This document shows positions 1 to 64,000 of a stretch of DNA of 64,000 nt, piece by piece. The DNA is from a bacterium. Its GTDB lineage: Bacteria > Pseudomonadota > Alphaproteobacteria > SP197. How positions within the stretch are numbered: the stretch's first letter is position 1; every line of letters starts with the position of its first letter. The DNA is taken from NCBI GenBank assembly GCA_028821455.1, contig JAPPGE010000090.1, positions 58,868-122,867 on the forward strand, written 5' to 3'. Under the pieces are notes generated by a model. The model saw only the letters and a list, made by a program, of their open reading frames with translations, made no database searches and was not told the origin of the DNA. The translations under genes and the position numbers were made by a program.

Positions 1-1265
1 CCGTGTCCCTTGTGCTGGGCAACGTGGGGCGTTTTGTGTGCGCCCGCTTTGTGGGCTCCCCCATTGGCGGGGGGCCGCCCCCGCCGCCCACCGCCGAAGT
101 GCCGGCACACGGCATCGAGATCCAGCGTCCGCAGGTCCGGCTCAAGCACGGCGACAAGGTGGCCGGTATCCAGCGAGAAGGGCATGGGCCAGGCCCTTCC
201 GCAGCGCCGGCTTTCGGCAGCCAGGATGGCGAGATCGAAGCCGATGTTGTGACCAATGACGACGCAGTTGCCGGAGATCTCCTCCAGAGACCCCAGACCG
301 GCCCCGATTTCGGGAGCCCCCTGGACCATGGCGTTGTCGATACCGTGAATAGCCGTCGAGGGACGTGGAATGGCGATTGCCGGATCGATCAGCATGTCGA
401 GATTGGCATGGGCATAGATCCGGACGCCATGGGTTCTGACGGCGCCGATGGAGACGATCCGGTCCCGTCGGGGATCGAGCCCGGTGGTTTCGCAATCGAC
501 GACGATGCCCGGAAGTACGGCGAGCGGTGTGGTGTCTTCGGGCGGAGGGGCTGGTGGAAGCGTGTCGTGAAGCGCCAGATCGTGATCAAGTTCATGGCCG
601 CCCCCGTCACCGGGCGGCGCCTCGAGAATCATCACCCAGCCTCCCCGGTCGCCCAGGGCGGCGATACGTGCGGGGATGTCGCGACCGTCCACCGACCGGA
701 CGCTGGCGACCGGCTCCGGGGTGTCCGTTTCCGGGACGCTTTCGCGCGTGATGGCGGCGAATACGCTTGTTCCCGGACTGAGCGCGTCGGCGGGAAAGAT
801 GTGTCTGGCGGCGTTGTTGACCAGGCTGACCAATCCAGTGGGCGTGACGACCACCACGCCGGTGGGGAGCGCCGCAAGGATCCCCGTGAGACGCTGTTCC
901 GTCAGCTGGCGCTGGTCTTCCCGGGACGCAAGAACACTGTCGACGGTGCCCGCGAGCGCTTTCAGTTCTCGGTTGGTGACCATGCGGTCGGCGTGATCGA
1001 GGAAGCGGTGTCCCTCCCCGCCGGCGAGCAGCAGGCTGCCGCGCAACCGCTGGATGTCTCTCCTGTGTCCGCGGACAAGGGCCATGGCGAACCACAGCGC
1101 TCCCGTGGCGACGATGACTCCTGTGCCTATGGCAAGCGTCCTCAGGGCGATGTGTTCCGGCCATGATGTCCACGAGGCGAGGAGCGCCAGCCACAGTGCC
1201 GCACCCGCGGACGACGCCAGGCACACGATCATACCCTGCCAGTACCGGGTTTCCGGCTTCAGCAC
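1..1265 (-). CDS. Membrane-anchored PAS/epsilon-type 3'-5' exonuclease, C-terminus cut by window edge
   Basis: The reading frame runs off the left edge; about 420 residues are visible. It starts at GTG 1265, where GTGCTGA overlaps the stop of the upstream gene. Two hydrophobic helices lie near residues 12-30 and 40-62. A PAS-like region follows at about 118-165 (ALPTGVVVV, SLVNNAARHIF). The DEDD exonuclease domain has motif I as DCETTGLDP near residue 257 and motif II as HNIGFDLAIL near 340. Proteins of this layout resemble the DNA polymerase III epsilon proofreading fold, but a membrane anchor and PAS domain suggest a signalling or nucleic-acid processing role rather than replication. The expected third motif (HxxxxD, usually GRHxALGDA) is not seen before the edge; the last 35 or so residues are low complexity and unlike the family. 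Confidence 0.8.
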   Translation of the reverse strand, partial: MLKPETRYWQGMIVCLASSAGAALWLALLASWTSWPEHIALRTLAIGTGVIVATGALWFAMALVRGHRRDIQRLRGSLLLAGGEGHRFLDHADRMVTNRELKALAGTVDSVLASREDQRQLTEQRLTGILAALPTGVVVVTPTGLVSLVNNAARHIFPADALSPGTSVFAAITRESVPETDTPEPVASVRSVDGRDIPARIAALGDRGGWVMILEAPPGDGGGHELDHDLALHDTLPPAPPPEDTTPLAVLPGIVVDCETTGLDPRRDRIVSIGAVRTHGVRIYAHANLDMLIDPAIAIPRPSTAIHGIDNAMVQGAPEIGAGLGSLEEISGNCVVIGHNIGFDLAILAAESRRCGRAWPMPFSLDTGHLVAVLEPDLRTLDLDAVCRHFGGGRRGRPPANGGAHKAGAHKTPHVAQHKGH

Positions 1266-1960
1266 CCGGCTTCTCCGCGTCCGGCGCCGGCCTTCCAGTC
1301 CTCGAGGAGCCCATGGCCATCCATGCGCCGGCGGATCTGTTCGCGGACGTCCCGCCAGCGAAATCGGATGGAATTGGTCACGATCTCTTGATCGAGTTCC
1401 CTGTATTCATCGATGACGGGCGCATAGCGCACAAGGTCCGCCTCGCTACCGGAGAAGGCCCTGCGTCCCTCGGCCGCCGCCTGCCAGTTCTCGAGGCAAG
1501 TCCGGCGGTCGAAGGCTTCGAATGTCGCGTCGAGGTCGTCGCGTTCCGGCTGACCCGCCAGGCCGGCCAAGGCCGCCTTGCGGAAGGCGTGACCCGCCAG
1601 GGCCTGAAGGGTGGTATCGTCGAAGACGGTCTGCCGGGCTGCCGTGGCCACGGAATAGACCGTGAGGTCGGAAAGGCAGGAAAGGAAGACCTTGACCGAC
1701 GCAATGCGGATCGAGGCAGAGAACACTTCGTCCTCGAACCAGGCCCTGAAGCTCGTGCCCATGCGGGCCTTGAGGTATCCGTGGAGTGATGTCTGCGCGA
1801 TGTATGAGGACCGCGTGTGGATGAACTCCACCAGGCTGTCGACCGTCCCCAGCTTGGACCGGTCGAAACGAAGCTTCAGGATCCGGGGCAGAAACGGTGC
1901 CGGCGAGACCACGGTTGTCAACAGCCGCGCCATTCCCAGTTGAAATTGTGAGAGCATCAT
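1259..1960 (-). CDS. Conserved hypothetical protein, mostly helical
   Basis: A 233-residue protein that I do not recognise. No signal peptide is evident. It is rich in predicted helix, with many Arg, Leu and Glu residues, and has a short hydrophobic N-terminus (MARLLTTVVSPAPFLPRIL). Two adjacent ATG codons (1960, 1957) are possible starts. It is translationally coupled to the exonuclease gene downstream (GTGCTGA overlap), so the two are probably co-transcribed and functionally linked. It is divergent from the DUF4212/symporter pair. In many Proteobacteria VC_2705-type symporters sit beside exonuclease and nucleotidyltransferase-like regulatory genes, so a regulatory role for this pair is an inference from context only. 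Confidence 0.65.
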   Translation of the reverse strand: MMLSQFQLGMARLLTTVVSPAPFLPRILKLRFDRSKLGTVDSLVEFIHTRSSYIAQTSLHGYLKARMGTSFRAWFEDEVFSASIRIASVKVFLSCLSDLTVYSVATAARQTVFDDTTLQALAGHAFRKAALAGLAGQPERDDLDATFEAFDRRTCLENWQAAAEGRRAFSGSEADLVRYAPVIDEYRELDQEIVTNSIRFRWRDVREQIRRRMDGHGLLEDWKAGAGRGEAGC

Positions 1961-2000
1961 CCATAATCCCGGCAGCCGTTTCAGATGCCCCTCCTGGCTA

Positions 2001-2029
2001 TTGACACGTGCACCGGGGGCTGGCCTACG
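2001..2029 (+). promoter_or_regulatory. Possible promoter for DUF4212-symporter operon
   Basis: A consensus -35 TTGACA lies at 2001-2006. Seventeen bases later there is a weak -10 candidate, CCTACG, at 2024-2029. It lies 27 bases upstream of the DUF4212 start, so the placement is sensible, but the -10 match is poor. Confidence 0.3.
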
Positions 2030-2055
2030 GCACCAACTGTTGAAGGAGGCGGCGA

Positions 2056-2310
2056 ATGTCGCAGGATAACAGAAGACTACACTGGGCCAAGACGTCCCGC
2101 CTTACCTACTGGGTGCTGGCGCTCTGGCTCCTGTTCGGATACGTGTTTCCGTTCTTTGCCAAGGATCTCGACGGCGGTTCGTTCCTGGGGTTCCCGCTCG
2201 GTTACTACATGATCGTTCAGGGGTCGCTCATCGTGTTCGTTCTGTTGATCGTTGGTCACAACTTCCTGCAGGACCGCATCGATGAAGAATGCGGCCTGAG
2301 TGACGAATGA
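2056..2310 (+). CDS. DUF4212 small membrane protein, symporter small subunit
   Basis: An 84-residue protein with two membrane helices (about residues 17-36 and 48-66), the length and layout of DUF4212 (the small partner of VC_2705-type sodium/solute symporters). Its start at 2056 has a good ribosome site (GAAGGAGG) upstream. The symporter gene begins 10 bases after its stop, and this pairing is the family hallmark. The role is inferred to be assembly or regulation of the symporter in the inner membrane. The N-terminal motif HWAKTSRLTYWVL is typical of the family. Confidence 0.88.
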   Translation: MSQDNRRLHWAKTSRLTYWVLALWLLFGYVFPFFAKDLDGGSFLGFPLGYYMIVQGSLIVFVLLIVGHNFLQDRIDEECGLSDE

Positions 2311-2320
2311 GGAGGGTGCA

Positions 2321-4138
2321 ATGAGCGATCAATCACAAGGAACCCGTTTCGTCGACCGTCTGGGCAAGGTTTACGGAATCTACACTCTTGGATTCCTGGG
2401 TTTCTTTGCCCTGATGGCAATTGTCGAGCAGCTTGGCGCAAGTGCCCAGCTGATCGGCATCCTCTTCCTCCTGTTCACCATTGCGATCTACGCCACGATC
2501 GGCTGGCTCTCGCGGACCATGCAGGTCGATGCCTACTACGTTGCCGGTCGGGAGGTCCCGGCGTTCTACAACGGCATGGCGACGGCCGCGGACTGGATGT
2601 CCGGTGCGTCCTTCGTCGCCCTGGCGGGAGGCATCTACTTCGGTGGCTATCCCTATCTTGGCTTTGTCATCGGCTGGACGGGCGGTTACGTGCTCGTCAA
2701 CGCGCTGATGGCGCCCTATCTCAGGAAATTCGGCTGCTACACGGTGCCCGACTTCATCGGCACCCGTTACGGGGGCAATCTGGCACGGTTCTGCGCCGTG
2801 GTGGTGCTCGTGGTCGCGTCGTTCACCTATGTGACGGCGCAGATCAACGCGACGGGCACGATTGCCGCCCGGGCCCTTGCCATACCGTTCGAGTTCGGTG
2901 TGTGGTTCGGACTCCTGGGTATCCTGCTGTGTTCGATGCTGGGTGGCATGCGTGGCGTGACCTGGACACAGGTGGCGCAGTACATCGTCCTTATCATCGC
3001 CTATCTGGTGCCCGTGATCTGGATGTCGAATGCCCAGGGCTTCGGCATCATTCCTCACTTCACCTATGGCGACGCGACAATTCGCATTGCCGAACTCGAG
3101 GCCCAGTACGGACTCGAGGCGGCGGCTCAGGCCGTGGCCGGGCTGAGGGTCCTGACAACACCCCACTTCGATCCGCAGGGTGGACTGGATTCTTGGAAGT
3201 TCGTGACTCTTGCCTTCTGCATGATGGCGGGCACGGCCTCCTTGCCGCACATCCTCATGCGCTACTTCACGACGCCGTCAGTGCGTCAGGCGCGCAAGTC
3301 GGTGGGCTGGTCCCTGTTCTTCATCTTCCTGCTCTACTTCACGGCGCCGGCACTGGCGACCCTGACCAAGCTCCAGCTTCTCGATCCGAATCTGGCAACG
3401 GCGGTGGTCGGCAAGGCGATTGACGACGTCTCCAATCTCGAGTGGATCAGGAACTGGACCGAGGTCGGCATGCTGTCGGTCGTCGACCAGAACGGTGATG
3501 GCATCGTCCAGCTCAACGAGTTCTTCATGAGGCCCGACATCGTAGTGCTGGCTACACCGGAGATTGCCGGTCTGCCCTACGTGATTTCGGGACTCGTGGC
3601 GGCCGGTGGCATGGCCGCGGCGATGTCGACTGCCGACGGTCTGCTGCTGGCGATGGCCAACGCGCTGAGCCACGATCTCTACTACAAGATCATCGATCCC
3701 AAGGCCGACACGAAGCGTCGTCTGATTGTCGCCCGTGTCCTGCTTGTGGGAATCGGTGCCCTCGCAGCCCTGATCGCATCTCTGCAGCTCACGGGCATTC
3801 TGGGGGCCGTGGCATGGGCCTTCTGCTTCGCTTGCTCGGGCCTGTTCTTCCCGCTGGTTCTGGGAATCTGGTGGAAACGCGCCAACAGACCAGGGGCGAT
3901 TGCAGGCATGGTTGCCGGTTTTGTGGCAGGGACGATCTACCTCATCCACGTGTACAACGGCGGTGACCAGCTGTGGTCGATCGACCACCTCCGGTTCGGC
4001 ATGATCGGCATGCCTGTCTCGCTGGTGGCGATGGTCGTGGTTTCACTGATCACCGAAGCACCGGATGCCGAGATGCAGGCCATGGTGGATGAAACCCGCA
4101 TTCCGACGGGTAAGCCGATCTTGGCCGAAACGCACTGA
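2321..4138 (+). CDS. Sodium:solute symporter, VC_2705 type (acetate/organic acid permease-like)
   Basis: A 605-residue, roughly 13-helix member of the SSS family that imports a small organic solute with sodium. The start is placed at ATG 2321, directly behind GGAGG at 2311-2315; an in-frame GTG at 2300 lies inside the previous gene and is less likely. N-terminal family motifs are clear (YYVAGREVPAFYNGMATAADWMSG, GGY..LGFVIGW), as is the later AAMSTADGLLLAMANALSHD segment. An EF-hand-like loop (DQNGDGIVQLNEF, about 3485-3523) sits in a soluble insertion. It resembles acetate permease ActP, but the VC_2705 branch has its own small subunit (the upstream gene); the substrate cannot be read from sequence. 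Confidence 0.9.
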   Translation: MSDQSQGTRFVDRLGKVYGIYTLGFLGFFALMAIVEQLGASAQLIGILFLLFTIAIYATIGWLSRTMQVDAYYVAGREVPAFYNGMATAADWMSGASFVALAGGIYFGGYPYLGFVIGWTGGYVLVNALMAPYLRKFGCYTVPDFIGTRYGGNLARFCAVVVLVVASFTYVTAQINATGTIAARALAIPFEFGVWFGLLGILLCSMLGGMRGVTWTQVAQYIVLIIAYLVPVIWMSNAQGFGIIPHFTYGDATIRIAELEAQYGLEAAAQAVAGLRVLTTPHFDPQGGLDSWKFVTLAFCMMAGTASLPHILMRYFTTPSVRQARKSVGWSLFFIFLLYFTAPALATLTKLQLLDPNLATAVVGKAIDDVSNLEWIRNWTEVGMLSVVDQNGDGIVQLNEFFMRPDIVVLATPEIAGLPYVISGLVAAGGMAAAMSTADGLLLAMANALSHDLYYKIIDPKADTKRRLIVARVLLVGIGALAALIASLQLTGILGAVAWAFCFACSGLFFPLVLGIWWKRANRPGAIAGMVAGFVAGTIYLIHVYNGGDQLWSIDHLRFGMIGMPVSLVAMVVVSLITEAPDAEMQAMVDETRIPTGKPILAETH

Positions 4139-4165
4139 CGCATCGTTGAAGACCCTTTTGTTACA

Positions 4166-4193
4166 GGGGGGCGGACAGAGATGTCCGCCCCCC
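4166..4193 (+). terminator. Strong hairpin terminator after the symporter
   Basis: A perfect 12-bp stem, GGGGGGCGGACA (4166-4177) with TGTCCGCCCCCC (4182-4193), closes on a GAGA loop. It lies 28 bases after the symporter stop. There is no real T-run, so it may end transcription with help from other factors or protect the 3' end of the mRNA. Confidence 0.75.
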
Positions 4194-4228
4194 TTGCCTG
4201 TTCATGACATCCTGGGAGCCGTAGACCG

Positions 4229-4600
4229 ATGACCAGCCTGGCGGCTGTTCTCCCCTGGTGGGTGGTGGGCCTCGACTACATCCTCGGCGCCATCATGTGG
4301 ACGCTGATTGGCCGTGCGGCCATGAACATCTTTCTTCCCGTGACATCCGACTTCTTCTTCATGCGGGCGTTCGTCATGCTGACCGACCCGGTCCTGAAGG
4401 TCTTCCGGCCGGTGACGCCGGGATTTCTCATCGACCCGGTCGTGCCGCTGTTCGTAGCCTGGTTCTTCTTCTTGTTCCGTTTCTATGCCATGCCCTGGAT
4501 CCTCGGGTATTCGGTGCTCGGCATGCTGTCCTTCCCCCTCGAGGGAGAAATCGCCGCCATCCTCTACGATCTCTTCGGTGGCGGATTCAGCGGTTCCTGA
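4229..4600 (+). CDS. Conserved small inner-membrane protein
   Basis: A 123-residue hydrophobic protein with about three membrane segments (residues 7-28, 66-84 and 88-110). It has a distant look of the YggT family in its FRPVTPGFLIDPVVPLFVAW stretch, which recalls the YggT loop between helices. The assignment is weak and no catalytic residues are visible. It follows the symporter operon after the hairpin at 4166 and is six bases ahead of the next hypothetical gene, so those two are probably one transcript. Confidence 0.7.
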   Translation: MTSLAAVLPWWVVGLDYILGAIMWTLIGRAAMNIFLPVTSDFFFMRAFVMLTDPVLKVFRPVTPGFLIDPVVPLFVAWFFFLFRFYAMPWILGYSVLGMLSFPLEGEIAAILYDLFGGGFSGS

Positions 4601-4606
4601 GGAACC

Positions 4607-5158
4607 ATGGCCGGGGAGAATGCCCTGCGTGACGCGTTCATGGCCTGGCAGTGCCTCATCCGCCAGCACGCCATGCGCAGGGAGAACGGGCGTCCCTCGA
4701 GTGCCATGACACCCCGTGTCGTCCTCTCCGACGGAAGCGAGGCAGGTCACATCCGGACCGTCCTTCTCGAGAGGGAGCCGGCCGCCTCGGCGGCTCTCTT
4801 TCGTCAGACGGTCTCGGGCACCCACGATCCCCGGGAGCGCTTCGAGAAAGGGCTGAAGCACCTGGCGGCCACCTATTTCCAGACATCGCGGGAATTCGAG
4901 CCGCGGCTCTTCGCCCAGTTCTCCCGGCAGTCACCAGGCGCGGCCGCCCTCGTTGCCGCCGGCAGCGCAACACTCCATTTCGATCAGTTCAGCCAGTCCT
5001 GGATCCTGCCCTGCGAGATTCAGGACCTGCCGGGTGACGATCCCTTCGCCACGGCACTCTTCTGGCACAATGCCCTCTTCGCCCCGCCTCCCGCAGCGAC
5101 ACGCGCCCTCGCCTTCCTCCCCGACTGGCACTCAGCCACGGCCGAACCTCCAGTGTAG
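4607..5158 (+). CDS. Hypothetical protein linked to small membrane protein
   Basis: A 183-residue soluble protein with no motif that I recognise. It has a hydrophilic N-terminal half rich in Arg and Glu, and an Ala/Pro-rich C-terminus. It begins six bases after the stop of the membrane protein gene, suggesting co-expression. The gene ends shortly before the decayed toxin gene on the opposite strand, so this marks the right border of the symporter neighbourhood. Confidence 0.6.
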   Translation: MAGENALRDAFMAWQCLIRQHAMRRENGRPSSAMTPRVVLSDGSEAGHIRTVLLEREPAASAALFRQTVSGTHDPRERFEKGLKHLAATYFQTSREFEPRLFAQFSRQSPGAAALVAAGSATLHFDQFSQSWILPCEIQDLPGDDPFATALFWHNALFAPPPAATRALAFLPDWHSATAEPPV

Positions 5159-5181
5159 GCGATTGCCTTGGAAGGGGCCTT

Positions 5182-5506
5182 TCAGCGAATCTCGATCCGT
5201 ACCTCACCTGCTGCCAGGGCGGCATCAATCTCCCCGAGCAGTGGAGCCAACCGGGTCGGGAGGGCGGCATTGGTCGTGTTGCCGAAACGCAGCCAGAGGA
5301 CCTGCAGGCCCGGCGGCTGCCGCGCTCGCTCGGGAAGTCCACATCCTTGGACCACATGACGGCGCGTCTGTCGCGCGCCCAGACCTCGATGCGCTCGTCT
5401 GTCGCCATACCAAGGCCGACGTCATTCACGTGATTGCGGGAGTGGCCTCGGTTGTAAGCCGTTACGCCAGATCTGGCGGCAGTCGCGCATGGATCAGATA
5501 ACGCAC
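5182..5506 (-). pseudogene. Decayed DUF5615 (PIN-like) toxin
   Basis: Reading from GTG 5506 gives VRYLIHARLPPDLA and then a stop at 5462-5464. The match to DUF5615 resumes in another frame (HVNDVGLGMATDERI, AVMWSKDVDFP) and shifts again near 5310-5340 into LQVLWLRFGNTTNAALPTRLAPLL, ending at a TGA at 5182-5184. DUF5615 proteins are PIN-like toxins of about 110 residues, normally encoded right after a DUF433 antitoxin. The gene begins four bases after the stop of such an antitoxin here. At least two frameshifts make it non-functional as written. A sequencing error could explain one shift, but two make decay more likely. Confidence 0.8.
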
Positions 5507-5509
5507 GAA

Positions 5510-6043
5510 TCAGGCAGCAAACATCACACGATGATCCACCACGCCCGCAGCCCACTCCAGGGCCGCGATGAGGTCCGCCTCATCGAGATTGGGATAGTCG
5601 TCAACAATCTCCTCCAAGGACACACCGGACGCCATGAGTTGCAGGATGTCGGACACCCGGACTCGGGTGTTCCGGATATGCGGCCGTCCAGCACAGATCG
5701 ACGGATCGATGACGACCCGGCCCGAGGCCTGGGCAACACTTTCCGCATGATCGAAACCTTCGGCCAGAGGTTCGATACCCGACACGTCAACTTCTTTGGA
5801 TGCCGCAGCCATGTCATAGTTTGTTTGCATGTTCATCCAGTAGGCCGGGGTTGTGTTGAAGGCACGGGCAAGGCGCAGGGCCGTGTCAGGCGTCATGCCG
5901 GTGACACCCTTCACAAGCCGCTCGATCCGCGTGCGAGGAACGCCCAGACGGCGGGCCAGTGCAATCACTCCCATGTCCAGCGGATCAAGGTAGAGTTCCT
6001 TCAGGACCTTGCCGGGATGCATCGGTTCTTCAAGCATGCTCAT
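5510..6043 (-). CDS. higA: HigA-type antitoxin fused to a DUF433 antitoxin domain
   Basis: A 177-residue protein with two antitoxin modules. Residues 1-95 form an XRE/HigA domain (MHPGKVLKEL.., HTH near 29-47, then TPDTALRLARAFNTTPAYWMN). Residues 105-177 form a DUF433 domain (VVIDPSICAGRPHIRNTRV, then SLEEIVDDYPNLDEADLIAAL). HigA represses its own operon and neutralises HigB; DUF433 domains neutralise DUF5615 toxins. Upstream by 12 bases is higB, and downstream by 3 is the broken DUF5615 gene, so the fusion once served two toxins. The linker (about 84-104) is acidic and probably flexible. The domain calls are firm; the double role is inferred. Confidence 0.88.
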   Translation of the reverse strand: MSMLEEPMHPGKVLKELYLDPLDMGVIALARRLGVPRTRIERLVKGVTGMTPDTALRLARAFNTTPAYWMNMQTNYDMAAASKEVDVSGIEPLAEGFDHAESVAQASGRVVIDPSICAGRPHIRNTRVRVSDILQLMASGVSLEEIVDDYPNLDEADLIAALEWAAGVVDHRVMFAA

Positions 6044-6055
6044 TGCGGTTCCTTG

Positions 6056-6346
6056 TCAGTGGCAATCGACAACATCGACGCCGGTGGTACCGTTGGGCAT
6101 CCAGACAACGCAAACGCACCATTGGTCGTTGATCCGCACGGAATGTCGCCCTGCCCGATCACCTTTCGGTTCTTCCAGGTGGTTGCCGGGTGGCAAGCGC
6201 AGATCCTCCACGACAACCGTAGCATTCAACGCCGCGCGCATCGCCCGCGTGCGCTTGATCAGATGGCCGGGGAAGCCCTTGCCAGAGCTGCCCTTCACGG
6301 CGTTGGTGGCGTACCTGTCCTTGGTGCTTCGGATCACGACGTGCAT
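6056..6346 (-). CDS. higB: HigB-type RelE-fold mRNA interferase toxin
   Basis: A 96-residue RelE/HigB-like protein with the family core LPPGNHLEEPKGDRAGRHSVRINDQW and the C-terminal VDVVDCH. HigB toxins cut ribosome-bound mRNA and are held in check by HigA, encoded 12 bases downstream. A GTG at 6337 would give a 93-residue form beginning MIRS, closer to the usual family start; neither start has a clear ribosome site. The usual NDQWR segment reads NDQWC here and is followed by VCVVW, so a normally conserved Arg is lost and the toxin may be weakened. A palindrome touches the start codon. Confidence 0.82.
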   Translation of the reverse strand: MHVVIRSTKDRYATNAVKGSSGKGFPGHLIKRTRAMRAALNATVVVEDLRLPPGNHLEEPKGDRAGRHSVRINDQWCVCVVWMPNGTTGVDVVDCH

Positions 6347-6363
6347 GTATCACACTGTGATAC
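6347..6363. promoter_or_regulatory. Palindromic operator of the higBA locus
   Basis: GTATCACA and TGTGATAC form 8-bp arms around a single C, directly upstream of the higB ATG. HigA-type antitoxins bind such short palindromes to autorepress, so this is the likely operator. Confidence 0.6.
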
Positions 6364-6648
6364 GCATGTGGAGGCGCCACCCCTGAAAGCAGCCGGAGTG
6401 GATGCGTATGGCCTTCGAGGTTGTAAAGAACCGCATGCCAAACATCGAACTGCGGTTCGGCGCGACTTGCTTCTGTTGGACCTGACCGATAGTCCAGCGG
6501 CGGCTGCGCCGGCTTTCCGTGTGAGGTACCGCCTGGCAGTATCCGGTGATTGACTTGCCCACCACCGGCCATCGGCATCTCAGCGCAGTTTTCGCCAGTC
6601 AGCTGCCTTTCTTCGTGCCGGGTCTCTGTCCGATGATGGCGTTGAGGA
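6364..6648. other. Intergenic region, nothing recognised
   Basis: About 285 bases lie between the higBA operator and the hypothetical gene at the end of the glx operon. I see no convincing gene, repeat or hairpin; it presumably carries the higBA promoter. Confidence 0.5.
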
Positions 6649-7050
6649 TCAGAACTTGCGGTAGGCGCGGTTGAGATCGCGCATGGGATGGCGATCCGAC
6701 ATCTGGAACTTGATCAGGAGTTCGCGGGCGATCATGTCGCGGTCCTGCTGGTTGTCGGGCAGGTCCACGGAGTCGGGAACCCGGATCCAGCCATTCGCAT
6801 TGCGGTCGAAGACTGCGGCATGACCTTCCTCGTAGCCCATGTGGACATCCTCGAGCCAGTTGAGATCGTCCCAGCCCATGAGTTCGATGTAGGTCTTCAG
6901 GAACGGCGTCAACCGGTCATAGTCGGGAAGCAGGTTGACATCGTAGCGATAGCCGATGTGCTGGCCGATCTCCTTCTCGCGGGACGTGTCGAGACCGTCC
7001 GAGGTGAGGAAGTAGTCGACGTCGGCCGTCTTGTCGGTTGTGTCCGTCAT
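6649..7050 (-). CDS. Conserved hypothetical protein at the end of the glx operon
   Basis: A 133-residue soluble acidic protein, rich in Asp, Tyr and Trp (GYRYDVNLLPDYDRL, ELMGWDDLNWLEDVHMGYEEG). I recognise no family. The start is placed at ATG 7050, 19 bases after the glutamate-synthase-like gene and behind AGGAAACGAGAG; a farther start at 7089 would overlap that gene. Position as the last gene of the operon suggests an accessory role for the GlxBCD enzyme complex, but that is inference only. Confidence 0.65.
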   Translation of the reverse strand: MTDTTDKTADVDYFLTSDGLDTSREKEIGQHIGYRYDVNLLPDYDRLTPFLKTYIELMGWDDLNWLEDVHMGYEEGHAAVFDRNANGWIRVPDSVDLPDNQQDRDMIARELLIKFQMSDRHPMRDLNRAYRKF

Positions 7051-7069
7051 CTCTCGTTTCCTGCCCTGA

Positions 7070-8422
7070 TCAGAGGTGATGGTAGTCATCGACGCCGACG
7101 GTGTGATTGGTCCCAGCGAGGGGGACGCCCGCCATGGCCGAGGCTTCCATGGTCAGTGCCGCCAGATCTTCCGGTTCGAGGCTGTGGACGTTGGTTTTGC
7201 CGCAGGCCCGCGCCATCATCTGGCATTCAATGGTCAGCGTATGGAGGATGTTGTAGACGCGCTCGGCCGCATCGTCGGGGTTGAGGCGCTTGCGCAATTC
7301 CGGATCCTGGGTCGCGACACCAACCGGGCAGCGGCCGGTATGGCAGTGGTAGCAGTATCCGGCGGGAACCCCGATGGTGCCCTCGAAGTCCGCCTCCGGG
7401 ATATCCTTGTTGCAGTTGAGAGCCATCATGGCGGTTGTCCCGATGGCGACCGCGTCGGCGCCGAGAGCGAGCGCCTTTGCCAGGTCACCGCCGTTCCGCA
7501 CCGCGCCGGCGTAGATGAGCGTGATGTCGCCGCGCTTGCCGAGATCATCGATCGCCCGCCTGGCCTGGCGTATGGCGGCGATTCCAGGGATGCCGGTCTC
7601 CTCGGTGGCAAGGTGGGGGCCTGCCCCGGTCGAACCCTCCATGCCATCGATGTAGATGGAATCGGGATCGCACTTCACGGCCATGCGCACGTCATCGTAG
7701 ACACGTGCCGCACCAAGCTTGAGCTGGATCGGGATCTGGTAGTTGGTCGCCTCGCGAATCTCCTGGATCTTGAGGGCGAGGTCGTCGGGACCCAGCCAGT
7801 CCGGATGGCGTGCCGGCGAGCGCTGGTCGATACCCGCAGGCAGGGATCGCATCTCGGCCACCTGGTCGGTGACCTTCTGGCCCATGAGATGGCCGCCAAG
7901 GCCGACCTTGCAGCCCTGACCGATGAAGAACTCGCAACCGTCGGCCAGCCGCAGGTGATGCGGATTGAAGCCGTAGCGGGACTGGATGCACTGGTAGAAC
8001 CACTTTTCCGAGTAGCGGCGTTCATCGGGGATCATGCCGCCTTCGCCGGAACACGTCGCCGTGCCCGCCATGGTGGCGCCGCGGGCGAGCGCGGTCTTCG
8101 CTTCGTAGCTCAGCGCACCGAAGCTCATGCCGGTGACATAGACCGGAATGTCGAGGACCAGGGGCCGTCCGGCGCGGGGACCGATCACGGTCTCGGTCTG
8201 GCACTTCTCGCGATACCCCTCGATCACGAAGCGGGTGAGGGTGCCCGGAAGGAAGGTGAGATCGTCCCAGGTCGGGATCTTCTTGAAGAGCGCCATGCCG
8301 CGCATGCGGTAACGCCCGAGCTCGGCCTTGATGTGGATGTCGTCGACCACCCGCGGCGGGAACATGAAATTCTCGCCGAGGATTTCCCTGTTGCGGCCAT
8401 TGCCGTTCGCGTCTGCGGTCAT
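7070..8422 (-). CDS. glxD: FMN-binding glutamate synthase-like protein (GlxD/MgsC)
   Basis: A 450-residue protein matching the FMN and Fe-S domain of glutamate synthase (GltB central part). Its features are YVTGMSFGALSYEAK, a GEGG motif, the barrel segments PIQLKLGAARV and YIDGMEGSTGAGP, and Cys-rich CYHCHTGRCPVGVATQ that would bind the 3Fe-4S cluster. With GlxB and GlxC it should rebuild a split glutamate synthase. In methylotrophs the same three-part enzyme (MgsABC) makes N-methylglutamate from methylamine and glutamate. The start at ATG 8422 leaves a 22-base gap after glxC and has GGGAG upstream. Whether it makes glutamate or N-methylglutamate cannot be read directly. Confidence 0.85.
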   Translation of the reverse strand: MTADANGNGRNREILGENFMFPPRVVDDIHIKAELGRYRMRGMALFKKIPTWDDLTFLPGTLTRFVIEGYREKCQTETVIGPRAGRPLVLDIPVYVTGMSFGALSYEAKTALARGATMAGTATCSGEGGMIPDERRYSEKWFYQCIQSRYGFNPHHLRLADGCEFFIGQGCKVGLGGHLMGQKVTDQVAEMRSLPAGIDQRSPARHPDWLGPDDLALKIQEIREATNYQIPIQLKLGAARVYDDVRMAVKCDPDSIYIDGMEGSTGAGPHLATEETGIPGIAAIRQARRAIDDLGKRGDITLIYAGAVRNGGDLAKALALGADAVAIGTTAMMALNCNKDIPEADFEGTIGVPAGYCYHCHTGRCPVGVATQDPELRKRLNPDDAAERVYNILHTLTIECQMMARACGKTNVHSLEPEDLAALTMEASAMAGVPLAGTNHTVGVDDYHHL

Positions 8423-8444
8423 TTTCTGGCTGTCTCCCACCGTC

Positions 8445-9290
8445 CTAGAGAACGATCTTCTTCTCTGACGGTTCAAGATTGTCGTAGTTCCAGAGCTGCT
8501 TGCCGGCGACGATCTTGGTCATGTTCGCGACGCCGTTGGGTGCGGTGAGCCCATACATGCCGAGTTTGCGCTCGAGCCAGGCGCAGTCGAGATCGGTCAT
8601 GTCCCCCGGCACGGCATCGACACCGAGACTCTCGATCGTGCCGCCGACGAAGATTGTTCCGTCGTACATCGAATCACCGAGATTCTTGCCCGCGTCGCCA
8701 AGCACGATCATGCGGCCGCGCTGCATCATGAAGGCCGAGAAGGCGCCCGTCCGGCCACCGACGATGATGGTGCCGCCCTTCTGGTCGATACCGGTCCGCG
8801 AACCGACGTCGCCCATGCAGACGAGGTCGCCGCCACGCATGGCCGCTCCGAAGGTCGAGCCGGCGTTCTTCTCGACGATCACGGTGCCGGCCATCATGTT
8901 CTCGGCGCATGACCAGCCTACGCGGCCGGTCACCCTGACATTGGGGCCGTCAATGAGCCCGACGCCAAAGTACCCGAGGCTTCCCTCGAAGATCAGGTTG
9001 AGCCGCTGCAGGATGCCCACGCCCAGGGAATGACGGGCCTGGGGATTGCGGACAACGATGGAGCCGTAGCCCTCGGCCATCAGGTCACGGATCTTGCGGT
9101 TCACGTCCCGGGCATCCATGTCGATGGCATCGATGGTGGTACGCTTGTTGAAGTCGACGTCAAACGCTTCCGGGTAGAGGTGGTTCTCCTCTTCGCTGAT
9201 ATCGAAGAACCTCTGCTGCGTGCGCCCGGTGAGCTGCTCGGTGTGCAGCCCCATGTCGTGGGAGCGCGCGGTCTCGTTCAGCTCTGCCAT
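8445..9290 (-). CDS. glxC: GXGXG-domain protein, glutamate synthase third-domain homologue (GlxC/MgsB)
   Basis: A 281-residue protein equal to the C-terminal GXGXG beta-helix domain of glutamate synthase. Tell-tale repeats are EGSLGYFGVGL, MRGGDLVCMGDVG, KGGTIIVGGRTG and RGRMIVLGDAG. In the full enzyme this domain is structural and links the amidotransferase to the FMN domain. The gene overlaps the end of glxB by 13 bases, and glxD follows, giving the standard glxBCD/mgsABC order. Separate genes for the three domains are characteristic of the methylamine and rhizobial glx systems. Confidence 0.85.
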   Translation of the reverse strand: MAELNETARSHDMGLHTEQLTGRTQQRFFDISEEENHLYPEAFDVDFNKRTTIDAIDMDARDVNRKIRDLMAEGYGSIVVRNPQARHSLGVGILQRLNLIFEGSLGYFGVGLIDGPNVRVTGRVGWSCAENMMAGTVIVEKNAGSTFGAAMRGGDLVCMGDVGSRTGIDQKGGTIIVGGRTGAFSAFMMQRGRMIVLGDAGKNLGDSMYDGTIFVGGTIESLGVDAVPGDMTDLDCAWLERKLGMYGLTAPNGVANMTKIVAGKQLWNYDNLEPSEKKIVL

Positions 9291-10213
9291 ACCCGAACCT
9301 CCCGGTCGTAGGGATCGTGCGTGTCGATTTCGTGGGGCAGGACCTGGCGGATGGCGACCTCTTCGGAGGCCATGGCGACCAGGTCGTCGCTCTCGTAGAG
9401 CACCATGGGCTTGGCGGCCATGTCGTCCTTGGCCATGCCGAGCTTGTCCGACGTCGCCACGAGGTAGGTGAAGACGCCGTCGAATTCGTCGACCGACTGC
9501 ACCATGGCCTCTTCCAGATCGACGCCTTCCTGCAGCTTGTCGGCGATGTAGACCGAGATGAGCTCGCTGTCGCAGCTCGACATGAATCGGAAGTCCTTGC
9601 GCTCGAGTTCCCGGCGCATGATCCAGTAGTTGGTGAGCTGGCCGTTATGCACCACGGCGATGTCGTTGTAAGGATAGGCCCAGTAGGGGTGGGCGGAACG
9701 GATGTCGACATCCGATTCCGTCGCCATGCGGGTATGCCCGATCGCATGGGTGCCATTGAAGCCCCTGAGCGCGTACTGGTCCGACACGGTCGATGCGTCT
9801 CCAAGATCCTTGATCAGCTCGAGTCGGCTGCCGAGAGAGAGGATCTCGGTGGAGGTCACGTCTTCGACGTAGTCGGCCACCTTGCGCATGTCGCCGCCAT
9901 GCTTGATGCGGTAGCGATAGGCGTACTCCGTGGCATCGACGGTCTCGACCACCTCCACTCCGAGTTCGGCGAGGCGGCGGTCGACTTCGGCCCGGCGGTC
10001 CCGTATCTCCTGGTGAATGTTGTAACCCTTCGCCGCGTCTTCCTGTTCGGCGACCTTGAAGCGCAGGACAAACTCGTCGCCGCGGGGCATGCCGTAAATG
10101 GCAAATCCCGTCGAGTCCGGTCCCCTGTGCTTGAGCGACTGCAACATGGAGGTCATCTCCGAGCCGATGTCGGATGACCTGTTGCGGTGAATGATGCCTG
10201 CAATGCCACACAT
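9278..10213 (-). CDS. glxB: Class II glutamine amidotransferase (GlxB/MgsA)
   Basis: A 311-residue N-terminal-nucleophile amidotransferase. The protein begins MCGIAGI, so Cys2 becomes the nucleophile after Met removal. Family segments LKHRGPDSTGFAIYG, THAIGHTRMATES, HPYWAYP and VVHNGQLTNY are present. It would release ammonia (or methylamine from gamma-glutamylmethylamide in the Mgs system) for the GlxD-type synthase. It is the first gene of the glxBCD set and lies about 70 bases after the glutamine synthetase-like gene. An inserted helical segment near residues 60-110 is typical of this branch. Confidence 0.87.
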   Translation of the reverse strand: MCGIAGIIHRNRSSDIGSEMTSMLQSLKHRGPDSTGFAIYGMPRGDEFVLRFKVAEQEDAAKGYNIHQEIRDRRAEVDRRLAELGVEVVETVDATEYAYRYRIKHGGDMRKVADYVEDVTSTEILSLGSRLELIKDLGDASTVSDQYALRGFNGTHAIGHTRMATESDVDIRSAHPYWAYPYNDIAVVHNGQLTNYWIMRRELERKDFRFMSSCDSELISVYIADKLQEGVDLEEAMVQSVDEFDGVFTYLVATSDKLGMAKDDMAAKPMVLYESDDLVAMASEEVAIRQVLPHEIDTHDPYDREVRVWQS

Positions 10214-10283
10214 GCCTTGTTGTCTCCCCTTGCCTTTGGGCGACAGCGGGAGGAGCCCCGCTGTCGCACCGACAATCTGCCTG

Positions 10284-11756
10284 TCAGGGCAGGCAGTCCC
10301 AGTAGGTTTCCATGTCCCATTCGGTGACGGTGGCCATGAAGGTCTCCCACTCGTTGGTCTTGTAGTGCATGAAGACCTTGTACATGTCGCCCGGCATCGA
10401 TGACTTGATCACCTCGTCATTGCTCAGTCGATCAAGGGCATCGCCCAGCGACATCGGCAGTTTCTTGACCAGTTTGCCCTCTTCCATGGCTTGGTAGATG
10501 TTGCGTTCCTCCGGCTCGCCCGGATCGAGGTTGTTGTCGATGCCATCGTCGAACGCCTGCAGCAAAGCGCCGGCCATGAGGTAGGGGTTGACCATGGAGT
10601 CGACCGCCCGGTACTCGAAACGTCCAGGCGCCGAGACGCGCATTCCGGTGGTCCGGTTCTGATATCCCCAGTCGGCAAACACCGGAGCCCAGAAGCCCGT
10701 ATCCCACAGGCGGCGATAGGAGTTGACCGTGGAACAGCCGATGGCCGTCAGCGCCCCGAGATGCGCCATGACGCCGCCGATGGCCTTGAGGCCGACGCTG
10801 CCTGGCTTGCGCGGATCGGAGCCGTCCGGAAGGAAGGTGTTGGTGCCGCCCTTGCGATAGACGAAGTTGTCCAACAGGCCCGCCGGCTGGTCCTGGCCCA
10901 GCATGTTGATCTCGTCGGCGCCGCCCGTCCACAGGGATACGTTGTGGTGGCACCCCGACGCCGAGACACCCATGAAGGGCTTCGACATGAAGCACGCCAC
11001 GAGGTTGTTCTCGCGCGCGACCTGGGCACAGATCTGCCGGTAGGTGGTGAGGCGGTCGGCGGTGCGCAGGGCATCGTCGAACTGGAAGTTCAGCTCCAGC
11101 TGGCCCGGTGCGTCCTCGTGGTCGCCCTGGATCATGTCGAGGCCCATGGCGCGGCTGTACTCGATCGCCTTCATGAAGACCGGACGCAGACTCTCGAACT
11201 GGTCGATGTGGTAGCAGTTCGGCTTGGAGAATCCGCCATCAGGCAGGCCGTCCTCGCCCTTCTTGAGCCACATCATTTCCGGCTCGGTGCCATGACGCAG
11301 ATGCAGGCCGTTGTGCTTTTCCTGGAAGGCGTCGTGGAGGCGCCTGAGGTTGCCGCGGCAGTCTCCGGTGAAGAAGGCGCCCGGATTAACGGGTTCCTCG
11401 CGGTTGCGGAAGCAGGTGCAGTAGACCCGCGCCACACGCTTGTCCCAGGGCAGCTGCACGAAGGTCTCGGGATCGGGAATGCCCACGAGCTCGGACGATT
11501 CCGGTCCGTAACCGATATAGTTTCCGTAGCGGTCGACATAGAGATTGGCGACCGAGCCGTAGACCAGCTGGAATCCCCGCTCGGCAATGGTCTCCCAGTG
11601 GTCGGCTGGCACACCCTTGCCGACAATACGCCCGGTCACGGAAATGAACTGGTAGTAGATGTAATCGATGTTCAGTTCATCGATCTTCTCGCGCACCTGG
11701 CGCACCCTTTCGGCGCGGCCTTCCTGTTCAACGTAACGTTCGATGTCCATCGGCAT
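10284..11756 (-). CDS. glnT: Glutamine synthetase III-like enzyme (GlnT / gamma-glutamylmethylamide synthetase-like)
   Basis: A 490-residue glutamine synthetase-fold ligase. GS signatures include the metal-binding GDHEDAPGQLELNF, the ATP and substrate segment SGCHHNVSLW, STVNSYRRL and the C-terminal RFEYRAVD. Start ATG 11756 has an AGGGAG site; the frame is open further up but without family similarity. Proteins of this branch beside glxBCD are either GlnT (glutamine) or GmaS (gamma-glutamylmethylamide from methylamine). Neighbours are a FAD oxidoreductase upstream and glxB downstream. This fits amine nitrogen being loaded on glutamate and then processed. Substrate choice, ammonia or methylamine, is unresolved. 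Confidence 0.85.
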   Translation of the reverse strand: MPMDIERYVEQEGRAERVRQVREKIDELNIDYIYYQFISVTGRIVGKGVPADHWETIAERGFQLVYGSVANLYVDRYGNYIGYGPESSELVGIPDPETFVQLPWDKRVARVYCTCFRNREEPVNPGAFFTGDCRGNLRRLHDAFQEKHNGLHLRHGTEPEMMWLKKGEDGLPDGGFSKPNCYHIDQFESLRPVFMKAIEYSRAMGLDMIQGDHEDAPGQLELNFQFDDALRTADRLTTYRQICAQVARENNLVACFMSKPFMGVSASGCHHNVSLWTGGADEINMLGQDQPAGLLDNFVYRKGGTNTFLPDGSDPRKPGSVGLKAIGGVMAHLGALTAIGCSTVNSYRRLWDTGFWAPVFADWGYQNRTTGMRVSAPGRFEYRAVDSMVNPYLMAGALLQAFDDGIDNNLDPGEPEERNIYQAMEEGKLVKKLPMSLGDALDRLSNDEVIKSSMPGDMYKVFMHYKTNEWETFMATVTEWDMETYWDCLP

Positions 11757-11829
11757 GGATCCTGCTCTCCCTTGCGCTCGGTTCTTTGGGTTGTCCTTCT
11801 CCCCTGGATTGCCAGGGCCGGTGGTCTTG

Positions 11830-13167
11830 TCAGCTCCACGGGAAGGGGCTGTTCGACACCGGATGCAGCTGTCCTTCGGCATAACGTGAAAAGCGGAATG
11901 GCTCGAGCAGTTCCATGGTCTCGCCAACACATTCAGCCGCCACGAGCTTGCCGACCCCGATCATCTTGTAGCCGTGATTGGAGTCGGCGATGATCTGGAC
12001 ATTCTCGCACATCGTATCGAAGACCGGGAAGCTGTCGGGCGTGAAACAGCCAAGGCCTCCCGACGGCTCCTTTTTCCAGTGTCTCATCTGCCCGGAGAAA
12101 CGCTCCTGGCAATGGGCCAGGGCTGAACACCACATGTGGGCGAATTCGTCGCCGACGATGAAATCCGGCGAATCCGGGCCATAGGGATCGAGCGCCACCT
12201 CGTTCACCGGTGTGGTGACCTCGTAGGGCATGGCGCCGCCCTGGATGCCGGCGAAGTTGAAGTCGGGCTTGTAGTAGATGCCCCACATCTCTTCGGTGAT
12301 GACGGAGCCATCGACATCGGAATGGAGCGGGGCATCGGTGTCGACATGGATGACCGGCGGCATGGCGCCGTCGTTCGTCTTCTGCAGGTTCGGATCGACG
12401 CCGAGCGTTCCTTCTTCAAGGCACCAGTAGCGCCACATGTCGACACCGTGATGCATCGTGCCGTCCGTGCCCTTGATGGAGACGCTCTCGGGGAGGTCGA
12501 GCATGGACCAGATCTTGGAGACCCACGGTCCCACGGCCACCACGACCATGTCCGTCTCGATCGTGCCCCTGTCCGTGATGACGGCGCTCACCGCCTCGCC
12601 GGAGCGCCCGAAACCGGTGACGGTGCAGCCGGTGATGATGCGGACTCCCTCGCTCTCCGCCTTGGAGGCAAGTCCGTAAATGGACGCCGTGTTGTTGGCG
12701 TAGCCACCCTTCTTTTCGTGCAGCACCGAGGTGATGTTCTGTGCCCGCCAGTCGGAGAACATCGATCTCATGTACGTCATGCAGTCGTCGGCGCCCTCGA
12801 TGAAGGCCGACTCGTAGCCGATCGCCTGCTGCTGCTGGTAGATCGTCGCGACGTCCCCATGCATGGACTCGCTGGAAATCTGCATGTAGCCGACCGGATG
12901 ATAGCTGTAGGCTTCAGGGTCGCTTTCCCATACCTCGACGGACTGCGCCATGAGTTCGCGCATGGCTGGCTGGTAGTAGTTGTTGCGGACCACGCCACAG
13001 GCGATGCCGCTGGCGCCGGCGGCAATCCCCGTCTTGTCGACAACGAGGATGTCCTCGCCACTGCCCCGTCCTCGCGCCTTTAGTTCCAGGGCCAGGTGGT
13101 AGGCCGTCGAAAGACCGTGAATGCCGGCTCCGATGATGACATAGGGTGAACTCTTCGGGAATGCCAT
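11830..13167 (-). CDS. FAD-dependent amine oxidoreductase (sarcosine oxidase beta / DadA type)
   Basis: A 445-residue flavoprotein of the DAO family. The N-terminal dinucleotide fold reads YVIIGAGIHGLSTAYHL, and the C-terminal FAD-contact region includes DSNHGYKMIGVGK. Such enzymes oxidise N-methyl or D-amino acids and pass electrons on to oxygen, quinone or electron-transfer flavoprotein. It is the first gene of the glnT-glxBCD operon. In methylamine users this place is held by four-subunit N-methylglutamate dehydrogenase (MgdABCD); here only this one-chain enzyme is present. Start ATG 13167 follows AGGGGACG. It could be the N-methylglutamate-oxidising step or act on another amino acid. Confidence 0.85.
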   Translation of the reverse strand: MAFPKSSPYVIIGAGIHGLSTAYHLALELKARGRGSGEDILVVDKTGIAAGASGIACGVVRNNYYQPAMRELMAQSVEVWESDPEAYSYHPVGYMQISSESMHGDVATIYQQQQAIGYESAFIEGADDCMTYMRSMFSDWRAQNITSVLHEKKGGYANNTASIYGLASKAESEGVRIITGCTVTGFGRSGEAVSAVITDRGTIETDMVVVAVGPWVSKIWSMLDLPESVSIKGTDGTMHHGVDMWRYWCLEEGTLGVDPNLQKTNDGAMPPVIHVDTDAPLHSDVDGSVITEEMWGIYYKPDFNFAGIQGGAMPYEVTTPVNEVALDPYGPDSPDFIVGDEFAHMWCSALAHCQERFSGQMRHWKKEPSGGLGCFTPDSFPVFDTMCENVQIIADSNHGYKMIGVGKLVAAECVGETMELLEPFRFSRYAEGQLHPVSNSPFPWS

Positions 13168-13254
13168 GCGGTGTTCGTCCCCTGTTGTTCGCGACTCCCG
13201 TCCTCCGCGAACGCGGGAGAGAGAGTGCTTGACGATCGTTGACCCGCCAGTTAT

Positions 13255-13280
13255 ACCAATAGTGAACCAATACAACCAAT
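13255..13280. promoter_or_regulatory. Three ACCAAT direct repeats, likely GntR operator
   Basis: ACCAAT occurs at 13255-13260, 13266-13271 and 13275-13280 (spacings 11 and 9 bases, close to one helix turn). The repeats sit between the divergent FAD oxidoreductase operon and the GntR gene, the natural place for a binding site that controls both. Confidence 0.5.
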
Positions 13281-13305
13281 CCCTCAAAACTCTAGAACGC
13301 GCTTC

Positions 13306-14022
13306 ATGCCGATGTCAAGACCAACGAAGAGCCCGGTCCGCGCGACACCCCTTCCGATGCCGCGGGCAGGAACCGCCGTTGCCATCGCCACCCGGCTGCG
13401 CACGGCGATTGCCGACGGCATCTACGTCGATGGTGAACGCCTGCCTGCCGAACGTGCCCTCGCCGATGCATTCTCGTGTTCAAGGACGACCATCCGTGAA
13501 GCCCTGCGCCTGCTCTGCGACAGCAACCTCGTCTCCCGCCGGGCGGGTAGCGGGACGTTCGTCACTTTCAGCCATGACGCCGAGAATCCCGATATCGCGG
13601 AAATCACCAGTCCCCTCGAGCTGATCGACGTGCGCATCGCCGTGGAACCGCACATGGTGCGCCTCGCCACGGTTCACGCCACCATGCGCGATCTCGGCCG
13701 CATTGGCATAGCCCTTGACGCCCTCGAGTCGTCGGGCGAGCCGGAATCGTTCACGCGCCAGGACCGCATCTTCCACCAGTCGATTGCCGATGCCACCCAC
13801 AATCCGCTGATGTGCTCCTTCTACCGGCGCATCAACCATGTTCGCGGACACCGCCAGTGGAGCGCGATGAAGGACAAGGTGCTGACCGGTCAGGCGATGG
13901 ATTCCTACAACCACGATCATCGCCAGCTCTTCGAGGCCCTGGCCGTGCGCGACGCCGATGGTGCCGCCGACATTGTCCTCAGTCACCTGCAGACGGCGCG
14001 CCTGCAGCTGGTCGCCACCTGA
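13306..14022 (+). CDS. GntR-family regulator, FadR/FCD type
   Basis: A 238-residue transcription factor. An N-terminal winged helix-turn-helix spans roughly residues 25-92 (ERLPAERALADAF, SRTTIREALRLL, RRAGSGTFV). A C-terminal all-helical FCD ligand domain follows (DVRIAVEPHMVRLA, FHQSIADATHNPL). It is divergent from the glnT-glx operon and is presumably its substrate-responsive regulator. A second ATG at 13312 is an alternative start. Its last 44 bases overlap the 3' end of folB on the other strand, a tail-to-tail arrangement. Confidence 0.87.
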   Translation: MPMSRPTKSPVRATPLPMPRAGTAVAIATRLRTAIADGIYVDGERLPAERALADAFSCSRTTIREALRLLCDSNLVSRRAGSGTFVTFSHDAENPDIAEITSPLELIDVRIAVEPHMVRLATVHATMRDLGRIGIALDALESSGEPESFTRQDRIFHQSIADATHNPLMCSFYRRINHVRGHRQWSAMKDKVLTGQAMDSYNHDHRQLFEALAVRDADGAADIVLSHLQTARLQLVAT

Positions 14023-14386
14023 CACCTCCAGGATCGCGCGACCGCGTGATCTCGACCCCGGCGGCACGTGCCGCCGCCACGGCATCGGGCTTGACCGCGC
14101 GCACGGTGACCTCGCCGACATGCGGCAATTCCAGGCAGGCCGCCGCCAGGTCTTCGGCAAAGTCCTCGACCAGTTGAATGTGACCACGACCGATGATGTC
14201 TTCAGCCCGCATGACGATGTCCCGGTAGTCGACCGTCGTCTCGAGGCGCCCGGTCTTCCAGGGGTCTCCCTCGAGTTCAAGCGTGACATCGACGATGAGC
14301 GGTTGCCTGGCGACTGCCTCGTGATCGAGGACGCCGATCGATGCCTCGAGCTCCAGGGCCTCGATGAACACGCGGGTGCGGGTCAT
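13979..14386 (-). CDS. folB: Dihydroneopterin aldolase
   Basis: A 135-residue FolB-like protein that splits dihydroneopterin in folate synthesis. Family features are RVFIEALELEASIGVLDHEAVARQPLIVDV near the N-terminus (the ligand and oligomer strand), DYRDIV, and LVEDFAEDLAAACLE. Its ATG overlaps the stop of the SDR gene (ATGA), so the pair is translationally coupled. The C-terminal 20 residues or so extend past the usual fold end and overlap the GntR gene. Combined with an SDR upstream it suggests a small pterin/folate unit after uvrB. Confidence 0.88.
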   Translation of the reverse strand: MTRTRVFIEALELEASIGVLDHEAVARQPLIVDVTLELEGDPWKTGRLETTVDYRDIVMRAEDIIGRGHIQLVEDFAEDLAAACLELPHVGEVTVRAVKPDAVAAARAAGVEITRSRDPGGVRWRPAAGAPSAGD

Positions 14387-15147
14387 GCCACGTCGGGTCC
14401 GAGCGGGTAGCCGCCCGGGGGATGTTGCCAGCCCAGACGCTGGCCGCCATCAAGATAGATGATCTGCCCCGTCACGGACGGCGCCTGGACGAGGAAGCGC
14501 AGGGCATCGCAGACTTCTTCCGGAGATGTCCCGCGTCCCATGGGAAAGCCGGAGGTCCAGCGGGCCATGGCGGCCTCATCGCTCTGGTGGTCCGGCAGGG
14601 CCATGCCCGGGGCGATTCCATTGACCCTGACAGCCGGGGCGAGTTCCAGGGCCCATGTCCGCGTCATCGCCTCGAGTGCGACCTTCGAGGCCGTGTAGGA
14701 CATGTAGCGTGGCGTCGGATTGGAAACGCGCTGGTCAAGCATGTTGATGACGCAGCCTTGCGTCGAGGGAGGCAGCTGACTGGAAAAGGCCCGGGTGAGC
14801 AGCATGGGCGCGACGAGGTTGGTGTTGATGTTGGCGTCGATGGTGTCGGGGCCTGCGTTGCGCACGCTGTCGTCAACAAAGACCGCCGCGCTGTTGACCA
14901 GAAGCGTCACGGGGCCGAGTTCTTCCATGGCCTCCCTGACCACCCTTGCCGGTGTCTGGCGATCGGCGAGATCGCCCCTGATCGCCAGGGCCTTTCCGCC
15001 CCTGCCTGAAATGGCGCGGGCTTCGGCCTCGGCGTCGGCGAACGATTGCCGGGCGGCCAGGGCGACAGGCCATCCGTCGGCCGCCAGCGCCCTTGCCATG
15101 GCAAGACCGAGGCGCCGTCCGGCACCGGTGACAAGAGCGCACCCCAT
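14383..15147 (-). CDS. Short-chain dehydrogenase, pteridine reductase (FolM)-like
   Basis: A 254-residue SDR. The cofactor motif is TGAGRRLG (the Arg-Arg type seen in pteridine reductases and FolM), with VNSAAV, an active-site Tyr-x-x-x-Lys as YTASK, and a C-terminal GQIIYLDGGQRL. Coupling to folB by a 4-base overlap supports a role in reducing dihydromonapterin or dihydrofolate, but general SDRs also look like this. The start at 15147 is 11 bases after the uvrB stop, placing it in one operon with uvrB. Catalytic residues look intact. Confidence 0.82.
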   Translation of the reverse strand: MGCALVTGAGRRLGLAMARALAADGWPVALAARQSFADAEAEARAISGRGGKALAIRGDLADRQTPARVVREAMEELGPVTLLVNSAAVFVDDSVRNAGPDTIDANINTNLVAPMLLTRAFSSQLPPSTQGCVINMLDQRVSNPTPRYMSYTASKVALEAMTRTWALELAPAVRVNGIAPGMALPDHQSDEAAMARWTSGFPMGRGTSPEEVCDALRFLVQAPSVTGQIIYLDGGQRLGWQHPPGGYPLGPDVA

Positions 15148-15158
15148 GAATCTCTCTC

Positions 15159-17264
15159 TTAAGGTCCCCTGCGCCGGCGCTGCCGCCGCCGCGGCTGACG
15201 CGCCATGGCGGTCTCGACTGGAGCGTCGCGAAGCCCGAGATCGATGGCCTCGAGACGGCGGATCTCGTCGCGCAGGCGTGCGGCCTCCTCGAACTCCAGG
15301 TTGCTCGCCGCCTCGCGCATGCGCATGCGAAGGTCGTCCATGCGTTCCTCGAACGTGCCACTCACGTCGAGGCTGTCGCCGGCGACACCGGTATCGATCG
15401 TGACGTGATCGGCGTCGGCCATGTTCTGGAGCGAGTCGGGAATGCCCTTGCGTATCGATTCCGGCGTGATTCCATGCTCCTTGTTCCACGCCATCTGCTT
15501 GTCGCGTCGGCGTTCAGTCTCGCCGATCGCCCGTTCCAGCGACTCGGTCATGTGGTCGGCATAGAGAATGACCCGCCCGTCCACGTTGCGTGCCGCCCGT
15601 CCGATGGTCTGGATGAGGGAGCGCTCGCTCCTCAGAAAGCCCTCCTTGTCCGCATCGAGAATGGCAACCAGTCCGCACTCCGGAATGTCGAGCCCCTCGC
15701 GCAGCAGATTGATGCCGACCAGGATATCGAAGGCGCCGAGGCGCAGGTCCCTGATGATCTCGATGCGCTCGAGGGTGTCGATGTCGGAGTGGAGATAGCG
15801 GACACGCAGCCCGGCTTCCGCCAGATACTCGGTCAGCGCCTCTGCCATGCGCTTGGTGAGCGTGGTCACGAGAACCCGGTGACCCGCCGCGGTGACCTCG
15901 GCGCACTCGGCCATGAGGTCGTCGACCTGGGTCGCCACCGGACGCACAATGCACGGAGGATCGACGAGCCCCGTGGGGCGAATCACCTGTTCAGCGAACA
16001 CTCCTCCCGTCCTCTCGAGTTCCCAAGGTCCCGGTGTCGCCGACACGAAGATCGATTGCGGGCGCATCGCCTCCCATTCCTCGAACTTGAGAGGGCGGTT
16101 GTCGACACAGCTCGGCAGGCGGAAACCGTACTCGGCGAGTGTCGACTTCCGGTTGAAGTCTCCCTTGAACATGCCGCCGACCTGGGGCACCGCAACGTGG
16201 CTTTCGTCGATGAAGATGATGGCGTTGTCTGGCAGGTACTCCATCAGGGTGGGTGGCGGCTCTCCGGGAGCGCGGCCCGTGAGGTACCTGGAGTAGTTCT
16301 CGATACCGGCACACATGCCGGTCACCTCCAGCATTTCCAGATCGAAGGTGCAGCGCTGTTCCAGTCTCTCGGCCTCGAGGAACCGGCCGCGTTCGCGGAA
16401 GAACTGCAGCCTCTCGCCGAGCTCCGCACGGATGGACCCGACGGCCTGGTGCAGGGTCGGCTTGGGAACGATGTAGTGGCTGTTGGGATAGACGACGATC
16501 TGCTGCATTTCGCCGGCGCGCTGTCCCGTGAGGGGATCGAACTCCTCGATACTCTCGACTTCGTCACCGAAGAGCGAGATGCGCCAGGCGCCGTCCTCGA
16601 GGTGGCTGGGAAAGACCTCGAGGGAATCGCCGCGCACGCGGAAGGAGCCACGCTGGAACGCGGTGTCGTTGCGGGTGTACTGCAGTTCGACCAGGCGGCG
16701 CATGATGGATTCCCGGCGGTACTCCATGCCCTGCCTGAGGGACATCGTCATCGCCGAATAGCTCTCAACGTCACCGATGCCGTAGATGCATGAGACACTG
16801 GCAACGATGATGGTGTCGGAACGCTCCAGGATCGCCCGGGTTGCCGAGTGGCGCATGCGGTCGATCTGCTCGTTCCTGCTCGACTCCTTTTCGATGTAGG
16901 TGTCGGTCCGCGCCACGTAGGCTTCCGGCTGGTAGTAGTCGTAGTAGGAGACGAAGTACTCGACGGCGTTGTCCGGAAAGAAGCTTCTGAACTCGCTGTA
17001 GAGCTGTGCCGCAAGGGTCTTGTTGGGCGCCAGCACCAGCGCCGGACGTCCCATGCGCTCGATCACCTGGGCCATGGTATAGGTCTTGCCGGACCCGGTG
17101 ACGCCCAGCAGCACCTGGTCGCGCTCCCCGGCAACGAGTCCGTCCACGAGTTCCCGAATCGCATCCGGCTGATCCCCCGCCGGTTCGAAATCCGCAACCA
17201 AGCGGAAGAGTGACGGCGTCACCGGAGCAAAGGGACTGTCGCGTTGAACGGGTGCCAGCGTCAT
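15159..17264 (-). CDS. uvrB: UvrABC excision repair subunit B
   Basis: A full-length 701-residue UvrB. The Walker A is GVTGSGKT near residue 54, the beta-hairpin region has [10 protein letters not shown], Walker B-like FIDESHV follows, and helicase motifs [24 protein letters not shown] and QTIGRAARN are clear. A C-terminal UVR motif ([20 protein letters not shown]) would bind UvrC. It loads onto DNA damage with UvrA and hands over to UvrC in the cytoplasm. It heads a minus-strand group uvrB-SDR-folB with 11-base and overlapping junctions. The region upstream (17265-17407) is shared with the divergent ABC ATPase gene. Confidence 0.96.
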
Positions 17265-17407
17265 GAAGACAACCTACACGAGGTCGACGCAGGGTGACAG
17301 GTGGCGCCCGCCTCCGGGCTGTCGTGTCACGTGCCGAGTTTCAAAACGCGGCGTTATTTGCTACCGAACTCAGGTGGCGGCATGTGACGGCGGAGGCTCT
17401 CGCAACG

Positions 17408-18490
17408 ATGGCTGACATTCGAGTCCTCGACATTCACAAGTACTTCGGGACGTTCGCGGCGCTGGCGGACGTCGACATCGATATCACCTCCGGCGAGTTC
17501 GTTGTCCTCGTGGGACCCTCAGGTTGTGGAAAGTCAACGCTTCTTCGCGTGATATCCGGTCTTGAAGTCGCGAATGGCGGCCGGATCCATATCGATGGAA
17601 GGGACGTCACGGACCTGCCCGCCAAGGATCGGGACATTGCCATGGTGTTCCAGTCCTACGCCCTTTATCCGCACATGAATGTTGCAGAAAACATGGGTTT
17701 TTCCCTCAAGATACGCGGTGAACGGCGGGCAACAATCGACAGGCGTGTCCGCGAGGCGGCTGAAACACTCGGCCTCACGGAACTCCTCGAACGCAAGCCG
17801 GCGGCGCTTTCCGGTGGCCAGCGCCAACGCGTGGCGATGGGTCGCGCCATCGTGCGAGATCCCAAGGTGTTCCTCTTCGATGAGCCCCTCTCCAATCTCG
17901 ATGCGCAATTGCGGGTCGCAATGAGGAGCGAAATCAAGACCCTGCACCAGCGTCTGCGCACCACCGTGATCTACGTGACCCACGACCAGGTCGAGGCGAT
18001 GACGATGGCTGATCGCATCGTCGTTCTGCGTGCGGGCAGAATCGAGCAGATTGGCACTCCGCTGGAACTGTTCGATCACCCACAAAACACGTTTGTTGCC
18101 CAGTTCATCGGTTCGCCGCAAATGAACCTGTTCGCAGCGACCGTCGTGGACGACGGCGATTCGTGCACTGCCAGTCTCGATGTTGGTGCCCGGATCACTC
18201 TCCCCGGCAGGATCGATCTCGATCCGTCGCGTCGCATACAGGTCGGCATCCGTCCCGAGCATCTGATTGTGAGCGATCTCCCGGATGCGCTGGAGATGCG
18301 TGTCGACGTCGTCGAACCCCTGGGCTCGCAGATTCAGTTCGGCCTCTCGGCCGGCGGGCAGTCCTTCATCGCTCTGGTCAACGAACGGATCGACGTACGT
18401 CCGGGCAGTCAACTCCGATTCGCCGCCAAACCCGCAGACATGCACCTGTTCGACGCCGAAACCGGAAACAGGATTGCCACAGCACAGTGA
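17408..18490 (+). CDS. Sugar ABC transporter ATPase (UgpC/MalK/MsmX type)
   Basis: A 360-residue ATPase. Walker A GPSGCGKST, Q-loop QSYALYPHM, signature LSGGQRQRV, Walker B VFLFDEPLSNLDA and the switch His in VTHDQ are all present. The C-terminal OB-fold (TOBE-like) regulatory domain runs from about residue 240 (FIGSPQMNLF, IRPEHL). It energises uptake of a sugar or polyol. Its likely permeases and binding protein are encoded 9-13 kb away on the other strand (27234-30430), and the catabolic genes lie between. Start ATG 17408 follows GGAGG; earlier in-frame codons lack support. Confidence 0.9.
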   Translation: MADIRVLDIHKYFGTFAALADVDIDITSGEFVVLVGPSGCGKSTLLRVISGLEVANGGRIHIDGRDVTDLPAKDRDIAMVFQSYALYPHMNVAENMGFSLKIRGERRATIDRRVREAAETLGLTELLERKPAALSGGQRQRVAMGRAIVRDPKVFLFDEPLSNLDAQLRVAMRSEIKTLHQRLRTTVIYVTHDQVEAMTMADRIVVLRAGRIEQIGTPLELFDHPQNTFVAQFIGSPQMNLFAATVVDDGDSCTASLDVGARITLPGRIDLDPSRRIQVGIRPEHLIVSDLPDALEMRVDVVEPLGSQIQFGLSAGGQSFIALVNERIDVRPGSQLRFAAKPADMHLFDAETGNRIATAQ

Positions 18491-18643
18491 AGAAACTGTC
18501 AAGATGGTGGCAGGAACTGTCAATCGTCACTTCGGCTTCCGCGCAATAATAGGGTGATGGGTTCAGCACGAACCACTTCCAGCACGTTCCGGCCGGCGTA
18601 GTGCGCCACAACAATGCCGGGCGAAAAACCCGGGAGGGAAGAC

Positions 18644-19795
18644 ATGGTGACGCCAGGCGACCTCGAGACGAACATCATTTTCGGCCATCCGGAACACTGC
18701 GTGAACCAGATCGCGATGCGGTGCCTGCAGAACGGCGACCTTCTCGCGGTGTTCAACGAGGAGCGATATCCCTACCACCATGATAGCGGACAGACCCTGA
18801 TCTCCCGATCGAAAGATGGCGGGAGGTCGTGGTCCGCGCCCAAGGTCGTGGTTCCATGGACGGAGACCGAGGGCAACTGGGATTGCGGCATCTGCGAACT
18901 TCACGACGGAACTCTGATCGTGAACTTCACGGTTGCCGGCTTCTTCCGGCGCGGAGTGAGGCCCGAGGGAGTTTCCTGGGCGAGCCACCCCAGTGGCAGG
19001 GAATGGGGCGACTGGACTTGGTCCCGTCATACCCGGGGTTGTCTGGGTACCTACGTGGTACGATCCGGCGATGGCGGCGCGAACTGGTCGAGACCGATTC
19101 CGGTCAACATACGCCCACTCAAGCACGGCGGCTGTCGATTGGGTTGCTGGCAACTCCCCGGCGGCGAACTCCTGCTTGGCCTCTATGGCCGCATTCGCGG
19201 CTACGAGGAAAGTGGCGAATACGAATCGACCCGGTCCGCGTTGATGCGATCCGATGATGGTGGTTTCAACTGGGAGTACTTCTCGACGCTTGCCTTCGAT
19301 CCTGCCAGCATCATCGACTACGAGGAACCGGCGCTGCTTCGCCTGCACGACGGCCGGCTCGTCTGTTTCCTGAGAACACACAACCGGCCCAGTGAAGACG
19401 CAAGGAACATGGTCGTGGTCGTTTCCGACGACAACGGCTACACATGGTCAGCACCGAAGTGGACAAACATCTGGGGTTATCCGGCGGATGCGATTGCACT
19501 TCATGACGGACGCTATCTGTGCGTCTACGGATACCGGCGTCCGCCGTACGGCACCTTCGGGTGTCTTTCCGAGGATGGGGTCACCTGGGACAAGAAGGAC
19601 GAATTCGTCATCAGGAAGGGCGGTGTTCCTGACCGTCCCGGCACCATAGACTGGAACAATCCAGGCGAGTATCAACACATCGGTTACCCGACGGTGGCAC
19701 AGCTTCCCGATGGAACGGTGGTCGCTGCCTACCACGAGTGGAACGACGCGCCCATGCCCCTCCAGCACTGCCTCGCGACCCGCTTCACTCTTTGA
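18644..19795 (+). CDS. BNR/sialidase-fold protein, copy 1
   Basis: A 383-residue six-bladed propeller protein with several Asp-boxes (SKDGGRSW, SGDGGANW, SDDGGFNW, SDDNGYTW and SEDGVTW). Sialidases and related glycosidases carry such repeats on a propeller. No signal peptide is present, so it should act in the cytoplasm on an imported compound. It is clearly paralogous to the gene at 22438; both share PEHCVNQIA, VFNEER, NWDCGICEL, PVNIRP.KHGGCRLG and YGYRRP. Start ATG 18644 follows GGGAGGGA. It could be a glycosidase, a lyase or a sugar-lactone type enzyme; catalytic residues are not assigned. Confidence 0.8.
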   Translation: MVTPGDLETNIIFGHPEHCVNQIAMRCLQNGDLLAVFNEERYPYHHDSGQTLISRSKDGGRSWSAPKVVVPWTETEGNWDCGICELHDGTLIVNFTVAGFFRRGVRPEGVSWASHPSGREWGDWTWSRHTRGCLGTYVVRSGDGGANWSRPIPVNIRPLKHGGCRLGCWQLPGGELLLGLYGRIRGYEESGEYESTRSALMRSDDGGFNWEYFSTLAFDPASIIDYEEPALLRLHDGRLVCFLRTHNRPSEDARNMVVVVSDDNGYTWSAPKWTNIWGYPADAIALHDGRYLCVYGYRRPPYGTFGCLSEDGVTWDKKDEFVIRKGGVPDRPGTIDWNNPGEYQHIGYPTVAQLPDGTVVAAYHEWNDAPMPLQHCLATRFTL

Positions 19796-20245
19796 AGTCC
19801 GCTGTCACCAAAGCAACGGAGGCCGTGAGTCGCCTTCACTTCCTCTCCATGCGCGTGGCCGGTCGTGCCCGACCCTGCTCTCCAAGCCGGGTCGGACCGT
19901 CCTGCTTTCGCTGGAAGAACTCCTGTTCCCCGATCCTGCATTCTCTTCCACGAGACAGGGGGAGGATCGAAGTGCCGCACAATCAGGCGCCGGACAATGG
20001 TGGCCGCACCGGGGAAACTCCTTCTTTGGTGCTGGACAGGCGCCGCCGGAGACGGACTGTCATGAACGCTGGTGCCGGCGTGTCCCGGCTCTTGCGCTGC
20101 AGGCGTGGACGGAACAGGTTTCCTCACCCTATGCTGCGCCGACAGTTGCACCGCTCATACCTGCGCGCTGGTCCCCTATGATCGAGTCGGATGTGATCGC
20201 CGTCACAAAGAAGATGCGGTCCCGTGCAGGGTGTGGCCTGAGCTG
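19796..20245. other. 450-base intergenic region, no gene recognised
   Basis: The frame of the downstream regulator stays open back to 20072, but the added sequence (CCADSCTAHTC-like, Cys-rich) looks non-coding. I see no RNA gene or clear terminator. It probably holds the regulator's promoter. Confidence 0.4.
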
Positions 20246-21289
20246 ATGGACCTGCCAGAACTGAACATTGCCTTGAAGTCTGAAGACAACCCCGAACGGA
20301 TATGCTTCGGGTTTCTCCTGCTCCCCGAGTTTCCACTTTACGGCCTGGTCCCTGCCATCGAGGCCTTGCGCATCGCAAATCAGAACAACGGAAGGAAGAT
20401 CTACGACTGGCAGCTGATCTCCGAAACGGGCGGGCCGGTCCATGCGGGAAACGGCGTGTCGCTGAATGTGGATACCACGGTCACGAATGCCGGATGGCTG
20501 CCGATCGTCCTGGTCTTCGCCGGCAATCACCCGACGCGGCATCTGTCCAAGGGTGTGCTGAACTGGCTGCGCCGGCTGGCCCGGCATGGCAGCGTTGTCG
20601 GAGGGGTCGACACGGGAGCCTTCGCCCTGGCGGAGGCCGGCTTGCTGCATGATCGGCGCGCCACCTTGCATTGGGAGTCGTTCTTCACTTTCAGGGAACT
20701 CTACCCCGACATCGAAGTGATCGAACAACTCTACAACATCGACCGCGGCCGCATCACCTGTGCGGGCGGTCACGCCACGCTCGATATGATGCTTGACATC
20801 ATCAGCGGGCTCAATGGTCCGGCTCTCGCGCAAGTCGTCGCCAACGCCTTCGTGGCTCACCGGCAACGCGACAGCGACGAGCCCCAGAGGCTGGATCCAT
20901 GGCCGCCGCACCAGGACGGGAAGTCGCCCTTGAACAGGGTATTGCAGGGCATGGAAGAGAACATCCAGACTCCGTTGTCGGCCGGAGCTCTTGCTGATCA
21001 AGCGGGAGTCTCAGTGCGTGCCCTCAACCGCCTCGTTCATGAGAGCCTTGGCGATGCGCCGATGAGTTACTATCGCAAGGTGCGGCTGCAGGCTGCCCGC
21101 AGAATGCTGTTTTACAGTGACCTGGCGATTCGGGATGTTGCCTTCGCCTGCGGATTTGGTTCGCCGGAAGTGTTTTCCAGGTGTTTCAAGGCCCACTTCG
21201 GTGTATCACCGCGCGAGTACCGACGCCGGACAAGCAGCCATGAACTCGAGAGGTACCGGCCGGAGCTCCGGCAGGAATTGACCTTTTGA
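20246..21289 (+). CDS. GlxA-family AraC-type transcriptional regulator
   Basis: A 347-residue regulator with a DJ-1/PfpI-like domain (about 18-190: FGFLLLPEFPLYGLVPAIEALR, GGVDTGAFALAEAGLL, ITCAGGHATLDMMLDII) and a C-terminal AraC DNA-binding domain (about 235-325: LSAGALADQAGVSVRALNRL, IRDVAFACGFGSPEVFSRCF). The nucleophile-elbow Cys of active PfpI enzymes is replaced (GGVDTGAF), as is usual for regulators, so it senses rather than cleaves. It lies within the sugar-acid island and most probably controls it. Start ATG 20246 is chosen because family similarity begins there; its ribosome site is weak. Confidence 0.85.
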   Translation: MDLPELNIALKSEDNPERICFGFLLLPEFPLYGLVPAIEALRIANQNNGRKIYDWQLISETGGPVHAGNGVSLNVDTTVTNAGWLPIVLVFAGNHPTRHLSKGVLNWLRRLARHGSVVGGVDTGAFALAEAGLLHDRRATLHWESFFTFRELYPDIEVIEQLYNIDRGRITCAGGHATLDMMLDIISGLNGPALAQVVANAFVAHRQRDSDEPQRLDPWPPHQDGKSPLNRVLQGMEENIQTPLSAGALADQAGVSVRALNRLVHESLGDAPMSYYRKVRLQAARRMLFYSDLAIRDVAFACGFGSPEVFSRCFKAHFGVSPREYRRRTSSHELERYRPELRQELTF

Positions 21290-21389
21290 CGGGCCTTTCT
21301 GCCGCCCGGGCGTTTTCGAGAGGCGTGAAGACCTCGTTGCTTCAAGCATGTCACTGGCGTTGGTGTTTTGGACTGAACGGGAGAAAGCT

Positions 21390-22352
21390 GTGTCCGTCGG
21401 AGGCCTGAGAAAGGATCTTGAGGGTTGTTATGTCACCATTCCCACGCCATTTGCGGACACTCCCGGAATGGAAGTCAACGAATCCGCGCTCAGGGAGTAC
21501 GTCCGGTTCCTCGTCGATTCCGGGTTGAGCGGTGATTACGCAACGTTTCTTGCCGGCGGTGCAGCCGGCGATTTCTCGACCATGAGTTTCGATGAACGTG
21601 TCCGTGTGGCAACGATCGTCGTCGAGGAAGTGGATGGCGCGGCACCGGTCGCGATGGGAGCCCAGACGACATCGACGCTCGAACTCGTGCGCCTTGCCAA
21701 GGCCGCCAGGGCGCTTGGCGCCCGCTTCATCCAGGTCTCCTGCCCGTTCTACTTCACCCATACCGAGGGCGATTTCGAGGACTATATCCGCGCCGCTGCC
21801 GCTGCCGAGCCTGGCCTGGGCATCATTGTCTACAACACCTTCTGGACCAGCCAGAACCTGTCCTTTGCGATGATCGAACGGCTGGCCGGGATCCCGAATA
21901 TCGTCGGTCTCAAGTGGGCGACCCCGCGCTCCGATTCGATGGAGTTCGAGAGTGTCGTCTCGACGTTTGCCGACCGTTTCACGATCATCGACAACAATCT
22001 CCTTTTCTCGATGAGCGCGATGCCGGCGCTCGGCGCCCGAGCCTTTGAGGTTCATCACTGCAACTTCTGGCCGGAGTGGGGTATCAGGCTGATCGATGAG
22101 GTCAGGGCGCGCAACTACGCGGAAATCGCACGCATGCTCGTGGAAGAGGCGATGCCCTTCTACAAGCTCTGGGTCGAAATCGAGAATGATCACACCAGCG
22201 GTGACGGATACCTCGACAAGCTTTGCATGGAGCTCATCGGCCTTCCTTCAAGCCGCTGCCGTCCACCGACAAGAGATATCCGCGAGCTCTACCGGGATCG
22301 CTGCCATGCGATGATGAAATCCATCGGGGTGCCGCGGCTCGTACAGGCTTGA
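21390..22352 (+). CDS. DapA/NanA-family lyase or dehydratase
   Basis: A 320-residue class I aldolase-type barrel of the dihydrodipicolinate synthase/N-acetylneuraminate lyase family. The Schiff-base Lys is in IVGLKWATP, and the catalytic Tyr is in IIVYNTFW. The substrate carboxylate loop, usually GTTGE, is changed to GGAAGDF, so the substrate differs from those of DapA and NanA. Members of this family act on 2-keto-3-deoxy sugar acids or sialic acid. Start GTG 21390 has GGGAG upstream. It stands between the regulator and the second BNR gene and is likely a core step of this island, producing pyruvate or a semialdehyde. Confidence 0.85.
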   Translation: MSVGGLRKDLEGCYVTIPTPFADTPGMEVNESALREYVRFLVDSGLSGDYATFLAGGAAGDFSTMSFDERVRVATIVVEEVDGAAPVAMGAQTTSTLELVRLAKAARALGARFIQVSCPFYFTHTEGDFEDYIRAAAAAEPGLGIIVYNTFWTSQNLSFAMIERLAGIPNIVGLKWATPRSDSMEFESVVSTFADRFTIIDNNLLFSMSAMPALGARAFEVHHCNFWPEWGIRLIDEVRARNYAEIARMLVEEAMPFYKLWVEIENDHTSGDGYLDKLCMELIGLPSSRCRPPTRDIRELYRDRCHAMMKSIGVPRLVQA

Positions 22353-22437
22353 CAGCCGGGCACAGTTCAGCATTCCACCCGCTGACGTGGGAGCATCGCG
22401 CTGTGCGCCGGCGCAGTTGACAGGAAGGGAACAGACC

Positions 22438-23646
22438 GTGTCGCCGATCCGGAACCTGACGTATCACGATATCTTTCGCCATCCGGAACATTGCGTGAAC
22501 CAGATTGCGCAACGCGCACTGAAGAACGGCGATATCCTCGCGGTCTTCAACGAGGAGCGGTTTCCGTTTCATCACGACAGCGGTCAGACGCTGATGACGC
22601 GATCGCGAGATGGTGGCCTGACATGGTCCGAGCCCCGGATCATCGTTCCCTGGACGGCAACCCAGGGGAACTGGGACTGCGGCATCTGCGAATTGGGCGA
22701 CGGGACGCTGATCGTGAATTTCACGATGACGGGATTCTTCAAGCGCGGAATGAAGGCCGAATGCCCGTCGTGGAGTTCCTTCCCGCTCACCGATGAATGG
22801 GGGGACTGGACCTGGTCCTTCAAGACCCAGGCATGGCTTGGCACCTATGTGATTCGCTCGATGGATGGCGGTGACACATGGACCGAACCGATTCCCGTCA
22901 ACATCCGCCCGATGAAACACGGCGGCTGCAGGCTCGGCGCCTGGGAGCTGCCGGACGGTGGACTCATTCTGGCGCTCTACGGCCGGATGCGGGAGTACTC
23001 CGAGGATGGTACCGGCGAGACCAACCGCTGCTTCCTCGTGCGCTCCGACGATGGCGGCGACAACTGGGACTACTACGGTACACTGGCCTATGATCCGAAC
23101 AACATCATTGACTACGAGGAAGCCGGGATCGTTCGCCTGGACGATGGGCGCCTGGTGTCATTCATGCGCACCCACCTGCAGCCCAGTCAGGACACCAAGT
23201 GCATGATCATGGTGGTCTCCGAGGACGATGGCTTTACCTGGTCGCAGCCGAAGTGGACCAGAATCTGGGGATATCCGCCCGAACTCATCCGACTGCAGGA
23301 TGGACGTTATCTGCTCGTCTACGGCTATCGCCGACCGTCCTACGGAGTGCGCGGCATCATTTCCGACAACGGGATCGAGTGGGACGTCGCGAACGAGTTC
23401 GTGATCAGCGAGGGCGGTATTCCGGCGACTTCGCAAGCGGCGAAGCCGTCGTCAAGCCGAGTCGTCCCCGCGGCGGGACTCTATGACGAGGGGGAGGTCA
23501 ACTACTTCCACCCGGGCCTCTACCAGCACATTGGCTACCCCACGGTAGCCCAGGCAGCCGATGGCACTGTTGTCTGTTCGTATCATGAATGGAGCAGGGA
23601 CGAGAGGCCGCTGCAGGTCCTGAGGTGCGCACGGTTCGAGGTCTGA
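22438..23646 (+). CDS. BNR/sialidase-fold protein, copy 2
   Basis: A 402-residue paralogue of the protein at 18644, with the same order of Asp-boxes (SRDGGLTW, SMDGGDTW, SDDGGDNW, SEDDGFTW) and shared signatures PEHCVNQIA, VFNEER and NWDCGICEL. It carries a roughly 20-residue insertion near residues 330-355 (AKPSSSRVVPAAG). No signal peptide is seen. Start GTG 22438 follows GGAAGGGA. Two divergent copies in one island suggest two related substrates, a hetero-oligomer, or an enzyme and a sensor. The fold call is firm and the reaction unknown. Confidence 0.8.
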   Translation: MSPIRNLTYHDIFRHPEHCVNQIAQRALKNGDILAVFNEERFPFHHDSGQTLMTRSRDGGLTWSEPRIIVPWTATQGNWDCGICELGDGTLIVNFTMTGFFKRGMKAECPSWSSFPLTDEWGDWTWSFKTQAWLGTYVIRSMDGGDTWTEPIPVNIRPMKHGGCRLGAWELPDGGLILALYGRMREYSEDGTGETNRCFLVRSDDGGDNWDYYGTLAYDPNNIIDYEEAGIVRLDDGRLVSFMRTHLQPSQDTKCMIMVVSEDDGFTWSQPKWTRIWGYPPELIRLQDGRYLLVYGYRRPSYGVRGIISDNGIEWDVANEFVISEGGIPATSQAAKPSSSRVVPAAGLYDEGEVNYFHPGLYQHIGYPTVAQAADGTVVCSYHEWSRDERPLQVLRCARFEV

Positions 23647-23680
23647 GCAACTCGTGCACACTTGCCCCGAGAATCGAACG

Positions 23681-24589
23681 ATGGATATTGCGGTCTGCAT
23701 CGAACTTGATCGTGAGGAACGACAAAGGCTCATCCGTGGTGTTGGGGACTGTCCGGTCACATTCAGTCAGGCTGCAGAGCCCTGCAGCGCGGCCATCGTG
23801 TTCGGAAATCCGGCACCCGATGTCGTTGCGGCCAATTCCTCACTGAGATGGCTGCAACTGGAATCGGTTGGTTTCGGTGAATACGCCGGGCTCCGCTGGT
23901 CGCGTTCCGGCCATTCGGTGCAGGTGACCAATCTGGCCGGGTTCTTTGCGGACCCGGTGGCAGAAACGGCCCTTGCCGGCATTCTCTCCCTGGGCCGGGG
24001 AATCGACCGCCTGGTGGCGTTGCGCGAGCGCCGGGATTGGGTGGGCGATCCGGTCCGCGGCAGCCTGCGGTTGCTGTGCGGTTCACATGTTGTCCTCTTC
24101 GGGCGCGGGACGATCAACTCGCGGTTGGCGGAGCTCCTGAAGCCGTTCCACTGCCGCATCACGACCTTTGGCCGCGACTGGACGTCCGATGCTCTCGATC
24201 GTGCACTGTCGACAGCCGATGTGATCGTGGCGACGGTGCCTCACACGCCAGAGACAATCGGTCTGTTTGACGCGGACCGCCTGTCACGTCTCAAACCCGG
24301 TGCGGTGTTCTGCAATCTGGGCCGGGGATCCCTTGTCGATGAAGGGGCCCTGGCGAATGCGCTGGCGCACGAGCACCTGGGCGGCGCCGTGATTGACGTC
24401 ACGCGCGACGAACCACTGCCCGGAGGGCATGTGTTCTGGACCGCACCCAACCTCATCCTCACCCAGCATTCAGGCGGAGGCAGCGGCGACGAGATTGACC
24501 GGAAGATCGACCACTTTCTCGAGAACCTCGCCCGGTTTCGCCGTGGAACACCTCTCGTCGGCCTGGTCGACTTCAGGCGGGGATACTGA
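23681..24589 (+). CDS. D-isomer-specific 2-hydroxyacid dehydrogenase
   Basis: A 302-residue NAD(P)-dependent dehydrogenase. The catalytic set is present: Arg in NLGRGSLVDE, Glu in RDEPLP and His in LTQHSGG. The nucleotide-binding loop reads LFGRGTIN rather than the standard GxGxxG, with the third Gly replaced by Asn. Such enzymes reduce 2-keto acids or oxidise 2-hydroxy acids. Its TGA overlaps the ATG of the next gene by one base. ATG 23681 is preferred over a GTG at 23654. In the island it would handle a keto or hydroxy acid made by the lyase or the enolase-superfamily enzyme. Confidence 0.85.
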   Translation: MDIAVCIELDREERQRLIRGVGDCPVTFSQAAEPCSAAIVFGNPAPDVVAANSSLRWLQLESVGFGEYAGLRWSRSGHSVQVTNLAGFFADPVAETALAGILSLGRGIDRLVALRERRDWVGDPVRGSLRLLCGSHVVLFGRGTINSRLAELLKPFHCRITTFGRDWTSDALDRALSTADVIVATVPHTPETIGLFDADRLSRLKPGAVFCNLGRGSLVDEGALANALAHEHLGGAVIDVTRDEPLPGGHVFWTAPNLILTQHSGGGSGDEIDRKIDHFLENLARFRRGTPLVGLVDFRRGY

Positions 24590-25785
24590 TGCCGCAAATC
24601 ACGCATTGCCGTTGTCTGCTTCTCACATCGCCCTATGCCGATGCCGACGACCCAGAGATCAGGGAGTGCTTTCCCAATGGTCCCAGACGCACCATCGGTA
24701 TGGTCGAGGTGACGCTCGAGAATGGCGTGACGGGACTGGGCGAGGGGTACCTTGCGGTGTTCGCGCCGAAGGTCTTCCGGTCTATCGTCGAACTTTGCGT
24801 CCCCCAGGTTCTGGGCAAGGACGGTTTCGACATCTCCGGCAGGGTTCGCGACCTGCGTTCGCTCTGCGACTACTGGTCTCTTCAGGGGGCCGCCCGTCAT
24901 GTCATTTCCGCCTTCGAAATTGCATTGCAGGACGCGAAGGGCAAGTCGCTGGATAAACCGGTCTATGACCTTCTTGGCGGTGCCAGGGCCGATGCCATCC
25001 GGATCTACGGCTCCGGCGGTTGCTGCGATCACAAGGATCAGTTCCTGCGCGAATTCGACCTGCTCGAGTCTCTCGGGATCTCCACCTACAAGATCCGTGC
25101 GGTGAAGGGCGACATCCGGCGCACCTCCTGGGTGCTCGATGAAGCCGGCCGGAGGGGTATCCAGGTGGGCGTTGACATGTGCCAGAACCTTGCCGATCCA
25201 CCCCAGGCGGTCGACGATGTCGTGGCCTATGTCGATGCGGTTCACGCCCGGACAGACTCCAGGATGAACTTTATCGAGGAAGCGCTTGGCCCGGAGTGCG
25301 CCGATGAATTCCGCGAACTGAGGAGCCGTATAGACGTTCCGGTCTGTGGCGGCGAAATCGTCACCACGCCCCGGGAAATGATCCGGCGCATCAACGACGA
25401 CGTCTACGATTTCGTCCAGCCCGATGCCTCGGTGATTGGCGGCATTTCGGCGGTGATGGACATCTTCGATGCCGCGCGCGAGAGAGAAACGGATGTCGTC
25501 GTCCATGCCTGGGGAGGAGCGGCAGCGATCATGGCGAGCTACCATGCGGCCTTTGCCGGCGGTGGCGAACTGGTCGAATACCCCATGCTGGACTTTCCGC
25601 TGGCCCGCGAGATGATTGGTGAAGAAGGACGTATCCAGGACGGCCAGCTTCTTCGTTCCACCGCGGCCGGACTTGGCCTGACACTCACTCCCGAGATGGA
25701 AGCGCGCTATCCGTTTGACGAAACGGCGGTCTATTCCTGTGCGTTGCTCGATTACGGCCCACCACCCGACAGCTACTGGGAATGA
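24589..25785 (+). CDS. Mandelate racemase/muconate lactonizing enzyme-type (enolase superfamily) enzyme
   Basis: A 398-residue enolase-superfamily protein with N-terminal capping domain (about 1-130) and TIM barrel. A catalytic Lys pair motif reads TYKIR near residue 167. Metal ligands fit Asp in GVDMCQ, Glu in FIEEAL and Glu in CGGEIV. A late His in VVHAWGG would be the second general base, as in sugar-acid dehydratases. The likely reaction is racemisation or dehydration of a hydroxy or sugar acid. It is coupled to the 2-hydroxyacid dehydrogenase gene by a one-base overlap and is convergent with the aldehyde dehydrogenase gene. Confidence 0.85.
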   Translation: MPQITHCRCLLLTSPYADADDPEIRECFPNGPRRTIGMVEVTLENGVTGLGEGYLAVFAPKVFRSIVELCVPQVLGKDGFDISGRVRDLRSLCDYWSLQGAARHVISAFEIALQDAKGKSLDKPVYDLLGGARADAIRIYGSGGCCDHKDQFLREFDLLESLGISTYKIRAVKGDIRRTSWVLDEAGRRGIQVGVDMCQNLADPPQAVDDVVAYVDAVHARTDSRMNFIEEALGPECADEFRELRSRIDVPVCGGEIVTTPREMIRRINDDVYDFVQPDASVIGGISAVMDIFDAARERETDVVVHAWGGAAAIMASYHAAFAGGGELVEYPMLDFPLAREMIGEEGRIQDGQLLRSTAAGLGLTLTPEMEARYPFDETAVYSCALLDYGPPPDSYWE

Positions 25786-25804
25786 GCGGAACCGTCTCGC
25801 CACA

Positions 25805-27253
25805 TCACAGCCGGATCGCCACGTTCTTGACCGCCAGGTAGTTTCGCACGCCCGCGAGGCCGCGCTCGCGACCGATTCCGCTCTCCTTCATGCCTCCGGT
25901 TGGAGCCTGGACACCACCCATGAACCAGCCGTTGATCCAGACCGATCCGGCTTCGAGCTGCTGGGCCATGTTCAGCGCGCGGCTGATGTCCCGTGTGTAG
26001 ACCCCGGCAGCCAGTCCGAAACCGAGACTGTTGGCGACCGCGACCGCCTGATCGGCATCCTCAATGTCGACCGCTACGCCGACCGGCCCGAACACCTCCT
26101 CCTGGGCAATTGCCATGTCCGGGGACACACGGTCGAACACGGTCGGCTCGATAAAGTAGCCGCGGTCCAGATGCTGCGGGCGGCTGCCGCCCTGCCGTAT
26201 GCGTCCTCCGGCCGCGACGCCGGCATCGATGTGGCCGCGTACCCTGGCGTACTGCTCGCTGGAGATCACCGGCCCCAGGGAGGGGTTCTCCAGGCCGGGG
26301 CCAATGGAAAGCGACGCCGCTCCGGCACACAACCGTTCGATGAAGTCCTCGCGGATCGCGGGTGCGAGGAGATAGCGCGAAGAGGAGGAACAGACCTGTC
26401 CGGTGTTGTCGAAGGACGCCACGAGGGCGTCATCGACCGCCCGGTCGAGATCGGCGTCCGCAAGGATGATCATCGGATTCTTGCCGCCCAGTTCCAGCAC
26501 GACCGGCTTGATGCCCTGTGCGGCGTTCGACATGATCCTGCGTCCGGTTTCGACCGATCCGGTGAAGGTGATGCCGCGTACGAGAGGATGGCGGACGAGC
26601 GCCTCGCCGGCTTCCTCGCCAAGACCGGTGACGATGTTGACGACCCCGTCGGGAATTCCTGCCTGTTCGGCAAGCTCGGCGAAGGCGAGCGCCGACAGTG
26701 GCGATTGTTCGGCGGGTTTCAGAACACAGGTGCAGCCTGCCGCGAGCGCCGGGGCGAGTGAGCGGATCGCCATGCCCAGGGGAAAGTTCCAGGGCACGAT
26801 GTGCGCGGTCACACCAAGTGGCTCCAGCACTGTAAAATCGACGATGTCGCGGCCGAGCGGCACCGTGATGCCTTCCATCTTGTCGGCAGCTCCCGCGTTG
26901 TAGCGCAGTGTTTCGACAACACCGTCGATGTCACCGCGGGAACCGTCGATCGGCTTGCCTGCATCGAGAGTTTCGAGCCTCGCGAGATTCTCTCGCTCGT
27001 TCTCGATCAGCCCGGCCAGACGCTCTAGGATTCTGCCCCGATCCGCCGGCGTGATGGTGGACCAATCCCCGTGTTGCGCCAGGTGTGCCGCTTGAACGGC
27101 GGCGTCGACGTCCTCGTCCACGGAGCGCGCGAAACGCGCCAGAGGTTCTTCCGTCGCCGGATCGATCGTGTCGAGGAATGTGCCGGTCGCCGGAGCGACC
27201 GGTTTCCCGCCGATGTGATTCATCTGAATCTGGTCAACCACGAAGCGCTCCAC
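25805..27253 (-). CDS. Aldehyde dehydrogenase
   Basis: A NAD(P)-dependent aldehyde dehydrogenase of up to 482 residues. The catalytic Cys lies in NTGQVCSSSSRY, the general-base Glu in VLELGGKNP, and cofactor motifs PWNFPLG and ITFTGSVETG are present. GTG 27253 (after AGGGA) overlaps the end of the permease gene by 20 bases; ATG 27223 (MNHIGGKPV, 472 residues) fits the family start better but lacks a ribosome site. As the last gene of the binding protein-permease operon it would oxidise an aldehyde from the imported compound, such as a semialdehyde made by the lyase at 21390. Confidence 0.9.
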   Translation of the reverse strand: MERFVVDQIQMNHIGGKPVAPATGTFLDTIDPATEEPLARFARSVDEDVDAAVQAAHLAQHGDWSTITPADRGRILERLAGLIENERENLARLETLDAGKPIDGSRGDIDGVVETLRYNAGAADKMEGITVPLGRDIVDFTVLEPLGVTAHIVPWNFPLGMAIRSLAPALAAGCTCVLKPAEQSPLSALAFAELAEQAGIPDGVVNIVTGLGEEAGEALVRHPLVRGITFTGSVETGRRIMSNAAQGIKPVVLELGGKNPMIILADADLDRAVDDALVASFDNTGQVCSSSSRYLLAPAIREDFIERLCAGAASLSIGPGLENPSLGPVISSEQYARVRGHIDAGVAAGGRIRQGGSRPQHLDRGYFIEPTVFDRVSPDMAIAQEEVFGPVGVAVDIEDADQAVAVANSLGFGLAAGVYTRDISRALNMAQQLEAGSVWINGWFMGGVQAPTGGMKESGIGRERGLAGVRNYLAVKNVAIRL

Positions 27254-28100
27254 TCGAGATTCCCTGGATGAAGTAGCGTTGAAGGATGAGGAAGACGAGT
27301 ACGCTCGGCACGCACAGCACGGTCACCCCCGCCATCGAGAGCGCGAAGCCTTCAAGCTGGGTTGCTGTACCAGAAATCGGCGTGAATGCCGCGATGCCGA
27401 CGGGCAGGGTCTTCATTTCTTCCTTGAAGACCGCCAGCAATGGCCAGAGGAAGTTGTTCCAGTTGAGCACGAAGATGATGATTGTCGCGGCGATCAGCGG
27501 TGCCCGGGCCAGGGGCAAGGCGATCTTCCAGAAGATCAACCCATGCCCCGCACCGTCGATTCTCGCCGCGTCCTCAAGGTCTCGTGGGAAGGTCAGAAAG
27601 AACTGCCTGAAGATCAGGACGCTGAAGACGTTGCCGACCGACGGCAGGATCAGCGCCTGATAGGTGTTTGCCCAACCCACCTTGATGATGCCGAGAAGCA
27701 TCGGTACGGCGTAGACCTCGATCGGCACCATGAGCGAGGCGACATAGAGAAAGAACAAGAGGTGGCGGCCGGGAAAGTTCATTCGCGCCAGCGCGTATCC
27801 CGCCAGGGCGCCCGACATCACGCACAGGAATGTGGCGCTGACCGAGACGATGATGCTGTTGAGGGTCCAGCGCCACACCGGGTACTTCGTGAAGATGTCG
27901 ACATAGTTCTGGAAGGTGACGCGGCTTGGCAGCCATTCGATGTCCACGGTCATCACGTCTCCCGGGTACTTCAGGGAGGTCGAGACCATCCAGACAAAGG
28001 GCATGATCCAGAGTGCGGCGATCGCCAGCCCGACGATCCACACCGGAATGTCGCCCGCGGCCATCCCGTACTCGCGCTTGAGGTACGCCAGGGGATTCAT
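27234..28100 (-). CDS. Carbohydrate ABC transporter permease, MalG/UgpE type
   Basis: A 288-residue inner-membrane permease with six hydrophobic segments. The coupling EAA loop reads DLEDAARIDGAGHGLIFWKI, standard for the CUT1 family. It pairs with the MalF-type permease encoded just upstream (ATGA overlap). The C-terminus RYFIQGISSGALRG is family-typical. The partner ATPase is probably the gene at 17408. No catalytic parts are expected. Confidence 0.92.
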   Translation of the reverse strand: MNPLAYLKREYGMAAGDIPVWIVGLAIAALWIMPFVWMVSTSLKYPGDVMTVDIEWLPSRVTFQNYVDIFTKYPVWRWTLNSIIVSVSATFLCVMSGALAGYALARMNFPGRHLLFFLYVASLMVPIEVYAVPMLLGIIKVGWANTYQALILPSVGNVFSVLIFRQFFLTFPRDLEDAARIDGAGHGLIFWKIALPLARAPLIAATIIIFVLNWNNFLWPLLAVFKEEMKTLPVGIAAFTPISGTATQLEGFALSMAGVTVLCVPSVLVFLILQRYFIQGISSGALRG

Positions 28101-28978
28101 GGCGACTGTTCCCGGATCAGCCTGCGACTGAGGAAGGTCACAAGCAGAATCACCACGAAGAGCATCATGGAGACTGCCGCGCCGAGGCCGAATTTCTGGT
28201 TGCGGATCGCCACCGTGTAGATCTCGTAGAGGACGGATGTGGACGACGAAGCCGGCCCACCACTCGTCATCACGTAGACCTGGCTGAAGATTCTCAGAGT
28301 CGCAATGAGCTGCAGCGTGATCACCATGCTCAGCACCGGGCGAAGCATGGGCAGGGTCACGTAGCGGAATCGCTGCCAGCGTGTTGCACCGTCAATCTCC
28401 GCGGCGTCGTACATGTCGCCGGGAATGTCCTGCAGGCCTGCAAGAATCAGAACGAAGGCAAGACCCATGTCCCACCAGATTGAGGTGATGCCGACGCCAT
28501 AGAGGGACCAACTGGTGCTGGTGAGCCAGGGAATGTTGTCGATTCCGAGATAACCCAGGTAGTGATTGGCAATACCGAACTGGGTATCCAGGATCCACAC
28601 CCATACCAGTCCGATCACCGTTGCCGAGACCACATAGGGAGAAAAGAAACAGACCCGCGCCACGGAAGACAGCGGCCACCGGTTGTTGACATAGAGTGCC
28701 GCCATGAGTCCGAGAACCAGCACTCCCGGCACGATGGTCAGGCCATAGAGGAGGATGTTCTGGAACGAAATGAGGATCTGGTCGTTTTCCAGCGCCTTCC
28801 GGTAGTTGTCGAATCCAACGTACTTCGGCGGTCCGAAGATGCCCCATTTCATGAATGACAGGTACGCGGCGAACAGGATTGGCGCGATGTTGAAGATCAG
28901 GAACGGAGCGGTGAAGACGGCGACGAAAGCATAGGCGGCCCAGTCGACCGGTGGTTTCTCGCTGCGGTAATTCAGCAT
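28097..28978 (-). CDS. Carbohydrate ABC transporter permease, MalF/UgpA type
   Basis: A 293-residue permease with six membrane segments and the EAA motif in MYDAAEIDGATRWQRFRYV. It is the N-terminal-long partner of the MalG-type protein and forms the heterodimeric channel of a CUT1 sugar importer. Its stop overlaps the next ATG by 4 bases. It lies 135 bases after the binding protein gene, and that gap contains a strong hairpin (29083-29106) expected to lower expression of the permeases relative to the binding protein. Confidence 0.92.
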   Translation of the reverse strand: MLNYRSEKPPVDWAAYAFVAVFTAPFLIFNIAPILFAAYLSFMKWGIFGPPKYVGFDNYRKALENDQILISFQNILLYGLTIVPGVLVLGLMAALYVNNRWPLSSVARVCFFSPYVVSATVIGLVWVWILDTQFGIANHYLGYLGIDNIPWLTSTSWSLYGVGITSIWWDMGLAFVLILAGLQDIPGDMYDAAEIDGATRWQRFRYVTLPMLRPVLSMVITLQLIATLRIFSQVYVMTSGGPASSSTSVLYEIYTVAIRNQKFGLGAAVSMMLFVVILLVTFLSRRLIREQSP

Positions 28979-29082
28979 CTCTCCGCCCTTGCCGAACGCT
29001 CCGTGCGCATGGCCCTGATCAACAACAGGCGCGAATGGCCCGGGTCTCCGCCAGAGCGCAGACCATGACCCGAGGGTTATGG

Positions 29083-29106
29083 CCCGGGGGGCCGCAGCCC
29101 CCCGGG
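29083..29106 (-). promoter_or_regulatory. Hairpin between binding protein and permease genes
   Basis: CCCGGGGGGC (29083-29092) and GCCCCCCGGG (29097-29106) form a perfect 10-bp stem around CGCA, just 7 bases after the binding protein stop. Such hairpins often stabilise the binding protein message or partly terminate before the permease genes. Confidence 0.65.
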
Positions 29107-29113
29107 ATCGCGT

Positions 29114-30430
29114 TCAGCCCTCTTCGAGGGCTTCGCCCCAACCGTCCTCGAGCCTTGCCATGGCATCGTCAATGGATGTCTGGCCCGCCCAGACGAGTTC
29201 CAGGGTCTTCGCCAGGAAGTTGCCACCGGAATAGATGTTGAAGTCCGCGCCGTTGATGATCGGGAAATCGGCAATGGCGGTCGCGAACTCCAGGCCATCG
29301 ACGAACGCTCCGCGCACGTCCCAGGGGGCGCCCGCCGTCTTGTAGTCGTCGCGGCCGAGAATCGAGTTCCTCGGTGACGCCCCGCGGCCCTCCGTGCACC
29401 ACAGGAAGCTGTTGTCCGAGATCCACGTCACTGCGTCCATCGTCGCCTGGTAGCGTGAAGGATCGCTCTGGATGTAGAGCTCGAGGGCACCGCGCTCGAA
29501 GTAGGTCACGCGCTTGTCGCCGACCTTCGGGAACAGCTTGGTCACAAAGGGCAGTCCTTGCGCCAGGTAACCGTTGATCGTCCATGGACCGGTCCAGAAG
29601 ACGGAGCCCTGGCCGGTACCGAAGGCCTTGTAGCGGTCGGTGACATCGCGGGTCGATACCCTGTGCGTGTCGAACAGATCGAGCACCCACTGCATCGCTG
29701 CCTTGCCGGCTTCGGGATTCACGCAGACGGTCTTGAAATCGTCGCTGATACGCTGAAACCCCATTTGCTCTGCAACGATGCCCCACGTGACCGTTGGCTG
29801 CACACCCGAACCGGTCATCATGATGCCGGATCGCACGACCGTGTCACCATCCCGCACGGTCATTGCTTTTGCCCATTCGAGCAGGCCTTCGCCGTCATCG
29901 GGCCAGTCGTTGATGTCGAGACCGGCCTCGGCCACGTGAGCGGTGTTGACCTCGGGCTGGATCGACATCAGGTCGAGCGGGATCTGGAAGAGTTCGTCGC
30001 CGCCGTAGTTCGGGAATTTCGAGGCATTGATCGAGAAGTCAGAAAAATCCGACAGGTCAAGTCCCGAATTGGCTGCGAGTTCGTTCAGGGGTACCAGCAG
30101 CCCGTCACGCACGAACGCCGGACGCGGATCCGTATTCCAGCCAAAGTCGGGGGCTTCGCCCGCTGCGGCGGAAGCCAGAACCTTGGTCGTGTAGTCATCC
30201 CAGTTGATGACTTCCATCCGGATCGAGACACCTTTGTCCTTGTGTGCCTCGTTGAAATTCTGGATCATCTGGGCCCAGACCTCTCCGTCCGAAGCCGCAA
30301 GCGGGCTCCAGTGGACGAGTTCGATCGCGGCCGAGGCGCTGCGAATGAACGGCATGGGAAGCGCGCTCGCCAGTGCGAGTGAGCCACCGGTCTTGATAAG
30401 CTTTCGACGCGATACTCCTGACTTCTTCAT
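29114..30430 (-). CDS. Sugar ABC transporter extracellular binding protein (Tat-type signal)
   Basis: A 438-residue periplasmic solute-binding protein of the UgpB/MalE family. The N-terminus has a twin-arginine-like signal (SRRKLIKTGGSLALASALPMPF) and mature sequence begins near AIELVHW. The body shows family patterns such as WDDYTTKVLASAAAGEAPDF and QGSVFWTGPWTINGYL. Start ATG 30430 follows AGGAGGACAGTG, a strong site. It captures the substrate for the permeases at 27234-28978. First gene of its operon. Confidence 0.9.
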   Translation of the reverse strand: MKKSGVSRRKLIKTGGSLALASALPMPFIRSASAAIELVHWSPLAASDGEVWAQMIQNFNEAHKDKGVSIRMEVINWDDYTTKVLASAAAGEAPDFGWNTDPRPAFVRDGLLVPLNELAANSGLDLSDFSDFSINASKFPNYGGDELFQIPLDLMSIQPEVNTAHVAEAGLDINDWPDDGEGLLEWAKAMTVRDGDTVVRSGIMMTGSGVQPTVTWGIVAEQMGFQRISDDFKTVCVNPEAGKAAMQWVLDLFDTHRVSTRDVTDRYKAFGTGQGSVFWTGPWTINGYLAQGLPFVTKLFPKVGDKRVTYFERGALELYIQSDPSRYQATMDAVTWISDNSFLWCTEGRGASPRNSILGRDDYKTAGAPWDVRGAFVDGLEFATAIADFPIINGADFNIYSGGNFLAKTLELVWAGQTSIDDAMARLEDGWGEALEEG

Positions 30431-30636
30431 CACTGTCCTCCTGGTCGTGTCGGTACCCGCAAGCGGGAATCGGAATTCACTGTGCGACGGTTCCCGCCGC
30501 ACCAGTAGTCGATAGCATACTTCAACACTCTCATACACTGCAGGGATGGACGTTTGCCTGACAGGATGCCGACATCGGTGGCGCAGGCGTCGCGCCGTGG
30601 TGATAGGATCGAAGTGCAAGCGGGGAGCAACGACCC

Positions 30637-31428
30637 ATGAGTGTGATCGGAACGGTAGAGAGCCTGTGGCGCTATCCCGTCAAGAGCATGGCGGGCGAGG
30701 AACTGGACCGGGCCTGGCTGGGATTTGCCGGCATCTACGGTGACCGGGTCGCCGTCTTCCGGAGCGATCAGGCGACTCCCGGGTTCCCCTGGCTGACAGC
30801 GCGCGAACAGCGCCGCATGCTGCTCTTGCGGCCGCGGTTCCGGGATCCCGTGGCTGCATCGCAGCCCCCCAACCTCGCGGAGGCCCTGGCGGAAGCGCCG
30901 GGTCTCTCACCTCTCTATGCCGGCCACGAGACCCTCGTGATCGATGTCGAACTTCCCGATGGCGAGATGCTGGCGATCGACGATCCGGCGCTGCTGCAAT
31001 TCCTCAAGCAACACCTCGGACGCGAACACCGCATCGACCTGTTGCGCTCCGAGCGCGCCTTCACGGACTGCCGGCCGCTCTCCCTCATCTCGACGGCCAC
31101 GGTGGCGACCCTCTCGACAGAACTCGGCCGTCCCGTCGACAAGCGGCGTTTCCGGGCGAATGTCTGTCTCGAACTCGACCGCGAAGGCTCCTTTGCCGAA
31201 GACACGTGGATCGGCCGGCGCCTGAAGATCGGCAACAGAGCCGAAATCTCCATCCTCGAGAAGGATCCCCGCTGTGCCATGATCACGCTTGACCCTGATT
31301 CGGCGGAGCGTGATCCGTCCATCCTCAACCACGTCCTGAAACACCACGCCGGCACCACGGGCGTCTACGCCGCCGTGCTTGTCGAGGGCATGCTGGAGAC
31401 CGGTGCTCCCGTCACGCTCGTCGACTGA
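30637..31428 (+). CDS. MOSC-domain protein
   Basis: A 263-residue protein with an N-terminal MOSC beta-barrel (VESLWRYPVKSMAGEEL, then FAGIYGDRVAVFR) and a MOSC sulfur-carrier domain (RRFRANVCLELD, then DPRCAMITLDP). MOSC proteins carry or transfer sulfur or bind molybdenum cofactor, often in amidoxime or N-hydroxy compound reduction. The usual conserved Cys is plausibly the one in DPRCAMIT. It stands alone on the plus strand, so no partner is evident. Confidence 0.9.
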   Translation: MSVIGTVESLWRYPVKSMAGEELDRAWLGFAGIYGDRVAVFRSDQATPGFPWLTAREQRRMLLLRPRFRDPVAASQPPNLAEALAEAPGLSPLYAGHETLVIDVELPDGEMLAIDDPALLQFLKQHLGREHRIDLLRSERAFTDCRPLSLISTATVATLSTELGRPVDKRRFRANVCLELDREGSFAEDTWIGRRLKIGNRAEISILEKDPRCAMITLDPDSAERDPSILNHVLKHHAGTTGVYAAVLVEGMLETGAPVTLVD

Positions 31429-31720
31429 CTCGGCCCTCGCAAGAGTAGTGAATGGATCGTGATGCGTGACCGGATAGGCGGCCCCAGGTCACGTTCACGC
31501 GGCTCGCCGGATAGAGCGCCTTCCTTGTTCCCTCGTCATCTCGTCGAAGGAGCCCATAAGGGACCGGGGCCAATCCCGGCGTGCTCGCGGACGTCGCCCG
31601 CCTCGAGGGCGCAAAAGTCCGACCCACGATCAGCGGGCCCAACGCCAGCATGAGACTGACAGTGATGGTGAGCAGCCCGGCAAACAAGGCGACCTGAAGA
31701 CCCGGAGCATCGGAGATCAT
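31412..31720 (-). CDS. Possible short membrane protein, doubtful
   Basis: A 102-residue open frame with a good ribosome site (GAGGAGAG) starts 14 bases after the HAD phosphatase stop. The first 34 residues form one hydrophobic segment (LQVALFAGLLTITVSLMLALG); the rest is Arg- and Ser-rich and looks like non-coding sequence. It may be a truncated membrane protein. It overlaps the end of the MOSC gene by 17 bases. Otherwise the 31429-31734 gap holds nothing I can name. Confidence 0.3.
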   Translation of the reverse strand: MISDAPGLQVALFAGLLTITVSLMLALGPLIVGRTFAPSRRATSASTPGLAPVPYGLLRRDDEGTRKALYPASRVNVTWGRLSGHASRSIHYSCEGRVSRRA

Positions 31721-31734
31721 CTCTCCTCGGTGCC

Positions 31735-32508
31735 TCAGGATGTCCGGCGCTGCAAGATCCAGTCGGCCGCCGCCGCCATGTCGTCGACAACGGCCGTTGG
31801 CGGTGGATCGACGACGGTTTCGGCGCCATGGCGGTATTTTCCCGTTCTGACCAGGATGCCGTGACCGAGACCCGCGGCCAGTGCGCCGGCGACATCCATC
31901 TCGGCGTCGTCGCCGACCATCGCCGCATGGGCCGCCGGACAGCCGGCACTCCGCGTCGCAGCCGAGAAGAACGCCGCGGAAGGCTTGCCCAGGACAACCG
32001 CCCGGCGCCGCGTCGCGTACTCCAGGGCAGCGACGAACGCTCCGGCGTCGAGGCTCAGTTCGCCATCTTCGTCCTCGAAGGCCCGGTTGGTGGCGAGCGC
32101 GAGGAATTCGGCGCCACCGGCGAGCGCGCGGAACGCCGCATTCATCGTGTCGTAGGTGAAGGCGCGACCCGCGTCGCCAACGATGACCGCAGCTCCCTTG
32201 TCCCCGCCGAGACCTCGAAAATCATCTTCCAGATCGGGATGGATCAGCAGATGAAGCGACAGGCCGCGGCCTTCAAGCCAGGCAAGGGCGGCGGCCGCAG
32301 GTGTAAGGAGTTCGTTCGCGTCGACATCAAGCCCGAGGGATCGGATGCGTTCGAGCAGCACGCGCCTCGACGACCTCGTCGTGTTTGTCAGGAACCGCAC
32401 CGGCAGGCCGGCCGCCCTGAGGCGTGCCACGGCATCCACCGCTCCCGGCAAGGCATGGTCGCCTTCATAGATCACGCCGGACAGATCAAGCAGGACGCCG
32501 TCGATCAT
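31735..32508 (-). CDS. HAD-IIA phosphatase, LHPP-like
   Basis: A 257-residue HAD hydrolase. Motif I reads DLSGVIYEG (nucleophile Asp, with Ser in place of the second Asp as in LHPP proteins), motif II NTTRS, and motif IV GDDAEMDVAGA. The capping domain between residues 60 and 170 is of type IIA. LHPP relatives cleave phosphohistidine, phospholysine or pyrophosphate; the exact substrate is unknown. It is the upstream partner of the doubtful small frame and is 108 bases after the serine hydrolase gene. Confidence 0.85.
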   Translation of the reverse strand: MIDGVLLDLSGVIYEGDHALPGAVDAVARLRAAGLPVRFLTNTTRSSRRVLLERIRSLGLDVDANELLTPAAAALAWLEGRGLSLHLLIHPDLEDDFRGLGGDKGAAVIVGDAGRAFTYDTMNAAFRALAGGAEFLALATNRAFEDEDGELSLDAGAFVAALEYATRRRAVVLGKPSAAFFSAATRSAGCPAAHAAMVGDDAEMDVAGALAAGLGHGILVRTGKYRHGAETVVDPPPTAVVDDMAAAADWILQRRTS

Positions 32509-32616
32509 GCACGGAGGATGCCAAGGCTTCCGGAGTCAGTCAATTTGACAAGACGCAACGTCGAATCAGGCTGAGGTTGAAGATGGAGACTGACGGCTAC
32601 GCCGCGATAGAGACGA

Positions 32617-33750
32617 TCAGGTCGACGCGATCTCGGCCATGGTCTTGATGAGCGGAGCGTAGAAGTCGGGATCGTAGGCGTCCTTGTCCTCCAGCACGCT
32701 GAAGTAGACGACGGCCGTGTCCGTGTCGGGGTTGGCGAGCGCGAACTGGCCGCCATAGCCGCCGTGACCGAGCCAGATCCCGTCGGTCATGGTCTGGCGG
32801 CTGTAGCGGATGAAATCGCGCGGCTCGGCCATGGGGGGTCCGGGATCACGCCTGGTGTCCTCGATGAAGGCGGCATCGCCCACGCGACGGCCGTCGACGC
32901 CCTCGCCGCCCCGCGCGAAGAGCAGGGTGAGGCGGGCGAGATCGCGCGCGGTGAGGCAGGCGCCCCCGTCGATCAGCGCCACGCCCTCGCGGTCGCAGGT
33001 GATGTGGTAGCAGCCTTCCAGACCGGCCGCCTCGACGATCTCGATCAGCCACTCGCGGAGCGGCCTGCCGCTCGCCCGCTCGATCAGCCAGGCCAGAGCG
33101 TCCGTGTTGGTCGACTTGTAGAGCATGGCGCCCGTGTGGTTCTCGAGATCGTCGCCGGTGACTGCCGCAACGAACTGCCGGATGGTCTGTTCCTCGCGTT
33201 CTTCCGGCGGCAGCCGCCAGCCCATGGCGAGCTCCATGGCAAAGCTACCGGTGTCGGGGTCGGTATAGTCTTCGGCGTAATCGTTGGCGACGTTCATGTC
33301 GGCGGTGTCCCGCACGGTCGCCTCTGCATAGCCGCTGCCCAGCTCTGGCAGATAGCTTCCCATCGTGCGAGACATGTCGACCAGTCCGTCGGCGACCGCG
33401 CGGCCCAGCATGAGGTTGACCGCCATCTTCGTGATCGATTGGATCGAATGGGGACGGCCCGGCCCGAAGTCGGAGGCATACGCCTCGTAGATCACGTGCT
33501 CGCCGCGCACGACAACGAAGGCGGAGAAGTGCGGCGCCTCCAGAATCTCAGCGACGCCAGGATGGCGGCGTATGGTCCAGTCGATGCTCTTGTAGAGTGG
33601 CAGAACGCAAGGCGAGCGGAACGACAGCGCGTAGCGCGTGTGGGTGTGGAGACCGTGAAAGCCCTGCCTGCGCGTGTCGGGCTGATTCCAGCGCGCCTTG
33701 TTGTCGCGCCCGGTGACGAGACCCGGATTGGGAGTGCCCTGGATGGTCAT
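32617..33750 (-). CDS. Serine beta-lactamase-fold hydrolase (NylB/EstB-like), intact
   Basis: A 377-residue serine hydrolase. SITK near residue 105 gives the Ser-x-x-Lys nucleophile, LYKSTNTDALAWLIE carries the Tyr/Asn motif, and HGGYGGQ fits the third box. No signal peptide is obvious; its N-terminus is hydrophilic, so it is probably cytoplasmic. The family includes 6-aminohexanoate-dimer hydrolases, esterases and D-aminopeptidases. A decayed copy lies 2 kb away at 35136. Two 11-base repeats in this gene (32632, 32824) explain the deletion seen in that copy. Confidence 0.87.
   Translation of the reverse strand: MTIQGTPNPGLVTGRDNKARWNQPDTRRQGFHGLHTHTRYALSFRSPCVLPLYKSIDWTIRRHPGVAEILEAPHFSAFVVVRGEHVIYEAYASDFGPGRPHSIQSITKMAVNLMLGRAVADGLVDMSRTMGSYLPELGSGYAEATVRDTADMNVANDYAEDYTDPDTGSFAMELAMGWRLPPEEREEQTIRQFVAAVTGDDLENHTGAMLYKSTNTDALAWLIERASGRPLREWLIEIVEAAGLEGCYHITCDREGVALIDGGACLTARDLARLTLLFARGGEGVDGRRVGDAAFIEDTRRDPGPPMAEPRDFIRYSRQTMTDGIWLGHGGYGGQFALANPDTDTAVVYFSVLEDKDAYDPDFYAPLIKTMAEIAST
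32632..32834. repeat. Pair of 11-bp direct repeats inside the serine hydrolase gene
   Basis: CTCGGCCATGG occurs at 32632-32642 and 32824-32834, 192 bases apart (64 codons). A single copy of the same 11-mer is at the deletion junction of the decayed paralogue (35151-35161). Confidence 0.8.
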
Positions 33751-34052
33751 GGCTGCGCCCTCCGCTCATTCTCTCCACCATGCCAGAAGCCGATGCCGGC
33801 GTTAAGCAATCGGCACGAGCGGCTGGAACAAGTCGACTGCCCGCGAACAGCGGCAGTCTCGCCAAGCATGCCACATTCGTCCGGCACACGGGATTGCGTG
33901 GACTAATGTGGCTACAAGACTTGCTTGGCAGCCATCGTGATTGTTACGCGATGCCGGCAGCCGTCGCCAGGTGATGCGCAGGCTCCTGATGTCCTTGCCC
34001 TGCACGGCGGTCCGGTCGACGCTATGATGAGCCAGCAAGGGAGGGCCTCGTG
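33751..34052. other. Intergenic region, nothing recognised
   Basis: About 300 bases lie between two divergent hydrolase genes; it must carry both promoters. No clear -10/-35 pair or repeat was identified. Confidence 0.4.
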
Positions 34053-34997
34053 ATGGCGGGCGACATTCATCCTGACATGAACCATCTGATCAGCGCCCGC
34101 GATGCCGCTGGCCCCAAGGGAGAGAGCGCCGAAGAACAGCGCCGCTTCTGGACGTCCTACACCCGCGCGCTCAACGAGCGGCGACCCGACGACATGGATG
34201 TGTGGGACGAGCGGGTCGAGACCCCGGAGCACGCGGTCCCTGTCAGAATCTATCGACCCTCGGCGGCAACATCGCCGGCTCCCGCCATTGTCTACCTTCA
34301 CGGCGGAGGGTTCATGCTGGGCGACCTCGACAGTTCCGACACCATCGCCTGGGGCTTCGCCCAGGAGACCGGCGCGCTCGTGGTCTCGGTGGACTACCGG
34401 CTCACGCCCGAGCATCCGTATCCGGCCGCCGTGAACGACAGCTGGAACACCCTGCTCTGGCTGGAGGCCGAAGCCGGACGCCTCGGGATCGATCCCCGGC
34501 GCCTTGCCGTCGCCGGAGACAGCGCAGGCGGCAACCTGGGCGCCGTGATGGCGCTCAAGGCACGCGACACCGGCGCCGTCACGCTCGCCGGCGTCGCCAT
34601 CATCTATCCGGCGACGGGTCTCGATCAGGACGAGCCGAGCTACCTGGAGCACGCCGACGGGCCAGGCCTGACGCGGGACGGCACCATCAAGTACCGCGAT
34701 CTCTACCTCGCCGGGAACCACGACACCGATGACGCCTATGCACGGCCGATCATGGCCGAAAGCCTCGCCGGACTGGCCCCCTTCTGGGTCCATTCCGCCG
34801 AGATCGATCCCATCCGCGACGATGGCCGTCTGTTCGCCGCCAAGATGGCGCGGCACGGCGGCGATGTGACCTACCGCGAGGCGCGCGGCATGATCCATGG
34901 CTTCATGCGCGCCCGCATGCGGGGCGACGCCGCACGTCACGAGTACGCGCTCATTTGTCGCTTCCTGCGCCACTGCCTCGGATGTGGCGACGGCTGA
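34053..34997 (+). CDS. Alpha/beta-hydrolase, HSL (hormone-sensitive lipase) family
   Basis: A 314-residue carboxylesterase. The oxyanion-hole motif is YLHGGGF, the nucleophile elbow GDSAGGN, and the acid and base are in EIDPIRDD and GMIHGF. This is the typical bacterial HSL (family IV) esterase layout, acting on short acyl esters. GTG at 34050 immediately precedes the ATG at 34053; AAGGGAGGG supplies the ribosome site. It lies between the intact and decayed serine hydrolase copies and could have moved with them. Confidence 0.9.
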   Translation: MAGDIHPDMNHLISARDAAGPKGESAEEQRRFWTSYTRALNERRPDDMDVWDERVETPEHAVPVRIYRPSAATSPAPAIVYLHGGGFMLGDLDSSDTIAWGFAQETGALVVSVDYRLTPEHPYPAAVNDSWNTLLWLEAEAGRLGIDPRRLAVAGDSAGGNLGAVMALKARDTGAVTLAGVAIIYPATGLDQDEPSYLEHADGPGLTRDGTIKYRDLYLAGNHDTDDAYARPIMAESLAGLAPFWVHSAEIDPIRDDGRLFAAKMARHGGDVTYREARGMIHGFMRARMRGDAARHEYALICRFLRHCLGCGDG

Positions 34998-35135
34998 ACC
35001 GCTGTGGGCGCTTCCGGACATCGTTCCGGGATGATCCTTCCATGCCTGAATGCGGCGGCGAGGGCAAAGAACTCAAGCCTTGCTTTTTGGGCAATCGGAA
35101 ACGGCATTCATGCCGATATCGGCATGGCGGAGGGT

Positions 35136-35742
35136 TCAGCTCGACGCGACCTCGGCCATGGACGGTCCCGGGTCGAGCCTGATGTCCTCGATGAAGGCGG
35201 CATCGCCCATGCAATGACCGTCGATGCCCTCGCCGCCGCGCGCGAAAAGCAGGGTGAGGTGGGCGAGATCGCGTACGGTGAGGCAGGCGCCACCGTCGAT
35301 CAACGCCACGCCCTCGCGGTCGCAGGTGACGTGGTAGCAGCCTTCCAGGCCTGCGGCCTCGACGATCTCGATCAGCTATTCGCGGAGCGACCTGCCGCTC
35401 GCCCGCTCGATCAGCCAGGCCAGTGCGTCCGTGTTGGTCGACTTGTAGAGCATGGCGCCCGTGCGGTTCTCGAGATCGCCGCCGGTGACGGCGGCGACGA
35501 ACTGTCGGATGGTCTGTTCCTGGCGCCCCTCCGGCGGCAGGCGCCAGCCCATGGCCGAATCCATGGCGAAACTTCCGGTGTGGGGTCGGCATAGTCTTCC
35601 GCGTAATCTTTGGCGACGTTCATGTTGGCGGTGTCCCGAACGCTCGCCCTCGCATAGCCACTGCCCAGCTCCGGCAGATCGCTTCCCATCGTGCGAGACA
35701 TGTCGACCAGTCCGTCTGCGACCGCGCGGCCCAGCATGAGGC
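35136..35742 (-). pseudogene. Partial decayed copy of the serine hydrolase gene
   Basis: Nearly the same protein as 32617-33750 can be read from MLGRAVADGLVDMSRTMG to the C-terminus, but broken. The copy lacks the N-terminal third including the nucleophile box. A one-base deletion near 35585 shifts the frame, and TGG became TAG at 35376-35378 (LREWLIE to LRE-stop). In-frame loss of 192 bases fuses DPGPSMAE straight to VASS at the end. The left homology break is at about 35742, next to the IS remnant. Closeness of sequence suggests a fairly recent duplication. Confidence 0.88.
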
Positions 35743-35899
35743 CTCTGCGCTCTTATGAGGGGCATCTCTTTCAAGCGATGGCCTTGTTGTGATTGACAGC
35801 ATGGTTACCTCTCCTGAGTTCATTCTTCCAGGTGGCCTTGAGAGGCGGTTCGGCGTCTGGTGTTGCCGGATCGAAATGCGTTGGCACCGGTCGCGCCGT

Positions 35900-36600
35900 G
35901 TGGCGGGCCCTGGTGGCCGGCATGGTTTTTCAGCACCCCTTCATCAAGGCTCTCCTGAGCTCAACCGCAACCCGGCCCTGCTCGATGCCTGCGGTTTCCA
36001 TCCCGTGCCGACGCGAGGCCGGCGCAAGCGCTTCCGGGATCCGCAGACCGGGGTCATCCACATCATTCGTCCCCCCGGTACGTTCGTCGATTCCCTCGAA
36101 CTGGAATGTCTCGCGCTTCGTCGCCTCCCCGCTCAAGGGTTGAAGAGGAGGAGGGGCCGCTGTCCGAGATGATCGTCGAGCTGCGTCGTCGCCTGATGGA
36201 CCTCCTTCCCGAATTCGGCGCCCATCTGGGCTGCGACGGCACGGTGGTCCCGAGCAAGTCGACGGGAACGGCGTCGGATCGGGATGCCGACCGGGACCGG
36301 CACGAGACCAAAGGCGTGACCGTCAAGGCAAGGCCTTGACCAAGGTCAAGATGTGGTTCGGCTACACCCTTCACCTGATCGCCGACGCCACCTACGAGAT
36401 CCCCGTGGCGGCGGCAGTGACGAAGGCTTCGGCGTCGGAGGTAACGACTCTCGAGACGCTGCTGAAGGACGTGTTCGAGGACACTCCGGACCTGGCCTTG
36501 CGCTACCAGGACATGAGCGCCGAGCGGGGCTACCACAGCACCCGACATCCCGCGCCACAACGCCAAACCGGTCGCCTGACGCCGGTGCCGGAACCCGCGA
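35900..36600 (+). mobile_element. Remnant of a DDE transposase (IS1182/IS4-like)
   Basis: Pieces of a DDE transposase can be read in three frames. HPFIKALL at about 35930 shifts into ELNRNPALLDACGFHPVPTRG. MIVELRRRLMDLLPEFGAHLGCDG follows at about 36168, and then WFGYTLHLIADATYEIP and VTKASASEV at about 36350-36440. The segment stops near SAERGYHST; the C-terminal half is absent. Several frameshifts make it inactive. No terminal inverted repeats were located. It adjoins the left break of the decayed hydrolase copy and ends just upstream of the LacI-PfkB operon promoter. Confidence 0.75.
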
Positions 36601-36770
36601 CAGGCGACTCACCAGTGTGTGCAAAACCCGGCCCATGGGAACCTTCCAGGACAAGACTTCAATGGACCGCATCCTCTACGCAGTCTTCATCCACGAAAAC
36701 AAATCTCAGGGAATCAGTACCCCAGTCTCCCTGACACATAACTCTTGACGTCACCCGCAAATTGGGTCTC

Positions 36771-36800
36771 TTGACGCAAGCCGGTCCCGCAGGCGACAAT
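36771..36800 (+). promoter_or_regulatory. Sigma70-type promoter of the LacI-PfkB operon
   Basis: -35 TTGACG (36771-36776), an 18-base spacer, and -10 GACAAT (36795-36800). It lies 45 bases ahead of the likely GTG start and abuts the palindromic operator. Confidence 0.55.
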
Positions 36801-36804
36801 TTCG

Positions 36805-36820
36805 ATTGAACGGGTTCAAT
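36805..36820. promoter_or_regulatory. 16-bp LacI-type operator palindrome
   Basis: ATTGAAC-GG-GTTCAAT is a perfect inverted repeat with 7-base arms. It begins 5 bases after the proposed -10 box, so a bound repressor would cover the transcription start. LacI-family sites are short palindromes of this size. Confidence 0.65.
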
Positions 36821-36844
36821 TTGCCCGCCCCGGAGCGTTTGCGA

Positions 36845-38050
36845 GTGGAACAACCGACGATTCGCGAGGTTGCAAAATTGGCCGGCGTCGCTGTCGGCAC
36901 GGTGTCCAATGTGCTGAATGGATCGGCCACCGTCCGCGATTCGACCCGCGCGAAGGTGGAAACCGCCGTGCAGCAACTCGGTTTCAGGCCCGACGCCGTC
37001 GCCCGGTCCCTGAATCTGCGGCGCGGGCGCCGCAAAACCGTCAAGGCGACCGTCGGGCGGCCCCGTCTCTCGACGGTTGGTTATGTCAGCGTCGACTATA
37101 CGGCCCGTGTCGACCGGTTTCCCGATAGCGGCGAGAGAACGACATCGCATGGGATCAAGAAGTCGCTGGGCGGTCCGGCGGCGAACGTCGCGGTCATGGC
37201 CGCAGGTCTCGGCGGGCGCTATGCGCTCAATTGCGAGCTGGTCACCGCGGTCGGCAGCGATCCCGACAGCGAATGGGCAGTGGTCGAGTTGGCCAATCGC
37301 GGGGTAAGGACCATCACGGTGCATCCCTATCGTGGCGGCCGCCTCAGCCGATGCATCGTGCTTGTCGACGCAACTGGCGCGCGCACGATCGTTAACGAAC
37401 CGCTTGAGCTCGACCTTGAGGAATTGAGCCGATATGTCGGCAGTACCGGCCCTGCGCGTGAACGCCATTGTCTGCATATCGAGGGTTTCCAGGTGCCCAA
37501 CGCGATCGGCTGGCTCGATGACGAACGAACGTGGCACCTGACAACCAGCGTCCACGCGACGGGACTGCCTGTGGAATGGCACACCGTGGAGGGACTGGGC
37601 CTCCTTCTCGAGAAATTCAATCTGGTCTTCCTCGACCTGGAGAGTGCCCGCGGCATCGTCGACCATGACGAGGGGGTGGATGTGGTCGTGTCGGATCTGG
37701 ACCGCGCCTTCCGGCGGCTGGCGCCGACGCGCAGGGCTCGACTCATGGTCGTTACGCTGGGAGCGGGAGGAGCGCTGATCGATTCACTGGACGCCCGGCC
37801 GTCGAGAATTCACGTCGATCCGATCTCGGTTGTCGACACCACTGGCGCCGGCGACGCCTTCGTCGGTTGCTTTCTGGCCGCCTGGCTCAATGGCGATGAT
37901 CCTCTCGCGGCCGGACGAATGGCAACGCGCGGCGGCAGGCTCGCCGTGGCCCAGGAGGGCGCCCAGGGCGCCCACATCACCGCGGAGATGTTGGTCGACG
38001 ACGACCTTCGCGGATTCGACCTGCGTGTCGAGCGGTTGCAGGAAGCCTGA
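36845..38050 (+). CDS. LacI-type HTH domain fused to a PfkB-family sugar kinase
   Basis: A 401-residue fusion. Residues 4-26 are a LacI helix-turn-helix (TIREVAKLAGVAVGTVSNVLNG) followed by the hinge-like RPDAVARSLNLRRG. From about 76 on it is a ribokinase-family kinase (GGPAANVAVMAAGLGG; catalytic DTTGAGDAFVG near 331-337). The sugar-binding domain of normal LacI regulators is missing, so the kinase itself would sense the sugar. GTG 36845 has GGAG upstream and fits LacI starts; the TTG at 36806 lies inside the operator. It begins the operon, three bases before the ATPase gene. Autoregulation by phosphorylatable sugar is inferred. Confidence 0.85.
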   Translation: MEQPTIREVAKLAGVAVGTVSNVLNGSATVRDSTRAKVETAVQQLGFRPDAVARSLNLRRGRRKTVKATVGRPRLSTVGYVSVDYTARVDRFPDSGERTTSHGIKKSLGGPAANVAVMAAGLGGRYALNCELVTAVGSDPDSEWAVVELANRGVRTITVHPYRGGRLSRCIVLVDATGARTIVNEPLELDLEELSRYVGSTGPARERHCLHIEGFQVPNAIGWLDDERTWHLTTSVHATGLPVEWHTVEGLGLLLEKFNLVFLDLESARGIVDHDEGVDVVVSDLDRAFRRLAPTRRARLMVVTLGAGGALIDSLDARPSRIHVDPISVVDTTGAGDAFVGCFLAAWLNGDDPLAAGRMATRGGRLAVAQEGAQGAHITAEMLVDDDLRGFDLRVERLQEA

Positions 38051-38053
38051 CCG

Positions 38054-38836
38054 ATGCCGGCGCTTCGCATGTCGAGGATCGTCAAGAGGTTCGGTGGCAT
38101 CCTGGCGCTTGACGGCGTTGACTTCGAAGTCAATCCCGGCGAGGTCATGGCGCTTGTCGGCGACAACGGGGCCGGCAAGTCGACGCTGATAAAGATCCTC
38201 GCCGGCGCCTACCAGGCCGATGCCGGCACGATCACCCTCGACGGCGCACCGGTGGAATTCAAGAGCCCGCAGGACGCCTGGAACCGGGGCATCGCGACCA
38301 TCTATCAGGAACTCGCCCTGACCGGGAAGATGATGATTCCCGACAACATCTTTCTTGGCCGCGAGCTGAAGCGTCGCGTCTTCGGCGTGAGCTTTCTGGA
38401 TCGCCGCGCCATGCGCGAGCGCACCAAGCAGTTGCTGAGCAGTCTCGACGTCCAGGTTCCGAGCCTCGATGTTTGGGTTGAGCTCCTGTCGGGCGGGCAA
38501 CGCCAGGGCATCGCCATTTCCCGCGCACTCAACATCGACGCGGAACTCATCGTGATGGACGAGCCGACGGCCGCCCTCGCTGTCGCTGAAGTGCGCAAGG
38601 TGCTGCAGTTCATCCGACGGCTTCGCGAGCAGGGCAAGTCGGTGATACTGATTTCCCACAACCTGCAGGACGTGTTCGCTGTATCGGACCGTATCACTGT
38701 CCTGCGCCAGGGCCGCCGTGCGGGTGTGCGCGAGACCCGGCACACCACTCCCGAAGAGATCATCGGGCTGATCACCTGGGCTTCGACGGCCGAAGATGAC
38801 CAGGAGACACCCTTTGAGGGCCTTGGCGCGGCGTAG
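38054..38836 (+). CDS. Sugar ABC transporter ATPase, single-domain (FrcA/RbsA-like)
   Basis: A 260-residue ATPase with Walker A GDNGAGKST, Q-loop YQELAL, signature LSGGQRQGIAISRA, Walker B LIVMDEPTAALA and switch ISHN. RbsA-type ATPases usually have two such domains in about 500 residues; this one has a single domain, like FrcA of fructose importers. In the Walker B region the D-loop reads ALAVAEV. The gene follows the LacI-PfkB fusion by three bases and should drive the permeases at 39938-41883. Confidence 0.9.
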   Translation: MPALRMSRIVKRFGGILALDGVDFEVNPGEVMALVGDNGAGKSTLIKILAGAYQADAGTITLDGAPVEFKSPQDAWNRGIATIYQELALTGKMMIPDNIFLGRELKRRVFGVSFLDRRAMRERTKQLLSSLDVQVPSLDVWVELLSGGQRQGIAISRALNIDAELIVMDEPTAALAVAEVRKVLQFIRRLREQGKSVILISHNLQDVFAVSDRITVLRQGRRAGVRETRHTTPEEIIGLITWASTAEDDQETPFEGLGAA

Positions 38837-38881
38837 ATCTGGCGCGCCTCGGCATTTCACCGACAGAAGAAAGGACACAAG

Positions 38882-39865
38882 ATGAACCTTTTCAAGACTA
38901 CCATCAGCGCCTTGGCCCTGATTGCAACCACGTCGATGGCGGCAACGGCACAGGACAAGCCGCAGGTCGCGTTCATTCCCCAGATCGCCGGCATTCCCTA
39001 TTACGTCGCGATGCGCGAAGGCGCCGATCGTGCCGCGGCAGAGCTGGGTGTAACGTACGTCCAGGAAGGCCCGACCAGCACCAACGCCGTCGACCAGCTG
39101 CGTATCTTCGAGGGCTTCGTCAATCAGGGTTTTGATGTGATCGCGATCTCGCCGCTGGATGAGGAGAGCCTCAAACCGGCGATCGCGAAGGCGCGCGAAG
39201 CCGGCATCATCATTCTGACGTCGGATGCCGACGCTCCCGGGAGCGACCGCCAGTACTTTGTGGCCCAGGCGCTCGACCGCGACCTCGGCTATACCCTGCT
39301 GGACGAGGCCGTGGCGCGTGTCGGCGATGCGGGCAAGATTGCCATCGTCTCGGACTCGCCCACGATCCAGAGCATGCAGAACTGGATCGCGGCGATCAAG
39401 GAGCGCGCCGAGACCACCTATCCCGGCATCGAGATTGTCTCGGTCGATCACACCGACGGCACGGCGGCGCGCGCCTATCAGTTCGCGACCGACGCGATGA
39501 CGCGACATCCCGACCTCAAGGCCGTCCTTGGCATGGCTTCGACGACCTGTCCGGGTATCGCTCAGGCGGTCGAGGCGGCCGACGCCATCGGTCATGTGCT
39601 CAGCGCCGGCTATTGCTCGCCAAATACGGCGCGCGAGTATATTCACAGCGGCGCGATGCCCTATTCCGTTCTGTGGAACCCTTCGGATCTGGGTTATCTG
39701 ACCGTCTGGATCGCAGACCATCTCCTTAAGGGCGGCGAGATCACCGGTACGATGGATGTTCCCGGACTGCCGGCACCGGCGACTTACCTGCCCGAGACCA
39801 ACATCATACTGCTCGGCCCGCCGGCCGTGTTTACGCCGGAGAACGTTGACGATTTCGATTTCTGA
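38882..39865 (+). CDS. Periplasmic sugar-binding protein (RbsB/LsrB/RhaS-like)
   Basis: A 327-residue periplasmic-binding protein type 1. The Sec signal peptide is clear (MNLFKTTISALALIATTSMAATA then QDKP). The mature part shows the family flow VAFIPQIAGIPYYVAMREGADRAA, GFDVIAISPLDEESL and KAVLGMASTTCPGI. Closest look is to rhamnose and AI-2 binding proteins, but pocket residues cannot be assigned. A ribosome site (GAAAGGA) precedes ATG 38882. It captures the operon's substrate. Confidence 0.92.
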   Translation: MNLFKTTISALALIATTSMAATAQDKPQVAFIPQIAGIPYYVAMREGADRAAAELGVTYVQEGPTSTNAVDQLRIFEGFVNQGFDVIAISPLDEESLKPAIAKAREAGIIILTSDADAPGSDRQYFVAQALDRDLGYTLLDEAVARVGDAGKIAIVSDSPTIQSMQNWIAAIKERAETTYPGIEIVSVDHTDGTAARAYQFATDAMTRHPDLKAVLGMASTTCPGIAQAVEAADAIGHVLSAGYCSPNTAREYIHSGAMPYSVLWNPSDLGYLTVWIADHLLKGGEITGTMDVPGLPAPATYLPETNIILLGPPAVFTPENVDDFDF

Positions 39866-39874
39866 GGCGAGGCG

Positions 39875-39906
39875 CGGGGGCGTCGGCGCGGCGGCCCGCG
39901 CCCCCG
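39875..39906 (+). promoter_or_regulatory. GC hairpin between binding protein and permease genes
   Basis: CGGGGGCG (39875-39882) pairs with CGCCCCCG (39899-39906); an inner GCGCGG/CCGCGC pairing is an alternative. It starts 10 bases after the binding protein stop and 30 bases before the permease, a typical place for a differential-expression hairpin. Confidence 0.55.
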
Positions 39907-39937
39907 ACCGGCGTCCACCCTCGCCGGGTCGCGGCCG

Positions 39938-40918
39938 ATGGCCCCGGTAGGCGCTCCCGACGGGTTCCTCGCCGGCCCGCGTCGGGCGGTTCCGCGCGAG
40001 GTCATCCTGATGGTGGCGATCATTGCCGTAGGCACCCTGTTCGCGACTCAATCGGAGTTCTTTCTGACCGAACGCAACCTGGTCACGGTGTTGCGCAACT
40101 CGGTGGACCTCGCCGTGATCTGCGCGGGCATGACACTGATCATCATCATGGGTGGCATAGACGTGAGCGTCGGCGGCATCCTGGCGGTTTCCGCGATATT
40201 CATCGGTCACTCCTACAAAGCCGGGCTCCCCGATGAAGTTGTTGTCCCGATCGGCATCGGCGTGGCGACCATGCTCGGGGCCCTCAATGGCGTGATTGTC
40301 GCCAAAGCGCGGGTTCCGCCCATCATCGCGACCCTGGGCACGATGTACGTGTTTATTGCGGTCTTGTTTCTCGTGATCGGCGGCACCTGGATTCATGGGC
40401 TGCCCGATACGCTATCGTTCCTGATCCGCGGCGAATTCGTTGGCATACCGGCCGGCGTCTTCATCATTGGCTGCGTCTACGGGTGCTGCTGGGTCCTCTT
40501 GCGATGGCAAGCCTGGGGACGCCATCTATGCGCCATCGGCTGCGACGAGGGCTCCGCCCGTCTGGTAGGAATCAACATCGACCGGGTGAAGATCCAGGCC
40601 TACGCTCTGACCGGTGCGCTGGCCGGAATCGCCGCCGTGCTGTACGTCGCCCGGCTGCGCAATGTCGAAGTCAACATCGGCACCAACATCGCGCTCGAGG
40701 CGATTGCGGCGACCGTTCTCGGCGGCGCCGATATTCGCGGCGGGACCGGCAGCCTGATCGGTGCACTGATGGGCGTGATCTTCATCAAGCTGGTACAGAA
40801 CGGACTGGTTCTGATCGGGGTCTCGTCCCTGTGGGAGACCGTCGTGATCGGCGGGCTGCTGATCATCGTCCTCACCCTTGATGCTCTCGAGACCCGGCGC
40901 TCGGGGCGGCCGACATGA
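39938..40918 (+). CDS. ABC transporter permease, RbsC/LsrC type
   Basis: A 326-residue CUT2-family permease with about nine to ten hydrophobic segments. Family motifs are MGGIDVSVGGILAVSAI, VIVAKARVPPIIATLGT and VLGGADIRGGTGSLIGALMG. It forms the channel with the next permease; use of two different permeases recalls rhamnose and AI-2 importers. Its stop overlaps the next start (ATGA). Located in the inner membrane. Confidence 0.92.
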   Translation: MAPVGAPDGFLAGPRRAVPREVILMVAIIAVGTLFATQSEFFLTERNLVTVLRNSVDLAVICAGMTLIIIMGGIDVSVGGILAVSAIFIGHSYKAGLPDEVVVPIGIGVATMLGALNGVIVAKARVPPIIATLGTMYVFIAVLFLVIGGTWIHGLPDTLSFLIRGEFVGIPAGVFIIGCVYGCCWVLLRWQAWGRHLCAIGCDEGSARLVGINIDRVKIQAYALTGALAGIAAVLYVARLRNVEVNIGTNIALEAIAATVLGGADIRGGTGSLIGALMGVIFIKLVQNGLVLIGVSSLWETVVIGGLLIIVLTLDALETRRSGRPT

Positions 40919-41883
40919 ACGAGCGCCGTTTGCGAGATCCGTTACGCCGGCGGCTGCTGTATCTGCTCGGCCTGTGGGCGGCGTGCCTCATCACCAGCAG
41001 CCTCATCTCGCCCCACTTTCTCCAGCCGAGCACGCTGCCGTTCCTGCTCCAGTACGTGCCGATCCTCGGCCTTCTCGGGTTGGGGCAGACGCTGGTCATG
41101 CTCGCCGGTGGGCCCGGCATCGACCTGTCGGTCGGGGCCTCGCTGTCACTTTCGGGCCTCGCCATGGCATGGCTGTTCAGCCTTGGCGTGGACATCTATA
41201 TCGCGTGCCTCGCCGGCATCGTTCTGGGCGCGCTCCTGGGCTCGGTGAATGGGATTCTGATCACCGTACTCGGCATACCCTCGCTGATGGCCACCTTGGC
41301 GACCATGTTCGGTTTCGGCGGACTGGCCCTCGCGCTGACCGGCGGTACACCGATCGGCGGTATCCCCGATTCGTTTGCCTGGCTCGGGCAGGGCCGGACA
41401 CTGTCGATTCCGAATCACTTCTGGGTGTTGTTCGTGCCGATAGCAATTATGCTGCATGTTCTACTGGCGCACACAGCGATCGGCAGTCACATCTACGCCG
41501 CCGGCAACGACGAGCGCGCGGCCTATTTGTTAGGCGTCAAGGTCCGGCGTCTTCGCTTCGGGCTCTACGCGCTCAACGGCGTCCTCGCCGCGATCGGCGC
41601 GGCCATGATGCTGTCGTGGTTCCAGGCCGCACGCCCGGACGCCGGTCGAGGCATGGAGTTGTTGTCGGTCACGATTGCCGTGCTCGGAGGCACCCATATC
41701 TTCGGTGGACTCGGCCGCGTATCGGGCACGGTCGTCGCGATCATGATCGTGGCCACACTCCAGGTCGGACTCCAGCTGGCGAACATCTCCCACGCATGGC
41801 AGTTGGGCGTGATCGGCACATTGCTGGTCGGCAGTGTTGTGCTGGACAATCTTGGCACGCTCAAGCGACTCCGCGCCGGATGA
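40915..41883 (+). CDS. ABC transporter permease, RbsC/LsrD type
   Basis: A 322-residue CUT2-family permease. It has the same motifs as its neighbour (GGPGIDLSVGASLSLSGL, GILITVLGIPSLMATLAT, VLGGTHIFGGLGRVSGTVVA) in a second gene copy. The two differ enough to be long-separated paralogues. Its end overlaps the kinase start (ATGA). It would build a heterodimeric channel with the protein at 39938. Confidence 0.92.
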   Translation: MNERRLRDPLRRRLLYLLGLWAACLITSSLISPHFLQPSTLPFLLQYVPILGLLGLGQTLVMLAGGPGIDLSVGASLSLSGLAMAWLFSLGVDIYIACLAGIVLGALLGSVNGILITVLGIPSLMATLATMFGFGGLALALTGGTPIGGIPDSFAWLGQGRTLSIPNHFWVLFVPIAIMLHVLLAHTAIGSHIYAAGNDERAAYLLGVKVRRLRFGLYALNGVLAAIGAAMMLSWFQAARPDAGRGMELLSVTIAVLGGTHIFGGLGRVSGTVVAIMIVATLQVGLQLANISHAWQLGVIGTLLVGSVVLDNLGTLKRLRAG

Positions 41884-42818
41884 CTACAGGTTTTCTTTGC
41901 GTTGGCGATCTTGACATCGACCTGATCGTGTCGGTGGCGCACCTGCCGGGTGCCGACGACAAGATCTTCGGGCGTCGCATCTGCCAGGCCGTCGGGGGAA
42001 TGGCCGCGAATGTCGCGGTCGGGCTGCGCCGCCTCGGCGCCGAGGCACGCCTTGCCGCGGCGATCGGGGACGACGAACCGGGCGAGGTGGCGGAGCGGGC
42101 CGTGGCCGGAGCGGGTGTCGACACGAGTTTCTTGGTCCGACGCAAAGGCGATGCGACGTTCATGTGCCTGGTCCTCCTGGGTCCCAACGGAGAGCGGTCT
42201 CTTGTCCGGCTGGAGACGGGCGCGTATCTGCCTCAGCCCGACGAAGTGCCGGTCGCCGCCTTCGCCGGAACCCGGCACGTGCACCTCACGATGGGCAGCG
42301 AGGCGCTGGCGCGCCACTGTGTCGCACGGGCCCGATCGTCGGGCGCCTCTGTATCGCTGGATCTCGAGAAAGCCGACCTGCCGGACGATCCGTCGAGCCT
42401 GGTCGACCTTCTCCCCGCCATCGACTGGCTGTTTCTGAACCGGCACAGTCGCGATCATGTGGAACAGGTGCTGGGCCCGCTGGTCCTCAGGCAGGCGTCT
42501 TGCGTGATTACGACCGACGGTTCGGCCGGCTGCCGCATCGAGCGCGGTGACTGCCGGGTCGAGGTGGCGGGACACAAGGTCAGCGTCCGCGACACCACCG
42601 GGGCCGGCGACGGACTCGTCGCCGCCTTTTTGCATGGCCATCTCGTCGCCGGCCTGTCCGAGACCGAAGCGCTGAGCAGGGCCAACGCCGCGGCCGCTCT
42701 TGTGGTCCAGCGTTACGGCGCGCAGGCCGGACTGCCGACAGGCGACGAGCTGGATCGGTTCATGCGACAACAAGGGCCCGATCGCGACCGAGTGACGTCC
42801 GCTGAAGGTCATGACTGA
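41880..42818 (+). CDS. PfkB/ribokinase-family sugar kinase
   Basis: A 312-residue kinase. The N-terminal sugar-binding signature is GGMAANVAVGLRRLGAE, and the catalytic site is DTTGAGDGLVAAF at about 238-250. It should phosphorylate the imported sugar with ATP in the cytoplasm. This is the second PfkB domain in the operon, the other being fused to the LacI HTH. The stop overlaps the next gene by 8 bases. FrlD of Amadori-product catabolism and ADP/ATP-dependent ribose-1-phosphate kinases share this fold. Confidence 0.92.
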   Translation: MTTGFLCVGDLDIDLIVSVAHLPGADDKIFGRRICQAVGGMAANVAVGLRRLGAEARLAAAIGDDEPGEVAERAVAGAGVDTSFLVRRKGDATFMCLVLLGPNGERSLVRLETGAYLPQPDEVPVAAFAGTRHVHLTMGSEALARHCVARARSSGASVSLDLEKADLPDDPSSLVDLLPAIDWLFLNRHSRDHVEQVLGPLVLRQASCVITTDGSAGCRIERGDCRVEVAGHKVSVRDTTGAGDGLVAAFLHGHLVAGLSETEALSRANAAAALVVQRYGAQAGLPTGDELDRFMRQQGPDRDRVTSAEGHD

Positions 42819-43797
42819 GCGCCGCCGCGTTTATGCCGAGCGTATCCGCGCTCTGGGATTGTCGACTCCGGACGAACGCACGATGCACCTCCTGTGGCAG
42901 ATCGTGGACGGGGGCGCGCTCGGCGCCAGCCTTCACGTGCGCCTGACCCTCGAGTTGCTGACCCATCTGATGGACTCGGCCGACGACCCGACCGAGGGCT
43001 GGGCACGGACCTCCTGCGCCGGCGACTTCATCGCCGGGACGCGGGGCTCCGAGGCGCCGGTCATCGCGAATTCCATAGGTCGGGTGCTGCGCGGTCTGAA
43101 TCGGATGGCGGCCGCGGAGCGGCGAGTAGAACTCGGCCGGCGAGCCGGGCGGTGGCAGGAGGAGGCGGAACGGCGGCACGCGCGCCTTGTCGACACCGCG
43201 GTCAGGGTGATCGGTCCCAATCGTCGCGTCATTGCGTTCGACTATTCGAGCACGGTCGATGCGGTGGTCGTGAGGTTGGCGGCGACGGCACCGCCACGGC
43301 AGGTGATCGTGCCGGAGAGCCGTTCTCTCGCAGGGGGACGGCGCTATGTGGAAGCGTTCACGGCAGCGGGTATCCCCGTCCACTACGTCGTCGACGCCGC
43401 CTTCGAGCACATTCTCGGCGACGACACGGTCATTCTGCTGGGGGCCGAGAGTCTGCAGCGCGACGGCAGCCTGATCAACACCATCGGCAGCCGACCGCTG
43501 GCGCGGCTTGCCCGGTGGCGCGGCTGTCCGGTCTATGGCTGCGCCGACCTGCTGAAACTCGACCTGCGTACCGGTGCCGTGTGCGCCGAACGCGTGCAAC
43601 GGGAATTCGATCATCTGCTCAAGGGTATCGAACTCCCGAACGGCGCCGTCGTCACCACCGCAGTGCCCGAGCTCGAGGTAGTACCGGCGTCGCTCATCAC
43701 CGCGATTCTCACCGACCGTGGGCCCGTTCCGCCGGCCTCCCTCGAAGATCTGGCGCAACGGCAGTGTTGCGAAGGAAAAGAGGACGGCGCCGCATGA
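42811..43797 (+). CDS. eIF-2B alpha/MtnA-fold protein, possible sugar-phosphate isomerase
   Basis: A 328-residue protein with the IF-2B fold. C-terminal signatures are ILLGAESLQRDGSLINTIGSRPLA and CPVYGCADLLKLDL, with VIAFDYSSTVDAVV and VIVPESRSLAGGR in the middle. In MtnA and ribose-1,5-bisphosphate isomerase a Cys and an Asp catalyse; here those places read YSST and GAES (Glu), closer to eIF2B-type regulatory members. It may still bind a sugar phosphate. It overlaps both neighbours, the kinase by 8 and the SIS gene by 4 bases, so it is a true part of the pathway. Confidence 0.82.
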   Translation: MTERRRVYAERIRALGLSTPDERTMHLLWQIVDGGALGASLHVRLTLELLTHLMDSADDPTEGWARTSCAGDFIAGTRGSEAPVIANSIGRVLRGLNRMAAAERRVELGRRAGRWQEEAERRHARLVDTAVRVIGPNRRVIAFDYSSTVDAVVVRLAATAPPRQVIVPESRSLAGGRRYVEAFTAAGIPVHYVVDAAFEHILGDDTVILLGAESLQRDGSLINTIGSRPLARLARWRGCPVYGCADLLKLDLRTGAVCAERVQREFDHLLKGIELPNGAVVTTAVPELEVVPASLITAILTDRGPVPPASLEDLAQRQCCEGKEDGAA

Positions 43798-44912
43798 GCG
43801 ACACCATGCGCCGCGAAATTCACAGTCAACCCGGGTTGGTGGCCGAGATCCTGCCCAGGCTGCGCCAGGCGACGACCGGGCTCGACGTGTCCGCTGACCG
43901 GATATGGGCTGGCGGATGCGGTGACGGCGCCCTTGCCGCTGGCGCGGCGTCGGCGCTGCTGGCGGAGACCGACGCCGAGTATCGGCCGGCCACAGCTCAC
44001 GAGCTGGCTTTCCACGCGCCCGTTCGGGGGGGCGATCTGGTCGTGCTTGCTTCCATTTCGGGCAGCACGCGGCGCACCGTGCAGGCCGCGCGCAAGGCGC
44101 GAAGCGTGGGTGCCGACACGCTCGCGCTCACCTGCAATCCGGACAGCATGCTGGCCGCCGCGTGCAAGAAGACGCTGGTTCTGCCGTTCCAACCTCTGAG
44201 CCGGCGAACGCCACACACCGCGGACTATCTCGCAACTCTGGTCGCGCTGGCGGTTCTCGCGGAGCATCTTCGGCGACAGCGCGACGAGATCCTGGACATC
44301 CTGCCGGTCATCATTCGCGACACGCTCGCCAATGCGGAGGCGCTGGCGGCGAACCTGGTGCGTTCCTTCAACCCGGCAGGCAAGCTGTTTGTCTTGGGGC
44401 AGGGCAGCAACCTCTATACGGCCCGATACATTGCCGCCAAGTTCCACGAGTCCGGGGGATTGGTCGCGCTGGCGGCAGAGACAGAGGATTTCGTTCACGG
44501 CGTGAACTTCATGGCGGAACGCGAGGACCTGTTCTGCGTGATCGGCGGCGACGGCCCGGGAGCGTTCCGGGCCCTGGAGCTGGTCCCCGGCTTGACGCGG
44601 CTCTGTGATCGGGTCGTGCTGGTCGGCAACACGCCGAACACCTTCGCCGCCGTGGTACAGTTCGAGTATCCGGCCGTGCGTCCGGCCATGACGGTCTTTC
44701 CCTCTGCTGTTGCCGGACAGATTCTCTGCCTCGCGGTCGCCGAAGCTCTTGGCCTTGCGGTCGAGATGCCGCGTGCGGGTCGAGCGGCGGGTGCGCTGCA
44801 TGCGGAAGTGCAGCGCGGATGGATGACCGGTACTTCAGACACGCTTACCGACACCCGTGACCGCGGGACTGCTCGCTCGGTGTCCGGAGGTGGCAAGCCT
44901 TCCGCCGAGTGA
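43794..44912 (+). CDS. Double SIS-domain sugar isomerase or deglycase (AgaS/FrlB/GlmS-like)
   Basis: A 372-residue protein with two SIS domains. The first has ISGSTRRTVQAARKAR and the second has LGQGSNLYTARYIAAKFHESG. The GlmS-type helix motif appears as TEDFVHGVNFM. Such enzymes isomerise aldose/ketose phosphates or remove amines from sugar phosphates, as FrlB and SocB do for Amadori compounds. Start ATG 43794 overlaps the previous stop. It is the last gene of the operon. A 30-residue Arg- and Ser-rich tail follows the fold. Substrate unknown. Confidence 0.85.
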   Translation: MSDTMRREIHSQPGLVAEILPRLRQATTGLDVSADRIWAGGCGDGALAAGAASALLAETDAEYRPATAHELAFHAPVRGGDLVVLASISGSTRRTVQAARKARSVGADTLALTCNPDSMLAAACKKTLVLPFQPLSRRTPHTADYLATLVALAVLAEHLRRQRDEILDILPVIIRDTLANAEALAANLVRSFNPAGKLFVLGQGSNLYTARYIAAKFHESGGLVALAAETEDFVHGVNFMAEREDLFCVIGGDGPGAFRALELVPGLTRLCDRVVLVGNTPNTFAAVVQFEYPAVRPAMTVFPSAVAGQILCLAVAEALGLAVEMPRAGRAAGALHAEVQRGWMTGTSDTLTDTRDRGTARSVSGGGKPSAE

Positions 44913-45356
44913 GTTTCCACAGCCGTCGCCCCGCTGTAAGCGCCGGAAACACGCGAGTCCGGCGAACGCCAGACATCGGCAACTGCGACGGACATTCCCT
45001 GAGGTCAGGTTGGCATGAGGAGACGCTGGCACCGGCAGCAAGGCGGCAGACACATGCCAGCGAGCGACGGCAATGGGATCCCACAATTGGGAAAGAGCGA
45101 TCAGCATTCCGAAAGCACGGTGAGTCGCCGGAATGACGCGCCTCTATCCCGCCGCCGACAAGCGAGCACATCCTTGCCAGATTCCGTTCCCTGCCGGCGA
45201 GGATGCGTGTTTCTCCCGAGGAAGGCTTGGCGCCGGCAATAGGGGCCTGCGAAAGGGAATCCATGTCTCGCCACTCTCATCACTCGTGGTGCGGCACTCT
45301 TCGATTCATGACGTGACCGGGCACAGGACCTTGAGCAATTCTGACCGGATCAACCC
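44913..45356. other. 444-base intergenic region with a weak riboswitch-like element
   Basis: No gene is convincing here. Around 44920-45035 on the plus strand the order CCCCGCTGTAAGCG, GCGAGTCCGG, GGCAACTG and ATGAGGAGAC recalls conserved blocks of cobalamin riboswitches, but spacing is off and no plus-strand gene follows. A TGGGATCCCA palindrome is near 45073. Confidence 0.25.
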
Positions 45357-46631
45357 TCACAGGGGTTCGAGGCCGCACCAGTCGGCGATGAAGCGGGCGA
45401 TTGCGCGGGTGACTTGGCGGCACGAGTCGAGACTGACCCTCTCGTCGAAGCCGTGAATGTTCTCGGCAAGGGGGCCATAGACGAGCGCGGGGATGCCGGC
45501 ATAGAGACCGAAGAACCGGGCGTCGGTGGTGCCGGTGAGAGAGCGTGTTTCAAGGTCCTCGCCGAAGACGTGCCTGTGGCTCTCGGCAAGCACGGCCTCC
45601 GCATCGCTTCCCTCTTCGAGAACATACCCCTCTGCCTGGAACCCGTCCCACACGACCTCCGGCGGATTGTTAGCAAGGAAGGCGTCGTCGCGGGCGGCCC
45701 GTGCGATGCAGTCCTCGACCTCGCCGCGGGCCTTAGCGAGATCGGTTCCGGGAAACACGCCCACTCTCATGTCGAAGCGGCACCAGGCCGGAACGCTCGA
45801 CGCCCAGTCTCCGCCCTCGATGCGGCCGACATTGAAATTGAGCGGGTGGGTCATGCCGGCATAGCGTTCGTGACCGACGGCGTTCCACCTCTCCTCGAGC
45901 GCGTGGAGGGCGCCGACCAGGCGCCAGGCGGCCTCGATGGCATTGGCGCCGCTTCCGGCGTAGGCGACATGAACGGGATGCCCGCGCACGTGGCACTGGA
46001 ACCACATGACGCCGACCTGGGATCTCAACAGGCCATGGCCCAAAGGCTCGGGGATGAGTGCGGCATCGGCGTGGTAGCCGCGCTGGCGGCAGGCGAGCGC
46101 CCCGTTGCCGGTACACTCCTCCTCGATCACGGCCTCGATGGTGACGTCCGATGCCGGGCGAAAGCCGGCACGCTTGATGGCATCGAGGGCGAAGAGTCCG
46201 CAGACCCAGCCCGCCTTCATGTCGCCGGCGCCACGTCCGTGCATCCAGCCATCCTTCACCACGGGTTCGAAGGGGGGTGTCGACCACATGTCGTGCGGCC
46301 CTTCGGGCACGACATCGATGTGGCCGTTGATGATCAGGGAGCGTCCACCGGGGGAGGGGCTGCGCATCGCGCCGACGCTCACCCAGGCGTCGTCGTATCC
46401 GTCCAGTTTCGGCGAGTATCCCGGCAGGTCGCGAATGTCCTCGTTCCTGATCTGCCAGCGATCGACGGCAAATCCCCGTTGTGCCAGGGCGCGGGCGATG
46501 AAGTCCTGGGCGGTCGCCTCCCGTCCTCTCACTGAGGGCAGGCGTACGAGATCGCCGGTGAAGGCGACCTGTTCGTCAAAGCCCGCCTCGACGGCTGCGT
46601 CGAGCCGCGTTCCCGTATCGTTGTCGATCAT
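45357..46631 (-). CDS. M20-family metallopeptidase (ArgE/DapE-like deacylase)
   Basis: A 424-residue zinc hydrolase. Metal-binding motifs are [20 protein letters not shown] and the Glu-Glu pair in [10 protein letters not shown]; a late [12 protein letters not shown] holds the last His. The dimerisation lid lies between about residues 200 and 320. M20 enzymes cut amide bonds of N-acyl amino acids or small peptides. Start ATG 46631 overlaps the stop of the glpK-like gene. Coupling to a glycerol kinase-type gene is unusual. Confidence 0.88.
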
Positions 46632-48112
46632 GTGGTTCTCTCCACGAGTGTGCGCCGCACGGCATCCTGCCAGCCCTGGTAGAGCCTGTCGGCCTCGGCG
46701 CGCTCCATGGCCGGGATGAACCGCCTGTCGCCCTGCCAGGAGCTGGCGAAACCCGCCATGTCCGGCCACACGCCGGCCTGATGTCCGGCAAGCCAGGCGA
46801 CGCCGAGTGCGGTCGCCTCGACGTTCGCCATGCGGTCGACCGGCATGGCGAGGATGTCGGCAAGAAACTGCATGGCGATGTCGTTGGCGCTCATGCCGCC
46901 ATCGACCCGGACGACTGCGTCGTCGCCGAAGGATGTCTGGTCATCAAGCATGGCGCCGAGGAGATCGCGCACCTGGTAGGCGAGGCTCTCGAGAGCGGCG
47001 CGCACCAGTTCGGCCCTGCCGCTCGCTCGCGTGAGTCCATGGATGGCGCCGCGGCATTCGGCATCCCACCATGGCGCGCCGAGGCCGGTGAAGGCCGGTA
47101 CCAGGTAGGGCGTGTGAAGGGGGTCGGCAGCTTCGGCGAGTGCCGGGGTCTCACCGGCGTCGTCGATGATGCCGAGGCCGTCGCGCAGCCATTGGACGGC
47201 CGTCCCGGCATTGAAGATCGACCCTTCCAGGGCATAGCAGCGTTTGCCGGCGAGTTGCCAGGCGACAGTCGTCAACAGCCGCCTCTGCGAGACCACCGGC
47301 TCGCTGCCGATGTTGAGAAGGGCAAAGCAGCCGGTGCCGCAGGTCACCTTCATCATCCCCGGCCGGAAACAGGCCTGACCGATGGAGGCTGCCTGCTGGT
47401 CGCCCGCCACCCCGCGAATGGGGATGTTGCCGATCACCGAGGTGCCGTAGTCGCCGGCGCAGTCCCGCACGTCCGCCAGCATGGACTCCGGCACCCCGAG
47501 CAGACGGCAGAGATCGTCATCCCAGCGCCCTTCGTGGATGTTGTAGAGCATGGTGCGTGAGGCATTGGTGGCGTCGGTGGCATGGACCTCTCCGTCGGTC
47601 AGGTGCCACATCAGGAAGCTGTCAATGGTGCCGGCCAGAAGTTCGCCGCGCCCGGCGCGTTCCCTGGCGCCTTCGACGTGATCGAGAATCCAGGCGATCT
47701 TGGTGCCCGAGAAATAGGGGTCCGGCAGCAGGCCCGTGCGCTCGGCAATCATGGCGGTGTGGCCTTCAGCGGCAAGACGGCGGCACAGGCCGGAGGTCCT
47801 GCGGTCCTGCCAGACAATGGCCGGGGCGACCGGACGCCCGGTGGCGCGATCCCAGACGACCACGGTTTCCCGCTGGTTGGTGATGCCCATGGCGGCGATG
47901 GACGAGGGGGCGGCCCCGGACTCGGCCAACACCTTGCGCAGGACCTCGATGCTGGTTGCGAGGATGTCGTCGGGATCCTGTTCAACCCAGCCGGGCTGCG
48001 GAAAGCTTGACCTGGTTTCCGCACTTGCCTGGCAGACACCGCGCCGGTCGCCGTCGTGGAGAATGGCGCGACTCGACGTCGTGCTCTGGTCGAGTGCGAC
48101 AATGAATGTCAC
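46628..48112 (-). CDS. glpK: Glycerol kinase-type FGGY kinase
   Basis: A 494-residue FGGY kinase. It opens with [15 protein letters not shown], the glycerol kinase version of the phosphate-binding loop, and shows [40 protein letters not shown] and [19 protein letters not shown]. It makes glycerol-3-phosphate from glycerol and ATP. GTG 48112 is the start by family length; an out-of-frame ATG lies just ahead. No glpF, glpD or regulator adjoins. The M20 gene downstream is coupled. Confidence 0.88.
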
Positions 48113-48194
48113 CCTTTCATGCCCCCTGCCGTCTTCCGGGATGCTATCCCGGTCGACGGCGCCCCGCCAACGAACATCCGGAGGCACGACACCC

Positions 48195-50261
48195 ATGAGT
48201 CGCGATCCGCAGTACGACATCCTTTTCGAACCGGTGGCCATAGGTCCGGTCACGGCGCGCAATCGCTTCTACCAGGTGCCGCACTGCAACGGCATGGGAA
48301 CCCACTATCCCAGCGCCATGGCGGCCATGCGCGGCGTGAAGGCCGAGGGTGGCTGGGCGGTGGTCTCCACCGAGGAATGCGACTTCCATCACACCGGGGA
48401 CATCACGCCGGCCATCGAAGCCCGCCTGTGGACCCGCCAGGACATTCCGATCATGGCAAGAATGGTCGAAAGCGTGAAACGCCACGGCGCGCTGGCGGCG
48501 TGTGAACTGGTCTATGGTGGCATGGCCGGTCACAACCGCCTGTCGCGTGAGGTGGCGATGGCGCCGGTCGCGATTCCCCTGCAGGACGGGGATCCGGGCC
48601 AGGCACGGGCCATGGATCGTTCCGACATCGCCCGTTTCCGGCATTGGCACCGTCAGGCCGTTCTCCGAGCAAGGGAAGCCGGTTTCGACATTGTCTATGT
48701 CTACGCCGGTCACAACCTGTGCCTGCTGCAGCACTTCCTGTCGCGCCGCTACAACACGCGGACCGACGAGTACGGTGGATCGATCGAAAACCGGGTGCGC
48801 CTGATCCGCGAGGTTCTCGAGGACACGAAGGAGGCTGTCGGCGACACCATGGGCGTTGCCCTGCGCTTGGCGGTCGATGAGCTGGAAGGCGATGAAGGCA
48901 TCACGTCGGACGGTGACGGCCGTGCCGCGGTGGAGTTGCTGGCCGATCTGCCGGATCTCTGGGATGTCAACTTGAGCGAATGGGAGAACGACAGCCAGAC
49001 GGCCCGCTTTGCCGAGGAGGGGTTCCAGGAAGACCATACGTCCTGGGTCAAGCAGGTGACGGGCAAGCCGGTGGTGACGGTGGGCCGCTACACGTCTGTC
49101 GACCGCATGGCGAGCCTGGTCAGGCGCGGCCACACGGATTTCATCGGCGCCGCCCGGCCGTCGATTGCCGACCCCTTCCTTCCGAAGAAGATCGAGGAGG
49201 GGCGCATCGACGACATCCGCGAGTGTATAGGCTGCAACATCTGTGTTTCGGCGGACTTCATGTCTATGCCCATGCGCTGCACCCAGAACCCGACCACGGG
49301 CGAGGAATGGCGCCGCGGCTGGCACCCGGAAGAGGCCGGCCCCCGGGGCAGCGATTCCAGCGTTCTCGTGGTCGGTGGCGGGCCCGCCGGTCTCGAGGCG
49401 GCCCGAACACTCGGGCAACGCGGCTACAAGGTGACGCTGGCCGAGGCCGGTGACGAACTTGGAGGCCACCTGAGGACGCTGACGCGACTTCCGGGGCTCT
49501 CAAGCTGGATGAGGGTGCGCGACTGGAGAGTCGGCCAGCTGCACAAGCTTGCCAATGTCGACATCTACCCGGGAAGCGAACTCTCCGGCGACGACATCAG
49601 GGGTTTCGGTTTCGACCATGTCGCCATCGCCACCGGTTCGCTGTGGCGTCGCGACGGCGTGGGCCGTTCGCACCGCCAGCCCATCGATGGCGCGGGAACC
49701 GCCCGTGTGCTCTCCCCCGACGATGTCATGGCAGGTGTCGACCTCGACGATCCGGTGATCATCTTCGATGACGACCATTACTTCATGGCCAGCGTGCTCG
49801 CCGAGGTCGCGGTCTCGCAGGGTCGAAGGACGATCCTTGTCACACCGTCGGCCGACGTCGCTCCCTGGACCCACGTCACCATGGAACAGGGACGGATCCA
49901 GGCGCGCCTCCTCTCGCTCGGCGTCGAACTCGTCCCGGGCCACGACCTGGCGGCCATCGGCAGCGGAACGGTTGATGTCGCCTGTGTCTATACCGGTCGC
50001 CGGCGTCAACTGGAGAGAGGATCGGTCGTTCTCGTCACCATGCGCGATTCGCGGGACGAGCTCATGATCGCGCTCGCCGATGCCCCCCGCGAGGGCGTGG
50101 TCAGGAGCGTGACCGCCATCGGTGACTGCCTGGCGCCGGGGCTGCTGGCTTCAGCTGTCTACAGCGGACATCGCTATGCCAGGGAACTCGACACGGACGT
50201 GCCTGTCGATTCGCCGCCGTTTCGCAGGGAAGTGGTGGAGCTGTCCGGCGACTGGCCCTGA
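48195..50261 (+). CDS. Trimethylamine dehydrogenase-like flavoprotein with altered substrate pocket
   Basis: A 688-residue TMADH/dimethylamine dehydrogenase-family protein. NRFYQVPHC puts Cys31 where TMADH binds FMN covalently. Tyr and His of VYVYAGHN, and Trp and Asp of SEWENDS, keep the active-site set. The 4Fe-4S ligands are in CIGCNIC, plus a later Cys. A C-terminal FAD/NAD-like domain starts at [10 protein letters not shown]. Two aromatic residues that hold trimethylamine in TMADH (Tyr60, Trp355) are Glu and Asp here, so another amine is likely. GGAGG precedes ATG 48195. Downstream are the acyl-CoA and CaiD-like genes. Confidence 0.87.
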
Positions 50262-50322
50262 TTCCTTGCGGTGGCCCGATCAAGCCACTATCCATTCCGA
50301 CCTGTCCCTTCCGGGTGCGCCG

Positions 50323-51476
50323 ATGCATTTTGGCCTTTCGCAAGAGCAGTCGATGATCGTCGACACGGTGCGCCGGTTTGTCGCCGAGGAACTCGTTCCC
50401 CACGAGGACGAGGTCGAACGCACCGACGACGTGCCGGCGGCCCTCATCCGGCAGATTCGCGAGCGGGCGATCGACAAGGGACTCTATGCCATCAACATGC
50501 CGGCGGAGTTGGGTGGTGGCGGCCTCGATGCCCTTGCCGTGTCACTGTGCGAGATCGAACTCGGTCACACGGCCTTTGCCCTGCAGTATGCGGTGGCCCG
50601 TCCATCCAACATCCTGCGTGCCTGCACGGGCTGGCAGGTCTCCCGCTACCTGCTTCCGACCATTCGCGGCGAGCGTGTCGAGTGCCTGGCCATGACCGAA
50701 CCCGGGGCCGGTTCCGACCTGCGCTCCATGACCACACGGGCACGGCGCCAGGGCGAGGACTTCGTCATCAATGGCACCAAGCACTTCATCAGCTATGCGG
50801 ATGTGGCCGACTATGTGGTGCTGTTTGCCAGGACGGGCGATGAAGGAGGCATCACCAGCTTTCTCGTCGACAAGGGGACCCCGGGCTTCGAGGTGCGCCC
50901 GGGTGGCGAGAGCGTCTCGCACAGAGGCTTCCACCATGCCGAACTGGTGTTCACGGACTGCCGGATTCACCAGCGCCACATACTCGGGGAGGAACATCGT
51001 GGATTTGACGTGGCGCGCGAGTGGCTGGGCGCCACCAGGCTCACCGTTGCGGCGCAGTGTGTCGGCCGGGCCCGGCGGGTGCTCTCCATGGCTGCCGGGT
51101 GGGCCGGAACGAGACGCCAGTTTGGCCGTACCATCGGCAGGTTCCAGGGAACCTCCTTCAAGCTCGCCGACATGCTGACCGAGGTCGAGGCGGCGGAACT
51201 CCTGGTGCTGCGGGCAGCGGACCGGGAGGCACGCGGTTGTGCCACGGACCGTGACTTTGCCATGGCGAAACTCTACGCCAGCGAAATGCTGGGCCGGGTG
51301 ACCGACCACGCGGTGCAGATCTTCGGCGGCATGGGTCTCGTGAAGGAGTTCGCTGTGGAACGATTCTGGCGTGATGCCCGTATCGAGCGAATCTGGGATG
51401 GCACCAGCGAGATTCAGCGTCATATTCTCTCGCGCTCGCTGCTTCGCGAGCATGAAACACCGGAAGGAGCAGGGTA

Positions 51477-51477
<1 letters not shown>
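50323..51477 (+). CDS. Acyl-CoA dehydrogenase
   Basis: A 384-residue flavin acyl-CoA dehydrogenase. Motifs are CLAMTEPGAGSDL for FAD binding, VINGTKHFIS, and ARRQFGR-like GTRRQFGRTI. The C-terminal signature reads IWDGTSEIQR; in medium-chain enzymes the catalytic Glu is in YEGTS, here an Asp. The next gene starts on its stop (TAATG), so the two are coupled. With a CaiD-like hydratase it resembles carnitine/crotonobetaine metabolism, but no CaiB or CaiC is nearby. Start ATG 50323 is 61 bases after the TMADH-like gene. Confidence 0.88.
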
Positions 51478-53484
<2,007 letters not shown>

Positions 53485-53692
53485 CCGGTCTGCCGGGGCG
53501 CGTCACCGGGCTCGCCGGGCAACGGAGGTGCGAAGCGGACGTCACGAGAATGCGGGGCCATGATGCTCAGGCCGCCACGGCGGGCGGCATGATGTTGAAG
53601 ACGGCCGTGGCCCTTCGCGCGGGCAGGGGTCCCGGCGCTTTCATGACGTGCCGCATGACTGTAGGATTGGGGCACTCGATGGAGGGCGACGC

Positions 53693-54688
53693 ATGCTGAT
53701 CAGGGTACCGCGCAGGTGGGAGATTGCGGAGAACCAGGTGACATCCGAAAGTCATTGGCTCGATCGCCGCCACCTGGTGAAGGCCATTGCTGCCGGACCG
53801 GTGCTGGCCGCAGGATGGCCCGCTGTCGCTCCGGCGGCCGACGACGTGGTGGAGCTTGCCCGCGAACAGGCTTCAGGTGATCCCACTGGTGACCTCTATC
53901 CCGCGGTGCTCAATCCGGCCTTCGCCGATGCCGGGCGAGAGGTGACGGTGGAAGAGGAGAATCTCACCTACAACAACTTCTATGAATTCGGCAGTTTCAA
54001 GCAGATCTGGCAGCGCGCCGCGGACCTCCCCCGCCGCCCCTGGTCGGTCACCATCGACGGTCTTGTCGAGGAAACCCGGACCATCGACATCGACACCCTG
54101 ATCCGCACGTTCAGCCTCGAGGAACGGATTTACCGGCATCGCTGCGTGGAAGCGTGGTCCATGGTCGTGCCGTGGACAGGGTTCACCCTGCGCGACCTCG
54201 TCGATTTCGCGCGGCCGCTCGGTTCGGCGCGCTATGTCGTCATGCAGACCTTTCATGACCCCGATGTCGCTCCCGGACAGGCAGGATCCTGGTATCCCTG
54301 GCCCTACACCGAAGGCGTCACCATCGAGGAAGCGACCAACGACCTCGCCTTCATGGTGACCGGTGCCTACGGACAGCCCATGGCCAACCAGTTCGGTGTG
54401 CCATTGCGCCTCCACCTTCCCTGGAAGTATGGATTCAAGTCCGTCAAGTCCATCGTCAGGGTGTCGTTCACCGAGGAACGGCCGTTGACTTTCTGGGAAG
54501 AAGTGGCGGGGAACGAATACGGGTTCTGGGCCAACGTCAATCCCGAAGTGCCCCACAGGCGGTGGAGCCAGGCCATGGAACGCGTCCTTGGTACCGGAGA
54601 CACCGTTCCCACCGAGATCTACAACGGCTATGGCGCCGAGGTGGCCTCTCTCTATGCCGGACTGGAGGACGAGCCTCTCTTCATGTAG
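53693..54688 (+). CDS. msrP: Protein-methionine-sulfoxide reductase catalytic subunit
   Basis: A 331-residue MsrP/YedY molybdoenzyme. A Tat-like LDRRHLVKAIAAGPVLAAG signal sits at about residues 22-40, as expected for a periplasmic enzyme. The molybdenum-ligand Cys is in YRHRCVEAWSMVVPW. LPWKYGFKSVKSIV and VPHRRWSQA are family motifs. It repairs oxidised Met in periplasmic proteins and normally pairs with heme protein MsrQ, which is not next to it here. ATG 53693 follows GGAGGGCGACGC. Region 53485-53692 upstream shows no other gene. Confidence 0.92.
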   Translation: MLIRVPRRWEIAENQVTSESHWLDRRHLVKAIAAGPVLAAGWPAVAPAADDVVELAREQASGDPTGDLYPAVLNPAFADAGREVTVEEENLTYNNFYEFGSFKQIWQRAADLPRRPWSVTIDGLVEETRTIDIDTLIRTFSLEERIYRHRCVEAWSMVVPWTGFTLRDLVDFARPLGSARYVVMQTFHDPDVAPGQAGSWYPWPYTEGVTIEEATNDLAFMVTGAYGQPMANQFGVPLRLHLPWKYGFKSVKSIVRVSFTEERPLTFWEEVAGNEYGFWANVNPEVPHRRWSQAMERVLGTGDTVPTEIYNGYGAEVASLYAGLEDEPLFM

Positions 54689-54728
54689 CCGGTTCCATGA
54701 GCGGGCTGGTCCCGCCGGAATCTGTGGA

Positions 54729-55619
54729 TCAGGTGCGGTCCTGGCGGACTTTTTCGACGAGGAAGTCGCGGAAGGCGGCGATCCGCGCCGATCCCCTCTG
54801 TTCTTCAGGATAGACGATGTGGGCTGTCAAAATGGGAAGAGGGGCCTCGATGTCGATTCTGACCTGCCGGTCGGTGCTGCGCAGAACGTAGTCGGGAAGA
54901 ATGGCGATACCCAGACCGCTTTCCACGGCGTTGCGCATGCCGAGGACCGAGTTGACCGTCAGGGCGGGATGGCGCTGGGGCCTGTCGACCCCGAATGAGC
55001 GGGGCAGCCATGCCGGATTGACGAGGTCCCGCAAGGGTCCGTTGTCATACATGATGATGCGGTGTTTCTCGAGATCCTTGAGGGATGCCGGTGTTCCCCA
55101 CGCCTTGAGGTAGAGCGGCGAAGCGTAGAAGTTGAAATGGATGGTCTTCAGGCGACGCTGGATGAGATCCGGTTGCGTCGGTCGGAAGAGACGGATGCCG
55201 ACATCCGCCTCTCCCATGGAGAGATCGAGTTCGCCGTCGTCGATGAGGAGCGAGATCGATATCTCCGGATATCGATCCATGAATTCGACGATTCTCGGCA
55301 TGAGCCAGATCATCGCGAAACCCGTCGTGGCGGTCACCGACAGGTGGCCGGCAGGTCGGTTCTTGCTGTCGGCGAGCTTGGACTCGACCATGGCGACCTT
55401 GCCAAATACCTCGCGGGCCGTGGCATAGAGCAGGTCTCCCTGTTCGGTCACCAGGAGACCGCGAGCATGGCGGTGAAACAGCTCGACACCCAGTTCCTTC
55501 TCGAGGGAGGCAATCTGTCGGCTGATGGCCGACTGGCTCAGATTGAGCTGTTGCCCAGCCCTGGTAAAACTGCCCGCTTCCGCCACATGGAAGAAGACCC
55601 GCAGGCGATCCCAGTCCAT
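54729..55619 (-). CDS. LysR-type transcriptional regulator
   Basis: A 296-residue regulator. The winged HTH occupies residues 1-60 (FFHVAEAGSFTRAGQQLNLSQSAISRQIASLEKELG); the effector domain follows (about 90-290). It is 15 bases after the trxB stop, so the two genes share a transcript. The same LysR-trxB order occurs in other Alphaproteobacteria. Its targets are unknown. Confidence 0.92.
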   Translation of the reverse strand: MDWDRLRVFFHVAEAGSFTRAGQQLNLSQSAISRQIASLEKELGVELFHRHARGLLVTEQGDLLYATAREVFGKVAMVESKLADSKNRPAGHLSVTATTGFAMIWLMPRIVEFMDRYPEISISLLIDDGELDLSMGEADVGIRLFRPTQPDLIQRRLKTIHFNFYASPLYLKAWGTPASLKDLEKHRIIMYDNGPLRDLVNPAWLPRSFGVDRPQRHPALTVNSVLGMRNAVESGLGIAILPDYVLRSTDRQVRIDIEAPLPILTAHIVYPEEQRGSARIAAFRDFLVEKVRQDRT

Positions 55620-55634
55620 CTTGGCTCCATCCGC

Positions 55635-56603
55635 CTATTCGGCAGCCTCACGGTGGTCCGCCGCCAGATGGGCGAGGTACTTTTCCGCCTCCAGGGCTGC
55701 CATGCAGCCGGTGCCGGCCGCGGTGACCGCCTGGCGGTAAACCTTGTCCTGCACATCTCCGGCGGCAAAGACCCCGGAAATGGCTGTGGCCGTGCTGTCG
55801 GGCGCCGTCACGAGATAGCCTTCGTCGTCCATGTCGAGAAGCCCGGCGAACATCCCGGTGTTGGGCCGATGCCCGATGGCGATGAAGACTCCGTCGAGCA
55901 CGAGGTCGTGTTCCTTGCCGGTGGCGACATTCCTCACCCTGGCGCCGGTCACGCCAGGCGGTTCACCGGTACCCAGAACCTCGCTCAGCACGGTGTTCCA
56001 CAGGATCTCGATACGTGGATGGCGGAACAGTCTCTCCTGCAGGATCCGTTCGGCGCGCAGTTCATCGCGCCGGTGGATCAACCGCACCCGGGCGGCCAAC
56101 TGCGCAAGATAGAGCGCCTCCTCGACGGCGGTGTTGCCCCCGCCGACGACACACACTTCCTTCTCCCTGAAGAAGAAGCCATCGCAGGTGGCACAGGCCG
56201 AGACCCCGAATCCCTGAAACCGCGCTTCGCTCTCCAGGCCCAGCCACTTCGCCTCGGCGCCGGTGGCGATGATGACCGCATCCGCGGTGCGGATGTCTCC
56301 GGAGTCTCCCGTGACAACGAAGGGGCGGCCGGAGAAGTCGACCTCGGCAACAAGGTCATGGACCATCTCGGTGCCCACCGCGCGGGCCTGGTCGGTCATC
56401 TGCTCCATCAGCCAGGGGCCCTGCACGACATCCGCAAATCCCGGGTAGTTCTCGACGTCCGTGGTGATGGTCATCTGCCCGCCAGGCTGAATTCCGTGAA
56501 GCAGCACCGGTTCGAGACCGGCCCGGGCCGCATAGATGGCGGCGGTCAGGCCGGCAGGGCCTGAACCCATGATGAGTACCCTGGCGTGCTGATGTTCCGG
56601 CAT
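55635..56603 (-). CDS. trxB: Thioredoxin reductase
   Basis: A 322-residue TrxB that reduces thioredoxin with NADPH. FAD motif GSGPAGLTAAIYAARAG, NADPH motif GGGNTAVEEALYL, and redox pair Cys-Ala-Thr-Cys in SACATCDGFF are present, as is the FAD tail VFAAGDVQDKVYRQA. Start ATG 56603 is by family; the frame is open upstream. The LysR gene follows by 15 bases. Confidence 0.95.
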   Translation of the reverse strand: MPEHQHARVLIMGSGPAGLTAAIYAARAGLEPVLLHGIQPGGQMTITTDVENYPGFADVVQGPWLMEQMTDQARAVGTEMVHDLVAEVDFSGRPFVVTGDSGDIRTADAVIIATGAEAKWLGLESEARFQGFGVSACATCDGFFFREKEVCVVGGGNTAVEEALYLAQLAARVRLIHRRDELRAERILQERLFRHPRIEILWNTVLSEVLGTGEPPGVTGARVRNVATGKEHDLVLDGVFIAIGHRPNTGMFAGLLDMDDEGYLVTAPDSTATAISGVFAAGDVQDKVYRQAVTAAGTGCMAALEAEKYLAHLAADHREAAE

Positions 56604-56740
56604 GGCGTTCCATCTGGGAATCGCGGTCACCGACAATCTAGTGAAGGGCGCCGTGGCGTGAAAGGCATGAGGCAAAGATTGGGGTGGACAGTCTCGTCCT
56701 CACACTTGCCACGCACGCTGCAAGGGACAATATTACAGTC

Positions 56741-57094
56741 ATGGACGATTCAGACACCAAAGACGAAGGCTTCCGCACGGCCAGATTCTGCATCGGAGAC
56801 GTTGTCCGGCACCGGCACTATCCGTTTCGCGGTGTGATCTACGATGTCGATCCGGTCTATGCCAACACCGAGGAATGGTGGCTCTCCATTCCCGAGGACG
56901 TGCGTCCCTCCAAGGATCAGCCGTTCTACCACCTGCTGGCCGAGAACGAGGAGTCGACGTATGTCGCCTACGTCTCCGAACAGAACCTGGTGACAGACGA
57001 GAGCGGTCTGCCGGTATCACACCCCCATGTGTCACTGATGTTCGCCGGTCCTAAGAACGGCCGCTACATTCCAACGGCGATCCAGGAAAACTGA
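56741..57094 (+). CDS. hspQ: Heat shock protein HspQ (hemimethylated-DNA-binding fold)
   Basis: A 117-residue YccV/HspQ protein. FCIGDVVRHRHYPFRGVIYDVDP and QPFYHLLAENEESTYVAYVSEQNL are the family core. It has been tied to DnaA degradation and to Lon protease stimulation in enterics. It runs tail to tail into the ELM1-like gene, overlapping by 44 bases. Start ATG 56741 has AAGGGA about 14 bases ahead. Confidence 0.92.
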   Translation: MDDSDTKDEGFRTARFCIGDVVRHRHYPFRGVIYDVDPVYANTEEWWLSIPEDVRPSKDQPFYHLLAENEESTYVAYVSEQNLVTDESGLPVSHPHVSLMFAGPKNGRYIPTAIQEN

Positions 57095-58040
57095 AGCGCT
57101 CACCCAGGCGATCCCTGATCCGCTGCGCCACCCAGGTGGCGTCATCGAGCACCACGGGCTTCCAGGAGGGAGCAAGTGCGCCGTCGAAGTTCCTTGCGTG
57201 CCCACCTCGTTTCAACGCCTCGTGAAACCGCGTGAACTTTTCTGAACCTCCCGGCAGCGCAGCGATGAACACCGGCTTGCCGCTGATGCAGGCTTCCGTG
57301 GCCATGTTCACGGAATCGGATGTCACGATGATGGCATCGGCGAGACCGAGCCAGCCCTCGTAGGGATTGCTGCCATTGCCTTGCCAGATGACGGAGCGCG
57401 CCTGATCGAGTTCCTTCATCAGGACGTCGGCGGCTTCCGGCGGGGTGCGCCGTGAGACGGTGACCATGAGTCCGCCCTCCAGCGCACCAAGCTTCCGGCC
57501 GAGATCACGGGCGTCGGCGCACGTGAACCTGTAGACCTGATTGGGACCGCCGATGGCGGCGAGAATCAGGGGGCGTGGGAGGTGGGCGACCTCTCCCTTG
57601 TGGCGGTCGGCCGCTTCGTCGAGGGCACGTCGCGTCAGGCCGTGCAGCGAGCCGGTCGTGGCAATGACATTGGCGCCCTTCACGCGATCATGACGGGGTG
57701 CGATGACGAGGTCGAAGTTGGCCGGACTGATGGTGGGGTTCTGGATCTGGATGGCGACGGTGCGGCCGCCGGACTTTCGGCGGATGGCGGCGGTCGGCGC
57801 CACGGACTTGCGGCCGCTGGCGATCACCAGATGCGGCCAGGGAGGAGCAAGCCGGTCCCCTCTTGAGGACAGCGCGGCGAGTGGCGAAGGCCAGAATGCA
57901 GGAGGAAGCGCCTTCCAGGGATGGCGGATGACGATCGTGCGGCGGTCGGGCTCGAGTCCGAGCCGGCTTGCAAGTCCGTTGCATTGGCGTACCAGACCGG
58001 CCGCGCCGTCGGTCACGATCCAGGAGCGAATGGCATTCAC
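57051..58040 (-). CDS. ELM1-like (mitochondrial fission family, DUF1022) protein
   Basis: A 329-residue protein of the ELM1/DUF1022 family. Typical parts are [22 protein letters not shown] at the start, [17 protein letters not shown], and [18 protein letters not shown]; the last resembles the donor site of GT-B glycosyltransferases. The bacterial function is unknown. GTG 58040 overlaps the carB stop (GTGA). The C-terminus overlaps hspQ on the other strand by 44 bases. Confidence 0.87.
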
Positions 58041-61000
58041 CGAGCACTCCCGGCGTAGGCCTGGAGCGGCTTCACATCGAGATCGCCGGCCTTGAGAGCG
58101 GCAATGGCCTCGATCACTGCCCGGGCCCCGGGAATCGTCGTGACGTACGGCACCTTCTTCATCAGTGCGGTGCGACGCAGGCTGAAGCTGTCCGTGATCG
58201 ACTTCGATCCCTCGGTGGTGTTGATCAGAAGGTCGATGCTGTCGTTCTTGAGGGCATCGACAATGTGTGGCGATCCCTGGAGAACCTTGTTGATGCATTC
58301 GACCTCGAGGCCGGCCGCACTCATCTCGCGCGCCGTGCCGCGCGTGGCGACGAGTCGAAATCCCATGTCGGCAAGCCGCCTGCCCAGCGAGACGGCGTGC
58401 GGCTTGTCGCGGTCGCGCACAGAGATGAAGACACAGCCCCGGCAGGGCAGGGCGCCACCGGCCGCCAGTTGCGCCTTGGCAAACGCGTGTCCGAAATCGC
58501 CGTCGAGACCCATTACCTCGCCGGTTGACTTCATTTCCGGACCCAGAATGACGTCCACTCCGGGAAAACGGGTGAAGGGGAACACCGCCTCCTTGATGGC
58601 GATGTGCGTGACCTCGGGCGGGCTGAGACGGAAGGCGCCGAGAGATTCTCCTGCCATCACCCTTGCGGCAATCTTGGCGATCGGAACGCCGATGGCCTTG
58701 GCGACAAAGGGAACGGTGCGGCTGGCGCGGGGGTTGACCTCCAGAACGAGGACCTTGCCGTCCTTCACGGCGAACTGGACGTTGATCAGTCCCACTGTTC
58801 CCAGTTCCCGTGCCAGAGCCTCGGTCTGCTTCGTCAGGCCTTCGATGATGTCTGCTCCCAGGGAATAGGGAGGAAGCGAGCACGCCGAGTCGCCTGAATG
58901 AACTCCGGCCTCCTCGATATGTTCCATGATCCCGGCAACGAAGACGTCCCTGCCGTCCGACAGCGCATCGACATCCACCTCGACGGCATCCTGGAGAAAG
59001 CGATCGACAAGAATCGGATGACCTCCCGATACGTTGACCGAGCGCTCCACGTAGACCGCCAGGGCATCATCGTCGTGGACGATTTCCATGGCCCTTCCAC
59101 CCAGCACGTAGCTCGGCCGCACGACGACGGGATAGCCGATACGTCCGGTGATTCGCAGGGCTTCGTCGAGCGACCTGCAGGTTCCGTTGGCCGGCTGTCT
59201 GAGGCCGAGATCATGAAGCAGGGCCTGGAAGCGCTTGCGGTCCTCCGCACGGTCGATGGCATCGGGCGAGGTGCCGATAATGGGAATGTTCTCCTCTTCG
59301 AGTGCCCGCGCCAGGCCGAGCGGTGTCTGGCCACCAAACTGGACGATGACGCCGATGAGGGTCCCCCTCGCCATTTCGGTGCGGGCGACCGCCACGACGT
59401 CCTCGACGGTCAACGGCTCGAAGTAGAGGCGGTCGGAAGTGTCGTAGTCAGTGGAAACGGTCTCGGGATTGCAGTTGACCATGATGGTCTCGATCCCGGC
59501 TTCCTTCAGACCGTAGCACGCGTGGACGCAGCAATAGTCGAATTCGATCCCCTGTCCGATCCGGTTGGGACCGCCACCGAGGATGATCACCTTCCTGTTG
59601 TCACTGACGTCCGATTCGTCTTCCGCAGGAATGATGCCGTCGCCTTCGTAACAGCCGTACATATAGGACGTGCTTGCCGGAAACTCGGCGGCACAGGTAT
59701 CGATCCTCTTGAACACAGGCGTCACGTCGAGATGTTCCCGCCTGGTCCTGACGCAGCGTTCCGTCATCCCGGCGAGGGAAGCCAGCCGGCGGTCCGAGAA
59801 CCCAAGTTTCTTGATTTCGAGGAAATCCCGCGCGTCCTCGGGAAGGCCATTCCTGGCCACCGTTGCCTCAGCCTCGACGATGCGCCGCATCTGGCCCAGA
59901 AACCAGGGGTCATAGCGGGTGATGTCGTGAATGGTGCCATCGTCGAGACCGCGACGCATCGCTTCGGCGATGGCGAGCAATCGGTCGGGAGAAGGGCGCG
60001 CCAGACGGGCGACGATGCCGTCCTTCGACGTGTCGTCAAAGGTCACCGGATCGAGGCCCGTGAGACCCGTTTCCATGGACCGCAGCGCCTTTTGCAGAGC
60101 TTCCGGAAAGGACCGGCCGATTGCCATCACCTCGCCAACGGACTTCATGGATGTGGTGAGTTCGGCCTGTGTCCCGGGAAACTTCTCGAAGGTAAAGCGC
60201 GGTATCTTGACGACGCAGTAGTCGATGGTCGGCTCGAAGCTCGCAGGCGTCACGCGCGTGATGTCGTTGCGGACCTCGTCGAGGGTGTAGCCGACGGCAA
60301 GCTTGGCGGCGACTTTGGCAATGGGGAATCCGGTCGCTTTCGAAGCCAGCGCCGACGACCGCGACACGCGCGGATTCATTTCGACCACAATCATGCGGCC
60401 GTCAGCCGGGTTGATGGCGAACTGCACGTTGGAACCGCCGGTGTCGACGCCGATCTCCCGCAGCACGGCGATCGAGGCATCGCGCATGACCTGGAACTCC
60501 TTGTCGGTCAGCGTCAGTGTCGGCGCCACGGTCACGCTGTCGCCGGTGTGGATGCCCATCGGATCGATGTTCTCGATGGAGCACACGATGATGCAGTTGT
60601 CGGCGCGGTCGCGTACGACCTCCATCTCGTACTCTTTCCAGCCGAGGATCGACTCCTCGATCAGGACCTCGCTGGTCGGGCTCGCGTCGAGTCCCCGGCG
60701 GACGATGTCCGAGAACTCCTCGCGGTTGTAGGCGATGCCGCCACCTGTTCCGCCGAGCGTGAAGCTCGGGCGGATGATGGCTGGCAGTCCGATGTCCTGG
60801 AGGGCTTCACAGGCCTGATCGAGTGAATGGGCGAGGACGCTGCGGGCGCATTGGAGGCCGATGCGGCCCATCGCATCACGGAAGAGCTCTCGGTCCTCCG
60901 CCTTGTCGATCGCCTCCCTGGAGGCTCCGATCAGTTCCGTGCCACAGGCATCGAGGACTCCCATGCGGGCGAGACTCAGCGCCGTGTTGAGGGCCGTCTG

Positions 61001-61276
61001 CCCCCCCATCGTCGGCAGCAGTGCGTCGGGGCGCTCCCTCTCGATGATGCGGGCGACGATCTCCGGAGTCACCGGTTCGACGTATGTGGCATCCGCCATG
61101 GCGGGGTCGGTCATGATGGTCGCCGGATTCGAGTTGACCAGGATGACGCGGTATCCCTCGTCCTTGAGGGCCTTGACGGCCTGTGTGCCCGAGTAATCGA
61201 ACTCGCACGCCTGGCCGATGATGATCGGTCCGGCACCGATGATCAGGATCGACTCGATGTCAGTGCGCGCTGGCAT
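58037..61276 (-). CDS. carB: Carbamoyl-phosphate synthase large subunit
   Basis: A full-length 1079-residue CarB. It has two ATP-grasp halves (first [17 protein letters not shown], second [16 protein letters not shown]), an inter-half oligomerisation region, and a C-terminal MGS-like regulatory domain near residues 940-1079. It makes carbamoyl phosphate for pyrimidines and arginine from ammonia supplied by CarA. Its start overlaps the carA end by 17 bases and its stop overlaps the ELM1-like gene. Confidence 0.97.
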
Positions 61277-62423
61277 GGCTCTCCATGGCCTTGATGAAAG
61301 ACCGGAAGAGGTAGCGGCTGTCCTGTGGTCCGGGACTCGCCTCGGGATGGTACTGGACAGAAAAGACGGGCTTTTCCCTGATCCTGAAGCCGGCCAGAGT
61401 ACCGTCGAAGAGTGATACGTGGGTGATCACGGCATTGTCGGGAAGACTGTCGGGATCGACGACAAATCCGTGATTCTGGCAGGTGATCTCGACCCCGCCG
61501 GTTTCCAGATTTCTCACGGGGTGGTTGGCGCCGCGGTGACCGTTCACCATCTTCAGTGTCCGCGCGCCCAGCGCCAGCGCCAGCAGCTGGTGTCCCAGAC
61601 AGATCCCGAAGACCGGTTTTCCCGTCTCCAGGAGATCGCGGATCACGGGTACCGCCCATGTTCCGGTGGCAGCGGGGTCACCTGGCCCGTTGGAAAGAAA
61701 AATGCCATCGGGGCGATGACGCATGATGTCGGCGATGGCGGAAGTCGCCGGCACGACAGTCACCCGACAGCCCAGAGAGACGAGATGGCGCAGGATATTC
61801 CGCTTGACCCCGTAGTCCACGGCGACGACATGGCGGCGCGGCGACGGTCCGGCGGCATGGCCACACTGCAGCGACCAGGTGCCTTCGGTCCAGGTGTAGG
61901 TCTGCCGGCAGGTGACCTCGCGGGCGAGATCCATGCCTTCGAGTCCCGGCCAGGCGGCAAGCTCGCCGGCGAGTCCGGCGCAATCGATGGTGCCGTGATC
62001 GATGCCCGCCGTCTGAAATCCGCGGGACCGCACCAGCCTGGTCAGGCGGCGCGTGTCGATTCCGGCGATGCCGACGAGATTGTTGGCACGCAGCCAACCG
62101 TCGAAGTGGCCGCTGGCGCGAAAGCTCGAGGGATCGGTGATTGCATCGCGGATCACGATACCGCGGGCCGCCGGTGTCTGCGCCTCGATATCCTCGCCAT
62201 TGGCGCCCGTGTTTCCGATATGCGGAAAGGTGAATGTGATGATTTGCCCGGCGTACGAGGGATCCGTCACGATCTCCTGATAGCCGGTCATTGCGGTATT
62301 GAAACACAACTCGCCGATGGCACGCCCTGTGGCGCCGATTCCGTGACCCCAGAACACCGAACCATCCGCGAGCATGATGCACGCCGTGGCCCACGGCGGC
62401 GGCTGTGAAACGCATGGGGGCAT
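61260..62423 (-). CDS. carA: Carbamoyl-phosphate synthase small subunit
   Basis: A 387-residue CarA. The N-terminal domain has [26 protein letters not shown]; the glutaminase triad is Cys in [10 protein letters not shown] plus His and Glu in [12 protein letters not shown]. It delivers ammonia to CarB. The start at 62423 lies about 30 bases downstream of a good promoter (62453-62481); no strong ribosome site is seen, which would fit a short leader. Confidence 0.96.
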
Positions 62424-62452
62424 GGAAACCGGCCAAGGAGTGACGTTGCCGG

Positions 62453-62481
62453 ACTATAGGGATGCACGGTCGCGGGGTCAA
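62453..62481 (-). promoter_or_regulatory. Sigma70-type promoter of carAB
   Basis: On the minus strand, -35 TTGACC (62476-62481), a 17-base spacer, and -10 TATAGT (62453-62458). Transcription would start about 20-25 bases ahead of the carA ATG. Confidence 0.7.
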
Positions 62482-62633
62482 GAGTCCGATGGGGGATAAA
62501 CGTCACATTATCACGCCGTTGGAATCTATCCACCGGCGTCGGACAGAGGCCGCGCGAGGGAAACGACTCGCCCTTGACGGCAATCTGATGTAAGGCTCAG
62601 TCACGTTGCAACCAGGTGGTCAAGATCGGCGCG

Positions 62634-63092
62634 ATGTCCATCAGGCAGGAGATCTCGGGAGCCCTCAGGCAGGCAGTCAAGGCCCAGGACCGGCTTGCGA
62701 CGTCGACGTTGAGACTCGTCATCGCCGCCCTCAAGGATCACGAGATCGCATCACGCGCCAACGGTGTCAGCCAAATGGTGAGTGACGAGCAGGCGATCGG
62801 CATTCTGGCCAAGATGGTGCGCCAGAGACGGGAGGCTGCCGAGCAGTTCCGCAAGGGCGACCGGACGGACCTGGCGGACCGGGAGGAAGCGGAGATCTCC
62901 ATCATCACACGTTTCATGCCACGTCCGATGGACCCGGAAGAGTTGGCCCGTTGCGTTGACGCCGCCATAGTCGAGTGTGATGCCTTGAGCCTCAAGGACA
63001 TGGGCCGGGTCATGGCCCTGCTCAAGACGTCCTATCCGGGACGCTTCGACGGCGCTGCCGCAAGTGCCCTGGTCAGGAAACGGCTCGGCTGA
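62634..63092 (+). CDS. yqeY: GatB/YqeY-domain protein
   Basis: A 152-residue YqeY protein, a helical domain related to the tail of GatB. It shows LRLVIAALKDHEIASR, MVRQRREAAEQFRKGDR, EISIITRFMPRPM and MGRVMALLK. Possible tRNA-binding role. The next gene, dnaG, begins 10 bases later, a conserved pairing. The frame also opens at GTG 62616. Confidence 0.92.
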   Translation: MSIRQEISGALRQAVKAQDRLATSTLRLVIAALKDHEIASRANGVSQMVSDEQAIGILAKMVRQRREAAEQFRKGDRTDLADREEAEISIITRFMPRPMDPEELARCVDAAIVECDALSLKDMGRVMALLKTSYPGRFDGAAASALVRKRLG

Positions 63093-63102
63093 GGGGGCCA
63101 AG

Positions 63103-64000
63103 TTGCTGTTCACCCCGGAATTCCTGGACGAGATCAGAGCGCGCATACTCCTGTCCGAGGTCATAGGATCCAGTGTCCGTCTGGAGCGCCGTGGCAGCGA
63201 GTATGTCGGATTGTGTCCCTTCCATCAGGAAAAGTCCCCGTCCTTCACGGTCACGGACTCCAAGGGCTTCTATCACTGCTTCGGCTGCGGAGCGCACGGT
63301 GATGTCATCCGCTACGTGGTGGAGACCGAGAACCTCACGTTTCCCGAGGCCGTGGAACGGCTTGCCGGACGCGCCGGTCTGGCGATGCCCGAGCGCAGTC
63401 CGGAGCAGCGGGAGCGCTATCGCCGCGCCGCAACCCTCCACGATGTCCTTGAGGAGGCCAGCCGCTGGTTCGAAAGCCAGTTGGCCGGCATCACCGGGAA
63501 CCGGGCTCGCGCCTATCTTTCGGAACGCCGAGTCAGCGACGCCACGCGGAAACGGTTTCGTCTGGGTTACGCACCGGAAGAGCGCAACCGGTTGATGCGT
63601 CATCTCGCCGGCAAGGGCATCTCGCGGGAACTGGTCATCGAGGCCGGCCTCGCCTTCGTCGGCGACGGCGACCGCGAGCCGGTTGACCGCTTCCGTCACC
63701 GGTTGATCTTTCCCATCACCGACCGCAATGGCCGTGTCGCCGGATTTGGCGGCCGGGCAATGGGCAACCAGAGGGCCAAGTACCTCAATTCGCCGGAAAC
63801 ACCGGTCTTTCACAAGGGCCACCTGCTCTACGGCTTCACCGAAGCGCGCAAGCCGGCGCACGATGCCGGAACAGTCGTTGTCGTCGAGGGCTACATGGAT
63901 GCCATCGCCCTCGTCCAGGCGGGAATTCAGCACGTCGTCGCTCCCCTCGGGACTGCGCTGACAGAGGGCCACCTCGCCCTGTTGTGGAAGCTGGCGGATG
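63103..64000 (+). CDS. dnaG: DNA primase, 3' end beyond window
   Basis: About 299 N-terminal residues of DnaG are present, and the gene leaves the right edge. The zinc ribbon has Cys38, His41, Cys59 and Cys62 (LCPFHQEKSPSF, YHCFGCGAHGD). RNA polymerase-domain parts LIFPITDRNGRVAGFGGRAM and the Toprim VVEGYMDAIAL follow. Start is TTG 63103 behind GAGGGGG. It makes RNA primers at the replication fork. Confidence 0.95.
   Translation, partial: MLFTPEFLDEIRARILLSEVIGSSVRLERRGSEYVGLCPFHQEKSPSFTVTDSKGFYHCFGCGAHGDVIRYVVETENLTFPEAVERLAGRAGLAMPERSPEQRERYRRAATLHDVLEEASRWFESQLAGITGNRARAYLSERRVSDATRKRFRLGYAPEERNRLMRHLAGKGISRELVIEAGLAFVGDGDREPVDRFRHRLIFPITDRNGRVAGFGGRAMGNQRAKYLNSPETPVFHKGHLLYGFTEARKPAHDAGTVVVVEGYMDAIALVQAGIQHVVAPLGTALTEGHLALLWKLAD

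Follow-up and report, generated by a model that had tools for sequence, protein, structure and literature searches.

The window, by which we mean the whole 64,000-nucleotide stretch that was analyzed, carries a gene that joins a LacI-type helix-turn-helix (HTH) to a PfkB kinase domain. The encoded protein is probably (roughly 0.7) an autoregulatory repressor: it would act on its own operon for the uptake and catabolism of a sugar, and would be released when a ligand binds to its ribokinase-like domain. The fusion, its operon, the conservation of the putative operators and purifying selection on both domains were established by sequence analysis.

The fusion protein (401 aa) is encoded by one uninterrupted open reading frame, which starts at GTG 36845 and ends with the stop codon at 38050. 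The frame is already open from TTG 36806 onwards; GTG 36845 is the likely start codon, because TTG 36806 falls within the palindrome described below and because the homologues begin close to the HTH. The gene has the following features.

36845–38050, + strand: LacI-HTH/PfkB fusion gene (open reading frame, Pfam, homologues)
36857–36994, + strand: LacI-type HTH and first part of the hinge helix, residues 5–50 (Pfam PF00356, 3.4e-15)
36995–37066, + strand: remaining hinge helix (ARSL) and variable linker from HTH to kinase (alignment)
37067–37969, + strand: PfkB/ribokinase-like domain, residues 75–375 (Pfam PF00294, 1.4e-29; AF2 model)
37169–37174, + strand: Gly-Gly of the substrate-side motif GGPAANVAV, G109-G110 (alignment)
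37634–37645, + strand: position of the NxxE motif, here DLES, D264-S267 (alignment)
37844–37855, + strand: GAGD with the catalytic Asp337 (alignment)

The PF00356 and PF00294 matches both exceed the Pfam gathering cut-offs, and the latter spans model positions 4–297 of 302, corresponding to a full-length PfkB domain. After the HTH, the Pfam scan detected PfkB only, and no periplasmic-binding-protein-like effector domain. The domain search thus bears out the sequence-only reading, according to which a full PfkB kinase replaces the sugar-binding domain of a LacI repressor. That reading had named a frameshift separating two genes as the finding that would speak against a fusion; no frameshift was seen, and the single reading frames here and in the homologues rule out this explanation. 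The recognition helix of the HTH has the sequence GVAVGTVSNVLNG, and its residues Gly18, Thr19, Ser21 and Asn22 are invariant in an alignment of 36 fusions. An AF2 model based on a six-sequence alignment had a pLDDT of 76.5, with linker residues 57–70 below 50 (an earlier model built from three fusions was poor, with a pLDDT of 56), and its fold matches that of E. coli ribokinase 1rka with a TM score of 0.81 by target length. Ribokinases are the best matches of the PfkB domain in both sequence and fold.

The fusion gene is the first gene of a tightly packed sugar ABC-transporter operon, which continues as follows.

38054–38836, + strand: sugar ABC transporter ATPase, RbsA-like, with a single nucleotide-binding domain (Pfam, NCBIfam)
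38882–39865, + strand: periplasmic sugar-binding protein, LsrB/RhaS-like (Pfam, NCBIfam)
39938–40918, + strand: ABC permease 1 (Pfam PF02653)
40915–41883, + strand: ABC permease 2 (Pfam PF02653)
41880–42818, + strand: K2, a second, stand-alone PfkB kinase (Pfam PF00294, 5.2e-38; conserved in type I operons, see below)
42811–43797, + strand: IF-2B family sugar-phosphate isomerase, ribose-1,5-bisphosphate-isomerase-like (Pfam PF01008; TIGR00511 1.2e-21, below cut-off)
43794–44912, + strand: SIS-domain sugar-phosphate isomerase/deaminase-like protein, last gene of the operon (Pfam PF01380, 6.1e-20; conserved in L058–L062)

The ATPase, with its one nucleotide-binding domain and 260 aa, differs from the double-domain RbsA/XylG proteins that it matched. 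K2, whose best NCBIfam match is ribose-1-phosphate kinase, adjoins the IF-2B protein (41880–43797); both matches are below the cut-offs, and the pair recalls the archaeal pentose-bisphosphate route.

In total, 44 full-length LacI-PfkB fusions were recovered, all from Alphaproteobacteria and each encoded by one reading frame. A scan of GTDB contigs yielded L001 and L002, which are 48–50% identical to the window fusion over nearly its full length, and plasmid records yielded fusions from Rhizobium and Roseivivax; Pfam confirmed LacI and PfkB domains in all six fusions scanned. Searches of whole genomes detected the fusion in the host itself but in none of the 15 relatives of the host's order that were covered. 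It is present in 1 of 385 genomes of a sample of the class, in 32 of the 146 species searched of one Rhizobiaceae genus and in 8 of 109 sampled genera of the Rhizobiaceae. Two further candidates were rejected: the Streptomyces match H12 is an ordinary LacI repressor, and L003 (Nocardioides) contains separate, adjacent LacI and PfkB genes as judged by tblastn.

The fusion genes reside in three types of operon. Type I (the window, L002 and L058–L062) consists of the fusion, ABC-transporter, K2, IF-2B and SIS genes. The gene order of the five Rhizobiaceae loci L058–L062 is exactly that of the window, and the L002 operon is the same as far as the L002 stretch extends, with an ATPase and a periplasmic sugar-binding protein that are 74% and 82% identical, respectively, to those of the window. 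Type II (Rhizobium L008, L009, L012 and L063–L065) consists of the fusion, GATase1-like, ABC-transporter and M20 deacylase genes, and contains no other kinase; 29 other loci of the Rhizobium genus (L015–L043), represented by short flanks only, were assigned to this type by sequence similarity and not by gene order. Type III (L001 and L010) consists of BtpA, ABC-transporter, fusion, ribokinase and TenA genes. At L063, a type III-like cluster of GATase, ribokinase, BtpA and TenA genes (2207–5572) is located just upstream of the type II fusion operon, and this adjacency suggests that the type II and type III pathways are linked. In the window, an M20 deacylase gene (45357–46769, − strand) is convergent to the operon, and its product shares 27% identity with the M20 deacylase encoded at the end of the Rhizobium type II operon.

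In a tree of the PfkB parts, all 20 sampled fusions form one clade, with a modest root support of 71, which is separate from K2, the ribokinases and E. coli YeiI and PsuK; the window protein is on a long branch (1.13). For a set of 32 loci, 30 from one Rhizobiaceae genus and two from Rhizobium plasmids, dN/dS was 0.15 for the HTH and 0.11 for PfkB, indicating purifying selection on both domains. By these comparisons, the LacI-PfkB fusion is a conserved family and not a local accident.

Upstream of the fusion gene in the window, two regulatory features were predicted.

36771–36800, + strand: sigma-70-type promoter TTGACG-18-GACAAT (consensus match)
36805–36820, no strand assigned: putative operator O1, ATTGAACGGGTTCAAT, an exact palindrome ATTGAAC-GG-GTTCAAT (core TTGAA-N4-TTCAA at 36806–36819)

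Both had been proposed before, as a −35/−10 pair and a perfect palindrome covering the expected start of transcription, and both held up. The pair is the only promoter-like match within 500 bp (shuffle mean 0.0). O1, at position −39 relative to the start codon, indeed covers the expected transcription start, and an equivalent site is present at the same place in homologous loci. Any perfect 7+2+7 palindrome occurred within 150 bp in 42 of 5000 shuffles, and TTGAA-N4-TTCAA, a motif that was defined from the homologues, appeared in 150 bp of shuffled upstream sequence from the window in 8 of 100,000 trials. The 4.36-Mb host genome contains only four TTGAA-N4-TTCAA sites, of which O1 is the sole one found at a plausible promoter. 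The sequence ATGAACCTTTTCAA, at the start of the binding-protein gene (38882), was considered as a second site and rejected as being within chance.

All 40 Rhizobiaceae loci examined contain TTGAA-N4-TTCAA about 30–45 bp before the start codon, and all 40 contain a second palindrome, TTGAA-N5-TTCAA, 85–137 bp further upstream. In the 32-locus set, TTGAA[AG]CGCTTCAA is located at −27 to −30 and TTGAAN5TTCAA at −161 to −165, about 134 bp above the first site, without exception; the eight additional Rhizobiaceae loci, five of which have the operon of the window, also carry both palindromes. When upstream regions were shuffled, a site match was obtained in 5 of 16,000 cases. In the Rhizobium homologues, a promoter-like pair, TTGA[CG]G-~17-TA[CG]CGT, directly precedes the operator (32 of 32 loci; consensus match). 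The 16-mer of the window had been proposed as a query for the upstream regions of homologues: its arms, the length of its 4-nt centre and its approximate position recur there, but the exact 16-mer does not. The operator centre is CG in all 40 Rhizobiaceae loci, as in canonical LacI/GalR operators, whereas the centre of O1 is CGGG, giving a middle step GG, a departure from the canonical centre that the sequence-only reading had not remarked on. As judged from these comparisons, the operator assignment of O1 is well supported.

Outside this set, the two operon starts of L001 carry TTGAAACGTTTCAT and TTTAAACGTTTCAA, and the only LacI-like site of L002, ATGAAACGTTTCAA, does not precede the fusion gene but comes after it, ahead of the transporter genes. 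In Rhizobium sp. T1473 (L011, 7989–8561; also in T1470), the fusion gene breaks off after ~156 residues and the operator is kept with one arm change. No second upstream palindrome was found in the window in a search that allowed up to two arm mismatches. A broken DDE transposase remnant (35750–36740) lies directly upstream of the promoter and may have displaced such a site; no full copy is present elsewhere in the genome, so the ends of the remnant could not be defined.

These data bear on two alternatives to simple repression. The protein might be an ordinary sugar kinase with a vestigial HTH, the palindrome belonging to another regulator, and RefSeq indeed names the homologues just “PfkB family carbohydrate kinase”. 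We consider this very improbable in view of the dN/dS of the HTH (0.15), the invariant residues of the recognition helix, and the linkage of operator and gene at 40 of 40 Rhizobiaceae loci and in two operon types. Alternatively, the fusion might be an activator, or a mixed regulator acting at two operators, which would fit the different spacing (N5) of the second palindrome at the 40 Rhizobiaceae loci. This is unlikely, as O1, over the predicted start site, occupies the classical position for repression and the window has no second site.

That the fused domain senses, and perhaps phosphorylates, an inducer, as the sequence-only reading had suggested, is a hypothesis. The intact GAGD site reported earlier is present in the window, and its catalytic Asp is invariant in all 44 fusions; GGPAAN is invariant in the 36 aligned fusions and G109 in 44 of 44. 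The Mg-linked Glu of the NxxE motif, by contrast, is missing from every one of the 44 fusions, and the degenerate motif of the window (DLES) had previously gone unremarked. The Asn of NxxE is kept in 38 of 44 fusions and is lost in six: the window (Asp), L010 (Ser), and L058, L059, L060 and L062 (Gly). This loss affects six of nine fusions whose operon encodes another PfkB kinase versus none of 35 of type II or presumed type II; with L058–L062 being related, leaving about three independent events, and with some of the 35 operons not read to their end, the association seen in these sequences is suggestive only. The NxxE motif is not strictly diagnostic of the PfkB family, since its Glu is also absent from the stand-alone K2 kinases.

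Under one explanation, the domain is a catalytically dead kinase that serves only as a ligand sensor, like ROK repressors that lost kinase activity. The loss of the Glu from all 44 fusions and the pattern of Asn loss, few as the independent events are, point in this direction, whereas a pure sensor would not need a strictly conserved catalytic Asp, unless this residue binds a sugar hydroxyl; we regard the odds as about even. Under the other, the fusion is a NadR-like bifunctional enzyme-repressor, in which PfkB phosphorylates the incoming sugar and occupancy by substrate or ATP sets DNA binding. Conservation of the GAGD Asp, the GG motif and the ATP-side TLGxxG, strong purifying selection on PfkB and the lack of another kinase in type II operons are consistent with this, but the Glu is missing and the window and the other type I operons have a separate PfkB kinase, and we entertain this explanation only tentatively. 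The absence of the Glu from all fusions argues against ordinary kinase activity, though K2 also lacks it. In the window, the fused domain is more likely a sensor than a kinase, because the operon contains a separate PfkB kinase and the NxxE motif is degraded; in Rhizobium operons without another kinase, the fusion may be a bifunctional kinase-repressor.

Ribokinases close a lid upon sugar binding and form dimers through this lid, and LacI repressors bind a palindrome as dimers, through their HTHs and hinge helices. In the autoregulatory repressor that we favour, the PfkB domain would take the place of the classical periplasmic-type sugar-binding domain of LacI. The fusion would dimerize, probably via its ribokinase-like domains, so that a pair of LacI-type HTHs with their hinge helices sits on the 14-bp palindrome that covers the transcription start, and the bound dimer would block its own promoter. 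The second upstream palindrome of most relatives could permit looping or cooperative binding. Imported sugar, its phosphate or an ATP complex would then occupy the kinase pocket, and lid closure would alter the dimer such that the DNA is released and the transporter and catabolic enzymes are made. Several observations count against this explanation: O1 of the window has a GG centre and no second upstream site, the window protein is on a long branch of the tree, and in L002, whose operon is the closest match, the LacI-like site comes after the fusion gene. A different member of the LacI family in the same cell could instead bind O1.

The fusion shares with LacI/GalR repressors (RbsR, PurR, LacI) the LacI-type HTH with hinge helix and, at the promoter of a sugar operon to which the regulator's own gene belongs, a palindrome as putative operator, although its CG centre is kept in the relatives and replaced by GG in the window. 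It differs by having PfkB where these have a periplasmic-binding-protein-like effector domain. With PfkB kinases (ribokinase, sulfofructose kinase YihV, R1P kinase) it shares the fold, the GG motif and the catalytic Asp of GAGD, and differs by the N-terminal HTH and the missing NxxE Glu. In NadR and the ROK regulators NagC and Mlc, a kinase or kinase-derived domain is the effector part of a DNA-binding protein. The likeness to such regulators proposed by the sequence-only reading is apt as a functional analogy but does not extend to homology: their kinase folds are unrelated to that of the fusion and their HTHs are of other types. No ROK domain was detected in the fusion by Pfam, and no NMN adenylyltransferase/NRK domain by Pfam or among the 25 of 35 NCBIfam matches listed. 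An HTH-PfkB fusion as such is already known from E. coli YeiI, which has the same N-terminal HTH-PfkB layout (HTH_24 + PfkB in Pfam) and is listed as uncharacterised (PMC12506659). YeiI has a winged HTH of another family and GADD in place of GAGD, and is distant in the tree. We found no paper on a LacI-PfkB fusion in the open-access literature; the proteins are already in databases.

If the favoured explanation is correct, an enzyme fold very different from the sugar-binding domain with which it is usually paired can drive a LacI head, and the fusion would be a natural template for kinase-driven repressors. Uncharacterised sugar-transporter operons, common in one Rhizobiaceae genus, would also gain a regulator and a putative operator. 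As some of the three operon types include a second kinase and others do not, they would offer a natural experiment on the change from enzyme to sensor. More speculatively, and in our estimation rather unlikely, the fusions could be one-protein switches of Alphaproteobacteria in which an active PfkB consumes its own inducer and drives the LacI head, so that induction would read sugar flux and not sugar level, with the fused domain decaying to a pure sensor where a separate kinase is present.
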